Assembly: GCF_003336205.1 (NCBI RefSeq)
Contig: NZ_QPIE01000004.1
Span: 248,001-312,000 of the forward strand
Length of the DNA stretch: 64,000 bases
Origin: Chryseobacterium lacus
Lineage (GTDB): Bacteria > Bacteroidota > Bacteroidia > Flavobacteriales > Weeksellaceae
Direction of reading: 5' to 3'
Below are positions 1 to 64,000 of the stretch, in pieces. Positions within the stretch are counted from its first letter, which is position 1, and every line of letters begins with the position of its first letter. A program made the position numbers and the translations under genes. Under the pieces are notes generated by a model. It was not told where the DNA came from. It searched no databases and saw nothing but the letters and a program-made list of their open reading frames with translations.

Positions 1-1
1 A

Positions 2-1303
2 GTTCTGGTGGTAAAAAGAACCGGAAGCGAAGTAAATATGACGGAAGGCCGAGACCTCTGGCTGGAACCGTTGTATGAAAAAGCTTCTCCGGATTTTGTT
101 TCCAAAATAATGGATGCTGAAGATCCTTTGTTTATTCTGTACACTTCCGGTTCCACAGGAAAACCAAAAGGCATGCTGCATACAACTGCGGGATATATGG
201 TTTTTACTGCTTATACTTTTAAAAATGTTTTCAATTATCTGGAAAATGATGTGTACTGGTGTACCGCAGATATTGGCTGGATTACGGGACATTCTTATAT
301 TCTCTATGGTCCATTGGCCAATGGTGCCACCACCGTGATGTTTGAAGGCGTTCCGTCTTATCCTGAACCCGACCGTTTCTGGAAAGTGATCGACCGACAT
401 AAAGTGACTCAGTTTTATACGGCACCCACTGCGATTCGGGCATTAGCCAAAGAATCTTCAGAATGGGTGGAAAAGCATGATTTGTCCAGCCTTCGTGTGA
501 TTGGTTCCGTGGGTGAACCTATCAATGATGAAGCCTGGCATTGGTATAATGATCATGTTGGAAAAAGAAAATGCCCGATTGTTGATACTTGGTGGCAAAC
601 CGAAACAGGGGGTATTATGATCTCGCCGATTCCGTTTGTTACGCCTACAAAACCAACCTATGCCACGCTTCCGCTTCCGGGAATTCAGCCGGTACTAATG
701 GATGACAAAAGAAACGAAATTACCGGAAATCAGGTCGATGGAAATCTGTGTATCCGTTTCCCTTGGCCCGGAATTGCAAGAACCATCTGGGGCGATCATC
801 GGCGGTATAAAGAAACTTATTTTACCGCATTTCCGGGGAAATACTTTACGGGAGATGGCGCACTTCGCGATGAAACAGGATATTACAGGATTACAGGGCG
901 TGTGGATGATATCATCATTGTTTCCGGACACAATTTGGGAACGGCTCCGATAGAAGACAGTATCAATCAGCATCCGGCCGTTGCAGAATCCGCAATTGTA
1001 GGGTATCCGCACGACATCAAAGGCAGTGCTTTGTACGGTTTTGTTTCTCTGAAAGAAAGTGGTGAAGTTCGGGACAGGGATAATCTGAGAAATGAAATCA
1101 ATCTTTTAATTTCTGATTCTATTGGACCCATCGCCAAGTTGGACAAAATTCAGTTTGTGAAAACACTTCCGAAAACCCGTTCAGGAAAAATCATGCGTAG
1201 GATTTTAAGAAAAATTGCAGAAGGCGATTTCAGTAACTTCGGCGATATGTCCACACTTCAGGATCCGGAAGTAGTGGAAGAAATCAGGAAAGGGAAACTA
1301 TAA
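2..1303 (+). CDS. acs: Acetyl-CoA synthetase, C-terminal part (gene starts before window)
   Basis: AMP-forming acetate:CoA ligase, which activates acetate through acetyl-AMP to acetyl-CoA in the cytoplasm. The frame is open from base 2, so the N-terminal third lies upstream. Visible motifs, in order: the P-loop [11 protein letters not shown] (about 138-170), the substrate/ATP motif WWQTETGG (about 590-610), the hinge region [11 protein letters not shown], and the C-terminal [16 protein letters not shown], whose lysine is the one acetylated by Pat-type enzymes in characterised Acs proteins. The GTG at 8 is internal, not a start. A hairpin with a T-run follows the stop. Family assignment is very secure. 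Confidence 0.96.
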
Positions 1304-1361
1304 CTCCCTTGTAAATAAGTAAAATTACAACCGATAAATTCTAAGAATATTTCTTTTTGAT

Positions 1362-1386
1362 TGAGAGATAAATGCTCTCATTTTTT
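1362..1386 (+). terminator. Rho-independent terminator after acs
   Basis: A TGAGAG/CTCTCA stem with a 7-nt loop is followed directly by six T. It lies 58 bases past the acs stop and separates acs from rel. Confidence 0.75.
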
Positions 1387-1418
1387 AGTATTTTAGCCTG
1401 TTCAAAGTTTATTCACAA

Positions 1419-3623
1419 ATGGTTTACGATTTAGAACAGGAAAATAAGGAAATTCTCGCACGCTACCGTGACCTGATTTCCAATACCTACCGAACGCTGG
1501 ACGAGGAACATAACAAGCTCATTCGTAAAGCGTTCGATATTGCTCTGGATGCCCATAAAGACCAGCGTCGGAAAACGGGGGAGCCTTATATTTACCATCC
1601 CATTGAAGTGGCCAAAATTGTAGCCAACGAAATCGGGCTTGGTGCTACTTCCATCGCCTGTGCGTTGCTTCATGATGTGATAGAAGATTCGGAATATACT
1701 TATGAAGACCTAAAAAAAATATTTGGAGAAAAAATCGCTGATATTGTCAATGGACTCACGAAGATCTCCATTATGAACCATCAGAACATCTCCATTCAAT
1801 CCGAAAATTACAGAAAACTTTTGCTGACTCTTTCTGAAGATTTCAGGGTGATTCTGATTAAAATTGCAGACCGGCTTCACAATATGCGGACACTGGAAAG
1901 CATGCGGCCCGATAAACAGAAGAAAATAGCATCGGAAACGGTATACATTTATGCGCCTTTAGCCCACCGATTGGGTTTGTACAATATTAAATCTGAACTG
2001 GAAGACCTTTCATTGAAGTACAATAATCCTGATGTATATAATGAAATCGCCGGAAAACTGGAGCTCGCAAATGAACAGCGCCATAAATATATTGATGAAT
2101 TTACCAAGGAAGTTTCCGAAAGACTGAAAGAAGAAGGCTTAAATTTCACCATCAAAGGAAGAGCAAAAGCTATTTCCTCAATTTTCAGGAAAATGCTGAA
2201 ACAGGGTGTTTCTTTTGAGGAAGTTTTTGATAATTACGCTATCAGAATCATCTATAAGTCTGATGCCAAGAATGAGAAATTTCTCGCCTGGAAAATTTAT
2301 TCCATCGTTACAGACCTTTATCACAGCAATCCGCTCCGAATGCGCGACTGGATTACAAGGCCACGTTCCACAGGATATGAAAGTTTACATCTCACCGTTC
2401 TCGGACCAGACAAAAAATGGATTGAAGTGCAGATTCGTTCAGAAAGAATGGATGATATCGCAGAAAAAGGAGTGGCAGCGCATTACAAATATAAAGAAGG
2501 TTTTCGTGCTAATCCCGATGAAAGAAATTTCGAACAGTGGGTAACAGAAATTCGGGAAGTTTTGGAAAACCAACAGAATCTTTCCACCACAGAATTGCTG
2601 GACAATATTAAATTAAATCTTTATTCCAAAGAAGTTTTTGTGTTCACCCCGAAAGGAGAAATCAAAACCCTGCCAGTTGGATCTACCGCATTGGATTTTG
2701 CATTTGCTGTACATACCGACTTGGGAACTAAATGTTTGGGTGCTAAAGTAAACGGAAAACTGGTGCCGATTTCTTATGTTTTGAAAAATGGCGACCAGGT
2801 GGATATTCTTTCTTCTCACAATCAGAAACCGAAATTAGATTGGCTGGACTTTGTAGTCACTTCCAAAGCCAAATCTAAAATCCGACATTTCCTGAATTCT
2901 CAGAAAAATCACCTCGTGCAGGATGGAAAAGAGATTCTTCAGCGTAAACTAAGACACGCCAAAATTGCTTTCAACGATCAGGAAGTGAACAGGATGCAAA
3001 AATATTTTAACCTGAACACCTCTCAGGAACTTTTCCTTGGTTTTCAGGACGGAACTTTTGATACAGGAGATCTCAGGAAATATTTAGAAAGCAAAAATGT
3101 CTTTAACAACCTTTTGAACCGATTCCGCAAATCTCCCGGGAAAAACGAGCAGTTTGAAGAGGCTCCGCAAAGCAACCTTGACATGGTGGTGTTCGGGAAA
3201 GATGAAGAAAAACTGAATTATACCTATGCCAAATGTTGCGATGTAATTCCCGGTGATAAAATTTTCGGATTTATTACCATTTCAGAAGGAATAAAAGTGC
3301 ACAATGAGAACTGTCCGAATGCCATTAACCTTCGTGCACAGTACGATTACAGAGTAATGCCCGCAAAATGGGTGAATGCTGAAAGTTTCAAAAACCGTGT
3401 AAAAATTGAAATAGAAGGGCTGGACAGAATGGGAATGATTAACGACATCACACAGGTCATCAGCAACTCCATGAGTATGGATATGAAAAGCATGACTATT
3501 GCTTCTAACGATGGAATTTTTACAGGAACTATCAATCTGGAAGTGCGGAATAAAAGCCAGCTGGAAGAAACTTTTAAACACCTTAAAAACATCAACGGTG
3601 TTTCAAAAGTGAAGAGATTATAA
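1419..3623 (+). CDS. rel: Bifunctional (p)ppGpp synthetase/hydrolase (Rel/SpoT family)
   Basis: Makes and degrades the stringent-response alarmone (p)ppGpp. The 734-residue length is normal for a long RSH protein. Domain order: HD hydrolase (H85-D86 in ALLHDVIED, D151 in DRLHNMR), synthetase (about 240-350), TGS (about 405-465, VFVFTPKGEI), a CC/zinc-finger-like segment (YAKCCDVIPG) and a C-terminal ACT domain (about 663-734). The loop that separates bifunctional Rel (RxKD) from RelA (ExDD) reads R307-M-R-D310, i.e. the basic, Rel-like class, and the HD residues are intact, so both activities are expected. nhaA follows after 9 bases, probably in the same transcript. Confidence 0.96.
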   Translation: MVYDLEQENKEILARYRDLISNTYRTLDEEHNKLIRKAFDIALDAHKDQRRKTGEPYIYHPIEVAKIVANEIGLGATSIACALLHDVIEDSEYTYEDLKKIFGEKIADIVNGLTKISIMNHQNISIQSENYRKLLLTLSEDFRVILIKIADRLHNMRTLESMRPDKQKKIASETVYIYAPLAHRLGLYNIKSELEDLSLKYNNPDVYNEIAGKLELANEQRHKYIDEFTKEVSERLKEEGLNFTIKGRAKAISSIFRKMLKQGVSFEEVFDNYAIRIIYKSDAKNEKFLAWKIYSIVTDLYHSNPLRMRDWITRPRSTGYESLHLTVLGPDKKWIEVQIRSERMDDIAEKGVAAHYKYKEGFRANPDERNFEQWVTEIREVLENQQNLSTTELLDNIKLNLYSKEVFVFTPKGEIKTLPVGSTALDFAFAVHTDLGTKCLGAKVNGKLVPISYVLKNGDQVDILSSHNQKPKLDWLDFVVTSKAKSKIRHFLNSQKNHLVQDGKEILQRKLRHAKIAFNDQEVNRMQKYFNLNTSQELFLGFQDGTFDTGDLRKYLESKNVFNNLLNRFRKSPGKNEQFEEAPQSNLDMVVFGKDEEKLNYTYAKCCDVIPGDKIFGFITISEGIKVHNENCPNAINLRAQYDYRVMPAKWVNAESFKNRVKIEIEGLDRMGMINDITQVISNSMSMDMKSMTIASNDGIFTGTINLEVRNKSQLEETFKHLKNINGVSKVKRL

Positions 3624-3632
3624 AAGTATCCT

Positions 3633-4793
3633 ATGAAAATAACACAGTATTTCCAGAAATTTTTCCACAGCAGCCAATCGTCCGGGCTGATTTTGCTTTT
3701 TTGTGTTTTTGTTTCTTTATTAATTGCTAATTCATCAGCAGGAACTTCATTTCAGTATTTTCTGGATGCTCAGTTGGGTGCGTATTCCGTTTCGATCTGG
3801 ATTAATGACGGATTGATGGCGGTTTTTTTCCTTCTGGTTGGTCTTGAAATAAAAAGAGAAATTGTAGAAGGCGAACTTTCCAGTTTCAAAAATGCTTCCT
3901 TGCCCATATTTGCTGCGATCGGCGGAATGTTGGTTCCGGCACTGATCTACTTTTTTTTCAACAACGGAACGCCTTATGCAAAAGGCTGGGCCATTCCGAT
4001 GGCGACGGATATTGCCTTTGCACTGGCCATTATTTCCATGTTAGGAAAAAGTGTTCCTGTTGCCGTGAAAATATTTCTGGCAGCTTTAGCCATCATTGAC
4101 GATTTGGGAGCCATTCTCGTTATCGCGCTTTTTTATACAGAAGAGTTGCACTGGAATTATCTTCTGTTCAGCGGCTGTATTTTATTGTTGTTGGTTTTAT
4201 TGAATTTCTTTAAAGTTTCTAAACATATTTTCTATCTAGTTCCCGGAATTTTTCTTTGGTATTGTATGCATCATTCGGGAATTCATGCTACTATAGCCGG
4301 AGTTCTGTTGGCCTTTACGATTCCAACAAACGTTTCCACTACGCAAATTTCTCCTTTGGAAAAACTGGAACAGCGGCTTCACACTCCGGTGAATTTTTTC
4401 ATTATGCCTCTTTTTGCGTTGGCCAATACCAATATTCTTTTTAAACCGGGAATGGTAGAAGGTCTTTTTTCTTCGTTAGGTTACGGAATTGTAGGCGGAT
4501 TACTAGCCGGAAAAGTCATCGGAATTGTGTTGTTTTCTTTTATTGCCATTAAAATCAAAATAAGCTCGTTGCCGGCAAAAAGCAATTGGTCTCATATTAT
4601 CGGAGCTGGATTTCTGGCAGGAATCGGATTTACCATGTCGATATTTATCGCTTTGCTTTCCTTTAAAGGACATCACGATTTGCAGGATGAAGCCAAGTTT
4701 GCGGTACTTATTGCTTCCGTGCTTTCAGGATTTACAGGAGCACTGTGGTTGAAATATTTTGCGAAAAAACCTGAGTTAATACAGGAAAATTAA
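3633..4793 (+). CDS. nhaA: Na+/H+ antiporter NhaA
   Basis: Inner-membrane antiporter exchanging Na+ for H+ for pH and salt homeostasis. The 386 residues and roughly 12 hydrophobic segments match the family. Key acidic residues are present: D126 in ATDIAFA and the D156-D157 pair in IIDDLGA, equivalent to E. coli D133, D163 and D164. It starts 9 bases after rel and has no promoter of its own that I can see, so co-transcription with rel is likely. Its last 4 bases overlap the convergent YihY-type gene. Confidence 0.96.
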   Translation: MKITQYFQKFFHSSQSSGLILLFCVFVSLLIANSSAGTSFQYFLDAQLGAYSVSIWINDGLMAVFFLLVGLEIKREIVEGELSSFKNASLPIFAAIGGMLVPALIYFFFNNGTPYAKGWAIPMATDIAFALAIISMLGKSVPVAVKIFLAALAIIDDLGAILVIALFYTEELHWNYLLFSGCILLLLVLLNFFKVSKHIFYLVPGIFLWYCMHHSGIHATIAGVLLAFTIPTNVSTTQISPLEKLEQRLHTPVNFFIMPLFALANTNILFKPGMVEGLFSSLGYGIVGGLLAGKVIGIVLFSFIAIKIKISSLPAKSNWSHIIGAGFLAGIGFTMSIFIALLSFKGHHDLQDEAKFAVLIASVLSGFTGALWLKYFAKKPELIQEN

Positions 4794-5809
4794 GTCTTGC
4801 TTTGTGTGGTTTCAGCGTTGTCAAGGACAATCTGATGGTTTTCGGATACCTCTTGTTCCGCAGGTTCCGGGCTGAAATTTTGGGTTTCCTTGCGCAGTTC
4901 GTCAGAGATAATTTTATCCAACCTCACCCTTCGTATGGCAAGATTAAGTTCATTTCCAAAAAGTAAAAGATAAACATTCACATTCACCCAAACCATCAGC
5001 AAAATCATGGTACCGATAGATCCGTAAAGCACATTGTACCTTGCAAAATTTCTGGCGTAAATGGCGAATAAATACGTGGTGAGCACGAAAAGCACGGTCG
5101 TCAAAACCGCTCCGGGAATGGCTTGTTTGAATTTGGTAATTTTCACCGTTCCTACCCAATAAAAAAAGGTTAGAAGAATAAAATAAAATAACGGAAAAGA
5201 GATAAATCCAATAATTCGGGAAAGATTGTCTACAAACCAGGAAATGTCATAGTCGGGAGTGAAAAGTTTCAGCACAACCTCGGAATAATACACCCCGAAA
5301 ATGGCGAGTAACACCACACTGATGAATCCGACTGTGATGAAAAAGGCCACGATAAATTCCTTCACATCATGGTGTTTCACATCGCTTTCTTCATTAAAAC
5401 CGTCGATGAGTGCAAAAGTTCCGTTGGTAGCAAAAAAAAGCGCCAGAATAATAGTGATATTGCTGATGGAAGTGGAATTGGGAATAATGGTACTCTGAAT
5501 GTAACTGATGACATCGCCCTCGATACGGCCGGGAAAAATCCTGTGCATCAGGACTTCAAAAATATAGAACTGAAGCTTGTCGTAATGCGGAAGATAGGGC
5601 AGAATAGAAATTAAAAAAAGGATGAAAGGAAAAAGTGAAAACACGAAATTCCACGAAATGGCAGCGGCTTTTCTTCCGATCTGATTTTTAAAAATTCCCT
5701 GAATGTAAATATCGAACATTTTCCACAGTGAAACCCCCAGAAAAGGGATGTGAATCCCGTCCAGATAGTCGTGTATTTTGCGGATGAATCTCGGCGTTCT
5801 TATCTGCAT
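4790..5809 (-). CDS. YihY/virulence factor BrkB family membrane protein
   Basis: Integral membrane protein of the YihY/BrkB (UPF0761) family, once thought to be RNase BN. Its 339 residues include about six hydrophobic helices and the family motif around KAAAISWNFVFSLFPFILFL (about 44-63). The charged tail after about residue 290 is probably cytoplasmic. Molecular function is unsettled for the family. It is divergent from rlmH, with only 32 bases between the starts, so the two promoters must overlap. Confidence 0.85.
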   Translation of the reverse strand: MQIRTPRFIRKIHDYLDGIHIPFLGVSLWKMFDIYIQGIFKNQIGRKAAAISWNFVFSLFPFILFLISILPYLPHYDKLQFYIFEVLMHRIFPGRIEGDVISYIQSTIIPNSTSISNITIILALFFATNGTFALIDGFNEESDVKHHDVKEFIVAFFITVGFISVVLLAIFGVYYSEVVLKLFTPDYDISWFVDNLSRIIGFISFPLFYFILLTFFYWVGTVKITKFKQAIPGAVLTTVLFVLTTYLFAIYARNFARYNVLYGSIGTMILLMVWVNVNVYLLLFGNELNLAIRRVRLDKIISDELRKETQNFSPEPAEQEVSENHQIVLDNAETTQSKT

Positions 5810-5815
5810 TCAAAC

Positions 5816-5823
5816 TATATTTG
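5816..5823 (+). promoter_or_regulatory. -7 promoter box of rlmH
   Basis: TATATTTG matches the Bacteroidota -7 consensus TAnnTTTG, 18 bases before the rlmH start. No clear -33 TTTG element at the usual spacing. Confidence 0.6.
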
Positions 5824-5841
5824 CAGAAACAAAGATAAGCA

Positions 5842-6315
5842 ATGAGAATGAATTTGCTCTGCATCGGCAAAACGGACCGCCGTGAGATTTCTGAAATGAT
5901 CGACTATTACAGGAGCCGCCTTCCCAAACACTGGAACTTTGAAATGACAGAAATCCCTGATGTTAAAAACGCAAAAAACCTTACACCGGAACTGTTGAAA
6001 AAAGAAGAAGCCAGACTGTTGTTGAATGCGATAGACAGCACGGATATCACAGTTTTGCTAGATGAAAAAGGCAAACAAATAACCAGCCGCGAATTTGCTG
6101 CTAAAATAGAAGGCTGGATGAATTCTTCCGTGAAAAAAATCAATTTTATTATCGGTGGTGCGTATGGTTTTGATGAAACGGTTTACCAAAAATGTAACGA
6201 GAAAATGTCTCTTTCCAGAATGACTTTTACCCATCAGATGATCCGGCTTTTCTTTGTGGAACAGCTGTATCGTGCAGATCAAATCTTGCAGGGCAAACCT
6301 TACCATAATGACTAA
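5842..6315 (+). CDS. rlmH: 23S rRNA (pseudouridine1915-N3)-methyltransferase RlmH
   Basis: SPOUT-class methyltransferase that uses SAM to methylate pseudouridine 1915 of 23S rRNA on the 70S ribosome. The 157-residue length is typical. Seen are the N-terminal CIGKT segment, LLDEKGKQITSREFA, the trefoil-knot SAM loop IIGGAYGFDE and the conserved C-terminus FVEQLYRADQILQGKPYHN. The first ATG is used; ATG two codons later is equally possible. Confidence 0.95.
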   Translation: MRMNLLCIGKTDRREISEMIDYYRSRLPKHWNFEMTEIPDVKNAKNLTPELLKKEEARLLLNAIDSTDITVLLDEKGKQITSREFAAKIEGWMNSSVKKINFIIGGAYGFDETVYQKCNEKMSLSRMTFTHQMIRLFFVEQLYRADQILQGKPYHND

Positions 6316-6443
6316 GAGAATCTGCGATGGAGAAATTTGCTCTAATCAAATCACAGAACATCAAAGATAAAAAGTAACTTCTGATGTCAATTTTCTGATC
6401 TAAAGTGTCTTAGGTTTCCTTAACCTTTTTTAACAAAAAAAAC

Positions 6444-6451
6444 TATATTTG
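6444..6451 (+). promoter_or_regulatory. -7 promoter box of the symporter gene
   Basis: TATATTTG, 20 bases before the ATG at 6472, in an AT-rich stretch with T- and A-tracts just upstream. Confidence 0.6.
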
Positions 6452-6471
6452 TACGCTTACAAAAAACATCT

Positions 6472-7896
6472 ATGCGGTCCATTCTGAAGATTTTCCCTAT
6501 CCTTACCCTCACTGTTGCAGTGATTCTCCATGGTATCAATTTTATCAATCCTTTGCCCGCCGAATATTTGGTGTATGGCCATCTTTTCCTGATTTTAGGT
6601 TTGGTGGTGTTTGCAATCAGAAGAAAAGATCTCACCACCTGGATTCTCATCAGCATCGTAATGGGAGTGATTATAGGACGTGATTTTCCTGGAGTTGCGA
6701 TGTCGCTTCAGCCGCTAAGCCAGGGCTTTATCCGGCTGGTAAAAACCATTGTCGGGCCTATTATTTTTGCCACTTTGGTGTACGGAATTGCCGGACATTC
6801 AGATCTGAAACAGGTGGGCAGAATGGCGTGGAAATCTTTGCTTTATTTTTATACTGCTACTACATTGGCTCTTTTTATCGGCCTTGCCGCGATTAATATT
6901 ACCCAGGCAGGAGTCGGCATTGATATGTCTGAAATTCCGCAACATGAACTCCCAAAAACATCTTCAACCAAGGACAGCGACCTTCAGGCTTTGGAACAAA
7001 TCCCCGAATCTGCACATTGGATTTTTAAAACCACCGCATTTTTTCGAGATGTTTTCCCAGAAAATATTATCAAATCCATTCATGAAAATCAGGTCTTGCA
7101 AATCGTTGTTTTCGCAGTTATTTTCGGAATCGGACTTGCACAGTTGCCAGAAAGAAAGAAGAAGCCGATGGTGGATTTCATGGAAAGCCTCGCAGAAACC
7201 ATGTTTAAATATACCCATATTATCATGTATTTTGCACCGATAGGAGTAGGCGCGGCTATGGCTTATACCGTAGGACACATGGGAATTGATATCCTGAAAT
7301 ATCTTTTCATGTTGCTGCTCACATTGTATGGCGCGCTGACCGCATTTCTGCTTTTGGTACTGCTTCCAATAGCGTTGTACATGAAAGTTCCTATAAAACG
7401 CTTTATTTCTGCAATCAAAGAGCCGGTTTCTATTGCATTTGCTACCACCAGTTCTGATGCTGCACTTCCCATCGTTATGCAAAATATGGAACGGTTCGGT
7501 GTGCCCAGAAGAATAGTTTCTTTTGTTGTTCCTACAGGATATTCTTTCAATCTGGACGGCACCACACTTTACCTTTCTCTGGCCTCTATTTTCGTAGCCC
7601 AAGCTGCGGGAATGAATCTTTCTTTTGGACAGCAATTGCTTATTTGTTTAACCTTAATGATTACCAGCAAAGGTGTAGCAGCGATTCCCAGAGCTTCGTT
7701 GATAATTTTAATTGCAACAGCCGATCAGTTTGGGCTTCCTACTTTTATTATCGCCGCCATCTTAGGGATTGATGAATTAATGGATATGGCGAGAACTTCC
7801 GTTAATGTCATCGGGAACTGTCTCGCTTCTGTGGTGATCGCAAAATGGGAAGGTGAATTTGATCAGGAAAAAGCATTGACTTTTACTCCAGAATAA
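6472..7896 (+). CDS. Dicarboxylate/amino acid:cation symporter (SLC1/DAACS family)
   Basis: Inner-membrane Na+- or H+-coupled carrier for C4-dicarboxylates or acidic amino acids. The two family signatures are clear: the serine-rich reentrant loop ATTSSDAALPIV (about 323-334) and the substrate motif GYSFNLDGTTLY (about 355-366; NLDGT stands for the usual NMDGT). About eight hydrophobic segments. There is an N-terminal extension of about 65 residues with its own hydrophobic helices before the core. It stands alone, with its own promoter. Substrate (glutamate, aspartate or dicarboxylate) cannot be told from sequence. Confidence 0.92.
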   Translation: MRSILKIFPILTLTVAVILHGINFINPLPAEYLVYGHLFLILGLVVFAIRRKDLTTWILISIVMGVIIGRDFPGVAMSLQPLSQGFIRLVKTIVGPIIFATLVYGIAGHSDLKQVGRMAWKSLLYFYTATTLALFIGLAAINITQAGVGIDMSEIPQHELPKTSSTKDSDLQALEQIPESAHWIFKTTAFFRDVFPENIIKSIHENQVLQIVVFAVIFGIGLAQLPERKKKPMVDFMESLAETMFKYTHIIMYFAPIGVGAAMAYTVGHMGIDILKYLFMLLLTLYGALTAFLLLVLLPIALYMKVPIKRFISAIKEPVSIAFATTSSDAALPIVMQNMERFGVPRRIVSFVVPTGYSFNLDGTTLYLSLASIFVAQAAGMNLSFGQQLLICLTLMITSKGVAAIPRASLIILIATADQFGLPTFIIAAILGIDELMDMARTSVNVIGNCLASVVIAKWEGEFDQEKALTFTPE

Positions 7897-7997
7897 ATTC
7901 ATTTACAGCAAAAAGTTTCGTCGCCGAACGTATATAATATAAGCAGATACCTGATAAATCTCTTATTCTTATTGATTCTAAATTATAAAAAAGTCCG

Positions 7998-8005
7998 TAA
8001 ATTTG
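7998..8005 (+). promoter_or_regulatory. -7 promoter box of the mrp gene
   Basis: TAAATTTG, 20 bases before the start codon region at 8026-8031. Confidence 0.6.
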
Positions 8006-8025
8006 TCTGACAATTTTAAAGAAAA

Positions 8026-9132
8026 ATGATGTTGACAAAAGATAAAATTCAGGAGTTTCTGAAAGAAATAGAAGTAGATGATCTCGTAACTAACCTGCAA
8101 GTTGTGGGAAATGATGTCTATATCGACATGACGTCTCATTCGCCAGCGATGCACGAAAAAAAGAAGCTGGAAGTCGCCATGAAAAATGCTTTTGCATCAG
8201 CATTTGGCGAACAGGTAATTTTGAAACTGAAAATCGTTTCCCCGGAACCTACAGAAGTTCAGCAGAATCAAATCAAAGGAAAACAAATTCCTGGAATTCA
8301 GAATATTATCGCCATCGCATCCGGAAAAGGAGGTGTTGGAAAATCTACAGTAGCTGCTAATCTGGCAGTTACGTTGGCTAAAATGGGTTTCAAAGTGGGT
8401 TTATTGGACGCCGATATTTACGGTCCGTCTATTCCCACTATGCTGGATACGGAGGGCAGCAAACCGGTTTCTGTAGAAGTGGACGGTAAAAACCTGATGA
8501 AACCCATAGAAAATTATGGGGTTAAAATGCTGTCGATCGGATATTTCTCCGGAGCCAATCAGGCCGTAGTTTGGAGAGGGCCGATGGCTTCCAAAGCACT
8601 GAACCAAATGATCCGCGATGCGCATTGGGGAACTTTGGATTTCCTTCTTATCGATCTTCCTCCGGGAACTGGAGATATTCATCTGTCTATCATTCAGGAA
8701 GTTCCGGTAACCGGTGCGGTAATCGTCAGTACGCCTCAACATGTAGCATTAGCCGATGTAAGAAAGGGAATTGCGATGTTCACTATGGAAAGCATCAACA
8801 TTCCTGTATTAGGACTTATTGAAAATATGTCTTATTTTACGCCGGCTGAACTTCCGGAAAATAAATATTATATCTTTGGAAACCAAGGTGCTAAAAACAT
8901 GGCCGAAGATTTGGGAATTCCAGTGTTGGGAGAAATTCCGCTCATCCAGAGCATTCGTGAAGCCGGAGATGTAGGAAGGCCGGCTGCTTTGCAGGAAGGT
9001 TCTGCAATTGAAGAAATTTATATTTCTACAGCGCAAAAAATGGTGGAAAGTCTTGTAGAAAGGAATAAGAACCTGCCGCCAACAGAAGCGGTAAAAATAA
9101 CAACCATGGCCGGTTGTTCTCCAAAATCGTAA
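8026..9132 (+). CDS. Mrp/NBP35-type Fe-S cluster carrier ATPase
   Basis: P-loop ATPase that binds and transfers Fe-S clusters (Mrp/ApbC family). N-terminal MIP18/DUF59-like domain (about 1-90), then the deviant Walker A SGKGGVGKST (about 99-108), LDADIYGPSIP, DLPPGTGD and NMSYF. The canonical CxxC cluster-binding motif of many Mrp proteins falls near NMSYFTPAEL here and is not seen, which is common in Bacteroidota forms. Two tandem ATG codons at 8026 and 8029 are both possible. A NifU-like gene follows after 28 bases, supporting an Fe-S role. Confidence 0.93.
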   Translation: MMLTKDKIQEFLKEIEVDDLVTNLQVVGNDVYIDMTSHSPAMHEKKKLEVAMKNAFASAFGEQVILKLKIVSPEPTEVQQNQIKGKQIPGIQNIIAIASGKGGVGKSTVAANLAVTLAKMGFKVGLLDADIYGPSIPTMLDTEGSKPVSVEVDGKNLMKPIENYGVKMLSIGYFSGANQAVVWRGPMASKALNQMIRDAHWGTLDFLLIDLPPGTGDIHLSIIQEVPVTGAVIVSTPQHVALADVRKGIAMFTMESINIPVLGLIENMSYFTPAELPENKYYIFGNQGAKNMAEDLGIPVLGEIPLIQSIREAGDVGRPAALQEGSAIEEIYISTAQKMVESLVERNKNLPPTEAVKITTMAGCSPKS

Positions 9133-9160
9133 CCAGAAGGTTGCAAAATAAAATAAGTAA

Positions 9161-9412
9161 ATGTTAGAAAATCATCAAAATACCATCGATACTACTTCAA
9201 GAGTTATGGCGGCTTTGGAAAGTATCCGACCGTTCCTGAACAGTGACGGTGGCGATATAGAACTGGTAAAAGTGGAAAATTCTACAGTTTGGGTAAAGCT
9301 ACAGGGCAATTGCAACGGTTGTCCCATGAGTTTTTCTACCATGAAACTGGGTGTGGAAAATACCATCCGACAGTACGCTCCAGAAATTACTCAGGTTCTG
9401 AACGCAGAATAA
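9161..9412 (+). CDS. NifU C-terminal domain Fe-S scaffold (Nfu type)
   Basis: Small 83-residue Nfu protein that assembles and hands over a 4Fe-4S cluster between two subunits. The diagnostic motif GNCNGCPMS gives the CxxC pair C51/C54, and the preceding IRPFLNSDGGDIELV is the typical Nfu start. It lies 28 bases after the Mrp-type carrier, so the two probably form a cluster-delivery operon. A MITE-like element begins 20 bases after its stop. Confidence 0.94.
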   Translation: MLENHQNTIDTTSRVMAALESIRPFLNSDGGDIELVKVENSTVWVKLQGNCNGCPMSFSTMKLGVENTIRQYAPEITQVLNAE

Positions 9413-9431
9413 TTTTGTCATCACTCTTTTA

Positions 9432-9548
9432 AAAGAGGCTGTATCAGGAAAGGCCTTCTGAATTATTTCAGCAGGAGCAAAGCATCCCTACCTTGCTTAG
9501 GATAGCGTTTTGCAGGAAAATATTTTTTCTTTTTGATACAGCCTCTTT
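9432..9548. mobile_element. MITE-like element with perfect 15-bp terminal inverted repeats
   Basis: AAAGAGGCTGTATCA (9432-9446) is repeated as its exact reverse complement at 9534-9548, bounding a 117-bp stretch with no coding frame. The interior is not self-complementary, so it is not a simple terminator. Size and ends fit a non-autonomous transposable element. No convincing target duplication seen. Only copy in this window. It may also stop transcription from the nfu side. Confidence 0.5.
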
Positions 9549-9582
9549 ATATTTTTAGTTCTCAGCAGCGTATTTTTTTCTT

Positions 9583-9590
9583 TATATTTG
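9583..9590 (+). promoter_or_regulatory. -7 promoter box of dacB
   Basis: TATATTTG, 11 bases before the ATG at 9602 and 34 bases past the MITE-like element. Confidence 0.55.
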
Positions 9591-9601
9591 AATAAAATTC
9601 A

Positions 9602-10978
9602 ATGTTCATGTACAGATTGCTGCTCGTTATTTTCTTCATTCCTTCTTTATTTTTTTCTCAGGATATTTCCCGGAAACTGGATCAGGCTGTTAAGGAACTT
9701 CTCCGTTCTGATGCCGCGTTCGCTGCCAGTATTTCCTTTTATGTTTCCGATGAACAGGGCAATATGATTTTTGATTATCAAGGAAATAAAGGGTTTTCCT
9801 CCGCTTCCACCCAGAAAATTTTTACCGCAGCCGCAGCATTGCAAACATTGGGGAAAGAATACAGATACATCACAAAAGCTTCTTATTCCGGTGAAATTTC
9901 CAAAGGGCAACTTTCAGGGAATCTGTTCATCACTTCCAATGGCGATCCTACGTTGGGAAGCTGGCGTTACGACGGCTGGAAACCTGAAGATTTTAAGAAT
10001 AAATTCATCGCTGCAATGAAAACTTCCGGAATTAAAGAAATTTCAGGAAATCTGATTCTGGACGACAGCTATTTTGATTTTCAAACCGTTCCCGGAGGTT
10101 GGCCCTGGGACGATATGGGAAATTATTACGGAGCAGGAGTGTGGAGTATTAACTGGCGCGAAAATCAGTTTGACATGAAAATGAAAGGAAATTCTATTCA
10201 GGGTTTTAATATAAATATGGATGAGGTAAAATGGATAAATGAAGTCAAAACAGGTGGAAATTCTGACCAAAGCTTAATCTTCACGGCACCGTATTCTCAA
10301 GTCGCGTACATCAACGGTACGTTGCCTTCCCGCAATATCACGGTTTCCGGAGCGATGCCCAATCCGCCGTATCAACTGGGAACCGAACTGATGGACTGGC
10401 TGAAAGAAGCCGGAATTAAAATTCATGGAAAAGCAATTACCACTTCCCAATTGAAAATAGAAGGGCAGAAAACTTTGCAGATGCCGGAAAACAATGTATT
10501 TTTCACCTATCAGTCGCCGACATTGGATAAAATAGTGTATTGGTTTTTGAAGAAAAGTGTCAACCTGTACGGTGAAACTTTCATTAAAACTATGGCCAAA
10601 GAAAAGAAAGGAACTGGAAGTTTTGATGTAGGTGTGGCCTATCTCAAGGAATTTTGGAAAGGAAAAGGAATTCATCCTTCCATGATTAATTTTGCGGACG
10701 GAAGTGGTCTCTCGCCACAGAATTATGTTTCGGCAAAGGCAGAAGTTCAGGCGTTATTATGGTCGAAAAAGCAACCCTGGTTCAACAGCTTTTTTACCGG
10801 ATTTCCAGAATATAACGGAATGAAAATGAAAAGCGGAACCATTAAAAATACCAAGTCCTTTGCAGGTTATCATACGTCGTCATTAGGAAAACCTTACGTT
10901 TTTGCGGTCATCATTCACAATTATCAGGGCGCGAAAGTGAGCGAAGCATTGTATCAGCTTTTAAACCATTTAAAATAA
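9602..10978 (+). CDS. dacB: D-alanyl-D-alanine carboxypeptidase/endopeptidase (PBP4, DacB)
   Basis: Class C low-molecular-weight penicillin-binding protein (peptidase S13) that trims or cleaves peptidoglycan peptide cross-links in the periplasm. Signal peptide at residues 1-19 (hydrophobic core, FFSQ cleavage region). The three active-site motifs are intact: SxxK as S69-T-Q-K72, SxN within DGSGLSPQN, and KSG within MKSGTIKN. The 458 residues match the family. The histidine kinase gene starts 4 bases after the stop, suggesting translational coupling. Confidence 0.94.
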   Translation: MFMYRLLLVIFFIPSLFFSQDISRKLDQAVKELLRSDAAFAASISFYVSDEQGNMIFDYQGNKGFSSASTQKIFTAAAALQTLGKEYRYITKASYSGEISKGQLSGNLFITSNGDPTLGSWRYDGWKPEDFKNKFIAAMKTSGIKEISGNLILDDSYFDFQTVPGGWPWDDMGNYYGAGVWSINWRENQFDMKMKGNSIQGFNINMDEVKWINEVKTGGNSDQSLIFTAPYSQVAYINGTLPSRNITVSGAMPNPPYQLGTELMDWLKEAGIKIHGKAITTSQLKIEGQKTLQMPENNVFFTYQSPTLDKIVYWFLKKSVNLYGETFIKTMAKEKKGTGSFDVGVAYLKEFWKGKGIHPSMINFADGSGLSPQNYVSAKAEVQALLWSKKQPWFNSFFTGFPEYNGMKMKSGTIKNTKSFAGYHTSSLGKPYVFAVIIHNYQGAKVSEALYQLLNHLK

Positions 10979-10982
10979 AGTT

Positions 10983-12158
10983 TTGAAAATAGCACTTCTT
11001 TCCAGGATCAACCGGTGGTTTGTATTTGTGATGCTCACTGTGGTAACGGTTGCCGTAATTATTTCGACGGTTTTTTTCATCAATTATCTGCGAAAAGAAG
11101 AAATAAAACGGATTAATTTGATTTTCAAAGCGATCAAAATTCAGCAAGAAGTAGAATCGCCAGATCCTGCCATTCTCGAACTTCTTCCTGAAATTTATTC
11201 AAGTAATTCTACCATTCCGATTGTGGTGACCGATAAAAATCACCAACCTATTTTGGAATACGGCTATTCCATGAATATTGCTGAAGAAATTGCCAATGAT
11301 CCTGTTGCCCTGAAACAGTTGATACAAAGGATGAGCAGCAGTTACGAACCTTTAGAAATAAAATTTCCCGATGGCAATAATCAGTTTATTTATTACGATA
11401 ATTCCCGCCTTCTGAACAATCTCCGATATTCGCCTTATTTGCTTGGATTGTTCATTTTCAGCTATTTACTGTTTTCATTTTGGTTTTTGCGCACCATCAA
11501 AAAGACGGATGCCGGCTTCCTTTGGGCCGGACTTGCCAAAGAAACAGCACACCAGATCGGAACCCCGCTTTCGTCCATGATCGGGTGGATTGAAATCATG
11601 AGAATGGAAAATCCGTATTCGGAAGGAATTTCCGAAATTGAAAAAGATGTGGAACGCCTGAAAACTATTTCTGAGCGGTTTTCAAAAATAGGATCCGTTC
11701 CGGAACTGAATGATATGAATCTTTCCGAAACGGTTCAACAGAATTTTGATTATTTAAAGACAAGAATTTCAACAAAAGTAGCCTTTACATTGCAACTTCC
11801 CGAAGAAGAAATGTTAATTTCCCATAACAGAATCCTGATCAGTTGGGTGATAGAGAATGTGGTGAAAAATGCCGTAGATGCGATGAAAGGGGAAGGAGAA
11901 CTGAATATCCATCTCTACAGAAAAGGAAAAAATATTTATATTGATTTCAAAGATACCGGTTGCGGAATGACAAAAAGGCAAGCAGCAAATGTTTTTAAAC
12001 CCGGTTATTCTACCAAAAAAAGAGGTTGGGGATTGGGCCTTAGTTTAGCCAAGCGCGTGGTGAATGAATATCATGACGGCGATATTAAGATCGCGCAAAC
12101 GGAAACAGGAAAAGGCTCTGTTTTCAGGATTGTGCTGAAAGACCGAAACGACAGCTAA
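10983..12158 (+). CDS. Membrane sensor histidine kinase (orphan)
   Basis: Sensor kinase with an N-terminal membrane helix (about 12-35), a periplasmic/extracytoplasmic region of about 110 residues, a second helix (about 151-169) and a cytoplasmic kinase. The H-box AKETAHQIGTPLSSM carries H190; the N-box is VIENVVKNAVDAM with N296; DTGCGM and the ATP lid GWGLGLSLAKRVV are intact. The proposed start is TTG, 4 bases after dacB; the next ATG (residue 17) would cut into the first membrane helix. No response regulator gene is nearby. Placement behind dacB hints at envelope sensing, which is inference. Confidence 0.9.
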   Translation: MKIALLSRINRWFVFVMLTVVTVAVIISTVFFINYLRKEEIKRINLIFKAIKIQQEVESPDPAILELLPEIYSSNSTIPIVVTDKNHQPILEYGYSMNIAEEIANDPVALKQLIQRMSSSYEPLEIKFPDGNNQFIYYDNSRLLNNLRYSPYLLGLFIFSYLLFSFWFLRTIKKTDAGFLWAGLAKETAHQIGTPLSSMIGWIEIMRMENPYSEGISEIEKDVERLKTISERFSKIGSVPELNDMNLSETVQQNFDYLKTRISTKVAFTLQLPEEEMLISHNRILISWVIENVVKNAVDAMKGEGELNIHLYRKGKNIYIDFKDTGCGMTKRQAANVFKPGYSTKKRGWGLGLSLAKRVVNEYHDGDIKIAQTETGKGSVFRIVLKDRNDS

Positions 12159-13774
12159 CGATTTACTTTCAAATAATGAACATAATAATTGGGATCAAAT
12201 TTTACTTCCTTGCTGCTTTCCAAAGTCACGCTTTGCCACGTTTCTGACGGTTTAATGAGTTGAGTTCCATTAATTTTTAGAGGTAAATTCAAATTTTTAA
12301 TAACTTGTGAATATCGGAATTCCAATATATTTCCTTTCTGAGAATATTCGAATACCGGAATTTTTATAGTTCTGAGGTATTGCTCGAAAACGCCCGAGAA
12401 ATCGAAACCTGAAAATTCTGAAATAAACTTCTCAATTTCTATTGATGTGACCGTTTTGTGATAAAATTCCTCATTCATTTTCCGAAGCATTTGCCTGAAT
12501 TTATGATCGTTATCCATAATTTGCCGGATTGTATGCAGCATGCTGGCTCCTTTAAAATACATATCCGTACTTCCTGTATTTCTTACGCCATATTGCCCAA
12601 TAATCGGACTGTCATTCAGAATATTCTGTCGGGTTCCCTGAAGATATTTTTCAGCTGAAATTTTGTCCAGATAATGTTCCGTAAACAACGTTTCGGAGTA
12701 GGAGGTAAAGGCTTCATGAATCCACATATCGGCTTTGTCTTTCGCGGTAATGCTGTTCCCGAACCATTCGTGTCCGCTTTCATGAACCAGAATGAAATCC
12801 CATTTCAAACCGATACCGGTGCCCGATAAATCCGAGCCTAAATAACCATTTTGATATCCGTTTCCGTAAGCGATATTACTCTGATGTTCCATTCCTAAAA
12901 AAGGCGTTTCCACCATTTTAAATCCGTCTTCGTAAAAAGGATAAGGCCCAAACCAGTATTCGAAAGCTTCCAGCATTGGTTTCACCTGAGTGAATTGTTT
13001 TTTTGCAAGCTCAACATGTTCAGAAAGCACCCAATATTCAAGCGAAAGTATTCCTTTTTCCCCTGAAAATGTATCTTTAATGTGAACATAATTCCCAATA
13101 TTCGGAACGATAGAGTAGGTGTTGATAGGGTTTTTCACTTCCCAGACAAAAATGTTTTTGTCTTTCTCATGCATTTTGGAAATTAGTTTCCCGTTTCCAA
13201 TTCCTGTTAAATGTTTGGGTGTAGTAATCTGCATAATAATGCCTTCATCTGGTTCATCATTCCAAATGTCTTTTACCGGAAGCCACACCGAAGTGCCGAT
13301 ACTTTCCTGAGCTACGCTGATGAAAGGATTTCTGTTTTTATCTTCAGAAAACACCCAGCCGCCTTCCCAAGGAGCGTTTTTAGCAATCACGGGATGTCCC
13401 GAATAATGAAGGGTAAAATAATCGCGATCTCCTTTTCGGTACGGTTTTTTACTTTTTACCCAAATGAAATCCCCGTCTCTTTCGAAAGTAAATTTCGTAT
13501 AATCGGAATCCTCAGGCTTGAATTGCATCGGTTGTTGTAAATCAATCTGGAAAACAGGATTTTGAATATCTTTAGTTATTTCAAAACTGATTTTATTTTT
13601 TCCACAAATGAATTTTCGATCAGAATTTACTTCTACTGTGAGTTCATATTTCCTGACGTCCCAGAAGTTTCTGAAAACAGTATCCGAACCTTTCAATGAA
13701 TCCATTCGTGTAAAAGGTTGAGCCATCGCAACTGCGGATATCAGTAAAAAAAGAATTCTAATAATGTTTTTCAT
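12155..13774 (-). CDS. M1 family metallopeptidase (secreted aminopeptidase)
   Basis: Zinc aminopeptidase of the M1 (gluzincin) family. Signal peptide MKNIIRILFLLISAVAMAQ at residues 1-19, so the enzyme is exported. The zinc site is complete: H331-E332-x-x-H335 with third ligand E354 in WIHEAFTSYSE. The exopeptidase motif that is usually GAMEN reads GMEHQ near residue 294. At 539 residues it is shorter than aminopeptidase N because it lacks the large C-terminal helical domain, as in other Bacteroidota members. Stop overlaps the kinase gene by 4 bases, tail to tail. Confidence 0.93.
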   Translation of the reverse strand: MKNIIRILFLLISAVAMAQPFTRMDSLKGSDTVFRNFWDVRKYELTVEVNSDRKFICGKNKISFEITKDIQNPVFQIDLQQPMQFKPEDSDYTKFTFERDGDFIWVKSKKPYRKGDRDYFTLHYSGHPVIAKNAPWEGGWVFSEDKNRNPFISVAQESIGTSVWLPVKDIWNDEPDEGIIMQITTPKHLTGIGNGKLISKMHEKDKNIFVWEVKNPINTYSIVPNIGNYVHIKDTFSGEKGILSLEYWVLSEHVELAKKQFTQVKPMLEAFEYWFGPYPFYEDGFKMVETPFLGMEHQSNIAYGNGYQNGYLGSDLSGTGIGLKWDFILVHESGHEWFGNSITAKDKADMWIHEAFTSYSETLFTEHYLDKISAEKYLQGTRQNILNDSPIIGQYGVRNTGSTDMYFKGASMLHTIRQIMDNDHKFRQMLRKMNEEFYHKTVTSIEIEKFISEFSGFDFSGVFEQYLRTIKIPVFEYSQKGNILEFRYSQVIKNLNLPLKINGTQLIKPSETWQSVTLESSKEVKFDPNYYVHYLKVNR

Positions 13775-13790
13775 AAGTAAATACTGATAG

Positions 13791-13798
13791 CAAAAATA
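13791..13798 (-). promoter_or_regulatory. -7 promoter box of the M1 peptidase gene
   Basis: On the minus strand TATTTTTG matches TAnnTTTG, 16 bases before the start codon. Confidence 0.55.
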
Positions 13799-13919
13799 CT
13801 AAACAGAATGGACATGCAATTTGAATAAATTTTGAGTTTGAAGAGTTCTCAAAATTTTCATTGAGTTTTGACATACATTAAAACTTATCTTGAATCAGCA
13901 TATTTCTATTTTATTAGCA

Positions 13920-13937
13920 TTAACATTTTTTAACATT
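13920..13937 (+). promoter_or_regulatory. Direct repeat TTAACATT x2 upstream of the susC-like locus
   Basis: TTAACATT at 13920-13927 and 13930-13937, period 10 bp, in the 305-bp gap before the SusC gene. Direct repeats of this kind are typical of response-regulator sites; TTAACA repeats resemble Bacillus PhoP boxes, but those have an 11-bp period. Function here is conjecture. The rest of the gap (13799-14050) is AT-rich with no gene. Confidence 0.3.
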
Positions 13938-14037
13938 CTCCAAAGCTGATTCTCATGCTTGTGTGTATTATGTTAATACTCTATTCATTTTACATTTACT
14001 GTTTATTCATGAAGTGTTAAGGGTGATTTAAACCCTT

Positions 14038-14065
14038 CCTGCAAGCGAGAAGGTAATTTTGCAGG
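14038..14065 (+). promoter_or_regulatory. Promoter and candidate operator of the susC-like locus
   Basis: The -7 box TAATTTTG is at 14054-14061, 18 bases before the GTG start at 14080. It sits inside an inverted repeat, CCTGCAA (14038-14044) and TTGCAGG (14059-14065), whose right arm overlaps the box. A second inverted repeat, AAGGGT/ACCCTT (14019-14037), lies just upstream. A protein bound here would block the promoter. Confidence 0.45.
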
Positions 14066-14079
14066 AAAATAATCATAAC

Positions 14080-17040
14080 GTGAAAAGAAACATTCAGAAA
14101 CTTATTGCATTAGTGCTTACTGGAACCGTAACTGTAGAAATGGCGGCTCAGCAGAAACAGGATACACTGTCTGTACGGTCTATTGAGGAGGTTGTTGTTA
14201 CCGCATTGGGAATCAAACGCCAGGATAAAGCTTTGGGCTATGTCGCAGAAAAAGTGGATTCGGAAACTTTTGAAGAAACCCAAAATAACAACTGGGCACA
14301 ATCGATGGAAGGAAAAGTGGCAGGATTGAAAGTACAAACTGCCGGAGCGGGTCCGTTGGGTTCAGCAAGAATTACCCTTCGCGGTGAGAAATCCATGTTT
14401 ATGGATAATAATTATGCTCTGATTGTGGTTGATGGAATTCCCCTCAGTGATGGCCCGAGAGTGAATTCTGGAACAGGAACCGCAGCTTACGGTGCAGGAA
14501 CAGGAGGAGATCTTCCTATTGATCTTGGAAATGGGTTGAACAGCATTAATCCCGACGATATAGAAAGTGTAACAGTGCTGAAAGGAGCATCAGCAGCGGC
14601 TTTGTATGGTTCCAGAGCGGCCAACGGAGCATTGATGATCACCACGAAATCCGGAAAAAGCAGAAATGGAAAAATAGCCTTTACTTTCAATTCTTATTCT
14701 TCGTTTGACTCTGTGCTGAAATGGCCGGATTATCAGCATGAATACGGACAAGGAACCATGCCGCAGTATTATTCTTATGGCGTTTCTCCGGATGGGAACA
14801 GCACGGGCGGAACGAGTAGTGCCTTTGGTCCGAAATTTAATGGGCAGTATTATTTTCAATACGATCCTACCTTAGAAGGACAAAGTTCTGAACGCCAGTT
14901 ATGGAGGCCATACAAAGACAATGTAAAAGGATTTTGGGAAGTAGGTTCCACGTATTCTAACAGTCTTGCAATAGAAAGTTCTAACGACAAAACCAGTTTC
15001 CGGACTTCTCTTACGTATCTTGAAAATGAATGGATGATGCCCAATACAGGCTTCGACCGGTTCAATTTTGCCGGTTCAGTAGCGCATCAATTCAATGATA
15101 AGTTAAGAATTTCAGGAAAATTAAATTATAACAGAACGCACAGCGACAATTTGCCTGCAACCGGGTATAACAACCAGTCGATTTCTTATTTTATGATTTT
15201 CCAGAATCCGAGTATTGATCTGGCTTGGTACAAACCAATTTGGAAAAAAGACCAATATAAAATTGATCAGATTCATCCGTTTTCATCATTTATTGATAAT
15301 CCGTATCTGATTGCTTATGAAATGCTGAACGGTGTAGACAAAAGAAATATTACCGGAAATATTACGGTTGATTATCGGTTTAATAACCACTTCAGTGCGA
15401 TGCTGAGATCCGGAGTTGAAATCCTGAACGAAGTGCGTACCACAAAAAGGCCTTACAGTTCTGCCAATTATCTGAAAGGTTTTTACAGAGAACAATTTAT
15501 TACCAATCAGGAATATAATAATGATGTTCTTTTCGGGTATAAAAATAATTTCGGGAAATTCGGTTTGTCCGTTTCTGCTGGTGGAAGTATGAGGTATAAT
15601 GAGTATATGATGAACGATTATCGGGCAGAAGGGCTTAAAATTCCCGGAGATTATATGCTGACGAATGCGATTTCTCTCATTACGAAAGTTCCAAAACCAT
15701 ATGATGAGCAGGTGAGCAGTGTTTATGGCTTAACTACCTTGAGCTTCGACGATAAAATATTTGTAGACATCACGGGAAGGAACGATTGGAGCAGCACGCT
15801 TCCTGCCGCCAACCGTTCGTTTTTCTATCCTTCCGTCAGCAGCAGTTTTATTCTTTCAGATTTATTCAGTTTAAGATCTTCTCAGTTTAATTTCTGGAAA
15901 CTCCGCGCTTCTTGGGCAAAAGTAGGGATCGATGGATCGCCTTATCAGCTGGAGAAGTATTATGATCTTTCTGATATTCAGGGATCTGTGACAGCGCCAT
16001 CTACGTATCCTAATCCGAATTTGAAACCGGAAATTAATACCAATATTGAAGCAGGGATGGATTTTGGATTATTGGGCAACCGACTGAATTATAACTTTAC
16101 CGTTTACCAAAATAATACGCGAAACCAGATTATTCGAATTCCGACGTTGTATGAAACAGGATATTCCCATCGTTGGATTAATGCTGGAGAAGTGCGCAAC
16201 AGAGGAATCGAAATGTCGCTGGATGCCACTCCCGTAAGAACCAAAAATTTCAGCTGGAAAATTGGTGCCAATTGGTCGATGAACGAAAACCAGATCATGT
16301 CGCTGCCCGCAGAATTTAACAATGAACCGTACACCATGAGCACAGTAGCCGGCGTTGTGTATTTCAATGCAGAAGTAGGTGGATCTTTGGGAGATATGTA
16401 TGGCTTTAAACTCGTAAGAACTCCCGACGGACAAGTGGTTTTTGGTGACAACGGATTAACAGCAAGGCCTGCTAATATTGAAAAAGTTGGAAACGCTTTT
16501 CCGAAATGGCGCGCAGGATTTCAAAATGATTTTAGATTCGGAAATGTACAGGTAAGTTTCTCTTTCGACGGGCAGTATGGCGGAATGGCTTATTCCCAAA
16601 CCCATCACAAAATGTCCGAACAAGGCAAGCTGACTCACACGTTGAATGGAAGAAGCGACACCGGAATGATGGTAGGCGAAGGTGTAGTACAGAATCCAGA
16701 CGGTTCTTACAGCCCCAATACCAAATCCGTAACTGTAGCTTCATATTACGGTGATTATTACCGCAGAGCCAACATAGAAACCAATACTTTCGACACTTCT
16801 TTCATCAAGCTTCGTGATGCCAGAATTGCGTATTCATTCCCGAAAAATATCACGAAGCAACTAAGAATGACTGAACTGACCTTAGCTTTATTTGGAAAAA
16901 ATCTGTGGATGTGGACAGAGTTCCCGATGTTTGATCCTGAAGTTGCCACCTTGGATAACAGTACCATTACGCCTGGTGTAGAAATTGGCCAGTTGCCTTC
17001 TGCCAGAACCATCGGTTTTCAAATTAATGTAAAATTCTAA
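14080..17040 (+). CDS. SusC/RagA family TonB-linked outer-membrane transporter
   Basis: Outer-membrane TonB-dependent pore that forms a lidded complex with a SusD lipoprotein. I choose GTG at 14080 because the only earlier start, TTG at 14059, lies within the -7 box; the product then begins with a signal peptide (KLIALVLTGTVTVEMAAQ). A TonB box/plug entry, IEEVVVTALGIKRQDKALGY, follows almost at once, so the carboxypeptidase-like N-terminal domain usual in SusC proteins is absent. The plug is followed by a beta-barrel ending in aromatic RTIGFQINVKF. 986 residues. First gene of a four-gene unit with SusD, a glycerophosphodiesterase and a phosphatase. Confidence 0.93.
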   Translation: MKRNIQKLIALVLTGTVTVEMAAQQKQDTLSVRSIEEVVVTALGIKRQDKALGYVAEKVDSETFEETQNNNWAQSMEGKVAGLKVQTAGAGPLGSARITLRGEKSMFMDNNYALIVVDGIPLSDGPRVNSGTGTAAYGAGTGGDLPIDLGNGLNSINPDDIESVTVLKGASAAALYGSRAANGALMITTKSGKSRNGKIAFTFNSYSSFDSVLKWPDYQHEYGQGTMPQYYSYGVSPDGNSTGGTSSAFGPKFNGQYYFQYDPTLEGQSSERQLWRPYKDNVKGFWEVGSTYSNSLAIESSNDKTSFRTSLTYLENEWMMPNTGFDRFNFAGSVAHQFNDKLRISGKLNYNRTHSDNLPATGYNNQSISYFMIFQNPSIDLAWYKPIWKKDQYKIDQIHPFSSFIDNPYLIAYEMLNGVDKRNITGNITVDYRFNNHFSAMLRSGVEILNEVRTTKRPYSSANYLKGFYREQFITNQEYNNDVLFGYKNNFGKFGLSVSAGGSMRYNEYMMNDYRAEGLKIPGDYMLTNAISLITKVPKPYDEQVSSVYGLTTLSFDDKIFVDITGRNDWSSTLPAANRSFFYPSVSSSFILSDLFSLRSSQFNFWKLRASWAKVGIDGSPYQLEKYYDLSDIQGSVTAPSTYPNPNLKPEINTNIEAGMDFGLLGNRLNYNFTVYQNNTRNQIIRIPTLYETGYSHRWINAGEVRNRGIEMSLDATPVRTKNFSWKIGANWSMNENQIMSLPAEFNNEPYTMSTVAGVVYFNAEVGGSLGDMYGFKLVRTPDGQVVFGDNGLTARPANIEKVGNAFPKWRAGFQNDFRFGNVQVSFSFDGQYGGMAYSQTHHKMSEQGKLTHTLNGRSDTGMMVGEGVVQNPDGSYSPNTKSVTVASYYGDYYRRANIETNTFDTSFIKLRDARIAYSFPKNITKQLRMTELTLALFGKNLWMWTEFPMFDPEVATLDNSTITPGVEIGQLPSARTIGFQINVKF

Positions 17041-17055
17041 AAAAAGAAATAAAAA

Positions 17056-18513
17056 ATGAAAAAGCTTTTCATCAACATAAGCCTCGTTGCCGCTACTGTT
17101 CTTGCTGTGCAGTCTTGCTCCCGGACTTTTGAGGAAATCAATACAGATACCAGCAAAATTGTCAGCCCTACTGCCGGAAGCATGCTGGCTCCTTTACAGT
17201 ACGAAATGGGTTCGTATGGATACAACCGTGCCGATGATTTTACTTTTCAAATCATGCAAGTCGCCATTCCTTTCCCCAACGAGGGAAATACCGTGAGCCG
17301 TTATTATTTCACGGAAGGTACCGGTGCCGGTTTCTGGAATACCAGTTATAAATGGCTGAAACAAGCCAAGGAAATGAACGATTTCGCAGTTAAAGAAAAT
17401 AATCCTAATTATCAGGCAATTGCTAAGGTAATGAATGCCTGGATTTATTCAAATCTAACGGACGCTTTCGGCGATGTTCCTTTCAGCGAAGCATTAAAGC
17501 TGGAAGAAGATATTATGAAACCAAAATTCGACAACCAGAAAGATATTTACGTTACTCTCCTGAACGATTTAAGGGAAGCGAATGATCTTTTTGATACAAC
17601 TAAAGCACTTTCTGAACCTGATCTTTTCTTCCAGGGACACGCTTCGGCAGCCAATATGATCAAGTGGAAAAAATTTGCCAATTCTCTTTCCCTCAGGCTT
17701 CTTACCAGAATTCTGAACCGAAACGGAGAAGTGGATGTGCATGCGAGAATCCAGCAAATTGTGAACGATCCGGTGAAATATCCAATCTTTGAAAATATCG
17801 CAGACGGTGTCGTAATTTCAGTATCCGGAGTTGCGCCTTATCTTCCGCCTATTGCCCGTCCTCAGGATTTTACATCTTATCGTGCTGCCGGAGAATTTTT
17901 TGTCAATACTTTAAAAAATAATCAGGATCCAAGGCTTTCCAAATTTTTTACACAAGCCAAAAGTAATGTTGCGCCGTATCCAAATATCGGTTATGAAGGT
18001 GCGCCTGCAGGATATGCTTTGGGAACTGTTTTCAATTATCAACCTTCCAATATGAATCAAAATCTGGCCAAAGCTCCCCTCAAAATTCTGGTCTATCCTT
18101 ATGCAGAACTCCAGTTTACTTTGGCTGAACTTGCTTTGAAAGGTATCATTTCCGGAAATGCTAAAAATTATTATGAAAACGGCGTGAAAGCTACGCTGGA
18201 AGAATGGGGGAATACGATGCCCGCGAATTATTTTGCGAATCCTGTTGTCGCCTATAACGGAACTTTAGAGCAAATCATGCTTCAGAAATATGTTGCCCTT
18301 TTCTTTGTTGATCATCAGCAATGGTACGAGCAGCGTAGAACGGGATATCCTGTTTTACCGAACAACGGCGGACTGCTGAACGGCGGAAATATGCCGCAAA
18401 GAATGCTGTATCCTACACAACCTAGAGTGATGAATACTGAAAATTACAACGCTGCTGTACAAAAATTGGGCGGCGATGATATTAATTCAAAAATGTGGTG
18501 GAACAAACCCTGA
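17056..18513 (+). CDS. SusD/RagB family outer-membrane lipoprotein
   Basis: Surface lipoprotein that caps the SusC pore and binds substrate. Lipobox LAVQSC within the first 21 residues, then FEEINTDTSKI, typical of the SusD-like family (SusD-like_2 type rather than starch SusD). TPR-like helical composition; the conserved C-terminal region includes FFVDHQQWYEQRRTGYP and QPRVMNTENYNAAV. 485 residues. It begins 15 bases after the SusC stop. The usual pairing rule makes this the partner of the preceding pore. Confidence 0.93.
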   Translation: MKKLFINISLVAATVLAVQSCSRTFEEINTDTSKIVSPTAGSMLAPLQYEMGSYGYNRADDFTFQIMQVAIPFPNEGNTVSRYYFTEGTGAGFWNTSYKWLKQAKEMNDFAVKENNPNYQAIAKVMNAWIYSNLTDAFGDVPFSEALKLEEDIMKPKFDNQKDIYVTLLNDLREANDLFDTTKALSEPDLFFQGHASAANMIKWKKFANSLSLRLLTRILNRNGEVDVHARIQQIVNDPVKYPIFENIADGVVISVSGVAPYLPPIARPQDFTSYRAAGEFFVNTLKNNQDPRLSKFFTQAKSNVAPYPNIGYEGAPAGYALGTVFNYQPSNMNQNLAKAPLKILVYPYAELQFTLAELALKGIISGNAKNYYENGVKATLEEWGNTMPANYFANPVVAYNGTLEQIMLQKYVALFFVDHQQWYEQRRTGYPVLPNNGGLLNGGNMPQRMLYPTQPRVMNTENYNAAVQKLGGDDINSKMWWNKP

Positions 18514-18521
18514 AAATATCC

Positions 18522-19280
18522 ATGAAAATACTATCCGTAATTTTGATGTTCATTATTTCGGTTATGCATGCTCAAAACACTCAGCTGATTGCGCACCGTG
18601 GATTCTGGAAAACAGAAAACTCGGCTCAAAACTCCATTTCTTCTCTTAAAAATGCGCAACAGCTGGGCGTTTACGGATCTGAATTTGATGTTCGGATGAC
18701 CAAAGACGGTGTATTAATGATCAATCATGATGAAGATATTAACGGAATTTTGATTGCTGAAAATCATTATCAGGATCTAGAACATCTTACTTTAAAAAAT
18801 GGCGAATATATTCCCACATTTCGGCAATATCTGGAACAGGGAAAAAAAGTTCCGGATATGAAAATGATCGTGGAACTGAAGCCGGAAAAATCTGCTGAAA
18901 GAGAAATTCAAATGGCAAAACAAGCCGTTAAAATCATACGGGAACTAAACATGGAAGCGCAGTGCGAATTTATTTCATTCAGCCTCAATATTTGTAAAGT
19001 TCTGAAGAAAGAAATGCCGGATGCTGTCGTGTTGTACCTGAATGGTGAACTTTCGCCCGCAGAACTGAAAGCAGCCGGATTAGACGGTTTAGATTACCAT
19101 CACCGAATTCTTACTGAAAGAAATCCTCACTGGTTGGCCGAAGCTCAAAAGTTGGGTTTGGTAACCAATGCATGGACTGTGAATGACCAAAAAACATATC
19201 AACAATTGAAAAGTCTGGGAATACAGTTCATTACAACAGATATTCCTGATGAACTTAAAAATTTAAAAAATGAAAAGTAA
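18522..19280 (+). CDS. Glycerophosphodiester phosphodiesterase, secreted
   Basis: GDPD-family enzyme hydrolysing glycerophosphodiesters to glycerol 3-phosphate plus alcohol. I start at the ATG at 18522 (8 bases past the SusD stop), which gives a clean signal peptide (ILSVILMFIISVMHAQ); an earlier ATG at 18495 lies inside SusD and would spoil it. TIM-barrel motifs: AHRGFWKTEN with H25-R26, GSEFDVRMTKDG with E54 and D56, and NHDEDING with H69. 252 residues. Its end overlaps the next gene by 11 bases, so translation is probably coupled. Confidence 0.92.
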   Translation: MKILSVILMFIISVMHAQNTQLIAHRGFWKTENSAQNSISSLKNAQQLGVYGSEFDVRMTKDGVLMINHDEDINGILIAENHYQDLEHLTLKNGEYIPTFRQYLEQGKKVPDMKMIVELKPEKSAEREIQMAKQAVKIIRELNMEAQCEFISFSLNICKVLKKEMPDAVVLYLNGELSPAELKAAGLDGLDYHHRILTERNPHWLAEAQKLGLVTNAWTVNDQKTYQQLKSLGIQFITTDIPDELKNLKNEK

Positions 19281-20859
19281 ATTTATAATCCTCACTTCCC
19301 TGGTGCTGTCTGGGTTTTTTTCGGCACAACAAACTGTTACGGGATACGTTTTTGAGGACAGCAACAAAAATTCCATCAAAGACCGCCGCGAAAAAGGAAT
19401 CGCCAATGTAGCAGTTTCCAACGGTGTTGATGTAATATTGACAGACCAAAACGGGAAATACCTTCTGCCGGTTTCGGATGATGCCACCGTTTTTGTTATT
19501 AAACCTGAAAACTATGCAACTCCGGTAAACGAAAATAAGTTGCCGAAATTCTATTATCATCATAAACCTCATGGTTCGCCGACTCATTTTCAGTACAAAG
19601 GAACTGCGCCTACAGGAAAATTACCTGCTGAGGTCAATTTTCCGTTGTACCGTAACACAGAAAATAAAGACTTCAGAATTATCGTTTTTGGAGATCCGCA
19701 ACCGTACAACCTGAAAGAAATTGATTATTTCAGACGTGGTATTATCAATGAAGTGAAAAACAACAGAAAAAATGCAGTATTTGGGATCAGTCTTGGAGAT
19801 TTGGTAGGGGATAATCTTGATCTTCATCAGCCGTACATTCACGCTGTGAAAGAACTCGGCTTACCTTGGTATAACGTAATGGGAAATCATGATATGAATT
19901 ATGAAGCGAAAGAAGACCGCCATTCTGATGAAACTTTCGAGGCTAACTTCGGCCCGGCAAATTATGCTTTTAATTATGGAAATGTCCATTTCATGATACT
20001 TGATAACATTCTGTATCCGGATCCGCGCGATCATAAAGGATATTGGGGCGGTTTCCGGGAAGACCAATTGAGATTTATTGAAAATAATCTTAAACATGTT
20101 GATAAAAATAAACTTGTTGTTGTTTCCTTTCATATTCAACTGATGGCAGAACGTGCCGGTGATGATCATTTCCGGCTGGAAGACCGTAATCAGCTTTTTG
20201 AATTATTGAAACCTTTCAAAAATGTCCTCATGATGTCCGCACATACGCACAAGCAACGCCAGATTTTCTACGGAAAACAGGAAGGCTGGAACGGAGATGG
20301 CGAGTTGCACGAACTGAATATGGGAACCACTTCCGGCGACTGGTATTCCGGAACTGTGGATGAAACGGGAGTTCCGTTATCCGTTATGCGCGATGGTACT
20401 TACCGTGGATATTCCTATGTCAGTTTTAAAAATAATCAATACGAAGTACAGTATAAAGTTGCCGGAAAACCTGAGGATTTCATGATTCAATTTCATGTTC
20501 CCAAAGTCATTCCTCAGTCACGAACTTCCGCGCGCTTGTATGCCAATTTTTTCACCGGAAGTGAAAAAGATATTGTAGAGTTCCGCATTAATGGTGGCGA
20601 TTGGAAAAAAATGAATTTTGTGAATACCTTCGATCCTGCCTATATGCTTTCCGTTTTTGAGTGGGATGCTATGGAGAAATTTCCTGCTGGTCGCAGGCCG
20701 TCGAATCCGGAACTTTCTTCTCATGTTTGGAATGCCGCATTTCCGAGAGATCTTGCCGTGGGGAGACATACTGTAGAAGTACGCGCTACCGACCGTTACG
20801 GAAAAACCTTTACGGCTTCAGAATCTTTTGAGGTTCAGCTGCCGACATCAATACCTTAA
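19270..20859 (+). CDS. Calcineurin-like phosphoesterase with MetallophosN/C domains, secreted
   Basis: Exported metallophosphatase. Signal peptide (residues 1-19, SGFFSAQ), an N-terminal carboxypeptidase-regulatory-like beta domain (about 22-110, TGYVFEDSNKNSIKDRREKG), a central calcineurin-type catalytic domain and a C-terminal beta domain, the three-domain order seen in Bacteroidota phosphatases. Metal-binding motifs: GDPQP (about 140), GDLVGD (about 176), GNHD (about 204) and SAHTHKQ (about 316). 529 residues. Translationally coupled to the GDPD gene. With GDPD it could release phosphate from organophosphates imported or captured by the SusCD pair; that role is inference. Confidence 0.92.
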   Translation: MKSKFIILTSLVLSGFFSAQQTVTGYVFEDSNKNSIKDRREKGIANVAVSNGVDVILTDQNGKYLLPVSDDATVFVIKPENYATPVNENKLPKFYYHHKPHGSPTHFQYKGTAPTGKLPAEVNFPLYRNTENKDFRIIVFGDPQPYNLKEIDYFRRGIINEVKNNRKNAVFGISLGDLVGDNLDLHQPYIHAVKELGLPWYNVMGNHDMNYEAKEDRHSDETFEANFGPANYAFNYGNVHFMILDNILYPDPRDHKGYWGGFREDQLRFIENNLKHVDKNKLVVVSFHIQLMAERAGDDHFRLEDRNQLFELLKPFKNVLMMSAHTHKQRQIFYGKQEGWNGDGELHELNMGTTSGDWYSGTVDETGVPLSVMRDGTYRGYSYVSFKNNQYEVQYKVAGKPEDFMIQFHVPKVIPQSRTSARLYANFFTGSEKDIVEFRINGGDWKKMNFVNTFDPAYMLSVFEWDAMEKFPAGRRPSNPELSSHVWNAAFPRDLAVGRHTVEVRATDRYGKTFTASESFEVQLPTSIP

Positions 20860-20881
20860 TTTTCTTTTTTTTATTCTCTGG

Positions 20882-20917
20882 AGCCAGGCTGATGTACTTT
20901 CAGTCTGGCTTTTTTTT
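20882..20917 (+). terminator. Terminator of the susCD-phosphatase operon
   Basis: An 11-bp stem (AGCCAGGCTGA paired with TCAGTCTGGCT, one G-U) with a 7-nt loop, followed by a run of seven or more T, 22 bases after the phosphatase stop. Confidence 0.8.
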
Positions 20918-20942
20918 AATAAAAAACCACCTCTCGGTGGCT
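20915..20942 (-). terminator. Terminator of the DUF4197-like gene
   Basis: On the minus strand GCCACC-GAGA-GGTGG is followed by TTTTTT, 26 bases past the stop of the minus-strand gene. Confidence 0.65.
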
Positions 20943-20967
20943 TCATTTTATGTAGAATAGAAGAAAA

Positions 20968-21660
20968 TTATTTATTTGCTGCTCCGCTGAATGCGCGTAA
21001 CATGGAAGCCCGATTTTGCTTTTCATGCTGCTCAATAATGTTGAACATTCCATTCACCATTTGTTCAGAAGCCAGCCTGCTGAGACCGTTGCTTCCGAGA
21101 TTTGAACTGCTTTGATTTCCTAATAAAGTTCCCAATAAATTAGTTCCCTGAAGTGCCATATTAATGCTTCTTACAATTCCGAATTCGTTCAGTTTAGCAT
21201 CTACCTGTGGCATAATCGCCTGTACGAGTTGTTGTTCAGTTTTTTCACGGAGAATTTGCGTGGCAATGCCGTCCTGGCCCTGCATTATTCGGGTGACATC
21301 GTTAGCATTCAGGCTGTTAACAGCGTTTCTGAGGATGGGAGTGGAGGTATTTACAGTATAAACTGCAGCTTCAGCGATATAATTTTTTCCCTGAGCCGCG
21401 AGACCGGGAGCCACAGAATCCAACATATTGTAAATACTCCTTAGGTTTGAAGGTAATGCTTTTATAATCAGATCATTTTGTAGAAAAGCTTGTTTGTTAC
21501 TGAAAATTCCTGCTGCGGAATTAATTCCTCCAAGCAATACTTGTTTAATGATGGATAAACCAACGCTGGAAGTGGCCAGTGTCATACAGGATTGCGTGGA
21601 AGTGGTGATGAATGTTGTAGAACCTAATAAAAGCGCTGCGGAAATAATGATCTTTTTCAT
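20968..21660 (-). CDS. DUF4197-like exported protein
   Basis: 230-residue exported protein of unknown function. The N-terminus is a signal sequence ending near TTSTQSC, so it could be a lipoprotein, although the region before the cysteine is not a strong lipobox. The pattern LPSNLRSIYNMLDSVAPGL, then N-x-I-AEAA, LNANDVTRIMQGQDGIAT and KTEQQLVQAIMPQVD is close to DUF4197 proteins. Mostly helical. It is divergent from purB with 119 bases between. No functional context. Confidence 0.6.
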   Translation of the reverse strand: MKKIIISAALLLGSTTFITTSTQSCMTLATSSVGLSIIKQVLLGGINSAAGIFSNKQAFLQNDLIIKALPSNLRSIYNMLDSVAPGLAAQGKNYIAEAAVYTVNTSTPILRNAVNSLNANDVTRIMQGQDGIATQILREKTEQQLVQAIMPQVDAKLNEFGIVRSINMALQGTNLLGTLLGNQSSSNLGSNGLSRLASEQMVNGMFNIIEQHEKQNRASMLRAFSGAANK

Positions 21661-21756
21661 AATATAAGATTTAACTCAGGAATATGCGAGTCAAATTTTG
21701 CGCCAAAATGAGAGGCGGATATGTTTCAGCGGCTTTCAGGATCATTAAAAAAATCT

Positions 21757-21764
21757 TAAATTTG
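21757..21764 (+). promoter_or_regulatory. -7 promoter box of purB
   Basis: TAAATTTG, 15 bases before the ATG at 21780. It lies inside the longer open frame that begins at 21684, which argues that translation starts at 21780 and not upstream. Confidence 0.6.
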
Positions 21765-21779
21765 TGCTGTAAAAGCAAA

Positions 21780-23213
21780 ATGAAAATGAATTCCTACAAA
21801 AACCCCCTTGAAGAACGCTATTCAAGTGAGGAAATGCTCTATAATTTCTCGCCCGAAAATAAATTCCGCAACTGGAGAAAACTCTGGATTGCGCTTGCCG
21901 AAATCGAGAAAGATCTCGGACTGAATATCTCTTCGGAACAGATTCAGGAACTGAAAGACCAAGCAGAAAACATTGATTATGGTAAAGCTGCAGAATATGA
22001 AAAGAAATTCCGCCATGATGTGATGGCACACGTTCACGCTTACGGAGATGTAGCACCTTCTGCGAAAGGTATCATCCATTTGGGGGCAACTTCCGCTTTC
22101 GTAGGTGATAATACCGATCTGATTCAGATGCGCGACGGATTGCTGATTGTGAGAAAACAATTGGTTAACGTGATCAAAAAACTTTCAGATTTTGCCATTC
22201 AATATAAAGATATGCCCACGTTGGGATTCACGCATTTTCAGCCGGCACAGCTTACTACCGTTGGAAAAAGAGCCACACTTTGGCTTCAGTCTCTCATTTT
22301 GGATTTTGAAGAACTTGAATTTTTTCTTGAAACGTTAAGATTCCGCGGCGTGAAAGGAACCACCGGAACTGCAGCGAGTTTTCTTGAGCTGTTCAATGGG
22401 GATTATTCTAAGATAAAACATTTGGATAAGGAACTTTCAGCGAGATTTGGTTTTCCAAAAGTTTTTGGCGTTTCGGGACAAACGTATGATAGAAAAATTG
22501 ATGCAAAAGTGGTGGCATTGCTTTCCAATATAGCACAGTCAGCACATAAATTTTCCAATGACCTTCGGCTTTTGCAGAATTTAAAAGAAATTGAAGAACC
22601 TTTCGAAAAAAACCAGATCGGTTCCTCTGCAATGGCATACAAGCGCAATCCGATGCGTTCTGAAAGAATCGGAGCGTTGGCAAAATTCGTGATGTCTTTG
22701 TCGTCAAGTTCCGCAATGGTCGCTTCTACGCAATGGTTTGAAAGAACGTTAGACGATTCAGCCAATAAAAGACTTACCATTCCGCAGGCGTTTTTGGCCA
22801 TCGATGCCATTCTCCTGATCTGGAATAATATAATGGACGGAATTGTAGTGTACGAAAACCGCATCAACAAACATATTATGGATGAACTTCCATTTATGGC
22901 TACCGAATACATCATTATGGAAGAAGTGAAAGCCGGCGGCGACCGACAGGAAATTCACGAAATTATCCGGATTCACAGCATGGAAGCCAGCAAAAAAGTG
23001 AAAATAGAAGGCAAGGAAAATGATTTGATTGAACGAATCATGAACGACAATTCCCTGAAAATGGAAAAATCTAAAATCATGGAGGTGCTCGATCCCAAAA
23101 ATTTCATTGGTTTCGCGCCCATTCAAACTGAGGAATTTATTAAAAATGAAGCCCAGCCAATTCTGGAAAAGTATTCCAGCGAAATCGGCTTGGAAGCAGA
23201 ATTAAAAGTATAA
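21780..23213 (+). CDS. purB: Adenylosuccinate lyase
   Basis: Cleaves SAICAR to AICAR and adenylosuccinate to AMP in purine synthesis. The start at 21780 (MKMNSYKNPLEERYSS) is set by the -7 box just upstream and gives 478 residues; the open frame extends 32 codons further upstream without homology. Family features: GATSAFVGDNTDL, the substrate loop GTTGTAASF and the signature SSAMAYKRNPMRSERI. It is of the longer, eukaryote-like ADSL group rather than the 430-residue bacterial type. A terminator follows; purL is next, 173 bases on, probably under its own promoter. Confidence 0.95.
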   Translation: MKMNSYKNPLEERYSSEEMLYNFSPENKFRNWRKLWIALAEIEKDLGLNISSEQIQELKDQAENIDYGKAAEYEKKFRHDVMAHVHAYGDVAPSAKGIIHLGATSAFVGDNTDLIQMRDGLLIVRKQLVNVIKKLSDFAIQYKDMPTLGFTHFQPAQLTTVGKRATLWLQSLILDFEELEFFLETLRFRGVKGTTGTAASFLELFNGDYSKIKHLDKELSARFGFPKVFGVSGQTYDRKIDAKVVALLSNIAQSAHKFSNDLRLLQNLKEIEEPFEKNQIGSSAMAYKRNPMRSERIGALAKFVMSLSSSSAMVASTQWFERTLDDSANKRLTIPQAFLAIDAILLIWNNIMDGIVVYENRINKHIMDELPFMATEYIIMEEVKAGGDRQEIHEIIRIHSMEASKKVKIEGKENDLIERIMNDNSLKMEKSKIMEVLDPKNFIGFAPIQTEEFIKNEAQPILEKYSSEIGLEAELKV

Positions 23214-23218
23214 AAATG

Positions 23219-23245
23219 ATGCAGGCGGTTTTGTCTGCATTTTTT
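23219..23245 (+). terminator. Terminator after purB
   Basis: ATGCAG/CTGCAT stem with a 10-nt loop followed by TTTTT, 5 bases after the purB stop. The following 140 bases before purL show no recognisable purine riboswitch. Confidence 0.65.
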
Positions 23246-23386
23246 CTAAGTTTAAAAGTATAAGTTTTGAGCGGAAACATTTTTGAAATAAAGGACACTG
23301 ATGTTCTGCTCTAAGGCAGACTTTGCGATCTTAACAGATCAATAATTAATGAAAATATTTGCGCACCTGGCGTTTAAAATAATATA

Positions 23387-26300
23387 ATGAACAAAAGAAT
23401 TTTCGTAGAAAAAAAAGGAATTTTCGATGTTGAAAGTCCACAAGTTCTTAATGAAATAAAGAATATCGTTCCTGCCATTCAGAACGCCAAAGTCTATAAT
23501 GTTTATGACATTTTTGGGCTGAATGAAGCTGAGTTTGCCAAGGTGGTCAACAGTACTTTTGTGGATCCGGTTACTGATATTCTGCACGAAGAAAATCCGG
23601 CGAAAGAGCCGCATTTTGCAACAGAATACCTACCGGGACAGTACGATCAACGTGCCGATTCGGCCGAGCAGTGTATCGTTCTCCTCACAGAAAACAGTCA
23701 GTCGCAGGTTCGAAGCGGAAAACTCATCGAACTTTTTGGAATTTCAGAAAATGATTTGGTAAAAATTAAAGATCTGCTGATTAACAAAGTGGAAAGTCAG
23801 GAAAAAGATTTATCAGTTTTAGAAATTCCTGCAGAAGGAACCCCCGATCCGGTCATCACTCACGATGGTTTTATTGATTTTACTGAAGACCAGCTCCGCG
23901 ATTTTTTTCATAGACACGGTTTTGCTTTTGGTTTGGATGATTTGGAACATATTCAGAATTATTTTAAATCTGAAAAAAGAAATCCAACTGAAACTGAACT
24001 GAAAGTTCTGGATACTTATTGGAGCGATCACTGCAGGCACACGACTTTCGAAACGGCGTTAACGGACATTAAATTTGAAGGGCCTTATAAAGAAACTTTA
24101 GAGAAAATTTTCGCTGATTATCAGGAGAAAAGGACGTTTTTGGGGAGAGAACACAAAGCGGTTTCTCTGATGGATTTAGGAACTATAGCTGCAAAATATT
24201 TATATAAAACCGGAAAACTGGAAAATCTGGTAATTTCCGATGAAATAAATGCTTGTACAGTAGAAATAGAGGCTGAATACGACGGAAAAAAAGAACCTTG
24301 GTACCTGCTTTTCAAAAATGAAACGCATAATCACCCAACTGAAATTGAGCCTTTTGGTGGTGCATCCACGTGTTTGGGTGGTGCTATTCGGGATCCTTTG
24401 TCGGGAAGAGCGTATGTTTATCAGGCGATGCGGTTGACCGGTGCGGGCAATGTTTTGGAACCCATTTCTGAAACTTTACCTGGCAAACTTCCTCAAAGAA
24501 CAATTACGAAACAGGCGGCGAACGGATATTCTTCGTACGGAAATCAGATTGGATTGGCGACGACTTTGGTAAGCGAAATTTATCACGAAGGTTATAAAGC
24601 CAAAAGAATGGAAGTGGGTTTCGTCGTCGGAGCCGTGCCGAAAGATTGGGTTAAACGGGAGAAACCTGAACCGGGCGATGTGGTCATTGTTCTCGGCGGA
24701 GCGACAGGAAGAGACGGTGTTGGCGGAGCAACAGGAAGTTCGAAAGAACAGGACGAGACCTCTATTCATACGCTTTCTACAGAAGTTCAGAAAGGAAATC
24801 CTGTAGAAGAAAGAAAAATTCAAAGGCTTTTTAGAAACCCTGAAGTAACCAGATTAATTAAAAAATCCAACGATTTTGGAGCAGGCGGCATTTCTGTAGC
24901 CATCGGCGAAATTGCCGACAGTTTGGAAATCAACCTTGATGTGGTTCCTTTAAAATATGAAGGACTGAACGGAACGGAATTGGCCATTTCCGAATCTCAG
25001 GAAAGAATGGCAGTGGTCATTTCCGCTGCTGATAAAGAACAGTTTATCGAGTTTTGCGAGAAAGAAAATATCTACGCTTTTGAGATTGCAAAAGTGACCG
25101 ATAGCGGCAGAATGCAAATCTTCTGGCGTGGAAATAAAATTGTGGATTTAAGACGCGAATTTCTTGATACCAACGGATGTGCTAAGTCTCAATCTGCTGA
25201 AGTATCTCATTTACAAAGCATTAAGTCAAATGAAATTTCTTTTAACGAAAATAATTTCCTTGCGTTATTAGCAGATAAAAATGTGGCTTCACAGAAAGGT
25301 TTACATGAAATGTTCGACGCTTCGGTGGGCGGAACTACTGTGGCGATGCCTTTCGGTGGGAAATTTCAGGAAACATTGATGGAAGGAAGTGTGCAAACCC
25401 TGCCTGTACTGAATGCGGAAAATGTAGAAACTGTTTCTCTGGCAAGTTGGGGATTTGATGCGGATTTGTCATCAGAAAACTCAATGATTGGTGCTGCAAA
25501 TGCCGTCGTAGAAAGTGTTTCGAAAATTGTGGCGATGGGTGGCGATTATAAAAACATTCGTTTGAGTTTTCAGGAATATTTTGAAAAACTGGGAACCAAT
25601 CCACAGAAATGGGGTAAACCATTGGCCTCTCTTCTGGGAGCTTATGATGCCCAAATGAATCTTGAATTGGCGGCTATCGGCGGAAAAGATTCGATGAGCG
25701 GAACGTATCAGGAGCTGAACGTACCACCAACTTTGATTTCATTCGCCTGTGCGCAAGGCGAAAAAGAAAATATCATTTCCCCGGAATTTAAAAAAACAGG
25801 AAACAAAATTTATTTATTCCATCATCAACCGCAGGAAAACGGCCTTCCGGATTATGAAAGTATGAAAGAAATCTTCTCTTTCATTTATGAAAATATTACA
25901 GCGAAGAAAATTGTTTCCGTGAAAACGGTAAAAGACGGAGGTGTTGCGGTGGCTATTGCAAAGATGGCTTTCGGAAATGGCTTGGGCGCTGAAATTTCGC
26001 TGGAAGAAAATCTTCTTTTAAATAAAAATATTGGCAGTTTGATTATTGAATCCGAAACGGTTTTGGAACAGCGTTTCCTTCAGGAAATTGGAAATGTTAA
26101 TGATTCTTCTCTTCTGAAAATTAATGCTTCTGCTTTTAAAATCAATGATTTGCTTAAGGTGAATAAATCCACTTTTGAAGAACTGTTTTCCACCAAAGAA
26201 AAAGAAAAAATCGTTCTGAATATTGATGAGAAACTCAATTTTACGCAACCACGAAATATTTTCATCAAAAAACACGGCATTGCGAAACCACGGGTTTTTG

Positions 26301-27076
26301 CACCGATTTTCCCGGGAACCAATTGTGAATATGAAACCCAGAACGCTTTCAGAAAAGAAGGTGCCGACGTTCATAGTGTTCCTTTGATCAATCTGAACCA
26401 TCACTTATTGTCAGAAAGTATCAATCTTTGGGTGAAGGAAATTAATCAATCACAGATTCTCGTTTTTTCCGGTGGTTTTTCAGCGGGTGACGAGCCGGAT
26501 GGTTCGGCTAAATTCATCGTCAATGTTTTGAAAAATGAAAAAATGAAAGAAGCCGTTCATCAGCTTCTCGAAAGAGACGGAATGATTCTCGGCATCTGTA
26601 ACGGTTTTCAGGCTTTGGTAAAATCCGGTTTATTGCCTTTCGGTGAAATCCGCGATTTGGATGCCAATGCACCTACTCTGGCTCATAATGCTATTGGGAG
26701 GCATATTTCCCAGATGGTGAATGTGAAAGTTGTTAATGATGATTCACCTTGGCTAAAAGGAATGAAAGACCAAATTTTTACGGTTCCGATTTCACACGGA
26801 GAAGGGAGATTTGTAGCGTCGGAAGAAGTTTTGACAAACTTATATAAAGCCGGGCAAATCGCAACACAATATGTAGATTTTGACGGAAATATCGCTCACG
26901 GAATGCCGTTTAATCCTAATAATTCTCTGTTTGGAATTGAAGGAATTACTTCTCTCAATGGGAAAATATATGGCAGAATGGCTCATCCTGAACGTTTCTC
27001 AAATGGATTGATCAAAAATATTCCAGATGCGAATTACCATAATATTTTCAAAAACGGAGTAGAATATTTTCAGTAA
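23387..27076 (+). CDS. purL: Phosphoribosylformylglycinamidine synthase, large single-chain PurL
   Basis: Converts FGAR to FGAM with glutamine and ATP, step 4 of purine synthesis. At 1229 residues it is the single-chain type: N-terminal domain, linker, the two AIR-synthase-like halves (KNETHNHPTEIEPFGGASTC in the first, MPFGGKFQETLMEGSVQT in the second) and a C-terminal class I glutaminase. The glutaminase triad is visible as ILGICNGFQALVKSG (cysteine), and HPERFSNG (His/Glu). VFSGGFSAGDEPDGSAKF is the oxyanion region. No purS or purQ is needed. A terminator follows. Confidence 0.97.
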   Translation: MNKRIFVEKKGIFDVESPQVLNEIKNIVPAIQNAKVYNVYDIFGLNEAEFAKVVNSTFVDPVTDILHEENPAKEPHFATEYLPGQYDQRADSAEQCIVLLTENSQSQVRSGKLIELFGISENDLVKIKDLLINKVESQEKDLSVLEIPAEGTPDPVITHDGFIDFTEDQLRDFFHRHGFAFGLDDLEHIQNYFKSEKRNPTETELKVLDTYWSDHCRHTTFETALTDIKFEGPYKETLEKIFADYQEKRTFLGREHKAVSLMDLGTIAAKYLYKTGKLENLVISDEINACTVEIEAEYDGKKEPWYLLFKNETHNHPTEIEPFGGASTCLGGAIRDPLSGRAYVYQAMRLTGAGNVLEPISETLPGKLPQRTITKQAANGYSSYGNQIGLATTLVSEIYHEGYKAKRMEVGFVVGAVPKDWVKREKPEPGDVVIVLGGATGRDGVGGATGSSKEQDETSIHTLSTEVQKGNPVEERKIQRLFRNPEVTRLIKKSNDFGAGGISVAIGEIADSLEINLDVVPLKYEGLNGTELAISESQERMAVVISAADKEQFIEFCEKENIYAFEIAKVTDSGRMQIFWRGNKIVDLRREFLDTNGCAKSQSAEVSHLQSIKSNEISFNENNFLALLADKNVASQKGLHEMFDASVGGTTVAMPFGGKFQETLMEGSVQTLPVLNAENVETVSLASWGFDADLSSENSMIGAANAVVESVSKIVAMGGDYKNIRLSFQEYFEKLGTNPQKWGKPLASLLGAYDAQMNLELAAIGGKDSMSGTYQELNVPPTLISFACAQGEKENIISPEFKKTGNKIYLFHHQPQENGLPDYESMKEIFSFIYENITAKKIVSVKTVKDGGVAVAIAKMAFGNGLGAEISLEENLLLNKNIGSLIIESETVLEQRFLQEIGNVNDSSLLKINASAFKINDLLKVNKSTFEELFSTKEKEKIVLNIDEKLNFTQPRNIFIKKHGIAKPRVFAPIFPGTNCEYETQNAFRKEGADVHSVPLINLNHHLLSESINLWVKEINQSQILVFSGGFSAGDEPDGSAKFIVNVLKNEKMKEAVHQLLERDGMILGICNGFQALVKSGLLPFGEIRDLDANAPTLAHNAIGRHISQMVNVKVVNDDSPWLKGMKDQIFTVPISHGEGRFVASEEVLTNLYKAGQIATQYVDFDGNIAHGMPFNPNNSLFGIEGITSLNGKIYGRMAHPERFSNGLIKNIPDANYHNIFKNGVEYFQ

Positions 27077-27111
27077 TTAATCTTTAAAAGGAAGATATTG
27101 AAACTAAAAAT

Positions 27112-27146
27112 AAAATGCCTCAGCAGTGCAGTGCAGAGGCATTTTT
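27112..27146. terminator. Bidirectional terminator between purL and the PepSY-like gene
   Basis: Perfect 8-bp stem AATGCCTC/GAGGCATT with A-tract before and T-tract after, so it can work on both strands for the two convergent genes. Confidence 0.75.
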
Positions 27147-27179
27147 ATTGGAAGTTAAGGCTTTCAACTGAAGTTGATC

Positions 27180-27689
27180 CTATTTGTCGATTCGGATAAA
27201 AGTTCCATTGGAATCAAACTCGAGATCTATATCGTTTAGAAGATCCACTTTTATTTTATTCTTGTCCTTGTCAATGGATTTAATTTTTATTCCCGGATAA
27301 TTCTGCTGAACATAAGAGAGAATATTCTGCGGAACCAAAGCATCGGGAACACCCTGACCGTCTTTTATTTCTTCCCAGTTACCGTCTTTGTCAAAATCAA
27401 TTTCGGCTCCGTTGTTCATTTTTACTTCATAACGGTCGCCCATCGCAGGAATTGTTTTCAACTCATAATGAGCAACTCCGGTTCCTGCATAATGCTTATC
27501 GACAAACGATTTTACAGGCTCAGGCAAATCTTCCCGCTGCACAGTTTCATTGTTTGAAATGGTCGTGTTCGGTGCATCGGAAACAGAAGTTTCATTTCCG
27601 GTTTGATCCTGTACTACAACTTTTTTTTCACAAGAAGCCAATAGTAAGCTTGCGGCTATCATCGGTATTAATCCTTTTCTAATTTTCAT
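27180..27689 (-). CDS. PepSY-like (DUF2874) lipoprotein
   Basis: 169-residue lipoprotein: signal peptide with lipobox LLLASC (cysteine about residue 20), a Thr/Ser/Asn-rich linker (about 25-55), then two repeats of the beta-lactamase-inhibitor-like PepSY-like fold, each with a [IV]DFDKDGNWEEI / LEFDSNGTFIRID ending. YEVKMNNGAEIDFDKDGNW is the family signature. Probably anchored in the periplasm or on the outer membrane; function unknown. Own promoter. Confidence 0.85.
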   Translation of the reverse strand: MKIRKGLIPMIAASLLLASCEKKVVVQDQTGNETSVSDAPNTTISNNETVQREDLPEPVKSFVDKHYAGTGVAHYELKTIPAMGDRYEVKMNNGAEIDFDKDGNWEEIKDGQGVPDALVPQNILSYVQQNYPGIKIKSIDKDKNKIKVDLLNDIDLEFDSNGTFIRIDK

Positions 27690-27706
27690 AAGAAATATTT
27701 TAAGGT

Positions 27707-27714
27707 CAAAAATA
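27707..27714 (-). promoter_or_regulatory. -7 promoter box of the PepSY-like gene
   Basis: TATTTTTG on the minus strand, 17 bases before the start codon. Confidence 0.5.
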
Positions 27715-27819
27715 GCAGGAAAATCTGCTTATAATATTATACAAATTTTAAAAATCTTTATTGTATTTCAGTGAGAATTTTTGACTAAGAAAATTTTTCT
27801 CACTTTAAAAAATGTAAAG

Positions 27820-27827
27820 TATATTTG
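27820..27827 (+). promoter_or_regulatory. -7 promoter box of the membrane protein/HTH pair
   Basis: TATATTTG, 23 bases before the ATG at 27851. Confidence 0.55.
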
Positions 27828-27850
27828 ACATATCGAAAACTTAATTTAGA

Positions 27851-28249
27851 ATGAAAACCAAAATTTATCTTTTTCCAAATTATTGTAAAATTATCGGGGC
27901 TGGTATTTTCATATCCGCTATACTTTTGTTTATAATTCAAACTCAGACTCAAATTTTGAATTTTGATGATGAATATGAAATTGTAAAGATCTTGCTTTTG
28001 GGAGGTTTGTTTCTTTTTAACTTTTCGAAAGAAAAAATAGAGGACGAACGGCTGATAAGAATTAGGCTGACGGCATGGGCGTACTCTTTTTATATTGTTG
28101 CATTTACAGTGGTAGCAGGAAGAATTTTTAATTTTTTTCTTGACGAAGATCTGCAATTTTATAATTCGGCTACAGCCTTGCTTATCACTTATTTATCGAC
28201 GAATATTGTAATTTTCATCAGATACAGGGAATTGGATGTTGTTGAGTAA
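27851..28249 (+). CDS. Small membrane protein paired with an Xre-type regulator
   Basis: 132 residues with about four hydrophobic helices (about 12-32, 46-57, 75-96, 107-122) separated by short charged loops (KEKIEDERLIRIR). I do not recognise a named family. Its 3' end overlaps the HTH gene by 14 bases, an arrangement seen for DUF2178-like membrane proteins and a small Xre regulator that controls the pair. Role unknown; the overlap implies coupled translation. Confidence 0.7.
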   Translation: MKTKIYLFPNYCKIIGAGIFISAILLFIIQTQTQILNFDDEYEIVKILLLGGLFLFNFSKEKIEDERLIRIRLTAWAYSFYIVAFTVVAGRIFNFFLDEDLQFYNSATALLITYLSTNIVIFIRYRELDVVE

Positions 28250-28442
28250 TATCATTCGTGAAGTACGTGCGAAATGGAACATGACACAGCAGGAATTGGC
28301 TGACAGAACCGGTGTATCCCGGCAAACGATCAACTCAATAGAATCCGGAAAGTATGTTCCGTCCACAGTTTTGGCCATTAAAATAGCAATGGTCTTTAAC
28401 ACAACTGTCAATGAAATTTTTGAACTAAAAGAAAAGGATTAA
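28236..28442 (+). CDS. Xre/Cro-type helix-turn-helix regulator (YozG-like)
   Basis: 68-residue DNA-binding protein that is almost entirely one HTH_3 domain: REVRAKWNMTQQELADRTGVSRQTINSIESGKYVPS, followed by LAIKIAMVFNTTVNEIFEL. This size and sequence is typical of stand-alone Xre regulators that sit next to a membrane protein gene, here overlapping it by 14 bases. Probably autoregulates the pair. No toxin partner is evident. Confidence 0.9.
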   Translation: MLLSNIIREVRAKWNMTQQELADRTGVSRQTINSIESGKYVPSTVLAIKIAMVFNTTVNEIFELKEKD

Positions 28443-28661
28443 ACATTCGATTTATCATCTTTAATAACAAAAACTGAACTCTAATTGGGGTAAAGCAAGT
28501 CAAAATTTCACTCAATTTGGGTATCAGTTTTTCTCGTATTATGACATAATGTGCTGATTGACAGGGATCGTATGAAATTTTGTCACAAAAACTCAGAAGG
28601 CATTAGCTTTGTTGAAGTAAGAATAAAATTCAATAATGTTTAACCTTAAAATACAATTGCT

Positions 28662-29087
28662 ATGAACCAATTAATCAGAAGAAACAGTTTTTTTGATGAT
28701 TTTTTCACAAAAGATGTATTTGATTTCGGCAAACGATTTTTAGAATCTGGATTCACGATGCCTTCAGTGAATGTTAAAGAAGAAGACAGTGCCTATCAGA
28801 TTATGGTTGCAGCGCCGGGAATGAAAAAGGAAGATTTTAATATTGGTATTGACCGGAATATACTTACGATTTCCAGCGAGAACAAATCGGAAACAGAAGA
28901 GAAAGACGAGCAGGGATTTTTTACCAAGCGCGAATTTAATTTCAGTTCTTTCAGCCGTTCATTTACGCTTCCAGAATCTGTAGACATTGACAACATAGAA
29001 GCATCTTACGAAAATGGAATTCTGAACGTTTCAGTGCCAAAGAAAGAAATTGCAATGCAAGATATTAAAAGAATAGAAGTGAAATAA
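28662..29087 (+). CDS. Hsp20/alpha-crystallin family small heat-shock protein
   Basis: ATP-independent holdase chaperone. The alpha-crystallin domain spans about 33-130 (MPSVNVKEEDSAYQIMVAAP to YENGILNVSVPKKE), with the conserved NGIL and VPK ending, and a short C-terminal tail. 141 residues is normal. The 219-bp upstream gap (28443-28661) holds no gene; I see no CIRCE-type inverted repeat or sharp -7 box in it. A strong terminator follows. Confidence 0.93.
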   Translation: MNQLIRRNSFFDDFFTKDVFDFGKRFLESGFTMPSVNVKEEDSAYQIMVAAPGMKKEDFNIGIDRNILTISSENKSETEEKDEQGFFTKREFNFSSFSRSFTLPESVDIDNIEASYENGILNVSVPKKEIAMQDIKRIEVK

Positions 29088-29101
29088 TTTTTAATATTCT
29101 T

Positions 29102-29144
29102 AAAAAAAAGTCAGGCTGAATCCACATTTCAGCCTGACTTTTTA
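29102..29144. terminator. Bidirectional terminator between hsp20 and gcvT
   Basis: Perfect 13-bp stem, AAGTCAGGCTGAA paired with TTCAGCCTGACTT, with an A-tract on one side and a T-tract on the other; serves two convergent genes. Confidence 0.85.
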
Positions 29145-29161
29145 TATTGGTTGCAAAAACA

Positions 29162-30238
29162 CTATACAAACGGCGGCTTCACCACTTGCGCCGGGATATT
29201 CTTGTTGCGGATTTGGATGAAAATTTCAGTTCCAACTTTCGTGAAATCAGTGTCCAGATATGCCAGTCCGATTCCCGTTTTCTTCATCGGCGACATCGTT
29301 CCCGAGGTTACTTTCCCGATGGTTTTTCCTTCGGCATCTACTACAGGATAGCCGTTTCTTGGAATGGCTTTTTCCTGCATTTCAAAACCGGTCAATTTTT
29401 TCGTCACACCTTCGGATTTTTGTTTTTCTAAAATATCTTTTGCCACAAAATCCTTGTCAAACTTCGTGATCCAGCCCAGACCGGCTTCCAGTGGAGTAGT
29501 GTTGTCGTCCAGGTCATTTCCGTACAGGCAAAATCCTTTTTCCAGTCTCAGCGTATCTCTGGCACCCAGTCCACAAGGTAGCATTCCGAATTCTTCGCCC
29601 GCTGACATCAGTTCGTCCCAGAGTTTTTCCGCGTCTTCATTTTTAAAATAAATTTCAAAACCTCCGGAACCTGTATATCCTGTGTTGGAGATAATAATAT
29701 CCTGTATACCAGCAACTTCACCGATGGTAAAATGATAATACGGAAGATCCTGAAGCTGAACCGGGGTGAGTTTCTGAAGAATTTCCGTCGCTTTCGGGCC
29801 TTGAATCGCGAGCAGCGACATCTCGTCCGAAGCATTGGTCATAATAGCTCCGAAAGTATTGTGGTTGTTGATATGATTCCAGTCTTTATCAATATTGGAG
29901 GCGTTCACCACGACAAAATATTTTTCATCGGCTATTTTGTACACGATTAAGTCGTCTACAATTCCACCATTTTCATTGGTAAGACAAGTATATTGCGCTT
30001 TGCCGTCTTTCAGGGCATCAGCATTATTGGTGGCTACATATTGCAGCAGGTCTTTGGCACCCGGACCTTCAATAAAAAACTGTCCCATGTGCGAAACATC
30101 AAAAAGTCCGGCTTTTTCCCGAACTGCGAAATGTTCTTCAGTAAGTCCGGAATATTGTACCGGCATTTCGAATCCTGCAAAAGGAACCATTTTCGCTCCC
30201 AGAGAGACATGTTTGTTGAATAAGGGTGTTCTTTTCAT
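29162..30238 (-). CDS. gcvT: Glycine cleavage system aminomethyltransferase (T protein)
   Basis: Tetrahydrofolate-dependent T protein: takes the aminomethyl group from H protein, releasing ammonia and making methylene-THF. 358 residues. Diagnostic segments are [16 protein letters not shown], the catalytic-region [21 protein letters not shown] and [20 protein letters not shown]-terminal barrel ends in [11 protein letters not shown]. gcvH and gcvP are not in this window. Only 29 bases separate it from idi upstream on the same strand, so it may share the idi promoter. Confidence 0.96.
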
Positions 30239-30267
30239 TTTTTATAAAATTTGTTCGTTATCAGAGG

Positions 30268-30777
30268 TTACAAATGATGTTGGTATTCTTTCAGAATAAT
30301 TTTGAACCACTCGGTGAAATGTTCCGGATGTTCTTTCATTTCCATTTCCAGGTCGTCCATAGAAATATAGCGTACTGCTTCCACTTCATCAGGATTCAGC
30401 CGGAAAGAGCCGTTGTAAGTGCCTACAAACACGCGGTCCAGTTCATGTTCCAGAAGTCCGTTTCCTACTTCAGCCTTGTAAATAAAATGAAATTTTTCTT
30501 CTATTTCAGCTTCTATTCCCATTTCTTCCATCATGCGTCGTTTCGCGCCTTCCAGAAAGGTTTCCTGAATTCTGGGATGTGAACAGACGGCATTAGTCCA
30601 TTGTCCAGGCGAATGGTATTTACGGGCGGCACGCTTTTGAAGTAGCATTTCGCCATTATCATTAAATAAAAAAACGGAAAATGCACGGTGAAGAATACCG
30701 TTTTCGTGAGCCGCCATCTTTTCCATTTGCCCTAAAACTTCATCGTTTTCCGAGACTAAAACTACCATTTCTTCCAT
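30268..30777 (-). CDS. idi: Isopentenyl-diphosphate delta-isomerase, type I
   Basis: Nudix-fold enzyme interconverting IPP and DMAPP for isoprenoid synthesis. Active-site motifs are TNAVCSHPR (cysteine) and the glutamate region EHELDRVFVG, plus the metal site histidines in HRAFSVF. I start at the second of two adjacent ATG codons (MEEMVVLVSENDEVLG); the first (30778-30780) is only one base past the -7 box, too close to be transcribed in full. The mRNA would then be leaderless or nearly so. 169 residues. Confidence 0.94.
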   Translation of the reverse strand: MEEMVVLVSENDEVLGQMEKMAAHENGILHRAFSVFLFNDNGEMLLQKRAARKYHSPGQWTNAVCSHPRIQETFLEGAKRRMMEEMGIEAEIEEKFHFIYKAEVGNGLLEHELDRVFVGTYNGSFRLNPDEVEAVRYISMDDLEMEMKEHPEHFTEWFKIILKEYQHHL

Positions 30778-30781
30778 CATA

Positions 30782-30789
30782 CAAAGGTA
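30782..30789 (-). promoter_or_regulatory. -7 promoter box of idi
   Basis: TACCTTTG on the minus strand ends 1 base before the first ATG and 4 bases before the second. Confidence 0.55.
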
Positions 30790-30933
30790 CGGAATTTTAC
30801 TTCACGATGCTACCAAAGTTGGGATTTCAAAACGAAAGAGAGACTTACCGAACTCATCATTGAGTACCTTGGTTTCATAAAAAAATAAGAAAAATGACTA
30901 CATCTAGCTATTGTGCGGGGAACTGATTAAATA

Positions 30934-31025
30934 TAATTTTGCATAAAACACAACCATGAAAACTTAACTGAAGCCCTGATTGAAAAATGCTTTCCGAAGT
31001 GTTTTTTTTAAGGGCTTCATTTCAT
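30934..31025 (+). ncRNA. Candidate small transcript: -7 box followed by a stem-loop
   Basis: TAATTTTG at 30934-30941 fits the -7 consensus. About 30 bases later TGAAGCCCT (30969-30977) pairs with AGGGCTTCA (31011-31019), enclosing a 33-nt loop and followed by TTTCATTTT. The only start codon between promoter and stem opens a three-codon frame (Met-Lys-Thr-stop at 30956-30967). It could be a short RNA of about 75 nt or a decayed leader. No known RNA family recognised. Confidence 0.25.
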
Positions 31026-31076
31026 TTTGTGGATATTCCGATTCTTCTTATCTTTAATTTCTAAAAAATTTGTTTT

Positions 31077-31424
31077 ATGGGAATTATAGTGAGATTATTA
31101 ATCACGGCTGTTGTAGCTTTCGGGCTGACGAAGTTTCTAACAGGCGTTCATTTTGATAGTTTTTCTACAGCAATTATTTTTGCCATCGTTTTGGGCATTC
31201 TGAACGTTGTGGTGAAACCGATACTCCAATTGTTCGGACTTCCTTTTACTATTCTTACACTTGGGTTTTTCGCTTTGGTCATCAATACGATCGTCATTCT
31301 GATGGCCGAGTATTTTGTTGACGGCATGCAAATCGACGGGTTTTGGTGGGCTTTTATCTTCAGCATTGCCCTGTCTTTCATCACTTGGTTGCTGAACAGC
31401 GTTTTTGCATCGGGTGAGAAGTAA
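31077..31424 (+). CDS. Four-TM phage-holin-like family (PF04020) membrane protein
   Basis: 115-residue protein with four hydrophobic helices (about 5-20, 29-46, 57-76, 88-108). The segment FAIVLGILNVVVKPILQLFGLPFTILTLG is the signature of the mycobacterial-type 4-TMS holin superfamily, which is widespread in chromosomes outside phages. No lysis genes are nearby, so a phage origin is not supported. Function unknown. Confidence 0.85.
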   Translation: MGIIVRLLITAVVAFGLTKFLTGVHFDSFSTAIIFAIVLGILNVVVKPILQLFGLPFTILTLGFFALVINTIVILMAEYFVDGMQIDGFWWAFIFSIALSFITWLLNSVFASGEK

Positions 31425-31440
31425 TTCTTGAATTTTAACA

Positions 31441-31471
31441 ACATTGCCAAAGTTCAAAACTTTGGCAATGT
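31441..31471. terminator. Long perfect hairpin between convergent genes
   Basis: ACATTGCCAAAGTT and its exact complement make a 14-bp stem with a CAA loop. It lies between two converging genes, so it probably ends transcription, but it lacks a T-run on either side and could instead be a repeat palindrome. Confidence 0.5.
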
Positions 31472-31560
31472 CCGTCAATTCCTGAAAATTAACACAGCTT
31501 CAAAACGTAAATCTGTTTACAGTCTTTTCTCTAATTCTCTATCTTCTTTTTTCTTTCTCT

Positions 31561-32604
31561 CTAATTCTTATAAAATCCATTCGTTCCAATTCCCGTGCTC
31601 AGGGTTTTCACCAATGCTCCTGAAAGATTAAAAATCTTCACCGTACTGTCGGAAGTAAAAGAGGGTTCTGAGATAAAAACATTCTGGCCAATCACATTAA
31701 ATCCGTAAACATACGCAGAACTGTTGGTATGAAATAACGGCGCACTACTGTTTCCGGTAACCGCATGAACGGTATTGTCGCCCGTAAAGAAATAGATTTT
31801 TCCCTGATCCAAAGCAAGATTTCTGGCCTGAGTAATCCCGGAAAACTGGGTTTTATTGAAAAATCCAGAATCTGCTGTGATGGTGTACAGATACGTATTC
31901 TGATCGTCAGAAGTCAGCACATACACGAAATTCTGATCAGAAACCATATCCCGGATCGGCGCATTATCAGTGAGGATAATCTCCTTATCCACTTCATTGT
32001 TGGCCGGGTTAATTCTGCTGATGGTATGTCCGGTCGGAACTTCATTCGGAGTGTAATCTACACCGTCCGTCTGAACATAAATATATCCGCCCGAAGAAGT
32101 AATTTTATCAGCATAACGCGGAAAGTGAATGTCTTTTACAAACTGATTTCCGGCATCGAAAACACTTACTTTTTTCACATCATAAAAATTGTTGTTGGTA
32201 ACATACGTGTGATTTCCGTGAAAAGCGATATATCGAGGCTGATCCAAATTCGTGGTGATGGTTCCTGTTTTCTGAAAATTATTCCGGTTCACGATTTCAA
32301 TTTTGGAAGGCTTGTTCACCACTAAATAAGCCAAATCTCCCTTGAAACTGATACTTTGCAGTACATTTCCGAGTTTTTCGCTGTTATTGTTTTTCGCGAA
32401 AATATCACTTTCATTTACAGAAAAATCATTGGAAAGGAAAGAAACGCTGGCAGTTGGTGTGCTGAACCCGCCTTCATTGGTAATAAGAATTCCGTTTTCA
32501 TAGCCGGAAATCGGTGTTTCATCTTCGGGATCATGTCGTTCGCAGGAAGTCATGAAAATGGCAGTTAAGGCAAGGCCTACAGTAATTAATTTTGAAAATT
32601 TCAT
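31561..32604 (-). CDS. Surface beta-propeller lipoprotein of the B12 uptake operon (BtuG-like candidate)
   Basis: 347-residue lipoprotein (lipobox IFMTSC, cysteine about residue 20) made of repeated beta-propeller blades of the YncE/DUF5074 kind, such as GNVLQSISFKGDLAYLVVNKPSKIEIVNR and TSSGGYIYVQTDGVDY. It lies 11 bases downstream of the BtuB-like receptor and under the same cobalamin riboswitch. In Bacteroides the surface propeller BtuG captures cobalamin and sits on BtuB; context and fold suggest an analogous role, but sequence identity to BtuG cannot be judged here. Confidence 0.78.
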   Translation of the reverse strand: MKFSKLITVGLALTAIFMTSCERHDPEDETPISGYENGILITNEGGFSTPTASVSFLSNDFSVNESDIFAKNNNSEKLGNVLQSISFKGDLAYLVVNKPSKIEIVNRNNFQKTGTITTNLDQPRYIAFHGNHTYVTNNNFYDVKKVSVFDAGNQFVKDIHFPRYADKITSSGGYIYVQTDGVDYTPNEVPTGHTISRINPANNEVDKEIILTDNAPIRDMVSDQNFVYVLTSDDQNTYLYTITADSGFFNKTQFSGITQARNLALDQGKIYFFTGDNTVHAVTGNSSAPLFHTNSSAYVYGFNVIGQNVFISEPSFTSDSTVKIFNLSGALVKTLSTGIGTNGFYKN

Positions 32605-32615
32605 TGTATAAGGTT

Positions 32616-34439
32616 TTAAAATTGGCTTCTGAGACTTATCCCGAAATTCCGTAACGGCATCGGGTAATGTTGGCTGGTTTGGTACACTTCGTTGAAAATA
32701 TTATTGGCTCTGATGCCGAGTTGCAAATGCGGACTCAGCGTGATCTGAACTCCTGCATTGATTACCGTAGAAGGGTTCAGCGCAGTTCTCCTGTTTTCAT
32801 CGGTAGAGGTGAAGGTTAGTCCGGTAAACATTCCCTGTAAGAAAATACTTCCGAACTTCGTCATGAAAGAGGCGGTACCTGAAAATTTATGTTGCGGAAC
32901 GTACATCAATGATTTTTGGGTTTCCAGATCTTTGGATTGGGTGTAGGTGTAAGCCGATTTGAGCTTCAGCTGATGATCGCCGATTTTTGCAAAAAAATTA
33001 CCATAAATTTCCGCGCCGTAGCTTTCTGCTTCATTGGTGTTGAAAGGCGTCCAGATCGTATTTCCCGGCATCCATTGTATCATATCCGAAACGCGCAGAT
33101 AATACGGAACGATTTCCAGAGTGAAATTTTTATACTGAAATTCATTCCCCAATTCAATTTGCACAGAATGTTCCGGTTTCAGATCGGGATTTCCTCCGGG
33201 TTCCCAATACAGATCGTTAAACGTGGGAATTCTGAAGTTTTTGGAAATATTCAATTTTATCGTATAAAACGGTGCCGCTTTGATTTGCGATCCGAAAGAA
33301 AACAACAGCGGACTGTTTATGTTTTCAATAAAATCCTTGCGAATGGCTCCTTCAGTGTATATCGACTTTCCCCATTGTTTTTTCACGACAAGTGCTGCAG
33401 CTCCTAAATTTCTTTTGGGATTGCTCTTTCCGGACTGAAAGCCTTCTGCTTTCTGATGTTGAAATTCAGTCTGAAGAATCAACACCAAGTTTTTAATGCG
33501 AGTCCATGATGCATCATTTTTCACCATGAAAAGTTGGCCTCCGGAACCGGTGCTTTCCGTTTTTTCAATATCAGCAAAATGACGAAACTGTTCCTCAAGA
33601 AATGCTAATTTTAAATGATTGGAAAAATGTTGGTTTTGGTGATCCCAATGCAACAGCGAACGGAATCCCTGCGTAATGTATTTTGTCTTGGTATCTTCTT
33701 CAAAAAAAACAGGAAAATACTGCAGTCCATCGCTCATTTGTGAATGAAAATACAGAACATCTCCCGTATTAAAACGATAGCCGCTGCTCAATCCAAAACT
33801 TTGTTGGCGGTATTTTCCGTTGCGGTTTACGTATTGCAAAGCGGGAACATCATAGTCATTTTCACTTTCCGTGTAAGCCGTATTAAGTTGGAAAGATACT
33901 TTATCAGTGTTGTAATTTAATTTTACAGAGGAATTTAAGGTTTCAAAAGATCCATATTCTGCAAACAGATCTCCGTTAAAACCTTTTTTAAAAGAAAGGC
34001 TGTTATTCAAATGAACGCTTCCGCCCACAGCACCGCTTCCGTAAGAAATGCTGCCGCCGCCGGGTTTTACAGCGATATGATCATAATTCAGCAAACCAAT
34101 ATTGTTGACATCCGCTTGTCCTAAAAACAGAGAATTCACGGGAATGCCGTTCCATAAGAATGCCGTTTGTTGTGCCGTAGTTCCCCGGAACGAGGGCGAG
34201 GCTGCCATTCCGCGACCGTTTTCCCGAATGTAAAAGGGCGTTTGGAAACGCAGAACTTCCGAAAGATTGACCGGGTTATTCAGCAGTTCATCTTTGCTGA
34301 TGCGAATTATTTTTTGTGATTTTTCGGCATCTTTCAGTCGGATATCGCTGATGTACACCGTGTCAATAAGAGTTTCCTGCGCATGCAGGACAGTTGTAAA
34401 TGCTGAAAACAGCAAGGCGAAAAAACAGATATGTTTCAT
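32616..34439 (-). CDS. BtuB-like TonB-dependent outer-membrane receptor
   Basis: 607-residue TonB-dependent receptor with signal peptide (FFALLFSAFTTVLHAQ). The plug contains SEVLRFQTPFYIRENG, PSFRGTTAQQTAFLWNGIPVN and GGGSISYGSGAVGGSVHLNN. The barrel carries NFRIPTFNDLYWEPGGNPDLKPE, typical of vitamin B12/siderophore receptors, and ends with RNFGISLRSQF. The cobalamin riboswitch directly upstream assigns B12 or a cobinamide relative as the substrate. The inner-membrane BtuCDF transporter is not in this window. Confidence 0.92.
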   Translation of the reverse strand: MKHICFFALLFSAFTTVLHAQETLIDTVYISDIRLKDAEKSQKIIRISKDELLNNPVNLSEVLRFQTPFYIRENGRGMAASPSFRGTTAQQTAFLWNGIPVNSLFLGQADVNNIGLLNYDHIAVKPGGGSISYGSGAVGGSVHLNNSLSFKKGFNGDLFAEYGSFETLNSSVKLNYNTDKVSFQLNTAYTESENDYDVPALQYVNRNGKYRQQSFGLSSGYRFNTGDVLYFHSQMSDGLQYFPVFFEEDTKTKYITQGFRSLLHWDHQNQHFSNHLKLAFLEEQFRHFADIEKTESTGSGGQLFMVKNDASWTRIKNLVLILQTEFQHQKAEGFQSGKSNPKRNLGAAALVVKKQWGKSIYTEGAIRKDFIENINSPLLFSFGSQIKAAPFYTIKLNISKNFRIPTFNDLYWEPGGNPDLKPEHSVQIELGNEFQYKNFTLEIVPYYLRVSDMIQWMPGNTIWTPFNTNEAESYGAEIYGNFFAKIGDHQLKLKSAYTYTQSKDLETQKSLMYVPQHKFSGTASFMTKFGSIFLQGMFTGLTFTSTDENRRTALNPSTVINAGVQITLSPHLQLGIRANNIFNEVYQTSQHYPMPLRNFGISLRSQF

Positions 34440-34477
34440 AGTTCAGGCTTTTCCTCCGAAAGCGGTATTGATATATT

Positions 34478-34642
34478 GCTTTTCAGTAAGGTTTCCTGAC
34501 TTTCACTTTTCTGCGCCTTCTCGTATCGTTACAATGGCTTGATAAGCAGAAAAATCGGATGATAAGTGATAAACTTATTTTCATCCCGTGATTTACAGTT
34601 GCGGGGACAGTTCACGAATTGCACGTGATTCCCTTTTCTGAA
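34478..34642 (-). ncRNA. Cobalamin riboswitch
   Basis: Read on the minus strand the hallmark elements appear in order: AAAAGGGAAT...GTGCAATTC, then ACTGTCCCCGCAACTGTAA (the conserved CCCGCAACTGTAA core), a paired arm ATAAGTTTATCACTTAT, the B12-box-like AAGCCATTG, and GTCAGGAAACCTTACTG at the 3' end. It lies 38 bases before the BtuB-like gene and should repress the receptor/propeller operon when adenosylcobalamin is plentiful. Confidence 0.92.
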
Positions 34643-34671
34643 AAAGTTGATGCGAAGATACGGATTTTACA

Positions 34672-35151
34672 CTAAAGAAATGAACGGTCAAAAGAAAATG
34701 GCAGTAAATCTTTCACAGAAAAAGTTTTGCAGATGATTCCTGAGGTGGAAGAGAAATAAATTTCAATGGATTCCTGCTGTTGGCTTTCATATTCCAAAAT
34801 GGATTGTCTGCATGCACCGCAAGGAGGAGTTGGAAATTTGGTTTCACCATTTTCAGGAGCGCCTACAACAAAGATCGTCTTGATTTTCGCATCAGGATAA
34901 TTGGCAGAAGTCCAGAAAATAGTGGTGCGTTCTGCACATAATCCGGACGGATACGCTGCATTTTCCTGGTTGTTTCCTGAAATGATTTCACCGTTATCCA
35001 GTAAAATGGCACAGCCCACCAAAAAATGAGAGTATGGTGCATAAGCCTGGAGTCTGGCTGCTGAAGCGGCAGCAAAAAGTTTTTTTTCCAACGCATTCAG
35101 CTGGGTATCATTTTCAAATTCCTGATATCTGATGTTGAGGTTTTTTTCCAT
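34672..35151 (-). CDS. cdd: Cytidine deaminase
   Basis: Zinc enzyme deaminating (deoxy)cytidine to (deoxy)uridine in pyrimidine salvage. The active site is seen in CAERTTIFW (zinc cysteine and catalytic glutamate) and PPCGACRQ (two zinc cysteines), plus the substrate segment APYSHFLVG and NNQENAAYPSG. 159 residues, the homotetrameric type with a slightly longer N-terminus. It ends 30 bases before the riboswitch, so readthrough from cdd into the B12 operon is possible unless the riboswitch stops it. Confidence 0.95.
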   Translation of the reverse strand: MEKNLNIRYQEFENDTQLNALEKKLFAAASAARLQAYAPYSHFLVGCAILLDNGEIISGNNQENAAYPSGLCAERTTIFWTSANYPDAKIKTIFVVGAPENGETKFPTPPCGACRQSILEYESQQQESIEIYFSSTSGIICKTFSVKDLLPFSFDRSFL

Positions 35152-35248
35152 TTTTAAAAGTAGGAGAGTAAAGATAACTTTTATTTTAAAATTGAACTCA
35201 TAAAAAGCGATTTTTAAGAATAAAAATGAATATCGGTAACGTGGGAAG

Positions 35249-35280
35249 AAAGAGGTTTCTGAATAGGAGCCTCTTTTTTA
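35249..35280 (+). terminator. Terminator-like hairpin upstream of the old-yellow-enzyme gene
   Basis: AAAGAGG/CCTCTTT stem with a 14-nt loop and a T-run on the plus strand. No plus-strand gene ends nearby, so it either guards the downstream promoter or ends an unseen short transcript. Confidence 0.35.
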
Positions 35281-35295
35281 TGCACACATGTTTCG

Positions 35296-35303
35296 TACCT
35301 TTG
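35296..35303 (+). promoter_or_regulatory. -7 promoter box of the NADH:flavin oxidoreductase gene
   Basis: TACCTTTG, 22 bases before the ATG at 35326. Confidence 0.55.
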
Positions 35304-35325
35304 TTTCTCTTTAAACGTATTAAAA

Positions 35326-36372
35326 ATGTTGTATTCACCGATAAAATTTAGAAATATCGAACTCCAAAACCGATGGGTGATGTCGCCGATGTGCATGTAT
35401 TCTGCCATCGAAGGAATGCCTAACGATTTTCATTTGGTACACTATGGAAGCCGCGCTCAGGGTGGTACCGGACTCTTAATTGCAGAAGCAACGGGCGTAG
35501 TTCCGGAAGGCCGGATTACCAACGGATGCACCGGAATCTGGAATGATGAACAAGCCGAAAGTTTCAGGAGAATTGTAGATTTTGTACACCAGCATTCAAA
35601 AAGTAAAATCGGAATTCAGTTGGCTCACGCTGGCCGGAAAGCTTCTACCTGGAATGGAAAACAGATTTCTCTGGAAGAAGGCTGGCAAACCGTCGCACCT
35701 TCGCCCATACCATATATGGAAGGCGAACGGATTCCACATGAACTTTCTGTCGAAGAAATTAATGGTCTGGTTCAAAAATTTAAAGAAGCTGCGCAAAGAG
35801 CAGTAAACGCAGGATTTGATGTGATTGAAATTCACGCAGCTCACGGATATTTGTTGCATCAGTTTTTATCGCCTTTGTCCAATAACCGAACCGATGAATA
35901 TGGCGGAAGTTTTGAAAACAGATGCCGTTTTTTGCTGGAAGTTGTAGAGGCTGTGAATGAAGTTTTGGATGATAATCATCCTTTGTTTGTCCGAATTTCT
36001 GCAACGGAATATGCCGAAAATGGCTGGGATCTGGACGATAGTGTGAAGCTGGCCCAATTGCTGAAAGAAAAAAAAGTCGATCTTGTGGATGTGTCCAGTG
36101 GCGGAAATATTCATGGAGCCCGAATTTCGGTTTTTGACGGATATCAGGTTCCCTTTGCTGCGAAAATCCGTAAGGAAGCAGGTATTGCGACTGGTGCCGT
36201 TGGTTTGATTACCGAAGTAAAACAGGCTGAAGAAATTTTACAAAAAGGTGATGCCGATCTTATTTTTGTGGCGCGGGAAATTCTCAGAAACCCGTATCTC
36301 GCTATTAAAGGAGCCTTGGAAACCCATGAGGAATGCTTCTTCCCAAAACAGTATGAACGGGCAAAGAAATAG
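35326..36372 (+). CDS. NADH:flavin oxidoreductase, old yellow enzyme (YqjM/NamA type)
   Basis: FMN-dependent ene-reductase that uses NAD(P)H to reduce activated C=C bonds. 348 residues, a TIM barrel. Seen: the N-terminal VMSPMCMYSA with the redox-tuning cysteine typical of YqjM-type enzymes, HYGSRAQGGTGLLIAEAT, the substrate-binding HAGRKAS, EIHAAHGYLLHQFLSPLSN with the conserved histidines, RISATEY and FVAREILRNPY near the end. Cytoplasmic; probably detoxifies electrophiles. Physiological substrate unknown. Confidence 0.93.
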   Translation: MLYSPIKFRNIELQNRWVMSPMCMYSAIEGMPNDFHLVHYGSRAQGGTGLLIAEATGVVPEGRITNGCTGIWNDEQAESFRRIVDFVHQHSKSKIGIQLAHAGRKASTWNGKQISLEEGWQTVAPSPIPYMEGERIPHELSVEEINGLVQKFKEAAQRAVNAGFDVIEIHAAHGYLLHQFLSPLSNNRTDEYGGSFENRCRFLLEVVEAVNEVLDDNHPLFVRISATEYAENGWDLDDSVKLAQLLKEKKVDLVDVSSGGNIHGARISVFDGYQVPFAAKIRKEAGIATGAVGLITEVKQAEEILQKGDADLIFVAREILRNPYLAIKGALETHEECFFPKQYERAKK

Positions 36373-36424
36373 TTTTCAGATTCCCGAAATTATCGTATTA
36401 TTGAATTGAAAAAAAAGGAAACCG

Positions 36425-36718
36425 ATGGCTGCTGAAGACTATATGCTGCAGTGCATGAACAAAAAGCTGTTTGGGCTGGAGTGTTTCGGATGCGGAACAC
36501 AACGGGCTTTTCTGCTGGTGTTGGATGGAAAATTCGGAGAAGCATTTCGGCTTTTTCCTGCGGTGTACACACTGATTCTTCTTTTAGGATTCGTGGTGCT
36601 GAGCTTGATGGACAGAAAAAGAAATTATTCTTCTTTCCTGATTGTTCTGGGACTCATCAACGCTATTCTGATGGTAGGGTCGTATTTTTTTAGAAATAAC
36701 TTTTTCAAACTATTTTAA
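36425..36718 (+). CDS. DUF2752 family small membrane protein
   Basis: 97 residues. The family motif FGLECFGCGTQRAFLLVLDGKFGEAFRLFP is clear: a CxxCG pair, TQRA and a downstream proline. Two membrane helices follow (about 45-62, 71-87). Function unknown. It lies 11 bases before a DUF4190/CCC-motif gene, a frequent Flavobacteriia neighbour, and they are probably co-transcribed. Confidence 0.88.
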   Translation: MAAEDYMLQCMNKKLFGLECFGCGTQRAFLLVLDGKFGEAFRLFPAVYTLILLLGFVVLSLMDRKRNYSSFLIVLGLINAILMVGSYFFRNNFFKLF

Positions 36719-36729
36719 AATAAACTATT

Positions 36730-37065
36730 ATGAATCAACAAAAACTACCTAATGCAACTGCCGTACTCATCTTGGGAATTACAGCATTTGTGGGCTGTCT
36801 TTGCACCTATGGTGTTGTAGGTTTGATATTGGCCATTGTGGGTCTTTATCTCGCCGGAAAAGATGAAAAACTGTACCGGCAGAACCCGGAAATGTATTCC
36901 GACTACGGAAACCTAAAAGCAGGAAAAATCCTATCACTCATCAGTCTCATCATGAGTATTCTTTATATTCTGATGATGATCATTTTCCTCGCAATGTTTG
37001 GAATTGAATCACTCACAGATCCTGAGCTGATGCAGGAAAGAATCAGAGAACTTGGCGGACAATAA
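36730..37065 (+). CDS. CCC-motif/DUF4190-like membrane protein
   Basis: 111 residues with two membrane helices (about 12-42 as one long or split helix, 68-92). The central segment GLYLAGKDEKLYRQNPEMYSDYGNLKAGKI between the helices is characteristic of the family annotated as CCC-motif membrane proteins in Chryseobacterium. Paired with DUF2752. Function unknown. A strong terminator follows 18 bases on. Confidence 0.82.
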   Translation: MNQQKLPNATAVLILGITAFVGCLCTYGVVGLILAIVGLYLAGKDEKLYRQNPEMYSDYGNLKAGKILSLISLIMSILYILMMIIFLAMFGIESLTDPELMQERIRELGGQ

Positions 37066-37082
37066 ACAGACCTTACTTATAA

Positions 37083-37125
37083 CAAAATCAGGCTGCTCAC
37101 TTAGGGCAGCCTGATTTGTTTTTTA
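37083..37125. terminator. Bidirectional terminator
   Basis: Perfect 12-bp stem, AAATCAGGCTGC with GCAGCCTGATTT, followed by TGTTTTTT; lies between convergent genes. Confidence 0.8.
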
Positions 37126-37135
37126 ATTTTCTTCC

Positions 37136-37660
37136 TTATTTTTTAGGAGGATAATTGGCCATTATTTCTTCCACAATTTGGGGAATCTGTTTTTGTTTGG
37201 CTTTAGGCGCATCTACGGAAATTCCGCTTCCGATACCTTGCCAAACCAGTTTCTGCGTTCTGGAATCGATAAGGTCAATAATTAAAGCACCTTCATTATG
37301 TTGCGAAGTCCAAGTTCTGCTCATCCCGACTCCCCATCCGAAAGGGCCGCCCCAACCATACATTCCATACGGAGTTCGATTCTGAACGTCAGTGATTTTC
37401 TTATGATTCGCCTTTACATTAACAATCAGATCAGGATTTTCAGCAACAGAAAGCCCTTTGGTTTGCAATTGTTTTGATACTTCATTCAGTACTCTGTCTT
37501 TATCCAGATCATTCAGTTTCAGATCGTCGATCCGAAGTTTATAGGTTTTATAATTACTGAACGTGGCAGTTTCAGCATAATCTGAACGTACTTGAAACGG
37601 GGAACATGCAGTGACTCCCAGTACTGCAGAAGCCATCAGTGCATAAAGATATTTTTTCAT
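37136..37660 (-). CDS. DUF4136 family lipoprotein
   Basis: 174-residue outer-membrane-type lipoprotein: lipobox LGVTAC (cysteine about residue 19), then the DUF4136 pattern SDYAETATFSNYKTYKL, LNEVSKQLQTKGLSVAENPDLIVNV and GALIIDLIDSRTQKLVWQGIG, ending in QIVEEIMANYPPKK. A Gly/Trp-rich insert (MYGWGGPFGWGVG) is usual. Function unknown. Its start overlaps the DUF5522 stop by 4 bases, so the two are translationally coupled. Confidence 0.9.
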   Translation of the reverse strand: MKKYLYALMASAVLGVTACSPFQVRSDYAETATFSNYKTYKLRIDDLKLNDLDKDRVLNEVSKQLQTKGLSVAENPDLIVNVKANHKKITDVQNRTPYGMYGWGGPFGWGVGMSRTWTSQHNEGALIIDLIDSRTQKLVWQGIGSGISVDAPKAKQKQIPQIVEEIMANYPPKK

Positions 37661-37842
37661 TTTTTATTGATTTTTAGTGGTTTTCTAAATGTATCTGTTT
37701 TCTTATCGTAACCATACGGACAATGTTTGCATCCGCTTTTGCAGCAATAGCCTCGCTTCAAGTGATATTGTTCTGTAAAAACTTTATATCCTTGTTCATT
37801 ATAATAAAAATCTTCTTTTTCTTGGATGTTTTTCTGAATCAT
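37657..37842 (-). CDS. DUF5522 family small cysteine-rich protein
   Basis: 61 residues. The signature RGYCCKSGCKHCPYGYDK holds four cysteines and a histidine, arranged to bind zinc or a cluster. This family is widespread in Bacteroidota and of unknown function. Overlaps the DUF4136 gene by 4 bases. Confidence 0.88.
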   Translation of the reverse strand: MIQKNIQEKEDFYYNEQGYKVFTEQYHLKRGYCCKSGCKHCPYGYDKKTDTFRKPLKINKK

Positions 37843-37881
37843 TAGTTAAAATGTTGATGATGAAAAAACTATTTTTGCTGA

Positions 37882-38223
37882 ATGATTATTGTGTTCAGCT
37901 CATTGCTCAAAAATACAAAAATTCACGGGATAACTTTATTCCCTTTTATTTTGCTCAGAAATAAATCGGACATGGAGAATTCTGTTCTCATCAATCATGA
38001 GAAAATTCACCTGCGGCAACAGTTGGAAATGCTGGTGATTTTTTTTTATCTTTGGTATATCGTGGAATACTATTATTGGTTTCTGAAATACAATAACAAG
38101 ATGAAAGCCTACCGTTCCATTTCTTTTGAAAGAGAAGCTTTTGCCAAAGAAACTGATTTAAGTTATCTTAAAAACAGAGCATTTTGGAATTTTTTAAAAT
38201 ACAGAAACAGCAGTGATGAGTAG
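37882..38223 (+). CDS. Conserved Flavobacteriia protein with an HExxH motif
   Basis: 113 residues, no named family recognised. After a hydrophobic N-terminal stretch (GITLFPFILL) comes LINHEKIHLRQQLEML, which contains HEKIH, a zincin-like HExxH, followed by a membrane helix (VIFFYLWYIVEYYYWFL) and SFEREAFAKE, whose glutamate could be a third ligand as in gluzincins. This is the M56/M48-like layout in miniature. It overlaps the next gene by 11 bases. Protease activity is inference only. Confidence 0.75.
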   Translation: MIIVFSSLLKNTKIHGITLFPFILLRNKSDMENSVLINHEKIHLRQQLEMLVIFFYLWYIVEYYYWFLKYNNKMKAYRSISFEREAFAKETDLSYLKNRAFWNFLKYRNSSDE

Positions 38224-39136
38224 GCTTGAATTCCCAACCGTTCCTTTGCCCATTACACGGATTCCTTTGGAGAAAAATATTCGGCTTTACATCAAAAGAG
38301 AAGATCTGATTCATCCGGAAATCTCCGGAAACAAGTATTGGAAACTGTTTTATAACGTCAATAATTATCTGAATAAACAACCGAATCATCCGAAATTTAT
38401 CACTTTTGGTGGCGCTTATTCCAATCATATAGCCGCCGTAGCTGCCGTGGGAAAAATGATGCACATTTCAACTTTAGGGATTATCCGCGGTGAAGAACTC
38501 AGTTTAAAATATCAAGAAAATCCTACACTAAAACAGGCATCCGAAAACGGAATGGAGTACCTGTTTGTTACCAGGGAAGAATACAGAAATAAGGAAAATA
38601 TTTCATTAGAACTAAGAGAAAAATTTCCCGAAGCCCTTATCATTCCTGAAGGTGGCACCAATGACCAGGCCGTGGAAGGCGTTTGCCATATGCTGAATAA
38701 TGAAACTCAGGAATTTGATTATCTTTGCACCGCTGTGGGTACAGGAGGCACCGCTGCAGGGTTGTCAAAATTCTGTGAAACTCATCAACAGGTGATTGGG
38801 TATCAGGTAGTTCAGGATGCATCCGTAGAGGAAAAAGTGTTTCAGCTTTCAGGAAAAAGAAACGTTACTTTTCTGGAAGCACACGATAGAGGCTACGGTA
38901 AAATAACTGAAGAAAATATCCGTTTTATAAACAGTTTTTTTCAGAAATTTGGAATTCCGCTGGATCCGGTGTACACAGGAAAGATGATGAAAAAGATTAT
39001 GGAACAAATAGAGGAAGGATATTTTCCTGAACACAGTTCCGTTTTAGTCTTTCATACCGGTGGATTGCAGGGAATTGCAGGAGCTAATGAACGGCTGAAA
39101 CAGCAAAACAAAACAGAGATTAACTTCAGAAATTAA
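38213..39136 (+). CDS. ACC deaminase/D-cysteine desulfhydrase family PLP enzyme
   Basis: 307-residue fold-type II PLP enzyme. The PLP lysine sits in ISGNKYWKL; TFGGAYSNHIAAVAAVGK is the cofactor/substrate loop; PEGGTNDQAVEG and CTAVGTGGTAAGL bind the phosphate; FHTGGLQGIAGANERL closes the sequence. Members degrade D-cysteine to pyruvate, ammonia and H2S or deaminate ACC; which one cannot be told. Starts inside the preceding gene (ATGATG at 38213). The glucosaminidase gene follows after 5 bases. Confidence 0.9.
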   Translation: MMSRLEFPTVPLPITRIPLEKNIRLYIKREDLIHPEISGNKYWKLFYNVNNYLNKQPNHPKFITFGGAYSNHIAAVAAVGKMMHISTLGIIRGEELSLKYQENPTLKQASENGMEYLFVTREEYRNKENISLELREKFPEALIIPEGGTNDQAVEGVCHMLNNETQEFDYLCTAVGTGGTAAGLSKFCETHQQVIGYQVVQDASVEEKVFQLSGKRNVTFLEAHDRGYGKITEENIRFINSFFQKFGIPLDPVYTGKMMKKIMEQIEEGYFPEHSSVLVFHTGGLQGIAGANERLKQQNKTEINFRN

Positions 39137-39141
39137 AAATA

Positions 39142-40206
39142 ATGAGAAAACTACTGGTAGTTGCAAGTTTTTTAATTTTAAACTTTACCCAGGCTCAGAC
39201 CTGGAAAACAGATGAACAATATATCCAGAATTTTGCGGCGTTTGCTGTAGAAGAAATGGAAAAACACAACATTCCCGCTTCCATCAAACTGGCTCAGGGA
39301 TTATTGGAAACTGGTGGCGGACAAAGCCGGTTAGCCAAAGAAGGCAACAATCATTTCGGAATAAAATGCAAGGAAGAATGGACCGGAAAAACCATGCGTC
39401 ACAATGATGATGCACCCAATGAATGTTTCCGCGTGTATGATGATCCCAAAAAATCCTATGAAGATCATTCTCTTTTTCTGACACAAAGAAGATATTACAC
39501 AAAATTATTTTCGCTGGATATCAAAGATTACAAAGGTTGGGCTCACGGATTAAAAAAAGCCGGTTACGCAACCAATCCAAGGTATGCCGGAATTCTCATC
39601 AATCTTATTGAAAAACACAGATTGTATGAATTTGATAATACCAATTCTAAAGAAGTCCTGTTTACACTTTTAAAAATATATCCGGGATTAGCTGATGATA
39701 AAGAATTCATGGCCCGGCAGAATAATAAAGGTAGAACCGCTGAAAAAGAAAAATCGAACACGCTGAATGTAGCGTACAAACAAACCTCTTACGCTCAACA
39801 GCAAAAAGAAATTCAGGATCAACGCACGAAATCCAAATATGAAGTGCTGAGGTCAATTCTGGTGAAAAATCATCCGAATGGAGGAATGAAATATCTCGTA
39901 GTTCCGGAAGACATGGAACTTCAGCTTATCGCCCAGAAATACGGAATCAGCGAAAGCCGTCTTTTGAAATGGAACGAACTTCAAAATGGAAAACTAAAAC
40001 AAAACGATATTATCTTTCTTGAACCCAAAAATGCTGAAGGAAACATCGCTACCTATCAGGCTGAAAACGGGGAAAGCATGAGAGAAATCGCCCAGAAATT
40101 TGGCGTCAGACTGGACAAACTTTATGTGAAAAACAGAATGTCAGAAGGCTCTGAACCACAACCGGGAACCCTCATTTATCTGCAAGGGAAGAAACCCAGA
40201 AACTAA
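39142..40206 (+). CDS. Glucosaminidase with two LysM domains, secreted
   Basis: Peptidoglycan hydrolase. Signal peptide (residues 1-18, LILNFTQAQ), then a FlgJ-type N-acetylglucosaminidase domain (about 30-165: [33 protein letters not shown], with the catalytic-region glutamate in LLETGGGQS), a Lys/Gln-rich linker, and two LysM modules (about 252-293 and 303-350) that bind glycan. 354 residues. hemL starts 5 bases downstream, so these genes share a transcript despite unrelated roles. Confidence 0.93.
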
Positions 40207-40211
40207 TTTTT

Positions 40212-41495
40212 ATGATTTATCAAAGAAGTTCTGCGCTCTTTACGGAAGCGCAGCAATATATTCCCGGTGGAGTCAATTCGCCGGTTCGTGCGTTTAAATC
40301 GGTAGGTGGAACGCCGGTATTTATGAAATCTGCAAAAGGTGCATATCTTACAGACGCAGACGACAGAACCTACATTGATTATATTAATTCCTGGGGACCG
40401 GCCATTTTGGGCCATACCCATCCTGAAGTTTTGGAAGCAGTTCAGAAGCAGGCCGAAAAAGGATTCTCATTTGGAACTCCAACAGAACTTGAAACGGAAA
40501 TCGCCAGATTCATCATTGAAAATGTTCCGAATATTGATCAGATCCGGATGGTTTCCTCGGGAACAGAAGCCTGTATGAGTGCGGTTCGCCTTGCAAGAGG
40601 ATTTACCGGAAGAGATAAAATTATCAAATTTGAAGGGTGTTATCACGGCCATTCCGACAGTTTTTTAATTAAAGCCGGAAGCGGGGCAGCGACATTTGGA
40701 AATCCAAATTCTCCCGGTGTTACACAAGGTACAGCAAAAGATACTTTGCTGGCAAGATTTAATGATTTTGACCAGGTAAAGGATTTGTTTCGCAATAATC
40801 CCGAACAGATTGCTGCCATCATCATAGAACCGGTGGCCGGAAATATGGGTTGTGTATTGCCTGAAAATAATTTCCTTCAGAAACTGCGTGAGTTGTGTGA
40901 TGAACATAAAACTTTATTGATTTTTGATGAAGTGATGACCGGTTTTAGGCTCGCTTTCGGAGGAGCTCAGGAACGCTACAATGTGAAAGCCGATCTGGTA
41001 ACGTATGGTAAAGTAATCGGTGGGGGAATGCCCGTTGGAGCTTTTGCAGGACGCAGTGAAATTATGGATCATCTTGCACCGAAAGGAGCCGTTTATCAGG
41101 CAGGTACGCTCAGCGGAAATCCGCTGGCCATGAGAGGTGGACTCGAAACTTTGAAAATTATTAAGAAGGATTCTGATTTTTTTAACCGTTTGGACAAAAC
41201 GACAGAAATCCTGGATTTTGAAATAGCTAAAATTCTGAATTCTAAAAATATCAGACACAGGATCAACAGAGTAGGATCCATGATGAGCATCTTTTTTCAC
41301 ATTGGAGCCGTGAGTAATTTTGATGAAGCTCAAAACGCAAATCATGCTTTGTTCAATAATTTCTTTCATCATATGCTTAAAAACGGAGTGTATCTTCCGC
41401 CAAGTGGTTATGAAACCTATTTCATCAGCAGTGCCATCACAGAAAACGAAATAGAAAAGACCCTGGAAGCCGTCCGGAAATTTGAATATTCTTAA
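40212..41495 (+). CDS. hemL: Glutamate-1-semialdehyde 2,1-aminomutase
   Basis: PLP enzyme converting glutamate 1-semialdehyde to 5-aminolevulinate, the haem precursor, in the C5 pathway. 427 residues, class III aminotransferase fold: [52 protein letters not shown] and the PLP-lysine region [15 protein letters not shown]. hemB, the next enzyme, is in this window at 46.8 kb but not in the same operon. Confidence 0.97.
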
Positions 41496-41639
41496 GATTT
41501 TTTGTCTAAATTATTCAACAGGTTTGGCTTAAAAAAACAAATTGAAAACGAGTTTTAACCATTATTGAGATCAAGTCGCTGTTTGAAAATTATTTAAATT
41601 CACAATTCAATTCACACAAAAGTGGAAGGATATTTTTCG

Positions 41640-41647
41640 TAATTTTG
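41640..41647 (+). promoter_or_regulatory. -7 promoter box of lpd
   Basis: TAATTTTG, 38 bases before the ATG. The rest of the 190-bp gap is AT-rich without a gene. Confidence 0.55.
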
Positions 41648-41685
41648 TGCAGATAAAACGATTAATAATATACTAAAAAATAAAA

Positions 41686-43089
41686 ATGAGTCAATTCGAT
41701 CTTATCGTTATCGGTTCCGGGCCCGGTGGTTATGTTGCGGCAATCAGAGCTGCACAGTTGGGTTTCAAAACAGCTATTATTGAGAAATATCCCACCATGG
41801 GCGGAACGTGCCTCAATGTTGGGTGTATTCCTTCCAAAGCCATGCTGGACAGTTCGGAGCATTTCCACAATGCGGTTCACAATTTTGAAAACCACGGAAT
41901 TTCAGTACAATCTCCGACTGCCGATATTGCAAGAATGGTAGAGCGTAAAAACGAAGTGGTAGACCAAACAACCAAAGGAATCCAGTTCCTGATGGACAAA
42001 AATAAAGTGACCGTGTACCAAGGTGTTGGTTCTTTTGAAAGTGCTACACAGGTAAAAGTGACAAAAGACGATGGCTCGTCAGAAATTCTGGATACGAAAT
42101 ATGTCATCATTGCGACAGGCTCGAAACCATCGTCACTGCCATTCATCAATATCGACAAAGAAAGAATCATCACTTCCACAGAAGCTTTAAATCTAAAGGA
42201 AATCCCGAAAAAAATGCTGGTTATTGGGGGCGGCGTTATCGGCCTTGAGCTTGGTTCCGTATGTTTAAGATTAGGTTCCGAAGTGACCGTGATTGAATAT
42301 ATGGACAAAATTATTCCGGGAATGGATGGAGCTTTGTCTAAAGAACTTCAGAAGGTTCTGAGAAAACAAAAAATGAAGTTTGAACTTTCCACCGCTGTTT
42401 CCGCTGTAGAAAGAAACGGTGACATTGTGAAAGTAACAGCAAAAAATAAAAAAGGCGAAGAAGTTGTTTTTGAAGCAGATTACGTTCTCGTTTCTGTAGG
42501 AAGAAAGCCTTACACAGAAGGATTGGCTCTTGAAAAAGCGGGTGTTGATCTGGATGAAAGAGGAAGAGTAAAAGTAAATAAACATCTCCAAACCAATGTT
42601 TCGAATATTTACGCTATTGGTGATGTAATTCAAGGTGCGATGCTGGCTCACAAAGCGTCTGAAGAAGGAGTTTTGGTAGCAGAACAGTTGGCAGGACAAA
42701 AACCACATATCAACTATAATTTAATTCCGGGTGTTGTATATACCTGGCCTGAAGTAGCCGGAGTCGGACAAACTGAAGAACAGCTGAAAGAAGCCGGAAG
42801 AGCAATAAAAGTAGGTAATTTCCCGATGAGAGCTTTGGGAAGAAGCCGTGCTTCAGGAGATATTGACGGTTTCGTAAAAATTATTGCTGATGAGAAAACC
42901 GATGAAGTTTTGGGTGTTCACATGATCGGTGCCAGAGCCGCAGATATGATTGCAGCAGCAGTTACCGCGATGGAATTCCGGGCTTCTGCAGAAGACATCG
43001 CAAGAATGTCGCACGCTCACCCTACGTTCGCAGAAGCGATCAAAGAAGCAGCATTGGATGCTACCGGTAAAATTGCCATTCACATGTAA
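41686..43089 (+). CDS. lpdA: Dihydrolipoyl dehydrogenase (E3)
   Basis: FAD enzyme re-oxidising dihydrolipoamide in 2-oxoacid dehydrogenase and glycine cleavage complexes. 467 residues. FAD site VIGSGPGGYVAAI; redox disulfide C42-C47 in GGTCLNVGCIPSK; NAD site VIGGGVIGLELGSV; IYAIGDVIQGAMLAHKASEEG; catalytic C-terminal HAHPTFAEAIKEA. No E1/E2 genes nearby; gcvT at 29 kb is a possible user. Confidence 0.97.
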   Translation: MSQFDLIVIGSGPGGYVAAIRAAQLGFKTAIIEKYPTMGGTCLNVGCIPSKAMLDSSEHFHNAVHNFENHGISVQSPTADIARMVERKNEVVDQTTKGIQFLMDKNKVTVYQGVGSFESATQVKVTKDDGSSEILDTKYVIIATGSKPSSLPFINIDKERIITSTEALNLKEIPKKMLVIGGGVIGLELGSVCLRLGSEVTVIEYMDKIIPGMDGALSKELQKVLRKQKMKFELSTAVSAVERNGDIVKVTAKNKKGEEVVFEADYVLVSVGRKPYTEGLALEKAGVDLDERGRVKVNKHLQTNVSNIYAIGDVIQGAMLAHKASEEGVLVAEQLAGQKPHINYNLIPGVVYTWPEVAGVGQTEEQLKEAGRAIKVGNFPMRALGRSRASGDIDGFVKIIADEKTDEVLGVHMIGARAADMIAAAVTAMEFRASAEDIARMSHAHPTFAEAIKEAALDATGKIAIHM

Positions 43090-43155
43090 ATTCTCACGTA
43101 GGGCCCATATTGACGGCGCTTTTCACAGTGTGAAAATTTATTGTAAAATTAATTG

Positions 43156-43180
43156 AGGCGCCATTTTATGGCGTCTTTTT
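43156..43180 (+). terminator. Terminator after lpd
   Basis: 9-bp stem AGGCGCCAT/ATGGCGTCT (one G-U pair) with a TTT loop and a TTTTT tail; overlaps the end of the convergent catalase-like gene. Confidence 0.7.
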
Positions 43181-44203
43181 ATGTTGTTCTTTTATGTTTT
43201 CTTTAGAATTAATTTCATTTCGGGTTTCCGCAGCCGTCTGATAAATAATATTCCGCAACTGCTGTATTTTTCCCACAGGCTGTAATTGTTCAGGATTATC
43301 AAAAGGATTAAAAACCAGCGCTTCTACTTCAGGATCCTGAACATTTAGCAACGAGTTTTTCGGTAAAGTGAGGATTCCGATTTCTATTTCTGTCGCATTT
43401 CTCCACATTTTGGTAAGATCGTTGACCGGATGGCGGTTCAGGTCGCTGCACAATTGAAATACCAACTTGTACTGCGCTTCCTGTTGACTGAAGTATTTGC
43501 ATATTCTGTCTTCTCCGCGTTCATTTTTGGCAAAATTCTTTTCAATTTCTATCGGAATCAGTTTTATTTTCATGATAAAATCTCCGAGCCTAAAACAACC
43601 GATGGAATGAAAAGGGAAAGACAAGATAAAATCATTTTTTCTGAATAACAGTTGTGCCGCATGTTTCATAATGTCGGGAGAAAATATGCCCGGAAAAAAG
43701 GTCCTGCTGTGAATCAGCAGTGCAGGAAGATCCATTGCAGACACGACAAAATTATCTGCTTTGGTCGTGAGAAAAGTGTTCATTGATATGAAAAACTTCA
43801 GAAATCCTGCTACCGAATTGGTGGGAAAAAGAGGAAAATTAACCAGTGGAAAAAGAATATTCCGATCAGGAGCTTTTATTTTTAGCGATATTCCATAAGC
43901 CGGAACTTCATGTTTTGACTTAAAAATAATGGGATTGGAGTGAGAAAATCTTGCAGTCGTTTCATAATTCTCTTCAGGAAAAATCATCCGCAGCCAGTTA
44001 GGAATATTTGGGTGAATCTGTAATGTTCCCCATGCTACAGCATAACTTTTGGAATGTGCAGCTCTGGTAGCATAGGAAACATGACTTATTTTTTTTGATA
44101 TTTGAATAAATTCCCTGACGGAAACGGCGGCTTTTTCCAACAGTTTTATTTCTTTTGAGTTGAGTTCGTCAAACTCAGAACGGTAACGGATCAGGTTTTC
44201 CAT
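43166..44203 (-). CDS. Catalase-like haem protein
   Basis: 345-residue member of the catalase superfamily, shorter than true catalases (about 480+). The distal histidine motif appears as TRAAHSKSYAVAWGTL, the core strand as ARFSHSNPIIF, and the end as VFNPFDNPEQLQPVGKIQQL followed by RNIIYQTAAETR, where the tyrosine takes the place of the haem-ligand tyrosine of RxFxYxDT in catalases. Proteins of this group include peroxygenase- and lipid-hydroperoxide-processing enzymes, so true catalase activity is uncertain. It overlaps the upstream KTSC gene by 29 bases. Confidence 0.78.
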   Translation of the reverse strand: MENLIRYRSEFDELNSKEIKLLEKAAVSVREFIQISKKISHVSYATRAAHSKSYAVAWGTLQIHPNIPNWLRMIFPEENYETTARFSHSNPIIFKSKHEVPAYGISLKIKAPDRNILFPLVNFPLFPTNSVAGFLKFFISMNTFLTTKADNFVVSAMDLPALLIHSRTFFPGIFSPDIMKHAAQLLFRKNDFILSFPFHSIGCFRLGDFIMKIKLIPIEIEKNFAKNERGEDRICKYFSQQEAQYKLVFQLCSDLNRHPVNDLTKMWRNATEIEIGILTLPKNSLLNVQDPEVEALVFNPFDNPEQLQPVGKIQQLRNIIYQTAAETRNEINSKENIKEQHKKTP

Positions 44204-44399
44204 TGGATATTCTTTTAAACGGATAAAATCCTTTTATTTTCTTATTTAAAAATGTGCCTTTTGAAAAAGCGCCCCGGAATTCATCAAAGACAATCTTCGG
44301 AACTTCCATATAATCATATATTTTACCCGACAGAAACTCAATGCGAAGAATCATCTTTTCGGGAAAATACTCATATTTTTTAATCACAGTGGAAGGCAT
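44175..44399 (-). CDS. KTSC-domain small protein
   Basis: 74 residues, nearly all a KTSC domain: LRIEFLSGKIYDYMEVPKIVFDEFRGAFSKGTFLNKKIKGFYP, with the YxYxxVP and A-x-SKGxFxNxxI pattern. The N-terminal Ser/Thr-Val (STVIKKYEY) also fits. Function unknown; some members are fused to nucleases or lysyl-tRNA synthetase-like proteins. Overlaps the catalase-like gene by 29 bases and is divergent from the CvfB-like gene. Confidence 0.85.
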   Translation of the reverse strand: MPSTVIKKYEYFPEKMILRIEFLSGKIYDYMEVPKIVFDEFRGAFSKGTFLNKKIKGFYPFKRISNGKPDPLPF

Positions 44400-44437
44400 A
44401 TTCGTTTTTCAGCAATAACTGTTCCGAGCAATTATCT

Positions 44438-44445
44438 TAACTTTG
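44438..44445 (+). promoter_or_regulatory. -7 promoter box of the CvfB-like gene
   Basis: TAACTTTG ends only 4 bases before the ATG at 44450, so the mRNA should be leaderless or nearly so. Confidence 0.6.
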
Positions 44446-44449
44446 CAAC

Positions 44450-45274
44450 ATGAACATTGGCAAAACACAGACTTTAAAGGTTTCAGAAAAAAATACTTCC
44501 GGATATATACTGGTAGATGATCAGGAAGAGAAGGCATTTCTGCCGAAGATTTTCGTTCGCGATGAAATGCAAGAAGGCGATGAAATAGAGGTGTTTGTTT
44601 ATCAGGATGATGACAAACTGAAAGCCACAACTGAAAAACCTTTGGCCGAAGTAGGTGAATTTGCGGTTATGAGTTGTGTGCAAAGTCTGCCTAGTGGTGC
44701 ATTTATGGATTGGGGAATCATCAAGGATTTGTTCATTCCGTACAAGCAACAGAAGGCCAAGATTGTAGAAGGCAAACGCTATTTGGTGTATGTTTATGTT
44801 GATGAACCTACAGGTTTGATCACCGGAACAACCAAGTTCAAAAGAAATCCGCAGTATGAAGATCTGCCTTTCAAAAAAGGCGACAGAGTGAGTCTTATTT
44901 TGATGGGAGAAGGAGAGTTGGGCTGGAATGTCATTATTAATAAAGAATATATCGGTTTGATTTATGCTTCGGATGTATATAAAAAACTCTATCCTTTGTC
45001 CGAAGAAACAGGCTACATTAAAACCATCCGCGAAGACGGTAAAATCGATGTTTCCCTGCAACCTGAAGGGTACGCCAATATAGATGAATTTCAGAAAATA
45101 ATTTTGGAAAAACTGGAAGGAAATTATGGCTTGTTGTATGTTTCCGACAAATCTACTCCGGCAGAAATAAAAGATGAACTCCAAATGAGCAAAAAGAATT
45201 TTAAAAAAGCGATCGGAGGTTTATACAAAGACAAGAAAATCGAAATTCTGGATGATAAAATCCGGTTGCTGTAA
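44450..45274 (+). CDS. CvfB/YitL-like S1 RNA-binding protein
   Basis: 274 residues with three S1-like OB folds and a C-terminal winged helix (DELQMSKKNFKKAIGGLYKDKKIEIL), the architecture of CvfB/YitL. The N-terminal S1 (about 5-60), second S1 with GAFMDWGIIKDLFIPYKQQ (about 66-130) and third with GWNVIINKEYIGLIYASDVY are recognisable. Binds RNA; CvfB affects virulence gene expression in staphylococci, role here unknown. The start codon lies just after the -7 box. Confidence 0.9.
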   Translation: MNIGKTQTLKVSEKNTSGYILVDDQEEKAFLPKIFVRDEMQEGDEIEVFVYQDDDKLKATTEKPLAEVGEFAVMSCVQSLPSGAFMDWGIIKDLFIPYKQQKAKIVEGKRYLVYVYVDEPTGLITGTTKFKRNPQYEDLPFKKGDRVSLILMGEGELGWNVIINKEYIGLIYASDVYKKLYPLSEETGYIKTIREDGKIDVSLQPEGYANIDEFQKIILEKLEGNYGLLYVSDKSTPAEIKDELQMSKKNFKKAIGGLYKDKKIEILDDKIRLL

Positions 45275-45328
45275 GACTTTTTAGGAAGCCGAAGCCGATC
45301 GGGAAGGTGAAAATATTCATAAATAAGA

Positions 45329-45357
45329 AAGCCCTCATAAGATGAGAGCTTTTTTTG
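45329..45357. terminator. Bidirectional terminator between CvfB-like gene and tRNA-Pro
   Basis: AAGCCCTCAT/ATGAGAGCTT stem (one mismatch) with a short loop and a run of seven T; the tRNA on the other strand ends at the adjacent base. Confidence 0.65.
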
Positions 45358-45431
45358 TCGGGATGACTGGATTCGAACCAGCGACCACTTGCACCCCATG
45401 CAAGTACGCTACCGGGCTGCGCTACATCCCG
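45358..45431 (-). tRNA. tRNA-Pro (anticodon GGG)
   Basis: Cloverleaf on the minus strand: acceptor CGGGATG paired with CATCCCG plus discriminator A, D-arm with GCGCAGCCCGGTAGCG, anticodon stem CTTGC/GCAAG with loop ATGGGGT (U33, anticodon GGG), and T-arm CTGGTTCGAATCCAG. 74 nt; CCA is not encoded. Confidence 0.95.
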
Positions 45432-45482
45432 CTTTGGGACTACAAAAATAAGAATTTTTTGTGATTTGGAAAAGCGAGAATA

Positions 45483-45830
45483 CTATTCTTTTCTCACCAA
45501 GAGAATCCAATCATCTTCCAGAAATTTATAACCAATATCATATACAAAACGATATTCTGCACCGTTTTTATATACTTTTAAGTTGGTAAAATATTCAAAA
45601 TCAAAACCTTCCTCTGAAAGTTTTTTTCGGGTAGTCTTCACTTTCCCTTCGGTAAACCGGTTTTCTGAAAGTATTCTGTAATTTTTGCGGAGTTTGTTAT
45701 GAGTATTCCGCATCAGATTAGTAACATCTTTATTATGCTTGTTGTTATAAGAATTTCTACAGGCATCATTGCAGAATTTTTTATCCGCTCTTCCTATAAT
45801 CCTGTCACCACATTCCAAACAAGTTATCAT
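45483..45830 (-). CDS. Small zinc-ribbon protein, uncharacterised
   Basis: 115 residues. The N-terminus CLECGDRIIGRADKKFCNDACR has two CxxC/CxxxC pairs that should bind zinc, like DUF2116-type ribbons. The rest is basic and helical (about 28-72), then a beta-rich tail ending DDWILLVRKE. No named family recognised with confidence. Overlaps the VOC gene by 4 bases, so they are translationally coupled. Confidence 0.75.
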   Translation of the reverse strand: MITCLECGDRIIGRADKKFCNDACRNSYNNKHNKDVTNLMRNTHNKLRKNYRILSENRFTEGKVKTTRKKLSEEGFDFEYFTNLKVYKNGAEYRFVYDIGYKFLEDDWILLVRKE

Positions 45831-46234
45831 ATTCCATTAATTTTCTGCGCAAAAACAATAATATGACCGTCAGGATCAGCAAAGTAAAAAGCTTTATCTC
45901 CCCAGTTCATGTCCTGCAAAGGACTGATGATGTCAATATTCAAAGCTTTAACATTCTCATATTCCGAATCTATTTGATCGGAATACAGATACAGTTCGCA
46001 GCGTGGAATTCCGGTGCCGGTTTCGGGAGCTGGCATTTTATCCTTTAGAATCTTCGCAATTCCTGCATTCGGCATTAAACCCAAAACGATATTGTCTGCA
46101 ATTTCAAATTCACTCATTCCCGGAACATTGAGCCGAGCCTTTTTTCGGAATATTTTCTCGTAAAAAACGGTGCTCGATTGCTGATTTTCCACATAAAGAA
46201 TAAAATGTATTTTATTGAAACCAAACATCGTCAA
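45827..46234 (-). CDS. VOC (glyoxalase/bleomycin-resistance fold) family protein
   Basis: 135 residues with the two beta-alpha-beta-beta-beta modules of the vicinal-oxygen-chelate fold. KIHFILYVENQQSSTVFYEKIF opens the first, and WGDKAFYFADPDGHIIVFAQ closes the second with the usual DPDGHxxxF ending. The N-terminal histidine and the C-terminal DPDGH region could be metal ligands. Substrate unknown. Coupled to the zinc-ribbon gene. Confidence 0.9.
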   Translation of the reverse strand: MTMFGFNKIHFILYVENQQSSTVFYEKIFRKKARLNVPGMSEFEIADNIVLGLMPNAGIAKILKDKMPAPETGTGIPRCELYLYSDQIDSEYENVKALNIDIISPLQDMNWGDKAFYFADPDGHIIVFAQKINGI

Positions 46235-46245
46235 AGGATTTACAT

Positions 46246-46253
46246 CAAAGATA
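46246..46253 (-). promoter_or_regulatory. -7 promoter box of the VOC/zinc-ribbon pair
   Basis: TATCTTTG on the minus strand, 11 bases before the VOC start codon; it overlaps the terminator of the gene upstream. Confidence 0.5.
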
Positions 46254-46282
46254 AAAAAAATATCCGCTTCAGGAAGCGGATA
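46252..46282 (-). terminator. Terminator of the T9SS sorting-domain gene
   Basis: On the minus strand a TATCCGCTTC/GAAGCGGATA palindrome is followed by TTTTTTTT. Confidence 0.7.
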
Positions 46283-46310
46283 ATAATAAGTTTTAAGTCA
46301 GTAGATTACA

Positions 46311-46667
46311 TTATTGTTTAATGATCTGTTTTATCTTCGTCGTATTGTCGCTCAGGGTGTACTTCATAAGATATTTCCCCGGTCTTAATTTTTCTACATT
46401 AATTTCAGCAGCGTTCATGTTGACATTATACATTGCGACAGGCATTCCCAGAATGGAATAAAAAGTAACAGATTTTACCCTCAGCGATTGGTCTTTTGTT
46501 TTCAGGAAAAGAACATCTTTGGTAGGGTTCGGATATACCGTAAGGCCGCCGTCATCAGCCTTTTGCTGGCTGAAGGAAGGCTCTTTTATGCTTTGGGCGC
46601 TCCAGTTTGATACACTGGAAGTGAACCCTAAAAAGAGTATAAGGAATAAATATTTTTTCATAGACAC
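46311..46667 (-). CDS. Stand-alone T9SS type A sorting-domain protein
   Basis: 118 residues: a signal peptide (about 1-24, VSNWSAQ) and, after only about 18 linker residues, a type A C-terminal sorting domain (LTVYPNPTKDVLFLKT, SILGMPVAMYNVNM, EINVEKLRPGKYLMKYT, ending KIKQIIKQ). There is no passenger domain. The domain normally directs cargo to the type IX secretion system, so this may be a very short cargo, a truncated gene or a dedicated small surface protein. Confidence 0.88.
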   Translation of the reverse strand: MSMKKYLFLILFLGFTSSVSNWSAQSIKEPSFSQQKADDGGLTVYPNPTKDVLFLKTKDQSLRVKSVTFYSILGMPVAMYNVNMNAAEINVEKLRPGKYLMKYTLSDNTTKIKQIIKQ

Positions 46668-46746
46668 TTTTTTGCAGTACGTATTAACATTGCGAATGTA
46701 CTCATTATTAAAATAATTTGCAATAGTTTTTTACATGAAGTATGCG

Positions 46747-47784
<1,038 letters not shown>

Positions 47785-47806
47785 AGTTACTAGGTAAATT
47801 CAGAAA

Positions 47807-48133
47807 TTAAAACCAGGGACGCTTATTTTTCAGGTACGTTTCATCAAACTGGCGGTCGTTCATCGTGAGATAAATGACACCTTCTACGACAGGAATAATG
47901 AACACCGCGGGAAATAAAGCACTTCCTATTCCACAGGTAATAAGGGTAAGCAAAGGAATTATAATCAGTGTAGAAAGCAATAAAATCGCGCCTTCGGTCG
48001 AATATCCGAGATAAAATTTGTGAACTCCCAACGCTCCTAATAAAATAGCGAGGATTCCCGTTGTCAGTTTCTTTTCTGAACGGTAGGGTGGGAGATTTTG
48101 TCCTTCAGGATTATGATAACCATACGTTTCCAT
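47807..48133 (-). CDS. TM2 domain membrane protein
   Basis: 108 residues with a TM2 domain: KLTTGILAILLGALGVHKFYLGYSTEGAILLL, the two helices with the GxHxFYLG turn, then a third hydrophobic segment. The N-terminus is short and Pro/Tyr-rich. Function unknown. Divergent from lptB. Confidence 0.88.
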   Translation of the reverse strand: METYGYHNPEGQNLPPYRSEKKLTTGILAILLGALGVHKFYLGYSTEGAILLLSTLIIIPLLTLITCGIGSALFPAVFIIPVVEGVIYLTMNDRQFDETYLKNKRPWF

Positions 48134-48249
48134 CGTTGATATTTTAATGTGGTGAACCTGATAAGTCGCAGCCGGAAAAGTGATGTTACAACACGACGCA
48201 AAGCTTTCTTAAATTTAACGGCCCGGCCTGCAACTTCAAACAAAAATGA

Positions 48250-48257
48250 TATATTTG
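48250..48257 (+). promoter_or_regulatory. -7 promoter box of lptB
   Basis: TATATTTG ends 5 bases before the ATG at 48263, implying a leaderless mRNA and ruling out the upstream extension of the open frame. Confidence 0.6.
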
Positions 48258-48262
48258 TTCCC

Positions 48263-49324
48263 ATGATTTTACGGGGAGAAAATTTAATAAAGGAATACGG
48301 TCCGAAGAAAGTGGTAAAAGGCGTCTCTGTAGAGGTTTCGCAGGGAGAAATCGTAGGTCTTTTAGGTCCAAATGGTGCCGGAAAAACCACCACATTCTAT
48401 ATGATTGTAGGATTGGTAAAGCCCACTTCCGGGAAAATTTTCCTCGACAATAAAGAAATTACTTCAGATGCCATGTATCGTCGTGCCCAGAAAGGAATCG
48501 GGTATCTGGCTCAGGAAGCATCCGTTTTCAGAAAACTTTCTGTAGAAGAAAATATCATGGGAGTGCTTCAGCTCACCAAACTGAGCAGGCGCGAACAGCA
48601 CATTAAATGTGATGAACTCATCGAAGAATTTTCACTTCAGCATGTCAGGAAAAACCGGGGCGACCTGCTTTCCGGTGGCGAAAGAAGAAGAACTGAAATT
48701 GCAAGGTGTCTTGCAACAAGCCCGAATTTTATTCTTTTGGATGAACCTTTTGCAGGAGTAGATCCTATTGCCGTTGAAGATATTCAGAAGATTGTACGCA
48801 GTCTGGTAGATAAAAATATCGGAATCTTGATTACCGATCATAATGTGCAGCAAACCCTGGCCATTACTCATAAAACCTACATCATGTTTGAAGGGCGCAT
48901 TCTGAAGGAAGGGCTTCCCGCCGATCTTGCGAATGATCCGCAGGTAAGAGAGGCTTATTTGGGAGAGAATTTTGTCTATCAGGATATTTTGAGCAAGCCT
49001 AAAAAGAAGAAAATGGCTTATAAAATATGGGCCGGCAATTTTGAAAGCAAATCCAGTTTTCAGCAATATGTAGAAGATAATTTTTCAGAAGAACCGAATT
49101 TACGTCTGTTTTACGGTTTTGAAGACATCAGTTTTGCCTCTCTTGCCAATTCCGAAATTGAATATATTTTTAATGAAGTGGTGGATAAAAATGCGAATAA
49201 TTCCTTCCTGTTTCAGAAAACAGATATCAATTCTAGTTACAGTCTGGAGGAGGCTGAACAGCATGCAAAAGCACTGAGTCGGGATGATTTGCATTATCTT
49301 ACCTGCTATTCTTTTGAAGGGTAA
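48263..49324 (+). CDS. lptB: LPS export ABC ATPase LptB with a C-terminal Imm22-like extension
   Basis: ATPase of the LptB2FGC machine that extracts lipopolysaccharide from the inner membrane. Walker A GPNGAGKTT (35-43), signature LSGGERRR, Walker B ILLDEPFAGVDP, H-loop TDHNV. LptB homology ends near AYLGENFVY (about residue 242), the usual full length. About 110 more residues follow in frame: a lysine linker PKKKK and MAYKIWAGNFESKSSFQQYVEDNFSE onward, ending HYLTCYSFEG, which resembles the DUF4284/immunity-22 fold. Start at 48263 is fixed by the -7 box just upstream. An ATG at 49013 could also begin the extension separately. Confidence 0.9.
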   Translation: MILRGENLIKEYGPKKVVKGVSVEVSQGEIVGLLGPNGAGKTTTFYMIVGLVKPTSGKIFLDNKEITSDAMYRRAQKGIGYLAQEASVFRKLSVEENIMGVLQLTKLSRREQHIKCDELIEEFSLQHVRKNRGDLLSGGERRRTEIARCLATSPNFILLDEPFAGVDPIAVEDIQKIVRSLVDKNIGILITDHNVQQTLAITHKTYIMFEGRILKEGLPADLANDPQVREAYLGENFVYQDILSKPKKKKMAYKIWAGNFESKSSFQQYVEDNFSEEPNLRLFYGFEDISFASLANSEIEYIFNEVVDKNANNSFLFQKTDINSSYSLEEAEQHAKALSRDDLHYLTCYSFEG

Positions 49325-49443
49325 AATTTTTGAAACTTCTTGTTTCCTTTCTGCATAAGGAATACTTAGAAAGCCAATAATTACCGTTTTGGTGTGTTTT
49401 TGGATGATCTCCAGATTCATTTTTCTTTTTATTTTTTCATTCA

Positions 49444-51252
49444 TTGCCAATGGCCAAAAAACCATTTCGAAGAACCGTTACCCTGCTTGAGATTTACCGG
49501 CAGATTCTTCCTTTCATCAAACCGTATCGGTGGATGATTTTCGGAACCTTAAGCCTCACTTTTATCGGTGCACTCGCAGCACAGGTAAATCCACTCGTTT
49601 TGAAATACACCATCGACGAGGTGGAGCAAATCATGAAACTTCCGGATCCTATGACTGAAGGAATTCATGTTTTGGTCATCATCGCATCCATTCTTTTGGG
49701 TAAAGAGCTGGTGCATATTTTTATCAATTTCGGGCAGAAATTTTATGGCGAGAAAATACGGATCAATACCAGTTCTGTGCTGGCGCAAACGGTGATAGAC
49801 AAAATTTTGGACTACCGGGTTTCTTATTTTACGGATGAACATCACCATTCTGGAAAACTTCAGACGAGAATAGACCGCGGTATTGAAAGTCTTACACGGC
49901 TGGTTCAGAACTTTTTCATTGATATTCTTCCCCTCTTTGCCAATGCAGCTATTGCCCTCGTGGTGATGTATCTTCAAAATGTTTATGTTGGTTTGGTTTC
50001 TACTTTTGTAATTCCCGTGTTTTTCTGGGTGAGTTCTTTGCAAGCTAAAAAATTGAGTGGTGTGCGGAGACAGCTCAGAAATCAGAGAGAGCAAAAAACG
50101 TCCGGGCTTTTGAATCTTATCAATTCTATCATGGTAATTAAAAGTTTTGTCCGTGAAAAATTTGAAGGAAAAAAACAGTATGATCTTCAGATGCAGCTCA
50201 TGGAAAGCCAGCTCCATACACGGAGAACCAATTTTCTCTATGACGGACTGAAAACTTTTATTGAACAGTTCGGGATTGTTTTGGTAATCCTCCTCACGGT
50301 GTATCTCGTACTCGGCCAGCAGATGACCATTGGTGCTATCATGCTTCACATCATGCTGTTTGGAAATGTATCTGCTCCCATTAGGCAGCTTCACAGGATT
50401 TATGACGATATGAACGATGCCATCATTTATGCTGAAGGATACTTTGAAATCTTAAATGCCGATGGTGAAAAAGAAGCCAGCGGAACGAAGTCGACGGAAA
50501 TAAAAGGAACATTTGAACTGAAAAATGTAACTTTTTCTTATCCTAATGGTGCTGCCGCTTTGCAGAACGTTTCTATGAAAATCGAAAAAGGAAAAACCAC
50601 TGCATTAGTGGGACTTAGCGGTGCCGGTAAATCGACAGTCATTAATTTGCTTTGTAAATTTTATGATCCCGATTCCGGTGAAATCCTATTGGATGGAATT
50701 CCGCTTTCGGAGTATGATAATCATTCGCTCAGAGATGATATTGGGCTTGTGTTGCAGAAAAACCACATTTTTCAGGGAAGTATAGAAGACAATATTCGCT
50801 ATGGAAATATGAAGGCTTCTTTCAGTGAAATAAAACAGGCTGCAGAAAAAGCTTATCTCCACGATCAGATCATGAAACTTCCGGAACAATACGCACATGA
50901 TGCTACCCAGCTTTCCGGCGGACAACAACAGAGAATTGCCATCGCAAGGCTCTTTCTGAAAAATCCCCCGGTAATTTTTCTGGACGAACCCACTGCAAGT
51001 CTGGATGCCGTAGCAACTGAACAAATTAAAAATTCCCTAGATGCCATAAAAGAAGGCCGAACTGTGGTCATCATATCCCATTCGCTGTCGCAGATTCTGG
51101 ATGCAGATACCATCTATGTTCTGGAAAGTGGCAAAATGGTGGAACACGGTTCTCACGAAAAATTATTCAATGAAAACGGAGCTTACAGACAGATTTTTGA
51201 CGCTTCCGCAAGAAGCCTGAATCTGGAAAAAATGGTGAATGCGTACAAATAA
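49444..51252 (+). CDS. ABC exporter, fused permease/ATPase (MsbA/MDR type)
   Basis: 602-residue half-transporter: six membrane helices (about 28-330), then the nucleotide-binding domain with Walker A GLSGAGKSTV, Q-loop LQKNHIF, signature LSGGQQQR, Walker B VIFLDEPTASLD and HSLSQ. Exports lipids, peptides or drugs as a dimer; the exact substrate is unknown. It lies 119 bases after lptB, which suggests but does not prove an envelope-lipid role. ATG at 49444 or 49450. Confidence 0.92.
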   Translation: MPMAKKPFRRTVTLLEIYRQILPFIKPYRWMIFGTLSLTFIGALAAQVNPLVLKYTIDEVEQIMKLPDPMTEGIHVLVIIASILLGKELVHIFINFGQKFYGEKIRINTSSVLAQTVIDKILDYRVSYFTDEHHHSGKLQTRIDRGIESLTRLVQNFFIDILPLFANAAIALVVMYLQNVYVGLVSTFVIPVFFWVSSLQAKKLSGVRRQLRNQREQKTSGLLNLINSIMVIKSFVREKFEGKKQYDLQMQLMESQLHTRRTNFLYDGLKTFIEQFGIVLVILLTVYLVLGQQMTIGAIMLHIMLFGNVSAPIRQLHRIYDDMNDAIIYAEGYFEILNADGEKEASGTKSTEIKGTFELKNVTFSYPNGAAALQNVSMKIEKGKTTALVGLSGAGKSTVINLLCKFYDPDSGEILLDGIPLSEYDNHSLRDDIGLVLQKNHIFQGSIEDNIRYGNMKASFSEIKQAAEKAYLHDQIMKLPEQYAHDATQLSGGQQQRIAIARLFLKNPPVIFLDEPTASLDAVATEQIKNSLDAIKEGRTVVIISHSLSQILDADTIYVLESGKMVEHGSHEKLFNENGAYRQIFDASARSLNLEKMVNAYK

Positions 51253-51315
51253 AACGCGTCAGATACACAACACAAAGACTTTTTTTCCGTTCTTTACACG
51301 CTAAAATTTATCATT

Positions 51316-51897
51316 ATGAAACAGGTGTTCATCGGAGTCGGCATTCTTGGTTTATTGTTCATTTCGTGCAGCAAAATTGAAGAAAAGGTCAACAGTACCG
51401 TTACAAGTACTCAGGAAAAAGTACAGCAGAAAACAGAAGAATTGGTTCAGAACGCGGTTACAGATCAGTTGGGAAAACTAGTGGATGCCGAAGCGTTGTC
51501 TTTCGACAGTGTTTTTCCGCATTCGCAGCCGGATCTGGTACAGGAAGACTCGGGAAAGAAAGTAGTTTTTCCTAACGGAGCTCCGTTTTACTTTTTTAAA
51601 TATAAAACTTCCGATAAAGACGCACTACTGAAAATGCTGTATGAACAGGAAACCACTGATGAAGCACAATCAATGAAGACTTTTGAGAAAGTTGACGGCG
51701 CATTATTCGTCGAAAAATTAAGCTTTTTTGAAAAGTTTCTTCCGGCTGATGCTTTTGGAGGGGCAGTTATTGAGGAGCTGAAAAATAACCCGACTGCAGA
51801 ATATTATAAAGTGAAAAGATTTCCACATTCCAGCACCATCATTTACAATCCGAAAAATGGTACGGTGTATCAGTTTGTTGATGTAAAAAAGCAGTAA
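51316..51897 (+). CDS. Hypothetical lipoprotein
   Basis: 193 residues. Lipobox LLFISC (cysteine about residue 18), then an amphipathic, coiled-coil-like stretch (KIEEKVNSTVTSTQEKVQQKTEELVQ split over about 20-46) and a globular region rich in Phe, such as APFYFFKYKTSDKDALLKML. No named family recognised. Its role is unknown; the cobalamin adenosyltransferase follows after 35 bases. Confidence 0.78.
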   Translation: MKQVFIGVGILGLLFISCSKIEEKVNSTVTSTQEKVQQKTEELVQNAVTDQLGKLVDAEALSFDSVFPHSQPDLVQEDSGKKVVFPNGAPFYFFKYKTSDKDALLKMLYEQETTDEAQSMKTFEKVDGALFVEKLSFFEKFLPADAFGGAVIEELKNNPTAEYYKVKRFPHSSTIIYNPKNGTVYQFVDVKKQ

Positions 51898-51932
51898 AAT
51901 AACATTGATTCGAAATTCAGTAAATTAGTCCA

Positions 51933-52502
51933 ATGAAAATTTACACGAAAACCGGAGATAAAGGAGAAACGGCACTCTACGGCGGAACCAGAGTTTCAAA
52001 AGCCAGCATAAGAGTGGAAAGCTACGGAACGATAGACGAACTGAACGCTTTCATAGGACAGGCAAAAAGTAAAATTCACGATGCTGAAATAATACAACAG
52101 CTGAAGAAAATTCAGTTTGATCTTTTTACCGTTGGATCAGAATCGGCTACACCTGCGGATAAACTGTTATTGGCCAACGGAAAATCAAGGCTTCCGCTCA
52201 TCATTTCTGATCAGGAAATTGAAGAACTTGAGCAATGGATGGATGTTTTGGATGAAAATCTGGAACCGTTGCAATATTTCATTCTTCCGGGTGGTGGCAA
52301 AGCCGCAACAGCGCTTCATGTTGCCCGAACCGTTTGCAGAAGGGCAGAACGGGCTTTGGTTTTTCTTAATGAATCAGAAGAAGTGCGTCCGGAACTCATC
52401 CGCTATCTGAACCGCCTTTCCGATTATCTTTTTATCGCGGCGCGGTATATTTCCAAAATCAACGGAGAAGAGGAAGAGTATTGGAATCCGAACAACAGAT
52501 AA
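51933..52502 (+). CDS. Cob(I)alamin adenosyltransferase, PduO type
   Basis: Transfers adenosyl from ATP to cob(I)alamin to make adenosylcobalamin. 189 residues: N-terminal IYTKTGDKGETALYGGTRV (ATP-binding), YGTIDELNAFIGQAK, and the C-terminal ARTVCRRAERALV and LNRLSDYLFIAARYI, all diagnostic. It completes the corrinoid import seen at 31.5-34.6 kb. Product adenosylcobalamin is the ligand of the riboswitch there. Confidence 0.95.
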   Translation: MKIYTKTGDKGETALYGGTRVSKASIRVESYGTIDELNAFIGQAKSKIHDAEIIQQLKKIQFDLFTVGSESATPADKLLLANGKSRLPLIISDQEIEELEQWMDVLDENLEPLQYFILPGGGKAATALHVARTVCRRAERALVFLNESEEVRPELIRYLNRLSDYLFIAARYISKINGEEEEYWNPNNR

Positions 52503-52605
52503 TTCTGGAAAATGGATACCAATTAATGAACGAAAATTAAAAAATATCCGTGCCATTCTGTGTAATCTGTGAGAGAAAATTAATCTGTTAGAGAGTAACA
52601 AATCC

Positions 52606-53238
52606 GTGAAAGAAAAAAGAGCACTCCTTTTCATCAATGGAGAACCACCCGAAAAACTTCCTGTTTTTGAAAGTTATGATCTGATAGCGTGCTCTGACGG
52701 CGCATTCCATTACTTAAAGTCTTTGGGATTTCCCCTGAAAAAACTGGATTTTATTTTCGGCGATTTCGATTCGCATTCTGGAAACGACGCTCTTATTTAT
52801 CAGGAAAAATTCATTTATACTCCGGATCAGGACAAAACCGATTTCGAAAAATCTCTTGAAATTCTGAAGCAGAAAGGTGCAGCGACAGTGGATGTTTACG
52901 GAGGAAGCGGTGGCGAAATGGATCATTTTTTAGGCAATATTTCGGTAGCTTTCAGTTTTAAAAACCGTCTGGAAATCCGTTTCTATGATGAGTTTTCAAC
53001 CTATTATTTTATTCCGAAATTTATTTCTCTGAAAGGTGTAAGAAACAAAATGATTTCCCTGTATCCTTTTCCGGCCGCCGAACGTATTACCACTTCCGGG
53101 CTTCACTGGCCGTTAAATGCTGATGACCTGAGCATTACTTCCAGAATCGGGACGCGGAATTTCGCTTCCGAAGATGAGGTGACGATCGAGTATGAGTCTG
53201 GGGATCTGCTGATTTTTATCGGAAAGCAATACCTCTGA
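52606..53238 (+). CDS. Thiamine diphosphokinase
   Basis: Pyrophosphorylates thiamine to thiamine diphosphate with ATP. 210 residues: CSDGAFHYL, IFGDFDSHSG, TPDQDKTDFEKSLEIL and GGSGGEMDHFLGN are the family's conserved acidic motifs. The start is GTG at 52606; no in-frame ATG lies nearby upstream, and the next one would remove conserved sequence. Cytoplasmic. Confidence 0.92.
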   Translation: MKEKRALLFINGEPPEKLPVFESYDLIACSDGAFHYLKSLGFPLKKLDFIFGDFDSHSGNDALIYQEKFIYTPDQDKTDFEKSLEILKQKGAATVDVYGGSGGEMDHFLGNISVAFSFKNRLEIRFYDEFSTYYFIPKFISLKGVRNKMISLYPFPAAERITTSGLHWPLNADDLSITSRIGTRNFASEDEVTIEYESGDLLIFIGKQYL

Positions 53239-53253
53239 TTTTTTTAAGAAGAT

Positions 53254-53456
53254 TTTAGAGCCAGTTTAAATTTTTAACGACATATTTTTTTAGTATAGGT
53301 ATTTTAATCATTCTCAATTACACTTTTATGCTCTTTTCGGCGTATTCACCCTTTTATTTTTAGTTTAACCCGCTTAACTTTCAATCTAAAAGAGCAAAAT
53401 CCATCCAGAAATAGCGATAAAAATTGAAAATTGTAAAATTTAAACAGGCTCTTAAA
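53254..53456. mobile_element. Repeat element copy A with inverted ends
   Basis: About 200 bp. The left end TTAGAGCCAGTTTAAATTTT and the right end, AAAATTTAAACAGGCTCTTA, are near-perfect inverted repeats. Internally GCTCTTTT and AAAAGAGC also form a second inverted pair. A close relative lies at 57750-57934 in the same orientation. No coding frame. Together these features suggest a MITE-like or structured repeat element; no target duplication is evident. Confidence 0.6.
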
Positions 53457-53508
53457 ACAGAAACTCAATCTTTTTTAGCATTTTTGCAGATTAAATCTTA
53501 TTCCAGAA

Positions 53509-54900
53509 ATGAAAATTAAATATTCCGAGCTGATTGATCAAACCTTGTATTTTCCGACAGAAGAATTTAATGTTGCTGAAAATAACTTGCTTTTTCATGA
53601 TATTCCTTTAATGGACGTCATTGAACAATTCGGAACACCTTTAAAAATTAGTTACTTACCAAAAATTTCCCACAATATCAATCGTGCAAAGGCCTGGTTC
53701 AAAGAAGCTTTTGAAAAACATGATTACAGAAAAACCTACAGGTACTGTTACTGTACCAAATCCAGCCACTTCAATTTTGTGCTGGAAGAAGCGTTGAAAA
53801 ATGATATTTCCATCGAAACTTCTTCCGCTTATGATATGGATATCGTGAAAGCGTTGTATGATAAAGGAAAAGCGGATAAGGAAATAGAAGTGATCTGCAA
53901 TGGTTTTAAAACCGATGATTATCTGCAGAAAATTTCTGAAATGGTGAACAGCGGTTTCAGCAATATCACACCGATTCTGGACAACTATCGCGAACTGGAT
54001 AAACTGACGGAAAGTATCGATTCTACGTTTAATATCGGAATCAGAATTGCTTCAGAAGAAGAACCTAAGTTTGAATTTTATACTTCCAGATTAGGAATCG
54101 GATACAAGGATATTATCCCCTATTATTCCCAGAAAATTGCTGAACATCCCAACGCAAGGCTGAAAATGCTCCATTTTTTTATCAATACCGGAATGAAAGA
54201 TACCGCGTATTACTGGAACGAACTGTACAAATGTCTTCGGGTGTATGCAAGGCTGAAGAAAATAGCTCCGGAAGTAGATTCCCTGAATATTGGTGGCGGT
54301 TTTCCTATTAAAACTTCCCTGAATTTTGATTACGATTACCAGTACATGGTGGAGGAAATTGTTTCCCAAATCAAAAAGTTCTGCGAAGAAGAAGGTGTGG
54401 ATGAACCTAATATTTATACGGAATTTGGAAGTTTTACGGTAGGAGAGAGTGGTGCCAATCTATACAAAATTATTTCGCAGAAGCGCCAGAACGACAGAGA
54501 AAAATGGAACATGATTGATTCATCTTTCATGACTACCCTTCCGGATACCTGGGCCATTTCCCGACATTTTATTATGCTTCCGCTCAACCGGTGGGATGAT
54601 ACTTATGAAAGGGTGTTCTTGGGCGGACTTACCTGCGATTCCGACGATTATTACAACTCTGAACAGCATACCAACGCGATTTATTTACCGGTATTCAGCG
54701 ATACAAAGCCTTTGTATATTGGTTTTTTCCATACGGGTGCGTATCAGGAAACTATAGGCGGATACGGTGGTGTACATCATTGTCTGATGCCACAGCCAAG
54801 ACATATCCTCATTCAGAAAGATGAAAACGGGGAGTTTCAGTATGAAATTTTCCGCGAAGAACAAAAACCTGAAGATGTGCTGAAACTGCTGGGATATTAA
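53509..54900 (+). CDS. speA: Arginine decarboxylase (Bacteroidota short type)
   Basis: PLP enzyme making agmatine from arginine for polyamine synthesis. 463 residues of the alanine-racemase-fold (fold III) type, much shorter than E. coli SpeA. Motifs: the PLP-lysine region YRYCYCTKSSHFNF, LNIGGGFPIKTS (phosphate-binding glycines), EFGSFTVGESG, GLTCDSDDYY (catalytic cysteine region) and FFHTGAYQETIGGYGGVHHC. Repeat copy A ends about 50 bases before the start, so the promoter may lie within or next to it. Confidence 0.93.
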   Translation: MKIKYSELIDQTLYFPTEEFNVAENNLLFHDIPLMDVIEQFGTPLKISYLPKISHNINRAKAWFKEAFEKHDYRKTYRYCYCTKSSHFNFVLEEALKNDISIETSSAYDMDIVKALYDKGKADKEIEVICNGFKTDDYLQKISEMVNSGFSNITPILDNYRELDKLTESIDSTFNIGIRIASEEEPKFEFYTSRLGIGYKDIIPYYSQKIAEHPNARLKMLHFFINTGMKDTAYYWNELYKCLRVYARLKKIAPEVDSLNIGGGFPIKTSLNFDYDYQYMVEEIVSQIKKFCEEEGVDEPNIYTEFGSFTVGESGANLYKIISQKRQNDREKWNMIDSSFMTTLPDTWAISRHFIMLPLNRWDDTYERVFLGGLTCDSDDYYNSEQHTNAIYLPVFSDTKPLYIGFFHTGAYQETIGGYGGVHHCLMPQPRHILIQKDENGEFQYEIFREEQKPEDVLKLLGY

Positions 54901-54930
54901 TCTTCCCGCTTTTAAAACTTTTGCGTTTCG

Positions 54931-55623
54931 TTAGGTTAAAGCGGACGCTTTTCTGCCTGAACCGTTAAAAAGAGGAGCGATATTTTCTGTTTTCAGTTCC
55001 GAAAAATCAGAAACCACTATTCCGGCTTTGGAATAATCCTGCTGATGCGTGTGTTCGCTGGTGTATGCTGCGCAAAATATTCCGGCAGCGTGTGCTGCAT
55101 GGATACCATTGGTAGAATCCTCAATCACCATACAGTTTTCGCGGGGTTCTGCGGCCAGTTCTGCTGCTTTCTGGAAAATTTCAGGATGCGGTTTCGAAGC
55201 TTTCAAGTCGGCACCGCTTATTTTTGCGATAAAATACTGATCCAGATCAAATTTTTCAAATACCCAGCGTATCGTATTCATGCTGGCGGAAGAGGCCAAG
55301 ACAAGTTTGATATTATTGCGATGGTAGTTTTGGATAAGATCGAGAACACCCGGAATCAGGTCAAAAGTGGTATCGTGATCGAAATAATCTTTAAAATAAC
55401 GCCGTTTGGAACTGATGATATCTTCCGGAGTTTGTGAAAGATCAAAATGTTGTATCACCGTATCACATACTTTTTTGGTCGAAGCGCCCGTGAAGGTAGC
55501 GTAAAGTTCCTCAGAAACATCAATATTTAAATCATGAAACGTTTGGAAATAAGCTTTGCGATGAAGCGGTTCGGTATCTACAATGACACCATCCATATCG
55601 AAAAGTACTGCTTTAAAAGGCAT
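54931..55623 (-). CDS. HAD-superfamily hydrolase (beta-phosphoglucomutase-like)
   Basis: 230 residues. HAD motif I is FDMDGVIVDTEPLH with nucleophile D9 and acid D11; motif II is VLASSAS; motif III is KASKPHPEIF; motif IV is VIEDSTNGIHAAHAAG. The cap is alpha-helical (subclass IA). Could be a phosphatase of sugar phosphates or nucleotides, or a phosphoglucomutase; the substrate cannot be read from sequence. Own promoter. Confidence 0.92.
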   Translation of the reverse strand: MPFKAVLFDMDGVIVDTEPLHRKAYFQTFHDLNIDVSEELYATFTGASTKKVCDTVIQHFDLSQTPEDIISSKRRYFKDYFDHDTTFDLIPGVLDLIQNYHRNNIKLVLASSASMNTIRWVFEKFDLDQYFIAKISGADLKASKPHPEIFQKAAELAAEPRENCMVIEDSTNGIHAAHAAGIFCAAYTSEHTHQQDYSKAGIVVSDFSELKTENIAPLFNGSGRKASALT

Positions 55624-55635
55624 TTGTATTTTTTA

Positions 55636-55643
55636 CAAAGATA
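55636..55643 (-). promoter_or_regulatory. -7 promoter box of the HAD hydrolase gene
   Basis: TATCTTTG on the minus strand, 12 bases before the start codon. Confidence 0.55.
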
Positions 55644-55947
55644 CGTTTTCCTTTTTTTTTGATTTTGACTGGAGAGAGTAATAGAGGGTTTATCTTTTTA
55701 TTTAAACAAGGTGATTCCCTTATCTAATCAAACGCTATTTCAAAATACTGAAGAATAGCGTTGTACTGATCCTGAGCGGTAAGGCAAGTATCTAACAAAT
55801 ATCGGCAAATCTACAATAAATCAGAGCGCTTTATCTCTTAGTTTTTGCCAATAACGGTATGATCAAGGATTTAATTTTTTCTGGAAAAATGCTTCGATAA
55901 GAAAATATTCACTAGTTAAATTGGAAATGGATAATATTAAAATTCTT
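55644..55947. other. Gene-free stretch with a hairpin
   Basis: No credible gene. It holds one perfect 9-bp stem, AACGCTATT (55731-55739) with AATAGCGTT (55754-55762), 14-nt loop, without a T-run. Otherwise AT-rich sequence between the divergent HAD promoter and the end of the Yip1-like gene. Confidence 0.5.
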
Positions 55948-56526
55948 CTAGATAAAGTGAATGATTGCTTTGGAAATAACTTCTGCTGCAATAAGTGCGA
56001 AGGCGAAAAGCAACCAATGTTGCCACTTTCGTGCATTCACAGCAGTCTTGAAACCGAAAACCATCAGCGTTAGCTCATGGGCAAGAAATAAAATTAATAC
56101 TGCAGAAAATAGCATCAGAATCATCATATCTGAAGAAGATACCGACGCGGGGGTTTCCTGATGAACACTGTCAATTAACTGCTCCGAAATTTCTGAAATA
56201 CGCTGGTTATTAGCGAAAAGTCCGGCTAAATAAATCGGAAATCTGCTGATCAGTGCCACATTTAATATATCGATAATTCTGGTTTTGGAATTGATTATTA
56301 TTCCGGCAATAAAAAGAAGCAGACTTAAAATCACAACATTGATCACGTTCTCTGTCAGGCTTTCTGTAAAAGTGACCGGAGAAATGTGTACATCAAAAAT
56401 GCCGTCGTACGTCACCCCGAAATAATATCCGATGAAGCTGCCCCCCAAAAGAAAGAAAACTCCTGCCATCAACAGGGCTTTTTCAGAGAATTTAGAAAAT
56501 GGGTTAAAGAATAATTTCCAGTTCAT
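55948..56526 (-). CDS. YIP1 family membrane protein
   Basis: 192 residues with about five membrane helices (about 17-34, 63-82, 90-105, 131-153, 167-188), typical of the YIP1 superfamily: WKLFFNPFSKFSEKALL at the start and VNARKWQHWLLFAFALIAAEVISK near the end. Function in bacteria unknown. It lies 4 bases after the DUF2089 gene on the same strand, so the two form an operon; a zinc-ribbon/HTH protein next to a membrane protein suggests a regulator with its target. Confidence 0.75.
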   Translation of the reverse strand: MNWKLFFNPFSKFSEKALLMAGVFFLLGGSFIGYYFGVTYDGIFDVHISPVTFTESLTENVINVVILSLLLFIAGIIINSKTRIIDILNVALISRFPIYLAGLFANNQRISEISEQLIDSVHQETPASVSSSDMMILMLFSAVLILFLAHELTLMVFGFKTAVNARKWQHWLLFAFALIAAEVISKAIIHFI

Positions 56527-56530
56527 ATTG

Positions 56531-56791
56531 TTATTGGTTTTTAATTTTTTTGATCAGGTCATCCATTTTATTTCGCATCGTTGGGTAGGAGAGGTCGGCC
56601 TGTCTTGCCATTTCTTTAATACTTCCGGAGGAAAGAAAAAAATTCAGGATAAATTCCTGTTCATCCTGAGAAAGTTGGAGATAAAGTGGCAAATCATAGT
56701 TTCCGCTTACGCTCGTTTCACACAGGTTGCATTTCAATTGGTGAACGTTAAGTGCAGTTTCACAACTGGGACAATGTACAGGAAGTTTCAT
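56531..56791 (-). CDS. DUF2089 zinc-ribbon/helix-turn-helix regulator
   Basis: 86 residues. Two CxxC pairs (CPSCETAL and CNLCETSV) make an N-terminal zinc ribbon, and SSGSIKEMARQADLSYPTMRNKMDDLIKKI is a helix-turn-helix. This is the DUF2089 layout, a putative transcription factor. It precedes and probably controls the YIP1-like gene 4 bases on. Confidence 0.9.
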   Translation of the reverse strand: MKLPVHCPSCETALNVHQLKCNLCETSVSGNYDLPLYLQLSQDEQEFILNFFLSSGSIKEMARQADLSYPTMRNKMDDLIKKIKNQ

Positions 56792-56823
56792 TGTTATTTT
56801 AATTTAATTAATACTTTATTGCA

Positions 56824-56831
56824 CAAAGTTA
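56824..56831 (-). promoter_or_regulatory. -7 promoter box of the DUF2089/YIP1 operon
   Basis: TAACTTTG on the minus strand, 32 bases before the start codon. Confidence 0.5.
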
Positions 56832-56942
56832 AATAATGTTTTAATATTAACAAATCATTTTGGATTTTAATTTATTAAATGGACACTTTTATTGATTTCT
56901 AGAATATCCCACTTCACCGAGAGTCATTTGTGATACGAAAAG

Positions 56943-56968
56943 AAGCCGTCTCACAACTGAGGCGGCTT
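56943..56968 (-). terminator. Terminator of the gene at 56990-57712
   Basis: 11-bp stem AAGCCGTCTCA/TGAGGCGGCTT (one G-U) with a 4-nt loop; on the minus strand it is followed by a T-rich stretch, 21 bases past the stop. Confidence 0.65.
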
Positions 56969-56989
56969 TATAAGAAGGATTTTAGGATG

Positions 56990-57712
56990 CTATATCCTAT
57001 TTATTCCGGTCCAAAGGTAAGTTGCCGAAAAGGTTTCTGATCTTTTTTCCGATAACCCGTTACCGCTGTACTGCACCATGCCTATAATCAGAAGCCATCC
57101 CGGAGCGTCATCCGCAGGCACTGTCCATTCCTGAGCCGGGTTTTCAGAAGAACGGCCGACCTCCATCGTCAACGTGGAGACTATCTTAAGCGGTACGTCC
57201 GTTGAATTCAGGTTGACCGACACTGCTGTGAAGGTCAGCAACGCAGAAGTTGCTTTTGGAAGTGTTTTGATTTCCCTGCCCCATTTTATGGCGGGCAGGC
57301 TTACCTTCAGTGCTCCGTTTGCGGTTCCTTTAAAAAAGGGAAAAAAATTCGTACGTTCGTGCCATTTCAGTTTCCGATTAAACTCAAAGCCTATCAGTGC
57401 TTCCGGACTTCCGAACTGCGGCTCCTCTTGCTGCGCACCGTTGCGCCCACGCGTAATACATTTCTGCAGCCTGCCCCGGTGTTGTGCTGCCAGATACTGT
57501 ATAGCAGGCATCTGCAGTCGATTAAGCAATTTAGTTCTGAATTTTTTTTCCCGACTGCTCACCATCCCGAAAACTTTTGAAGCAGCCTTGGTACGCTCCG
57601 ACTGCCTTACCAAGTCAGGTCTCAACCGTGTATATTTCCGGTCGCCATCATTTACAAATACGATCTCTCCGAGGGCACCGCTCAAATTTCCTTTTTTGTT
57701 AATATTGGCCAT
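56990..57712 (-). CDS. Uncharacterised protein next to repeat copy B
   Basis: 240 residues, no signal peptide and no named family that I can assign. The N-terminal pattern LSGALGEIVFVNDGDRKY, LRPDLVRQSERTKAASKVFG is reminiscent of DUF6266-like Bacteroidota proteins. The first 120 residues are basic (many Arg/Lys), the second half is beta-rich and neutral (LLTFTAVSVNLNSTDVPLKI). Its base composition (CCG, GGC) looks richer in GC than its neighbours. Start lies 37 bases from repeat copy B, with the RHS region beyond, so it may be accessory cargo. Confidence 0.7.
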   Translation of the reverse strand: MANINKKGNLSGALGEIVFVNDGDRKYTRLRPDLVRQSERTKAASKVFGMVSSREKKFRTKLLNRLQMPAIQYLAAQHRGRLQKCITRGRNGAQQEEPQFGSPEALIGFEFNRKLKWHERTNFFPFFKGTANGALKVSLPAIKWGREIKTLPKATSALLTFTAVSVNLNSTDVPLKIVSTLTMEVGRSSENPAQEWTVPADDAPGWLLIIGMVQYSGNGLSEKRSETFSATYLWTGINRI

Positions 57713-57749
57713 ACTATTCAGTTTGAGTTTTCTCTTTTTAATTACGTTC

Positions 57750-57934
57750 TTAGAGCCTGTTTACATTTTATCGATATTTTTAGTATAGATATTTTAATCA
57801 TTCTGAATTACACTTTTATGCTCTTTTCGGCGTATTTCACCCTTTTAACCCGCTAACCTTTCAATCTAAAAGAGCAAAATCCATCCAGAAATAGCGATAA
57901 AAATTGAAAATTGTAAAATTTAAACAAGCTCTTA
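57750..57934. mobile_element. Repeat element copy B with inverted ends
   Basis: 185 bp, same orientation as copy A. Left end TTAGAGCCTGTTTACATTTTA, right end TAAAATTTAAACAAGCTCTTA. The middle (AATCATTCTGAATTACAC to AGAGCAAAATCCATCC) is nearly identical to copy A, which carries a few extra bases near its centre. A lone end-like sequence, AGTTAAACAGGCACCTAAA, lies at 58017-58035. Copy A and B bracket about 4.3 kb. Confidence 0.6.
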
Positions 57935-58035
57935 AAGATACATTTTTTTTATGATCGATGCGAAGGGAGCGTATTAGTAGTTTTTTCAAAAAATAATTAC
58001 AAAAACTCAAGCAATAAAGTTAAACAGGCACCTAA

Positions 58036-58313
58036 AAATCTATGTTTTTTTTCTCCATTTACATTTTTTTTAGTACCTTTCATCTCTTATTCTGATCACA
58101 TGCAGGATCCATGATCCTGTGTTATGCATTTTCGGCTGTCTTTTTTCTCATTTATTTATTTATTTTTATCTCTGACCTATTGCACTTGCATTGGACTTGT
58201 AATGTCGTTGTATTGCTCTTACCGGCGGTGACCCCTCGGTATGTCTATAGGTATGGTACGGGTAAAGAGACGCGAGAGGGTTCATCGATTCATGGGGTAT
58301 AGGAGGGGTTCTG
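58036..58313. other. Gene-free stretch before the RHS region
   Basis: T-rich sequence without a believable gene. RHS homology starts abruptly at 58314, in a frame with a stop at 58263, so the 5' end of the RHS gene is missing and this stretch is likely junk at the junction. Confidence 0.5.
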
Positions 58314-60095
58314 CATACCTACTACGTATATAACGAATACGACCAGCTCGCCTTTGTGGTTCCGCCACTGGCTGCCGTTCCACCTTCGCTTACCACCACC
58401 ATTCTGGATCAACTCTGTTACCAATACCGCTATGATGGCCGGAACCGGCTGGTGGAAAAGAAGCTTCCCGGAAAAGGCTGGGAATATATGGTGTATGACA
58501 AAGCAGACCGCCTGATTCTCACCCAGGATGCCAATCTGGAACAACAGGGAAAATGGATGATTACCAAGTATGATATTTTCGGAAGGGTGGCTTATACCGG
58601 GATTCTGCCGGGAGGTAACAGAATCAGCATGCAGAACCAGATCACGAATCTTGTGATCACCGAAACAAGAGATACCGCGGGGTTTTCAAAGAACGGCATG
58701 CAGGTGTACTACACGAATGGGTATTTTACCAATATCCAAACAGTTCTGTCTGTCAACTATTACGACACCTATCCCACAGGCAGCCCTGCGCTTCCTGCAC
58801 AGATCTTAGGTCAGGATATTCTTTCTCAGGATGCGCAAAGCCATAACCAGAGCACCAAGTCGCTGCCTACGGCAAGCTATGTAAAGAACATAGAAGATGA
58901 CAACTGGACAAAAACCTATACCTGGTATGATAAAAAAGGCAGGGCCGTCGCCACCCATAGCATCAACCATCTCGGAGGCTACACCAGAACGGAATCTTTG
59001 CTGGATTTTGCGGGAGTCCCACAGCAAACCTACACCTACCACAAAAGGCTGAACAGCGATGCCGAAAAAGTGATTGAGGAGACCTTTACTTACGACCACC
59101 AGAACAGGCTGCTGGAGCACAAACATGAGGTGGATTCTCAGCCTGAAGAAATCCTTGCCCAGAACGAATACAACGAGCTTTCTCAGCTTGCCAACAAACA
59201 AGTAGGCAACGGTTTGCAGAGCATCGATTACGAGTATAATATCAGAGGGTGGATGACAAAAATCAATGAACCTACAGATCTTAATGGAAAATTGTTCGGG
59301 TATCAGATAAAATATACCAATCCCGAGGAGGCCACTGCACGGTTTAACGGAAATATTGCCGAAATAGACTGGGCAAAGGCCACCGGTTTTAATGAACCTA
59401 CCATCAGAAGATACAGTTATTCTTATGATGCTATTAACCGGCTTGCCAACGCCAACTTTTCCGAACCCAATACCGCTTTCCCCAATAATGAATTTTACAA
59501 TGAAAATATTTCCTATGACTTGAACGGGAATATCCAGCATCTTTTACGTAATGCCCCTTCGTTTTACGGCAATTATGCAGAGCAGATTGATGAACTTTCC
59601 TACGAATACAACGGAAACCGCTTGATCACCGTGAATGATGGCAGCGGAAATCCCACAGGATATGAAGGCGGAGGAAATCCTATGGAATATGATGCCAACG
59701 GCAATATGCTTACGATGCCGGATAAATACATCAATCAAATAGGGTATAATTATTTGAACCTTCCTAATGCTATAGGAATACATGAAAATAAGTTTAAATT
59801 TCTGTATCTGTACCGTGCAGACGGTACCAAACTTAGAAAGCTCACAAACCTTACGCAACAAGACGGGGAGTTTGCTACCATCACCGAATATATTGACGGG
59901 TTTCATTATCTTACCACTCAAGGTGCGCCTGACAACAATGCGAACCCCGTGTATTTTGCGTATGAGCAGGAAGCCTTTATTGAAGAAATGCAGCTGAGCC
60001 CCAATGAAACTGCCTTACGCTTTTTCCCAACCGCTGAAGGCTTTTATGATTTTGAAAATAGTGAGTATATTTACCAGTATAAAGATCACCTTTGA
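58314..60095 (+). pseudogene. RHS/YD-repeat protein, 5'-truncated body, stopped by an in-frame TGA
   Basis: About 594 codons of an RHS (polymorphic toxin) protein. Recognisable homology begins with TYYVYNEYDQLAFVVPPLA and runs through YD-type repeats such as YRYDGRNRLVEKKLPG, FTYDHQNRLLEHKHEVD, YSYDAINRLANANF, ISYDLNGNIQHLL and MEYDANGNMLTMPD. There is no start codon at the homology edge; GTG at 58356 would cut into it. The frame ends at TGA (60093-60095) inside IYQYKDHL, where the second copy has GGA (Gly). The following codons stay in frame with the next entry. Confidence 0.85.
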
Positions 60096-60413
60096 AACGT
60101 GAGATTAAGTTATAAAGATGAAGGAAACCAAAACCCGATCGTAACGGACAGCAATGATTATTATCCTTTTGGGATGAGCTTTGTTAGAAACTCTGAAGAA
60201 GATGCTCATTTTGGCGTAGGAAGTTATACTAATTACAAGTACAACGGGAAAGAGCTACAGGAGACCGGGATGTACGATTACGGCTGGCGCATGTATATGC
60301 CGGATATCGCTAGATGGAACGGGATCGACCAGTTGGCTGAAAAATTTTCAAGCAACTCGCCCTACAATTATGTAGGTAACAATCCTATCCTTATTTTTGA
60401 TCCTGATGGAAGA
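60078..60413 (+). repeat. RHS 3' core, copy 1 of 3 (336 bp)
   Basis: Codes for YKDHL-stop-NVRLSYKDE through DPDGR (112 codons with the TGA). Same length, without indels, as the copies at 61827 and 63440. Confidence 0.85.
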
Positions 60414-61178
60414 GATTGGTATTATACAAATGATGGGCAGTATCTATATGATAAGAGCTTAAACAGAGATAATGCCACCCAATTTTTCAAAGATAACGGT
60501 ATAGAGGGTGCCAAATATGCTTTTGAAAGTAATACGATGGGTTATATGCATTATGCTGCCAACGGTTACATTTATGATGATTCTGCTTCTGGTGGAGGTA
60601 AAGCTATTGAAAGCGGAAAAATGCAGCATATTGAAGAAGTAATCATTAACCATCCAAATGCGATCGCAAAAAGAAATGCAGAAGCAGCAAGATATAGACT
60701 GCGTGATGCAGAGGCTAAAATGTTTGGAGGATATGCGTATGGGATGTCAGTAGGTTATACATATGGTACAACTGGATATACCCTTTCTTTGCTTCAAAAC
60801 TTTGGTACAGGCCAAGCTAAATTATTCGGTACAGCTTTAACGGGTTTAGCTAAAGAAAGTTACGGATTCAATTTTCAATTAAACATTTTGTCTGCGTATG
60901 GAACAAACACAGATGGCTCTCGTAATACGGATGTTTTTGGCCAAGCTTTGGGGCACGGCACCGAAGTTTCAGGCTCTTATATTTTTGGAGGCTCAGCAAA
61001 TACAAGTGCCAATGCTACTACTGGACTCCCTACAACTTTTGGAACAAGGGCGGTAAATATTAGTTTAGGTACATCTGTAGGAGGAGGGATTTCAAGGACT
61101 TATACTACCGATTTAACCCCTTCGCTTAATCGTTTTTTAAAATTTAACTGGGTTCAGCATAAACCACAATTTGATTAG
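60096..61178 (+). pseudogene. RHS cassette 1: conserved core plus C-terminal tip, after the nonsense codon
   Basis: Continuation of the preceding frame. The RHS core (NVRLSYKDEGNQNPIVTDSN, DYYPFGMSF, YKYNGKELQETGMYDYG, YMPDIARWNG, NNPILIFDPDGR) ends at 60413. After DPDGR the sequence becomes a variable tip of 255 residues with no recognised toxin domain: helical and charged at first (IEEVIINHPNAIAKRNAEAARYR), then Gly/Ala/Thr-rich (SYIFGGSANTSANATTG). GTG at 60099 could restart translation. A small lipoprotein gene begins 3 bases after its stop, as expected for toxin tip and immunity gene. Confidence 0.75.
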
Positions 61179-61181
61179 AGT

Positions 61182-61538
61182 ATGAAAAATATAATAATAC
61201 TTGTTTTTTTGTTTGTGTTTTTTCAATCCTGTATTGATTGTAAAAGAGATACTGATACGGCATATAATGAAGAATGTAATTTAGTTGTAGAGATATCACC
61301 GACAGAATATCCATATTTATTTAAAGCCAAAGGCTATGATCCTATTACAAAAGAAGTGAAAATTTGCCATAATGATAGTAGATGGTGGAGCTTATATAAA
61401 AAAGAGATTGAAGAGGGAGATACTATTGTTAAAAAGAAAGGGGATTTAGTGTTTTATATCCATAAGAAAGACACTGTCATAGCACACGAATGGGTGTGCT
61501 ATGACGGCAAGGGAAAGCATACCTATACCAATAAATAA
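61182..61538 (+). CDS. Small lipoprotein, candidate immunity protein of RHS cassette 1
   Basis: 118 residues. Signal sequence with lipobox FFQSC (cysteine about residue 17). The rest is short and charged, with ECNLVVEISPTEYPYLF and two further cysteine pairs; ends HEWVCYDGKGKHTYTNK. No named family. It begins 3 bases past the RHS stop, is in the same frame and separates cassette 1 from cassette 2. Position and size match the immunity partner of an RHS toxin tip; that role is inferred. Confidence 0.7.
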   Translation: MKNIIILVFLFVFFQSCIDCKRDTDTAYNEECNLVVEISPTEYPYLFKAKGYDPITKEVKICHNDSRWWSLYKKEIEEGDTIVKKKGDLVFYIHKKDTVIAHEWVCYDGKGKHTYTNK

Positions 61539-62861
61539 TTTAATTGTGTTCAACGGAATGACATAAAACTGAAGAAAAACTTCCTTTCCACCGGACCTGA
61601 GGGTCAAATGTATTCTTCTTCTACAGAATACCTGGATGGATTTCATTACGCTTCCTCGGTAGGAGATGATGAATTATGGCAAATGTTTCAGGATGCCGGT
61701 GGCAATGCTTACGAAATGGAAGCCTTTATCGCCTTCACCATCGAAACCAATTTCGTAGATGTCTTGAAATTCTTTCCCACCGCAGAAGGCTTTTATGATT
61801 TTGAAAATAATGAATATATTTACCAGTATAAAGACCACCTCGGAAACGTGAGATTAAGCTATAAAGATGAAGGAAACCAAAACCCAATTGTAACTGACTC
61901 CAACGATTATTATCCCTTCGGGATGAGCTTTGTAAGGAATGAAGATGAGGAAGCTAAGTTTGGAGTGGGAAGTTATTATAACTACAAGTACAATGGTAAG
62001 GAACTGCAAGAAACCGGGATGTATGATTATGGCGCGAGGTTTTATATGCCGGATGCTGTAATTTGGGGACAACATGATCCACTTGCAGAAGTTTCCAGAA
62101 GATTTTCGCCCTATGCTTATGCGTTTAATAATCCTATTCGTTATATTGATCCTGATGGAAGAACGGGGCAGGATTGGATATTAAGAAATGGAACCTGGAA
62201 ATATGACGAAAATATTACGTCTGTAACACAAGCTCAGAATACTCCCGGTGTTAGCGGTTTTGCTGCCAATGGCACATTAGTCCAATATAGTGATGGTGGA
62301 TATGCAAGATTGAATGAAGGGGGAAATGTTGATTGGCTTCCAAACAGTTCCACACAAGATAAGATCACAAATTCTTTAGCCATGTTAGGACAGACGATAG
62401 GGGGAAATTCTGCAACCACCTGGCCGGAAGAGACCTTTCTTCAGATAACGAATTATGGAGGATTAGCGAGAACTGACTTTGATGCAAGCACCCATGACAA
62501 GAAATTTGCTAATGATAAGATTATCCCTATTGATTGGGGAAGTTTCGTAGCACCACAAAGCCTTCCAGGAGGAAATAGTTTTGGGGAGAGGTTCTCTGCT
62601 CTGGCTGAAGGAATAAAAAATATTTTGGGTGTAGCCGAATCTCTAAACCAAATACAGTCCAAAGATACTGTTGTTAGTGTACAAGTTCCTGTAGGGGTAA
62701 AGTTTCAAGATGGTAAACCCGTAGTTAGAGATTCCACGATGAATTTTGGAACTCCTTTAAGACATCCAAGTATGTATCGTGGATCTAAAGGTAATGGTTA
62801 TGACATGTTCAATGATGATATTAAAAGACAAATGGATAGCGTATGGAATTCAAGAAAATAA
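61539..62861 (+). CDS. RHS cassette 2: orphan 3' end of an RHS gene with a different tip
   Basis: Frame open from 61539; RHS homology is visible from LKKNFLSTGPEGQ (about 61569) and the first ATG is at 61608. It contains STEYLDGFHYASSVG, KFFPTAEGFYDFENNEYIYQYKDHLGNVRL, the 336-bp core, then DPDGR and a 233-residue tip that differs from cassette 1 (GTWKYDENITSVTQAQ, SFGERFSALAEGIKNILG, ending DDIKRQMDSVWNSRK). No signal peptide, no RHS body: it is an orphan C-terminal module. Its end overlaps the next lipoprotein gene by 19 bases. Confidence 0.78.
   Translation, partial: FNCVQRNDIKLKKNFLSTGPEGQMYSSSTEYLDGFHYASSVGDDELWQMFQDAGGNAYEMEAFIAFTIETNFVDVLKFFPTAEGFYDFENNEYIYQYKDHLGNVRLSYKDEGNQNPIVTDSNDYYPFGMSFVRNEDEEAKFGVGSYYNYKYNGKELQETGMYDYGARFYMPDAVIWGQHDPLAEVSRRFSPYAYAFNNPIRYIDPDGRTGQDWILRNGTWKYDENITSVTQAQNTPGVSGFAANGTLVQYSDGGYARLNEGGNVDWLPNSSTQDKITNSLAMLGQTIGGNSATTWPEETFLQITNYGGLARTDFDASTHDKKFANDKIIPIDWGSFVAPQSLPGGNSFGERFSALAEGIKNILGVAESLNQIQSKDTVVSVQVPVGVKFQDGKPVVRDSTMNFGTPLRHPSMYRGSKGNGYDMFNDDIKRQMDSVWNSRK
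61827..62162 (+). repeat. RHS 3' core, copy 2 of 3 (336 bp)
   Basis: Intact version of the core from YKDHLGNVRL to DPDGR (112 codons). Homology to copy 1 extends about 60 bases further upstream (FFPTAEGFYDFEN). Confidence 0.85.
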
Positions 62862-63406
62862 ATACAAAAACAAGTATCTTCGTTCTACTATTACTAACGG
62901 TTTCCTGTGCAAAGAGTGATAGAATAGATATTGAATATCAGGATAAATATAAGATAGAAAAAGTCTACAAAAATAATCGGTTGATCTCCTCTAAAACATT
63001 TGAGGATGAGAAGCTAATTTGGCATGCAGAATACAAAAATGGAAAATTACAAAAAGGTATCGAATACTATCCAGACCAAACAGTAAAAACAGTTTCTGAG
63101 TTGATTAAGAGTCCTAATCATTTTTATAACGTTTTATATCGGAAAAATGGCAAAATAAAAAGTAAAGGCGAGTCGGATTTTTTTATGAAAGACAAAACTT
63201 TTTTGAAAAGAGGCGGAACTATTTATTATACTGAAGATGGGAAAATATCTGAGATAATGGTTTTTGAACATAACGATAAAAAGGAGTTTTTAATACGGCA
63301 CACTATTCTTGACACCATAACAGATACGATCATTGTCGATAAAGTATATGATCCACCAATGACAGTCGAAGAATATAATGCCAATTATTTTATTAGTATA
63401 AACTGA
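62843..63406 (+). CDS. Lipoprotein, candidate immunity protein of RHS cassette 2
   Basis: 187 residues. Signal sequence with lipobox LLTVSC (cysteine about residue 22). The body has MORN/YwqK-like repeats of the form NGKLQKGIEYYPDQ and NGKIKSKGESD, and GGTIYYTEDGKISEIMVF. It starts inside the last codons of cassette 2 (19-base overlap), so the pair is translationally coupled, the normal layout for toxin tip and immunity gene. Immunity function is inferred from position. Confidence 0.72.
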   Translation: MEFKKINTKTSIFVLLLLTVSCAKSDRIDIEYQDKYKIEKVYKNNRLISSKTFEDEKLIWHAEYKNGKLQKGIEYYPDQTVKTVSELIKSPNHFYNVLYRKNGKIKSKGESDFFMKDKTFLKRGGTIYYTEDGKISEIMVFEHNDKKEFLIRHTILDTITDTIIVDKVYDPPMTVEEYNANYFISIN

Positions 63407-63439
63407 CAAAAGAGTGTAATCGATTCAGATAATCCGTGA

Positions 63440-63775
63440 GACAAAAACCATTTAGGAAAAGTGAGATTGAGCTATAAAAATGAAGGAAACCAAAACCAAA
63501 TAGTAACCGATAGTAATGACTATTATCCCTTCGGGATGAGTTTTGTGAGAAACTCTGAGGAAGATGCTCATTTTGGAACTGGAAGTTATTTTAATTATAA
63601 ATACAACGGAAAAGAATTACAGGAGACTGGGATGTATGATTATGGTGCGAGGTTTTATATGCCGGATATTGGAAGGTGGGGAGTCATAGACGAACTTGCG
63701 GAAACTTCGAGAAGATGGTCACCTTATACTTATGCTTACAACAATCCTATAAGATTTATTGATCCTGATGGGCGT
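63440..63775 (+). repeat. RHS 3' core, copy 3 of 3 (336 bp)
   Basis: Exactly 336 bp to DPDGR, like the other two copies, with more substitutions at the left edge (DKNHLGK for YKDHLGN). The left edge of homology coincides with the cassette start. Confidence 0.82.
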
Positions 63776-64000
63776 GAAAATTTAGACATCCACATTCTAG
63801 GATCACTTGCCAGAGATGCATTCGATCAATTGCAAGCCAACAGTCAGCTAAATATGACAATGGATAGTAATGGTAAACTTAACACAACTAATTTAAGCAC
63901 TTCCGATTATAATAAATTATCTTCTACTGATCAGGTGTTATACAATGGGATAAAAAACACCAATATTGATTCAAGAATTTATGCCGAGAATGATAATATT
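63440..64000 (+). CDS. RHS cassette 3: orphan 3' end, continues past window
   Basis: Open frame starting after a TGA at 63437-63439 and running off the window end. It begins directly with the core, KNHLGKVRLSYKNEGNQNQI, through YYPFGMSFVRNSEED, YMPDIGRWGVIDELAETSRRW and DPDGR (63773-63775), then a third tip, ENLDIHILGSLARDAFDQLQ, unlike the other two. The only early start candidate is GTG at 63461. There is no RHS body or signal peptide in front, so it is an orphan cassette. Confidence 0.75.

Follow-up and report, generated by a model that had tools for sequence, protein, structure and literature searches.

The closest described systems are the BtuBG pairs of Bacteroides thetaiotaomicron (BtuG1/2/3 with BtuB1/2/3), in which a riboswitch-linked btuB stands beside the gene of a surface lipoprotein propeller, as set out in the available text of PMC6143338 and PMC10404256. 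The definition of BtuG drew on 313 genomes from the human gut; the protein was described as restricted to the phylum Bacteroidetes, its affinity for cyanocobalamin is femtomolar, and its discoverers put forward the density of the gut as a possible cause of its origin (PMC6143338, in the sections available). BtuB is said to be present in every B12 locus of the Bacteroidetes, and BtuG in nearly every one (PMC10404256, likewise in part). The main texts of these two papers contain no occurrence of Flavobacteri*. Two other systems share single features with the locus described here. BtuB of E. coli is a TonB-dependent B12 receptor that has no propeller partner, and XusB, a seven-bladed Bacteroides propeller lipoprotein annotated as DUF4374, pairs with a TonB receptor on which it works as a lid and binds ferric enterobactin, with no mention of a cobalamin riboswitch in the accessible portion of PMC13142918.

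Layout of the locus and its linkage across the family

The locus is placed in a 64,000-nucleotide stretch of Chryseobacterium lacus DNA (the window), where all of its elements lie on the minus strand:

34690-34469, minus strand: cobalamin riboswitch aptamer RF00174 (cmscan 56.5 bits, E 2.4e-11, positions 1-189 of 189)
34439-32616, minus strand: BtuB-type TonB-dependent receptor of 607 aa (Pfam Plug and barrel; BtuB chains as best solved relatives)
33074-33039, minus strand: receptor residues 456-467, W-M-P-G-N-T-I-W-T-P-F-N, matching by alignment the tip of extracellular loop 8 in Bacteroides BtuB
32604-31561, minus strand: BtuG-type seven-bladed propeller lipoprotein of 347 aa, DUF5074 (Pfam, PDB sequence matches, tree)
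32544-32542, minus strand: lipobox Cys, residue 21 of the propeller protein, followed by ERHDPEDE, a likely lipoprotein export signal (Cys in 0.95 of the 44 family rows)
32478-32446, minus strand: propeller residues 43-53, NEGGFSTPTAS, equivalent by alignment to Asn54-Thr64 of BtuG2 (NEGNFQYSNAT)

The riboswitch that the first-pass annotation had placed before a BtuB-like receptor was recovered as a full-length match, well above the RF00174 gathering score of 31.5, with the aptamer 29 bases from the start codon of the receptor. The propeller lipoprotein reported 11 bases further on was also found, as a 347-aa open reading frame separated from that of the receptor by an 11-base gap. Both reading frames lie where that annotation had them within a stretch closing at 34642, but the riboswitch runs 48 bases further, to 34690. 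In the lipoprotein sequence Cys21 follows the residues TS and precedes an acidic stretch. This aptamer is the sole RF00174 match in the genome (2,375,280 bases, 99.96% completeness), and a profile search of the same genome for a second BtuG gave none, with one weak partial match (E 3.4e-5). A separate scan of genome contigs gave one relative only. The two-gene operon, the single genome copy and the flavobacterial host set the locus apart from the BtuBG systems of B. thetaiotaomicron.

Among 148 genomes of the window's bacterial family, the propeller was matched in 91 by the single sequence and in 111 by a profile, and a cobalamin riboswitch was present in 136, at most five being counted per genome. 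The neighbourhoods were sampled at 84 loci, which comprise all full-length single-sequence matches except the window's own and one cut by a contig end, and at 16 chosen weak matches, all of them scanned with Rfam. At the 79 loci of lipoprotein type a TonB receptor lies upstream on the same strand within 100 bases in 76 cases and anywhere upstream in the stretch in 78, and a cobalamin riboswitch lies upstream on the same strand in 75; receptor and propeller are separated by a median of 11 bases, and the riboswitch lies at a median distance of 1867. All 79 proteins have a Cys at positions 11-45, followed in 73 of them by at least two acidic residues within the next six. A riboswitch at the gathering score was absent in four of these loci (L047, L059, L062 and L077). 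L062 is the only one of the 79 that has no TonB receptor upstream either, and in L047 the receptor starts at contig base 2005, with room for a riboswitch, and none reached the gathering score. Since at most five riboswitches were counted per genome and 75/79 loci are linked to one, chance cannot give this linkage, and the association of riboswitch, receptor and propeller is far beyond chance. Orthologues detached from B12 receptors, which had been named beforehand as the observation that would speak against the proposal, did not emerge from these counts, and the proposal stands.

Outside the family the same arrangement was seen across the class, in which 159 of 198 genomes have a match to the propeller profile. 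Among 40 loci picked from the top of that list of matches, a TonB receptor precedes the propeller in 38, by no more than 100 bases in 27 of them, and 31 have a riboswitch. At several of the remaining loci an extra stretch separates the receptor from the propeller, and because of it the riboswitch there may lie beyond the sampled stretch.

Relatives of the receptor and of the propeller

The receptor matches the Plug and TonB-dependent receptor barrel families of Pfam, and its residues 25-32 (IDTVYISD, 34344-34367, minus strand) presumably form the TonB box. Its best NCBIfam model is TIGR01779 (TonB-B12) at 107.3 bits, far under the curated cut-off of 599.7, and by this score the receptor is not filed under that equivalog, a further difference from E. 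coli BtuB. Against the PDB the single sequence gave Bacteroides BtuB chains as best matches (8bmx_C, E 3.2e-32, and also 8p97_A), and a profile of 16 receptor sequences reached 8bmx_C at 1.6e-79, 8p97_A at 1.7e-77 and 8blw_A at 1.5e-39, with E. coli BtuB at about 1e-23. The closest solved relatives by profile are therefore the BtuB proteins of Bacteroides, ahead of that of E. coli.

For the lipoprotein DUF5074 is the sole Pfam match above cut-off (29.4 bits against 27.2), DUF4374 does not appear among the Pfam matches up to E 1, and the NCBIfam search gave no model above its cut-off and no curated name. A single-sequence phmmer search of the PDB returned BtuG chains as the best matches, the first being 8p97_B (E 2.1e-11), over residues 12-138 only. 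A profile built from 44 relatives of the same family extended this similarity to essentially the whole propeller, matching 12 chain sequences of BtuG kind at E values from 3.9e-55 to 4.2e-43, while the next entry and best propeller of another kind, 1l0q, came at 6.6e-18. Ten of these 12 chains belong to entries titled as surface proteins of this kind from B. thetaiotaomicron or B. uniformis, and the other two (8baz and 8puj) were assigned to it from their names and the similarity of their sequences. A tree of 79 propellers, computed with a quick method and a midpoint root, has a branch with an SH-aLRT value of 97 that separates the flavobacterial proteins, drawn from the family and the order of the window, from BtuG2, BtuG3 and the proteins of other orders. 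The propellers of type 2 (about 376 aa) form one clade, which joins two loci of another family of the class with support 100, and the type 2 receptors show the same grouping in the receptor tree. A mirror-tree comparison over 64 propeller-receptor pairs gave r 0.85, against a maximum of 0.143 in 999 permutations, a correlation from which the common descent of the hosts was not subtracted. By this measure the receptor and propeller trees agree, which gives indirect support to a complex of the pair with the propeller as a lid.

It could be argued that a generic YncE-like propeller was recruited independently beside BtuB and converged on BtuG, as the alignment of the single sequence with BtuG covers the N-terminal third only and the identities in a fold search are 17-19%. 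The structure model used for that search was poor (mean pLDDT 45.6, pTM 0.47; input of the window propeller plus 132 residues of the relative L032). Chains of BtuG kind took all of ranks 1-14, at a TM of about 0.33-0.37, and other propellers followed, E. coli YncE at rank 22; because of the poor model this result would add little weight to the BtuG identity. The full-length profile match to BtuG with its wide gap to other propellers, the rank of YncE, the shared signature residues and the agreement of the two trees all speak against independent recruitment, which we regard as highly improbable. The sequence matches support homology with BtuG beyond mere analogy; the lipoprotein is predicted to be a flavobacterial BtuG and the pair a new member of the already known BtuBG kind.

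The BtuG counterpart proposed in the first-pass annotation is thus borne out by PDB sequence matches that are BtuG, a profile that spans BtuG end to end and a place beside BtuG in the tree. The suggestion that such a counterpart had gone unnamed also holds, NCBIfam giving no name and the literature on BtuG with Flavobacteri* or Bacteroidota listing no flavobacterial BtuG. Neither a flavobacterial BtuG nor a form sorted by type IX secretion (T9SS) was found in the literature search, with most subscription papers and all preprints outside it, and neither is described in the available parts of PMC12578637, PMC10710014, PMC9431301 and PMC11287211.

The example of XusB raises the possibility that the pair imports another ligand, such as a siderophore, and that the riboswitch is incidental, since XusB too is a propeller lipoprotein that serves a TonB receptor. 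XusB belongs to another Pfam family and has another ligand, and a role of this sort was rejected for the window protein on the grounds that it is a DUF5074 protein with no DUF4374 match, that 75/79 of its relatives stand behind a cobalamin riboswitch and that its profile matches are BtuG; the probability left to it is close to negligible.

Pocket face of the propeller and loop 8 of the receptor

The residue numbering of BtuG2 in PMC10404256 was usable for a comparison of the binding sites, as the BtuG2 chain has the Cys32 and MKWD signal given in PMC6143338 (both papers in their available parts). The pocket residues named for BtuG2 there are Trp194, Tyr239, Trp272, Tyr316 and Tyr335, together with the loop Asn54-Thr64, which grips B12; Tyr316 narrows the upper-ligand cavity (PMC10404256, available text). 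The alignment shows which of these features are kept. BtuG2 residues Gly49, Glu55, Gly56, Asn84 and Gly89 are conserved in 44/44 family rows and Asn54 in 41/44, and the window sites G38, E44, G45, N73 and G79 occur in all 44 rows and in BtuG2. Tyr316 corresponds to Y300 of the window protein and is kept in 43/44 family rows and 39/40 class rows. These pocket-face residues, Tyr316 included, accompany the full-length profile match, the W-x-P of receptor loop 8 and its aromatic tip as features shared with BtuBG of B. thetaiotaomicron. Other pocket positions differ from BtuG2. Trp194, Tyr239 and Trp272 are kept in 0/44 family rows, and Trp194 and Trp272 in 0/40 class rows too; in the window protein the beta5A loop is shortened, Tyr335 is replaced by Phe and a larger loop occupies the place of Trp194. 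The window propeller would accordingly present, as we infer from this alignment, the same corrin-binding face and a different upper-ligand chamber, and its binding mode and affinity may differ from those of BtuG2, because it lacks most of the residues that are named for the upper-ligand cavity. Trp194 and Trp272, absent from 40/40 class rows, do not appear to define the BtuG family.

These losses bear on a reading in which B12 does enter through the operon and the propeller, mostly a structural lid or plug for the receptor, does not itself bind the vitamin tightly. Besides the missing Trp194, Trp272, Tyr239 and beta5A loop, that reading can call on BtuB-type receptors of the family that stand alone. 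In genomes that gave no single-sequence propeller match, 12 loci were examined for riboswitches, and ten riboswitch-linked receptors of the same family (L173-L182) had no propeller alongside; L183 is not long enough to reveal what comes after its receptor, and L184 holds a propeller similar to type 2. The ten stand-alone receptors form a clade of their own in the receptor tree (support 100), and on their account the propeller is not obligatory for B12 uptake. Against a purely structural lid, the NEG loop, N73, G79, N97, R124 and Y300, all in agreement with BtuG2, are retained by almost every row of each group, a conservation of the pocket face that exceeds what a lid alone would demand, and two of the missing residues, Trp194 and Trp272, are no mark of the family in general. 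We therefore consider this reading unlikely and retain a cobamide-binding propeller as the preferred one.

The receptor side of the interface was compared in the same way. At the tip of loop 8, Tyr538 of BtuB3 (Phe in BtuB2, Trp in BtuB1) is suggested to assist in expelling B12 from BtuG (PMC10404256, in its available part). The aromatic residue at this tip aligns with Trp463 of the window receptor, and the position holds W, Y or F in 78/81 receptors of lipoprotein- and T9SS-type loci (W 68, Y 9, F 1). It is also aromatic in 9/10 stand-alone receptors and therefore does not single out the partners of a lid. A different distribution was seen for Trp456, which is W in 80/81 receptors of lipoprotein- and T9SS-type loci and in 35/37 class receptors, against 0/10 stand-alone and 0/16 type 2 receptors.

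Type IX sorting variants, B12 use and the place of BtuG in the class

Seven relatives of 414-429 aa carry a TIGR04183 type IX sorting domain (44 to 64 bits against a cut-off of 23, in 7/7 tested), and all seven retain the signature G-N-E-G-N-G-Q-N-R. Five of them are the best match in their locus; four of these have no Cys in residues 11-45, and in the fifth the Cys lies inside the presumed signal sequence. In L060 the riboswitch is 210 bases upstream of the sorted propeller, and no receptor was found upstream in the stretch; L065 and L066 each have an operon in which a lipoprotein form is followed by the sorted one. On the propeller tree the sorted form takes three changes of state in total, and no fewer than two when well-supported branches alone are counted. 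In the literature on type IX secretion with B12 or cobalamin no title named a T9SS form of BtuG. We lean, by a narrow preference, to the view that the Bacteroidia as a class have BtuG as an ancestral lid for B12 capture, and that its route to the surface changed, several flavobacteria having swapped the lipid anchor for a type IX tail, alone behind a riboswitch in L060 and beside a lipoprotein BtuG in L065 and L066. Such a protein could act as an anchored or released catcher of B12, comparable in idea to a haemophore.

Taken with the evidence from the locus, this flavobacterium very probably has, in the window, a BtuBG-type operon of two genes for B12 uptake at the outer membrane. The riboswitch, the conserved gene order, the homology to BtuB and BtuG, the conserved residues and the B12-dependent enzymes are observed here, and we infer for the pair B12 binding and its affinity, a lid complex, a surface location and regulation. 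When intracellular cobalamin is low, the riboswitch would let the receptor and the propeller be made, and the propeller, exported as a surface lipoprotein, would sit as a lid on the receptor. Conserved loops of its first blades would trap cobamides in the central pocket, and the propeller would hand them to the receptor, where loop 8 may help to dislodge the ligand, and TonB energy would then drive import. The vitamin would serve the two proteins with a B12-binding domain present in the genome, methylmalonyl-CoA mutase (with MeaB near) and IcmF (NF045497, 1651 bits against a cut-off of 1500); a methionine synthase of B12 type was not found in the same search for B12-binding-domain proteins. 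The genome also has one FecCD permease with an adjoining ATPase, related to BtuC and to siderophore permeases, for which no cut-off was passed.

That riboswitch, receptor and lid occur together as a unit throughout the flavobacterial family, and again in further lineages of the class, suggests that this B12-capture system is widespread in the class rather than special to the gut, and that surface capture of B12 by a lid would be older and wider than that habitat. Many proteins now called DUF5074 or YncE thereby become testable B12 binders, and the natural variants that are devoid of the upper-ligand residues of BtuG2 offer a means to ask what sets the affinity and the choice of cobamide.

Loop and sorting tail of the BtuG-type propellers

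The family alignment revealed in the window propeller an extra loop of about 10 residues (residues ~180–193; window 32025-32067) near the position of Trp194, the BtuG2 residue named for the upper-ligand cavity, a loop that is common to its nearest relatives and missing from many others. At seven loci of the same bacterial family, the type IX secretion sorting domain TIGR04183 replaces the lipid anchor of the propeller.

BtuG-type propellers with C-terminal TIGR04183
L060:3932-5191, sorted propeller
L061:3929-5191, sorted propeller
L064:3929-5191, sorted propeller
L065:5065-6348, sorted propeller
L066:1685-2965, sorted propeller
L069:1740-3029, sorted propeller
L075:3105-4349, sorted propeller

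The sorted propeller of L060 is preceded by a cobalamin riboswitch, and no upstream receptor was found in the fetched stretch.

Propellers of the wider class

Two BtuG-like loci were located in other orders. At L150:3571-5032, a cobalamin riboswitch is followed after 28 bases by a 399-aa BtuG-like propeller, and the 7-kb stretch yielded no receptor; in genome G203 (contig C1:3695131-3696162), a BtuG-like match continues through one in-frame TAG. A further class locus encodes a longer product:

L147:1041-3125, ORF of 694 aa containing a BtuG-type propeller

The remainder of this ORF may be a fused domain, an arrangement resembling BtuG1 with its BtuH domain.

Second pair and stand-alone receptors

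A separate riboswitch-linked pair, formed by a ~671 aa receptor and a ~376 aa propeller (type 2) whose ORFs share 4 bases, is present in L090-L092 and L121-L132 and also in the class loci L147 and L153, followed in several of them by an additional propeller of 464 or 524 aa. In the receptor tree, the riboswitch-linked receptors of L173-L182 (~633–639 aa) form a separate clade; no adjoining propeller was seen in their neighbourhood, and they are classed as stand-alone B12 receptors within the window's bacterial family.
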